From an uncultured Curvibacter sp. (lineage in GTDB: Bacteria; Pseudomonadota; Gammaproteobacteria; Burkholderiales; Burkholderiaceae), in NCBI GenBank assembly GCA_946481355.1, contig CAMLNH010000146.1, positions 1 through 7,020 of the forward strand: a stretch of DNA of 7,020 nucleotides. The letters run 5' to 3'. Every line of letters begins with the position of its first letter. Within the stretch, counting starts at the first letter, position 1. Position numbers and translations under genes: made by a program. This document shows, piece by piece, positions 1 through 7,020 of the stretch. A model generated the notes under the pieces. It had not been told where the DNA came from, searched no databases, and was given only the letters and a program-made list of their open reading frames with translations.

Positions 1-433
1 ACACCGGCAGCACGGCCTTGCGCGAGGCGCTGGTCCAGCAGCCGAAGACGGCGGCCACCTTGTCGTTGATCAGCAGCTTCTTGGACTTCTCGGCAAAGGT
101 CGGCCAGTCGGAGGCGCCGTCTTCCTTGATCACCTTGATCTTGCGGCCCAGGATGCCGCCCATGGCGTTGATCTGGTCGATGGCCAGCTGCTCGGCCTGG
201 ATGGAGCCGGTCTCGGAAATCGCCATCGTGCCGGTGGAAGAGTGCAGCTGGCCCACGATGACCTCGGTGTCGGTGACGGCCAGCTTGGTGGTGTTCACGG
301 CCGAGGTCGGGGGCGCAGCGGCGTAGCCGACGCCGGGCAGGCCGACGACGCCGAGGGCGCCCAGGCCCTGCAGGACCTGGCGGCGCTGCAGGCCGCTGGC
401 CTGCGTGGAGGTGGGGGCGGGCGATTTCTTCAT
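1..433 (-). CDS. urtA: Urea ABC transporter substrate-binding protein UrtA, N-terminal part (runs off the left edge)
   Basis: This is the periplasmic ligand-binding subunit of a urea-type (branched-chain-amino-acid family) ABC transporter; it captures urea or a short amide and delivers it to the inner-membrane permease. Reading leftward from the ATG at 433, 144 complete codons are visible. The first 40 residues form a Tat-like signal: two arginines at residues 17-18 (QRRQVLQ), then a glycine/leucine-rich hydrophobic stretch ending near GYA at 36-38. The mature part begins with a beta strand containing [18 protein letters not shown], then [25 protein letters not shown] and [16 protein letters not shown]. 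The last two are highly characteristic of UrtA and its FmdD short-chain-amide relatives. The start is supported by an AGGAG at 440-444 (minus strand), 6 nt upstream. It is divergent from the hybrid-kinase operon. Urea versus formamide or acetamide specificity cannot be settled from this fragment; downstream urtBCDE would lie outside the window. Confidence 0.88.
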
Positions 434-484
434 GGGGCACTCCTGCAAAGAAAGTTGAAGACCAAGGACACCTGGGAGAGGTGG

Positions 485-501
485 GGCGACACGGTGTCGC
501 C
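485..501. promoter_or_regulatory. 17-bp palindrome in the urtA/kinase divergent intergenic region (candidate operator)
   Basis: GGCGACAC (485-492) and GTGTCGCC (494-501) are perfect 8-bp inverted arms around a single central G. The site lies 52 bp upstream of the urtA start, inside its leader or proximal promoter region. The near-odd symmetry fits a dimeric regulator site. As RNA, only a strained hairpin with a minimal loop could form, and there is no T-tract, so a terminator is unlikely. The regulator is unknown; function is inferred from symmetry and position only. Confidence 0.4.
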
Positions 502-538
502 ACGGCCTTGAGATTAGGGAGAGCCCTGTACGCAGCCC

Positions 539-556
539 ATACGTCAATCAACGTAT
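539..556. promoter_or_regulatory. Inverted repeat ATACGT-N6-ACGTAT, candidate response-regulator operator
   Basis: ATACGT (539-544) and ACGTAT (551-556) are perfect inverted 6-bp arms separated by CAATCA. Their centre lies about 88 bp upstream of the kinase start and about 115 bp upstream of the urtA start. An A/T-containing palindrome stands out in this G+C-rich spacer. NarL/FixJ-type (LuxR-HTH) regulators commonly bind short inverted repeats with TAC-type half-sites, and one such regulator is encoded at 4009-4920. Assigning the site to that protein is inference. No convincing -10/-35 pair was found for either divergent gene. Confidence 0.4.
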
Positions 557-635
557 CGCCCCCGCAGGGGTGGTCGGGAACACTTCTTGCCTGTGCACCC
601 TTGTGGGCCACCACTCCCCAGAAAGAGGCGCATCC

Positions 636-3600
636 ATGAACACCGCACCGCAGCGCATCTTCCCGATCCGCCGCGACTACAACTCCTGGGTCGCCAACGA
701 GACCCTGGAGGACTACGCCCTGCGCTACACGCCGCGCAGTGCACGCAAATGGAGCGAGTGGCGCGTGGCCAACACTGCCTTCGGCGGCATGTCCTTCCTG
801 GCGCTGGAGGCCATCGGCGGCGCCATCGCGCTCAACTACGGTTTCGAGAACGCGCTCTGGGCCATCCTGGTCATGGGGCTCATCACCTTCCTCACGGGCC
901 TGCCCATCGCGGTCTATGCCGCGCGTTACGGCCTGGACATGGACCTGCTCACGCGCGGCGCGGGCTTCGGCTACCTCGGCTCCACCGTCACCTCGCTGAT
1001 CTATGCCAGCTTCACCTTCATCTTCTTCGCGCTGGAGGCGGCCATCATGGCCCTGGCACTGGAGATGGCCTTCGGCTGGCCCCTGGTGTGGTGCTACGTG
1101 CTGTCGTCGCTGGTCATCATTCCCATGGTGCTCTACGGCATCACCTTCATCTCGCGCCTGCAGGCCTGGACCCAGCCGGTGTGGATCGTGCTGCTGCTCT
1201 GGCCCTTCGTCTGGTTCGCCATCGCGCAGCCCCAGCTCTACCGCGAGTTCACGGGTCTGTCGGGGCTGACCTCGGGCAGCAGCGAGTTCGAGCCGCTGAT
1301 GTTCGGCGCCGCGGCCACCGTAGCCTTCTCGCTGGTGGTGCAGGTGGGCGAGCAGGTGGACTACCTGCGTTTCATGCCCGAGCGCACGCGCGCCAACCGC
1401 TGGCGCTGGTGGAGCTGCGTCATCGTCGCCGGCCCGGGCTGGATCTTCATGGGCATGCTCAAGATGCTGGCCGGCGCCTTCCTGGCCTTCGTCGCCCTGC
1501 AGTACGGCGCGCTGCCCAGCCACGCGGCCGAGCCCACGCAGATGTTCCTCGTGGGCTATATGCGCTCGCTCGACCATCCCTCGCTCGCGCTCTGGCTCAC
1601 GGTGATCTTCGTCATCATCTCCCAGGTCAAGATCAACGTCACCAACGCCTACGCCGGCTCGCTGGCCTGGAGCAACTTCTTCGCGCGCATCACGCGCAGC
1701 CATCCGGGGCGTGTGGTCTGGCTGGTGTTCAACGTCATCATCGCCATGCTGCTCATGACCCTGGGCGTCTTCGGCGCGCTCGAACATGTGCTGGGCCTCT
1801 ACGCCAACGTGGCCATCGCCTGGGTCGGCGCGCTGGTGGCCGACCTGGTCATCAACAAGCCCCTGGGCCTGAGCCCCAGGGGCGTGGAGTTCCGCCGTGC
1901 CTACCTCTACGACCTCAATCCCGTGGGCCTGGGCGCCATGGGCCTGGCCGCGGTGCTGGCCTGCGTGGCCTATGCGGGCCTGCTCGGCGTCTGGGCCGAG
2001 GCCTTCTCGCCCTTCATCGCACTCTTCACCGCCATGCTCACCGCGCCCCTGCTGGCCTGGGCCACGCAAGGGCGCTACTACCTGGCGCGGCGTGACCCCT
2101 CGCCCTGGCGGCCCGGTGAATCCGTGCGGTGCGGCGTCTGCAACAACCCCTTCGAGAGCGCTGACATGGCGCATTGCCCGGCCTACGGCGCGCCCATCTG
2201 CTCGCTGTGCTGTTCCCTCGAATCCCGCTGCCATGACCGCTGCAAGACCCAGTCGCGCGCCGGTGACCAGGTGCGCCAGGCCCTGGCCGCGGTGCTGCCG
2301 GCCAGCCTGAACAACCGCTTCAACTTCCGCGTCGCGCAGTACTTCACCGTCTTCCTGGGTCTTGCGGCGATCATGGCCTTTCTGCTGGGCGTGGTCTATG
2401 TGCAGGAGAGCCTGCAAGGGCAGGCCCATGCTGCAGCCCTGCGCCTGCCCTTCATCAAGGCCTTCTCGCTCATGGCCGTGCTGGCCGCCGTGTGTGCCTG
2501 GTGGGTGGTGCTGGCCACCGAAAGCCGGCGCATGGCCCACGACGAGTCCGAGCGCCAGACGCAATTGCTGCAGAAGGAAATCGACGCCCACCAGCGCACC
2601 GATGCGGCCCTGCAGAACGCCAAGGAGGTGGCCGAGAACGCCAGCAGCGCCAAGACCCGCTACGTGGCTGGCATGACGCACGAGCTGCGCACCCCGCTCA
2701 ACAGCATCCTGGGTTATGCGCAGATCCTGCTGCGCGGCCAGGAGCTCAAGGCCAGCGCGCGCGAGATGGTCACCACCATCCAGCAAAGCGGCCAGCACAT
2801 GCACGCACTCATCGACGGCCTGCTGGACCTGGCGCGCATCGAGGCCGGCCGCCTGCGTCTGGACCCGGCGCCGCTGCCCTTCCCCGACTTCCTCGACGAA
2901 CTCGTGCGCATGGTGCAGCCCCAAGCCGAGGGCAAGGGCCTGTCCTTCCGGCTGGAGACCCAGGGCCGCGTGCCGGCCTGGGTGCAGGCCGACGCCAAGC
3001 GCCTGCGCCAGATCCTCATCAACCTGCTGGGCAATGCGGTGCGCTTCACGGACCGTGGTGGCATCGTCTTCCGTGTGGACTGCCGGCACGAGGTGCTGCG
3101 CTTCGAGGTGGAAGACACCGGCATCGGCATCGCCCCGCAGGACCAGGAGCGCATCTTCATGCCCTTCGAGCGCGGCAGCGCCGGCCGGCGCACCAGCGAG
3201 GCCGGCACCGGCCTGGGCCTGGCCATCACCCATCTGCTGACCGAACTCATGGGCGGCGAGCTCACCCTGCGCAGCGAGGTGGGGCAGGGCAGCACCTTCA
3301 CCATCCGCCTCTACCTGCGCGAGATCGAGGCCCCGGCCCAGCGCTCCGTGCGCAACCTGCGGCCCATCGTGGGTTACCTCGCGCCGCGCCGCGCGCTGCT
3401 GGTGGTGGACGACCAGCCCATCCAGCGCCAGCTGCTGGCCAGCCTGCTGCTGCCGCTGGGCTTTGCCATCCGCGAGGCTGCCAGCGGCCGTGAGGCGCTG
3501 GAGACCGTGCAGCGCGAGCGGCCCGATGCCGTGCTGCTGGACATCAACATGGACGACCTCAACGGCTGGCAGACCGCGCAACTCATGCGTGCCACGGCCG

Positions 3601-4016
3601 GTCCCGGCCTGCCCATCATCTTCGTCTCGGCCGATCCCTTCGAGAACCGGCCCGAGCTCCTGACCGCCGTGGGAGCGCAGGGCTTCGTGAGCAAGCCCGT
3701 GATCGAGTCCGAACTGCTGGACCTGCTCGCGCGCGTGCTGCAGCTGGAATGGGTACACGAAGCCCACCCCGCCGCCGTGGCCGGCAACGGTGCGGCGCGC
3801 GACAACGCCGCGCCCCTGCCGCTGGCCGAAGACCTGCGCGAACGGCTCGTGACCCTGGCCCGCCTGGGCAATGCCAGCGGCCTGCGCTCCTTGCTGCGCG
3901 AGAGTGCGCAGGACGAGCCCGCCATGGCCGACGTGCTGCAGAGCTTGGTGGTGCACGTGGACCGTTTCGACTTCAACGCCCTGATCGCCCGACTGAAGGT
4001 GGACATCGATGACTGA
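636..4016 (+). CDS. Hybrid sensor histidine kinase with an NCS1 permease-like N-terminal sensor and C-terminal receiver
   Basis: Inner-membrane hybrid kinase of 1126 residues. Residues ~10-480 form a complete NCS1 (nucleobase:cation symporter-1, CodB-like) domain, opening with SWVANETLEDYALRYTPRS and showing about 12 hydrophobic helices; the KINVTNAYAGSLAWSNF helix (332-348) carries polar residues where NCS1 carriers bind substrate. A cytosolic cluster of eight cysteines follows (499, 502, 514, 522, 525, 526, 532, 536). Two further membrane helices come next (~569-590 and ~609-628), then a charged coiled-coil linker (~629-671). HisKA has phospho-accepting His682 in MTHELRTPLN. The HATPase has its N-box at 796-804, EDTGIGI at 826-832 and GTGLGLA at 857-863. 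The receiver (~921-1037) has DD 925-926, phospho-Asp969, Ser998 and Lys1020. An ~85-residue helical tail follows, without a recognisable HPt histidine motif. The start at 636 is preceded by GAGG at 625-628; an in-frame ATG at 570 lacks a ribosome site. The gene overlaps the next by 8 nt. Whether the carrier domain still transports is unknown. Confidence 0.93.
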   Translation: MNTAPQRIFPIRRDYNSWVANETLEDYALRYTPRSARKWSEWRVANTAFGGMSFLALEAIGGAIALNYGFENALWAILVMGLITFLTGLPIAVYAARYGLDMDLLTRGAGFGYLGSTVTSLIYASFTFIFFALEAAIMALALEMAFGWPLVWCYVLSSLVIIPMVLYGITFISRLQAWTQPVWIVLLLWPFVWFAIAQPQLYREFTGLSGLTSGSSEFEPLMFGAAATVAFSLVVQVGEQVDYLRFMPERTRANRWRWWSCVIVAGPGWIFMGMLKMLAGAFLAFVALQYGALPSHAAEPTQMFLVGYMRSLDHPSLALWLTVIFVIISQVKINVTNAYAGSLAWSNFFARITRSHPGRVVWLVFNVIIAMLLMTLGVFGALEHVLGLYANVAIAWVGALVADLVINKPLGLSPRGVEFRRAYLYDLNPVGLGAMGLAAVLACVAYAGLLGVWAEAFSPFIALFTAMLTAPLLAWATQGRYYLARRDPSPWRPGESVRCGVCNNPFESADMAHCPAYGAPICSLCCSLESRCHDRCKTQSRAGDQVRQALAAVLPASLNNRFNFRVAQYFTVFLGLAAIMAFLLGVVYVQESLQGQAHAAALRLPFIKAFSLMAVLAAVCAWWVVLATESRRMAHDESERQTQLLQKEIDAHQRTDAALQNAKEVAENASSAKTRYVAGMTHELRTPLNSILGYAQILLRGQELKASAREMVTTIQQSGQHMHALIDGLLDLARIEAGRLRLDPAPLPFPDFLDELVRMVQPQAEGKGLSFRLETQGRVPAWVQADAKRLRQILINLLGNAVRFTDRGGIVFRVDCRHEVLRFEVEDTGIGIAPQDQERIFMPFERGSAGRRTSEAGTGLGLAITHLLTELMGGELTLRSEVGQGSTFTIRLYLREIEAPAQRSVRNLRPIVGYLAPRRALLVVDDQPIQRQLLASLLLPLGFAIREAASGREALETVQRERPDAVLLDINMDDLNGWQTAQLMRATAGPGLPIIFVSADPFENRPELLTAVGAQGFVSKPVIESELLDLLARVLQLEWVHEAHPAAVAGNGAARDNAAPLPLAEDLRERLVTLARLGNASGLRSLLRESAQDEPAMADVLQSLVVHVDRFDFNALIARLKVDIDD
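2130..2243 (+). other. Eight-cysteine (putative zinc or redox) module within the hybrid kinase
   Basis: Residues 499-536 of the kinase follow the pattern CxxC-x11-C-x7-CxxCC-x5-C-x3-C, including CPAYGAPICSLCCS. It sits between the last NCS1 helix and the pair of helices before the kinase core, and should be cytoplasmic given the usual inward N- and C-termini of NCS1 carriers. The spacing resembles zinc-ribbon or cross-brace metal sites, but an iron-sulfur or thiol-redox role is also possible. Metal binding is inference; the cysteine pattern is read directly. Confidence 0.6.
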
Positions 4017-4920
4017 GGCTGCCCGCCCCCTGACCCCGCCCGGCGTCGTCCTCGTGGTGGACGACGCGCCCGACACCCTGCGCATGCTCTGCGATGCCCT
4101 GGCCCTGGAGGGCTACACCGTGCTCGTCGCCCGCGACGCCACCGAGGCGCTGCAGCGCTTCGAGATGGCCGTGCCCGACGCCGTGCTGCTCGACGCCATC
4201 ATGCCCGGTGACGACGGCTTCACCCTCTGCCGCCGCCTCAAGGCCGAACCCTCCTGGGCCCACGTGCCCGTGATCTTCATGACCGGCCTGGCCGAGACCG
4301 AGCAGATCGTCGAAGGCTTTGCCAGCGGCGGCGTGGACTACGTGGTGAAACCCCTCAAGATTCCCGAGGTGCTCGCGCGCCTGGCCACGCACCTGCGCAA
4401 CGCCCACGTCAGCCGTCTGGCACGCGAGGCCGTGGACGTGGCCGGCCTGGGCGTGCTGCTGCTGGACAACCAGGGGCGCATCGCCTGGCGCTCGCCGCAG
4501 GCCATGCGCTGGCTGCAGCAGGCCCTGGGCGAGCAGCCCGACCCCGTGGTGCTGCGCCAGTGGCTGCAGCAGGTGGTGCTGCGCGGCGAGACCGTGGCCC
4601 CCCTGCCCGACGGCAGCCAGCTGCAGGCCAGCCATCTGGGCTCGGGCGGCCCCGGTGAAACCATGCTGCTGCTGCGCCAGCAGGCCACGCCGCGTGACCC
4701 GGCCCAGCAACGCCGCCTCACCGGCGCCTCGCTCACGCCGCGCGAGACCGAGGTGCTGTCCTGGCTGGCCAAGGGCAAGACCAACCGCGACATCGGCGAC
4801 ATCCTGGGCATGAGCCCCCGCACGGTGAACAAGCACCTGGAACACATCTTCGAGAAGCTCGGCGTGGAGACGCGCACGGCGGCCGCGGCGATTGCGAGCA
4901 GCCTGCTGCAGGAGGGGTAA
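4009..4920 (+). CDS. Response regulator: receiver, PAS-like middle region, LuxR/NarL-type DNA-binding domain
   Basis: A cytoplasmic transcription factor of 303 residues and the likely output partner of the hybrid kinase. The receiver (~12-130) has the acidic pair Asp18-Asp19, phospho-acceptor Asp62 (AVLLDAIMPGDDGF), Thr92 and Lys114 (YVVKPLK), so it should be phosphorylatable. Residues ~140-225 begin GLGVLLLDNQGRIAWRS and resemble a shortened PAS domain, a region absent from typical ~210-residue NarL/FixJ regulators. The C-terminus is a LuxR-type helix-turn-helix: LTPRETEVLSWLAKGKTNRDI from 242, then MSPRTVNKHLEHIFEKLGV. The ATG at 4009 lies inside the kinase stop region (ATGACTGA), with GAAGG at 3995-3999, implying translational coupling. 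Its targets are not shown by the sequence; the divergent urtA promoter is the natural candidate. Confidence 0.93.
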   Translation: MTEAARPLTPPGVVLVVDDAPDTLRMLCDALALEGYTVLVARDATEALQRFEMAVPDAVLLDAIMPGDDGFTLCRRLKAEPSWAHVPVIFMTGLAETEQIVEGFASGGVDYVVKPLKIPEVLARLATHLRNAHVSRLAREAVDVAGLGVLLLDNQGRIAWRSPQAMRWLQQALGEQPDPVVLRQWLQQVVLRGETVAPLPDGSQLQASHLGSGGPGETMLLLRQQATPRDPAQQRRLTGASLTPRETEVLSWLAKGKTNRDIGDILGMSPRTVNKHLEHIFEKLGVETRTAAAAIASSLLQEG

Positions 4921-4993
4921 AGTCTTTGGGGGAGATGGGTGGGGCCAATCCAGAGAGTACATTGCATCCAATGCCTGTTCGGGAGGGTGCGAG

Positions 4994-5407
4994 ATGTTCA
5001 GAGTCAGATCAATGCTGGCCTTGCTGGTCATGCCTTTGTGTGGCTTCACTTGTGTTTCGATTTCTTCGCTGACGGTAAAGACCGCTCCATCTGATATTGG
5101 GTATGCGTCGATCGAGTCCTTGGCTGCTGACTTCAATCAAGTGTCCAGAGCCGTGGGGGACTGGGCAAGACAGAACCAGTTTGTCGAGCAGGTGTGCAGC
5201 TCTGGCTCGAGGGGGTATACGCCGCTTTGCAGGGATTTTGTTGACCTGAATTCGGTCAGGGTCACCGTGGCATTTGCCCCTTCTTCCAATCTCACCAATA
5301 TCACGATCACAGATTGGTCGAATGGGAAATATCTCTCCAAAGTCAGCCTGTCGCTCAAAGACCATCTGTCCCGGGCGCTGCCGTCCTTGATCATCAAGGA
5401 CGATTAG
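4994..5407 (+). CDS. Small exported protein of unknown function (137 aa)
   Basis: I do not recognise this family. The protein starts with a short basic segment (RVR) and a hydrophobic stretch MLALLVMPLCGFTC, which looks like a signal peptide. Cys20 could be an acylation site, but GFTC is a poor lipobox, so a secreted protein or an atypical lipoprotein are both possible. The mature part has cysteines at 68 and 79 that could form a disulfide, a strand-rich section (VRVTVAFAPSSNLTNITITDW), and a helix near the end. The ATG at 4994 is chosen because GGGAGGG lies at 4981-4987, 6 nt upstream; longer in-frame starts would run back into the regulator gene. Base composition is clearly lower in G+C than the genes to the left (hand count 24 of 60 at 5281-5340 against 44 of 60 at 4381-4440), so it may be acquired or fast-evolving. 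It ends about 50 bp before the riboswitch promoter. Confidence 0.72.
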   Translation: MFRVRSMLALLVMPLCGFTCVSISSLTVKTAPSDIGYASIESLAADFNQVSRAVGDWARQNQFVEQVCSSGSRGYTPLCRDFVDLNSVRVTVAFAPSSNLTNITITDWSNGKYLSKVSLSLKDHLSRALPSLIIKDD

Positions 5408-5436
5408 GAGGCTCCGGTGCCGGTATCTCCCCGATA

Positions 5437-5465
5437 CTGAACGGATCGCACCAAACTCATAGAAT
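5437..5465 (+). promoter_or_regulatory. Predicted sigma-70 promoter for the FMN riboswitch-ribH2 transcript
   Basis: CTGAAC (5437-5442, three of six matches to TTGACA) and TAGAAT (5460-5465, five of six matches to TATAAT) are separated by exactly 17 bp. Transcription would begin near 5472, just upstream of the aptamer, giving a leader of about 260 nt. The spacing and strong -10 support it; the -35 is weak. Confidence 0.5.
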
Positions 5466-5471
5466 CATCGG

Positions 5472-5491
5472 GTCGGCCCCCACGGGCCGAC
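5472..5491 (+). other. Perfect 8-bp hairpin immediately upstream of the FMN aptamer
   Basis: GTCGGCCC (5472-5479) and GGGCCGAC (5484-5491) can form an 8-bp stem with a four-base loop. It lies at the predicted transcription start and ends just before the aptamer P1 stem. Because no T-tract follows, an intrinsic terminator for the upstream gene is less likely than a 5'-end hairpin of the riboswitch RNA, which could protect or insulate the leader. The stem is seen directly; the role is inference. Confidence 0.45.
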
Positions 5492-5492
5492 A

Positions 5493-5647
5493 GCGTTCTC
5501 AGGGCGGGGCGGAATTCCCCACCGGCGGTATCTGCAGGCGACTGCAGCAGCCCGCGAGCGCCCGGCACAGGCCCTGGTCTGTATCGGGGTCAGCAGATCT
5601 GGTGCGAAGCCAGAGCCGACGGTCACAGTCCGGATGAAAGAGATCGC
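5493..5647 (+). ncRNA. FMN riboswitch (RFN element)
   Basis: A cis-acting mRNA aptamer that binds flavin mononucleotide and lowers expression of the gene downstream when flavin is plentiful. The conserved RFN blocks appear in order: GTTCTCAGGGCGGGGCGGAA, TTCCCCACCGGCGGTA, AGCCCGCGAGCG, GGTCAGCAGATCTGGTG, AGCCGACGGTCACAGTCCGG and ATGAAAGAG. The closing P1 helix is GCGTTCTC (5493-5500) with GAGATCGC (5640-5647), leaving one U-U mismatch. The variable region around 5541-5587 is typical of the class. The only gene following on the same strand is ribH2, 85 nt downstream of the aptamer. Confidence 0.96.
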
Positions 5648-5660
5648 GACTCCCGGCGTC

Positions 5661-5722
5661 GGCGCGCAAGCGTTGCGGCGTCGTGTTGGCGTGCGCCCTG
5701 ATTCTGGCAATCCTGTCTTTTT
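5661..5722 (+). promoter_or_regulatory. Candidate expression platform of the FMN riboswitch
   Basis: Between aptamer and start codon, GGCGCGC (5661-5667) can pair with GTGCGCC (5691-5697), seven pairs including one G-U. It is followed by a weak GATT/AATC stem (5700-5703 with 5709-5712) and five T residues at 5718-5722. This could act as a terminator, though the T-tract is about 20 nt from the strong stem. Alternatively, TGTC (5714-5717) pairing with GACA (5727-5730) would loop out the weak GGA ribosome site. Transcriptional and translational control cannot be separated by eye. Confidence 0.35.
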
Positions 5723-5732
5723 GGACGACACC

Positions 5733-6230
5733 ATGAATCAGACCCTTGAAACTTCCCCCACCACCTCGGGCGCCCCGCGCCCTTCCGTACCCCGCGTGGC
5801 ACTCATCGCCGCAGGCTGGCACCGCGACATCGTGGCCAGCGGCACCGCAGCCATTCGCGCCGAGTTCGAGCGTCATCACTGGGCGCCTGATCAGATCGAC
5901 TTGTTCGAGGTGTCCGGGGCTTTCGAAATCCCTCTGCACGCGCGGCGCCTGGCACGCAGCGGCCGCTACAGCGCCCTCATCGCCTGCGGTCTGGTCGTCA
6001 ACGGCGGCATCTACCGCCACGAGTTCGTGACTTCGGCTGTGATTGACGGGCTCATGCGTGTGCAGCTGGAGACGGACACGCCCGTGTTCTCCATGGTGCT
6101 GACGCCACGTGATTTCCACGAGCATGAGGAGCACTTGCGCTTCTTCAGGGAGCACTTCGTGAAGAAGGGCACGGAGGCGGCGCGGGCCTGCCTGGAGACA
6201 CTGGCGAGTCTGGAGGCTTTGCCGGCTTGA
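5733..6230 (+). CDS. ribH2: 6,7-dimethyl-8-ribityllumazine synthase, type II (RibH2)
   Basis: A cytoplasmic enzyme of riboflavin biosynthesis. It condenses 5-amino-6-ribitylamino-uracil with 3,4-dihydroxy-2-butanone 4-phosphate to give the lumazine precursor of riboflavin. The 165-residue length is near that of the family. Family signs are the N-terminal strand RVALIAAGWHRDIV, the substrate-loop GAFEIPLHA (from residue 62), and the active-site segment GGIYRHEFVTSAVIDGLMRVQ, with the likely catalytic His96. TPRDFHEHEEHLRFFREHF followed by VKKGTEAA matches the RibH2 branch (decameric in Brucella and Mesorhizobium) better than the usual RibH1. The ATG at 5733 is chosen because the protein aligns from there and an earlier in-frame ATG at 5634 lies inside the riboswitch aptamer. 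The ribosome site is weak (GGA at 5723-5725), which suits riboswitch control. It stands alone, not in a rib operon, so a second, housekeeping ribH elsewhere is likely. Confidence 0.93.
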   Translation: MNQTLETSPTTSGAPRPSVPRVALIAAGWHRDIVASGTAAIRAEFERHHWAPDQIDLFEVSGAFEIPLHARRLARSGRYSALIACGLVVNGGIYRHEFVTSAVIDGLMRVQLETDTPVFSMVLTPRDFHEHEEHLRFFREHFVKKGTEAARACLETLASLEALPA

Positions 6231-6256
6231 GTCGGCTGCCGGGCGGCTGGTATAAA
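6227..6256 (+). promoter_or_regulatory. Predicted sigma-70 promoter for the lipoprotein gene
   Basis: TTGAGT (6227-6232, overlapping the ribH2 stop codon) and TATAAA (6251-6256) are separated by 18 bp and match the consensus four and five times of six. The predicted start near 6263 gives a leader of about 28 nt to the ATG at 6291. It suggests the downstream gene can be expressed independently of the FMN riboswitch. Confidence 0.5.
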
Positions 6257-6290
6257 ACTGCTAGTCATTGACAATGGGAGGGCATGCCCC

Positions 6291-6734
6291 ATGCGCAATT
6301 GTTCCGCGCGCGGTGTTTGGGTATTTGTCGCGAGCGTATTCCTGTCCATGCTGCTGGTTGCCTGCGTCGTAGTTCCCATGCCGCACGACGACTGGCACAC
6401 CGGGCAGCATCGTGGTGCGGTACGCGATGGCGCGACAGGCCTTCCTATTTCTGGCGCCCGGGTTACGCTTGAATCTGCGAGATCGCCGGCCCACACGGCA
6501 TCGGCGCAGTCTCTATCAGATGGCACTTTTGAAGTTGGCCCGGTCGTTGAGCGCGAAGTCTTCTACCTGGTATGGCTGGGACCAGCAGAAGGTGAATGTG
6601 CGGATTTCCTGACTGTGAGCCATCCTGGTTACGAGTCTGTGAAGATCAACTGGCGTGTATTCACCTCGGCTACAGGCGGCTTGTGTCGAAATGAAAGAGG
6701 GCACCACGATGTTCGGATGATGAAGAAGCGCTAG
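6291..6734 (+). CDS. Small lipoprotein with a carboxypeptidase-regulatory-like (Ig/transthyretin-type) domain
   Basis: A 147-residue protein predicted to be attached to a membrane by lipid at Cys25. The signal peptide VWVFVASVFLSMLL leads into a canonical lipobox LVAC at 22-25. The mature part contains HRGAVRDGATGLPISGARVTL, then SLSDGTFEVGPV and FLTVSHPGYESVKI. This order (G-x-V-x-D-x-x-T-G-x-P-I-x-G-A-x-V, a DGTFEV strand, then a PGY strand) is typical of the CarboxypepD_reg-like seven-strand beta sandwich. Such domains are usually structural or binding modules, so no enzymatic role is proposed. The start has a strong GGGAGGG at 6276-6282, 8 nt upstream. Composition is more A+T-rich than ribH2 or the kinase. 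The physiological role is unknown. Confidence 0.78.
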   Translation: MRNCSARGVWVFVASVFLSMLLVACVVVPMPHDDWHTGQHRGAVRDGATGLPISGARVTLESARSPAHTASAQSLSDGTFEVGPVVEREVFYLVWLGPAEGECADFLTVSHPGYESVKINWRVFTSATGGLCRNERGHHDVRMMKKR

Positions 6735-6770
6735 ACTGAACATCAAAGTTTTTCGTTCTACGGAGCTTTC

Positions 6771-7020
6771 ATGATCCCGCTCAGCGACCTGCTGGTGTTT
6801 TCCGGTGCCGCCCTCCTGCTGGCCCTGACCCCGGGGCCCAACATGATCTACCTGCTTTCGCGCGCCATCTGCCAGGGCAGCAGGGCCAGCGCCATTTCGC
6901 TGCTGGGGGTGGTGGCGGGCTTCCTGGTCCACATGTTGGCCGCTGCTGCGGGTCTGACCGCATTGTTCATGGCCGTGCCGCTGGCTTACGAAGTGTTGAA
7001 GTGGGTAGGGGCGGCGTATC
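6771..7020 (+). CDS. LysE/RhtB-family amino-acid exporter, N-terminal part (runs off the right edge)
   Basis: An inner-membrane protein of the LysE/RhtB translocator family, which exports amino acids such as lysine, threonine or homoserine lactone. The first 83 codons are visible. A first helix (LLVFSGAALLLALTPGPNMIY) carries the family signature TPGPNMIYLLSRAICQGSR. A second helix (ISLLGVVAGFLVHMLAAAAG) and a third (TALFMAVPLAYEVLKWVGAAY) follow, matching the usual start of a ~205-residue, five- to six-helix protein. The start has GGAG at 6762-6765, 5 nt upstream. It begins 36 bp after the lipoprotein gene on the same strand and could be co-transcribed, but no functional link is evident. Substrate cannot be assigned. 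Confidence 0.92.
   Translation, partial: MIPLSDLLVFSGAALLLALTPGPNMIYLLSRAICQGSRASAISLLGVVAGFLVHMLAAAAGLTALFMAVPLAYEVLKWVGAAY

Follow-up and report, generated by a model that had tools for sequence, protein, structure and literature searches.

A hybrid histidine kinase with an NCS1-type carrier domain, encoded beside urea and amide genes

Organization of the kinase locus

The window (the whole 7,020-nucleotide stretch of DNA analysed here) contains a gene for a hybrid histidine kinase with a membrane carrier as its N-terminal part, the gene of a partner response regulator and, on the other side, a divergent urtA-like gene. Their coordinates, together with the domains of the kinase and a palindrome in the intergenic region, are listed in Table 1. 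The regulator gene was found immediately 3' of the kinase gene in 42 of 50 loci, counting loci whose regulator clustered with that of the window.

Table 1. Genes, protein domains and a candidate regulatory site in the window.
Feature	Positions	Strand	Basis and remarks
5' part of divergent urtA-like gene (urea ABC transporter substrate-binding protein)	2..433	-	cut by window end
Palindrome ATACGT-CAATCA-ACGTAT, candidate regulator operator	539..556	strandless	between urtA and kinase
Hybrid histidine kinase with N-terminal NCS1-type carrier	636..4016	+	1126 aa, P0001; translation, Pfam, homologs
NCS1-fold carrier domain, residues 37-487, about 12 helices	744..2096	+	model, structure matches, hhalign
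Eight-cysteine (Cys8) module, residues 499-536, presumed zinc-binding, at carrier/kinase junction	2130..2243	+	conservation, co-occurrence, model
Two extra predicted membrane helices, residues 564-634, running into pre-kinase segment	2325..2537	+	model
HisKA, phospho-acceptor H682	2649..2849	+	Pfam, conservation
HATPase_c	2991..3317	+	Pfam, conservation
Receiver domain (REC), D969	3399..3725	+	Pfam, conservation
Partner response regulator, REC + LuxR-type HTH	4009..4920	+	Pfam; 8-nt overlap with kinase gene

By Pfam and alignment, the protein has the HisKA, HATPase_c and REC domains of a hybrid kinase, each with its catalytic residues. H682, N800, D827 and G857 were unchanged in all 139 fused sequences of the alignment and D969 was kept in 137, the other two having gaps. 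The Pfam scan of the kinase showed neither an Hpt domain nor any cytoplasmic sensor domain such as PAS. Homolog searching returned at least 8000 related proteins in public data, some of which are labelled 'purine-cytosine permease-like' by their sources, so the layout has already been annotated automatically. The window is close to MAGs assigned to Hylemonella (97%) and Curvibacter (96%), the values being those of the best segment. For 81 of 82 relatives, identity to the window was higher in the carrier than in the kinase part; the sole exception, L061, is truncated.

Ancestry of the carrier domain

The sequence-only reading of this DNA proposed that the sensor part of the kinase is a whole NCS1-type carrier, and structure, profile comparison and bridging relatives all back that proposal. 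The predicted structure of the carrier has the fold of the NCS1 proteins CodB and Mhp1, which MetT shares. The hhalign match to the NCS1 profile had a probability of 99.2 (E 2.4e-19), compared with 1.5 for the Nramp profile; judged by composition, one row of the Nramp profile and two of the 34 NCS1 rows look misread. Comparison with PF02133, which the same reading suggested, gave a divided answer. No direct match was obtained, either for the kinase (E<=0.1) or for 38 relatives (E<=10), and a search of the carrier against PDB sequences found nothing; unlike CodB, Mhp1 and MetT, the sensor is too distant for this family model. Homology was instead reached by profile and through an intermediate sequence, the standalone carrier L116, which is 29% identical to the window's sensor and scores 36.4 bits against the PF02133 cut-off of 23.5.

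The carrier was also said to belong to a family other than SLC5, the family of the CbrA carrier. At an equal depth of three, the profile of standalone relatives matched NCS1 with a probability of 99.2 and SSS (SLC5) with 0.4, in agreement with this claim. The sensor profile itself, also at depth three, scored low for both (SSS 0.1, NCS1 only 0.2), so that the assignment to NCS1 over SSS is decided by the standalone bridge. Judged from these sequence comparisons, an NCS1-type ancestry of the kinase carrier domain is supported.

Residues of the substrate pocket and sodium site

Pocket positions were mapped by hhalign and alignment, with the site residues of CodB and Mhp1 taken from excerpts of PMC9379551 and PMC13390362. 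Columns were counted over 139 fused sequences, 14 standalone relatives and 33 NCS1 rows, two misread-looking NCS1 rows being left out. The substrate-helix asparagines pointed out in the sequence-only reading, N334 and N337, were each present in 139 of 139 fused sequences, and the same columns hold Asn in 23/33 and 22/33 NCS1 rows. N334 corresponds to CodB Asn280 and Mhp1 Asn314, R245 and Y339 to the CodB Arg216-Tyr285 pair and D242 to CodB Asp213. Among the NCS1 rows Arg occupies the R245 column in 33/33, Asp the D242 column in 31/33 and Tyr the Y339 column in 18/33. The NCS1 Asp-x-x-Arg of TM6 and Asn of TM8 are thus present in the sensor carrier. F130 (F in 127 of 139) stands at the stacking position of CodB Trp108. 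A loss of all NCS1 site residues would have spoken against carrier-type sensing; what was found is that N334, N337, Y339, R245, D242 and a mostly aromatic residue 130 are kept.

Other positions differ from those of the characterized carriers. T127 replaces CodB Gln105, E134 occupies the position of Mhp1 Gln121, and K332 and I333 replace the CodB Na2 ligands Thr278 and Thr279, so that the sodium-site hydroxyls, a trait of Na+-coupled NCS1 carriers, are absent. Phe204, which is the other stacking aromatic of CodB, is matched by L233 in the sensor (L or M in 139/139). The alignment at the TM6 break differs between methods, and loss of this aromatic is uncertain because hhalign has a gap there and 95 of 139 sensors have Phe at the nearby position of F231.

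K332, N334, N337, Y339, R245, D242, Q236, E239 and Q240 were identical in all 139 fused sequences, E134 was present in 138 (one gap) and E58 in 137 (two gaps). In the standalone relatives, the K332 column holds R in 13 and K in one, compared with one R and no K among the 33 NCS1 rows; the E134 column holds E in nine and Q in five; and Q236 occurs in one, with seven gapped at the column. E58, E239 and Q240 are absent from all 14. From these counts, the basic sodium-site residue marks the subfamily, whereas E58, E239 and Q240 mark the sensors and set them apart from CodB, Mhp1 and MetT as well. A lysine (K196) is likewise reported in the Na2 region of CbrA. The invariant carboxylates E58, E134 and E239 on the pocket helices could also suit a guanidinium or ammonium cation.

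A cysteine-rich module between carrier and kinase

Each of the eight cysteines of residues 499-536 was present in 138-139 of the 139 fused sequences. A profile of residues 495-632 gave matches in 55 of 398 genomes, and 58 of the 61 matches lay within fused kinases; the other three (G295, G123 and G111) were weak and partial. Modelled in isolation, the module reached a pLDDT of 77. Its closest counterparts were short zinc-finger fragments only among PDB sequences, Prok-RING_1 in Pfam (15 of 74 at E<=1, best 0.012) and an FmdE-type protein among PDB folds (best match, E 0.38). The module, as modelled, is at best treble-clef or RING-like, and it probably binds zinc. Pfam scans of the linker list no STAC family, though the library may itself hold no STAC model. 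The module and the two membrane helices sit where STAC, a four-helix bundle, sits in the SLC5 kinases.

Gene neighbourhood of the fused kinases

A urt, amidase (FmdA/AmiE) or urease gene was found within 9 kb of the kinase in 76 of 80 named loci. Among the remaining four, L009 and L030 have fewer than 300 bases upstream, while L073 and L074 have an upstream flank and are real exceptions. For a sample not biased toward close relatives, the carrier profile was run against 398 Pseudomonadota genomes. Matches were obtained in 54 genomes, 52 of which carry a fused kinase (58 fused kinases in total); these counts are lower bounds because at most three candidates were scored per genome. The 62 matches comprised 58 fused frames, one standalone carrier (G200), two pieces (G201) and a 54-residue fragment (G243). 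Flanks were available for 56 of the 58 fused kinases; the remaining two, both in G001, are the L001 locus and a second copy of it. In one sequence set identical sequences were merged, leaving 127 (125 fused, 2 standalone).

In this sample, 54 of 56 fused kinases had genes of these types (urt, amidase or urease) within 9 kb and the other two lay at contig ends. Of 40 control windows taken some 90-100 kb away in the same genomes, one contained such genes. The contexts were urt with amidase (35), urt with urease (7), urease only (7), urt only (3), amidase only (2) and none (2). Representatives exceeded the NCBIfam cut-offs for UrtA, UrtB, UrtC, UrtD, FmdA (formamidase), aliphatic amidase, FmdB-type protein and urease alpha, and a full-length relative of the window's urtA-like gene (L002) passed the UrtA cut-off. 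The standalone L116 carrier adjoins a C-N hydrolase, a periplasmic-binding-type (UrtA/AmiC-type) protein and an AmiR-like regulator.

Urease-linked members were spread over several separate clades of a quick tree, which has long outgroup branches and was used for label clustering only. The kinases have therefore apparently moved between amidase and urease clusters, and every context has urea in common.

A candidate operator upstream of the kinase

No site comparable to the palindrome at 539..556 arose in 200 shuffles of the window. The pattern TACGT-N6-ACGTA was exact in 78 of 134 upstream regions (five of 139, with fewer than 300 bases each, were omitted) and absent from all 40 control windows (20 kb each). 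When one mismatch was allowed, it was present in 80 of 98 amidase-type regions and in 6 of 18 urease-linked regions; an alternative common palindrome was sought in the urease-linked members that lack it and was not found. Eight whole genomes, chosen from those in which an exact site precedes the kinase gene, contained 14 sites; 10 of these directly precede a fused kinase, fmdA and amiE have one each, and two lie elsewhere. The backward-read control pattern had 24 sites in the same genomes.

The partner regulator is of LuxR type, as is that of the SLC5 kinases CrbS and RpuS. The excerpted text of PMC5715377 describes the CrbR operator as an inverted repeat, with an ACTU motif. By analogy, the palindrome is the likely operator of the partner regulator, although it differs from the ACTU examples given in that excerpt.

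Discussion

Taking together the architecture, the NCS1 ancestry, the conserved catalytic and pocket residues, the gene context and the palindrome, all of which are read from sequence, we propose a two-component system in which the NCS1 carrier acts as a transceptor, the receptor for urea and short-chain amides; we give this a probability of about 0.56. The kinase almost always lies beside genes for uptake and breakdown of urea and small amides, and so it probably senses those nitrogen sources. The evidence from context and palindrome is strong. The ligand shared by all contexts would be urea, with short amides added in the amidase type. A neighbourhood tells which genes are regulated, rather than which compound is sensed.

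The carrier domain would bind the nitrogen compound from the periplasm, or during its passage, and its alternating-access movement would be transmitted to the kinase through the Cys-rich module and the two extra helices. Such a relay of ligand-driven carrier movement is the economical reading. H682 would then autophosphorylate, and phosphate would pass to D969 of the internal receiver and, by a phosphotransfer step, to the LuxR-type regulator. Acting at TACGT-N6-ACGTA palindromes, the regulator would activate its own gene pair together with the divergent urt-fmd(-ami) operon. Other clades would have the urease operon as target.

The carrier might instead be a true urea/amide permease, loosely coupled to a kinase that reads a cytoplasmic cue (nitrogen status or the imported compound). 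CbrA is a precedent, since its carrier is reported to transport and its SLC5 domain to be non-essential for signalling, and the basic sodium-site residue, D242, R245 and N337 are common to 14/14 standalone, presumably transporting, relatives. We consider this unlikely: the Pfam scan offers no PAS or other cytoplasmic domain to read such a cue, and the sensor-only residues E58, E239 and Q240, with the near-invariant Cys module (138-139/139), point to coupling of carrier and kinase.

A classical NCS1 ligand (nucleobase, hydantoin or allantoin), the main proposal of the sequence-only reading, is improbable. The fold, the asparagines N334 and N337 and the aromatic F130 suit such a ligand, but T127 at CodB Gln105 and K332/I333 at the Na2 threonines do not, nor does L233 at Phe204, with the reservation that the TM6-break alignment is uncertain and F231 is F in 95/139. 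The neighbours are urea and amide genes. Among the ligands originally suggested, urea is thus the one that the urt, formamidase/aliphatic amidase and urease neighbours favour, and context speaks against purine, pyrimidine, hydantoin and allantoin.

We regard as quite improbable a role of the carrier as a docking platform for a ligand-loaded UrtA or AmiC-like binding protein that carries the signal. Among the 56 sampled fused kinases, 45 have urtA-like genes in the retrieved flanks (43 on the opposite strand), but there are no urt genes in the flanks of L039, L040 and L053, which have fmdA-fmdB, or of L190, L191, L192 and L194, which have urease, and the invariant residues lie in the membrane core as well as on the surface. 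A metal or redox sensor working mainly through the Cys8 module, with the carrier as membrane anchor, would explain the retention of every cysteine (138-139/139) but is highly improbable given a carrier more conserved than the kinase part (81/82 relatives), its kept pocket residues and a genomic context of nitrogen, neither metal nor redox.

The proposed urea/amide transceptor resembles the SLC5/STAC kinases CbrA, CrbS and RpuS of Pseudomonas, Vibrio and Sinorhizobium, which likewise consist of a whole LeuT-fold carrier, a linker and a histidine kinase and control use of the matching nutrient. They differ in their carrier, SLC5 rather than NCS1, and in their linker. AruS of P. aeruginosa was considered as a relative and dropped, since it has a small CHASE5 domain. 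Amidase and urease genes are under substrate control by AmiC/AmiR and the AraC-type UreR, which are cytoplasmic sensing proteins, in contrast to the membrane carrier kinase described here. Excerpts of PMC5764959 describe Ks-Amt5, the ammonium sensor kinase of Kuenenia, as a nutrient transporter similarly recast as a fused-kinase receptor in nitrogen sensing, whose carrier binds without efficient transport; it differs in having an Amt fold, 679 residues, no PAS/HAMP/STAC linker and ammonium as its signal. MetT, according to the excerpt of PMC13390362, is an NCS1 carrier that accepts a non-heterocyclic guanidine compound and is probably proton-coupled. The open-licence PMC literature yielded neither an NCS1-carrier kinase nor a urea/amide two-component system, and the term NCS1 was not found in the excerpted STAC/transceptor literature. 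Carrier-kinase fusion as such is already known (SLC5, Amt).

The chances are about even that these proteins form a widespread, undescribed class of urea/amide receptor: a basic-sodium-site NCS1 subfamily joined to a hybrid kinase, with a new Cys8 module (confined to this architecture in 398 genomes, bar the three weak partial matches), a tiny regulon and an operator nearly unique in the genome. If so, NCS1 would be the third carrier family, after SLC5 and Amt, in carrier-kinase fusions, and the kinase would offer a receptor, open to testing, for urea and formamide in the environment, with a matching operator. The standalone carriers and their sensor relatives offer a natural comparison for the change from transporter to receptor. 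The proposal also predicts that this system would control urease and amidase genes in many environmental bacteria.

Variation among loci related to the window's kinase

The TACGT-N6-ACGTA palindrome was present at ≤1 mismatch in the urease-linked loci L069, L071 and L079. It was not found upstream of the kinase in L189-L194, L184, L077 and L080, which are urease-linked or linked to urea transporter (urt) genes, and the regulator may read a different site in these members.

Two loci, L001 and L003, carry a second, diverged fused kinase downstream of the first copy, sharing 61% identity with the window's kinase in the carrier and about 40% in the kinase. The second copy of L001 clusters with urease-linked members in a quick-method tree with long outgroup branches.

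As listed in the table, the carrier kinases of L118 and L119 lack a C-terminal receiver. Because a separate receiver-plus-kinase gene comes after the carrier-kinase gene of L118, the phosphorelay there seems to be divided among more proteins. At L221 (G295:C6), the match of a 623-residue frame to the Cys-linker profile (E 1e-7) is confined to the later part of the profile, and the stretch yielded no fused kinase.

Features of the window and of related loci
Locus	Coordinates	Strand	Feature	Remarks
Window	4994-5407	+	Small predicted protein	Pfam scan, no matches
Window	5491-5649	+	FMN riboswitch (RF00050)	102 bits
Window	5733-6230		Lumazine-synthase-like gene	Match to NF009084
Window	6291-6734	+	Small predicted protein	Pfam CarboxypepD_reg, under its cut-off
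L001	16723-20280		Second, diverged fused kinase	
L003	16880-20461		Second, diverged fused kinase	
L116	8949-13984		Standalone NCS1-branch carrier and neighbouring genes	
L118	7502-10183		Receiver-less carrier kinase	About 895 residues
L118	6349-7695		Receiver-plus-kinase gene	
L119	7666-10362		Receiver-less carrier kinase	About 895 residues

Within the window itself, the FMN riboswitch precedes the lumazine-synthase-like gene.

The standalone carrier of L116 is accompanied by a two-unit C-N hydrolase, a protein resembling AmiC/UrtA and an AmiR-like ANTAR regulator; this cluster may be an operon for the uptake of amides or nitriles.
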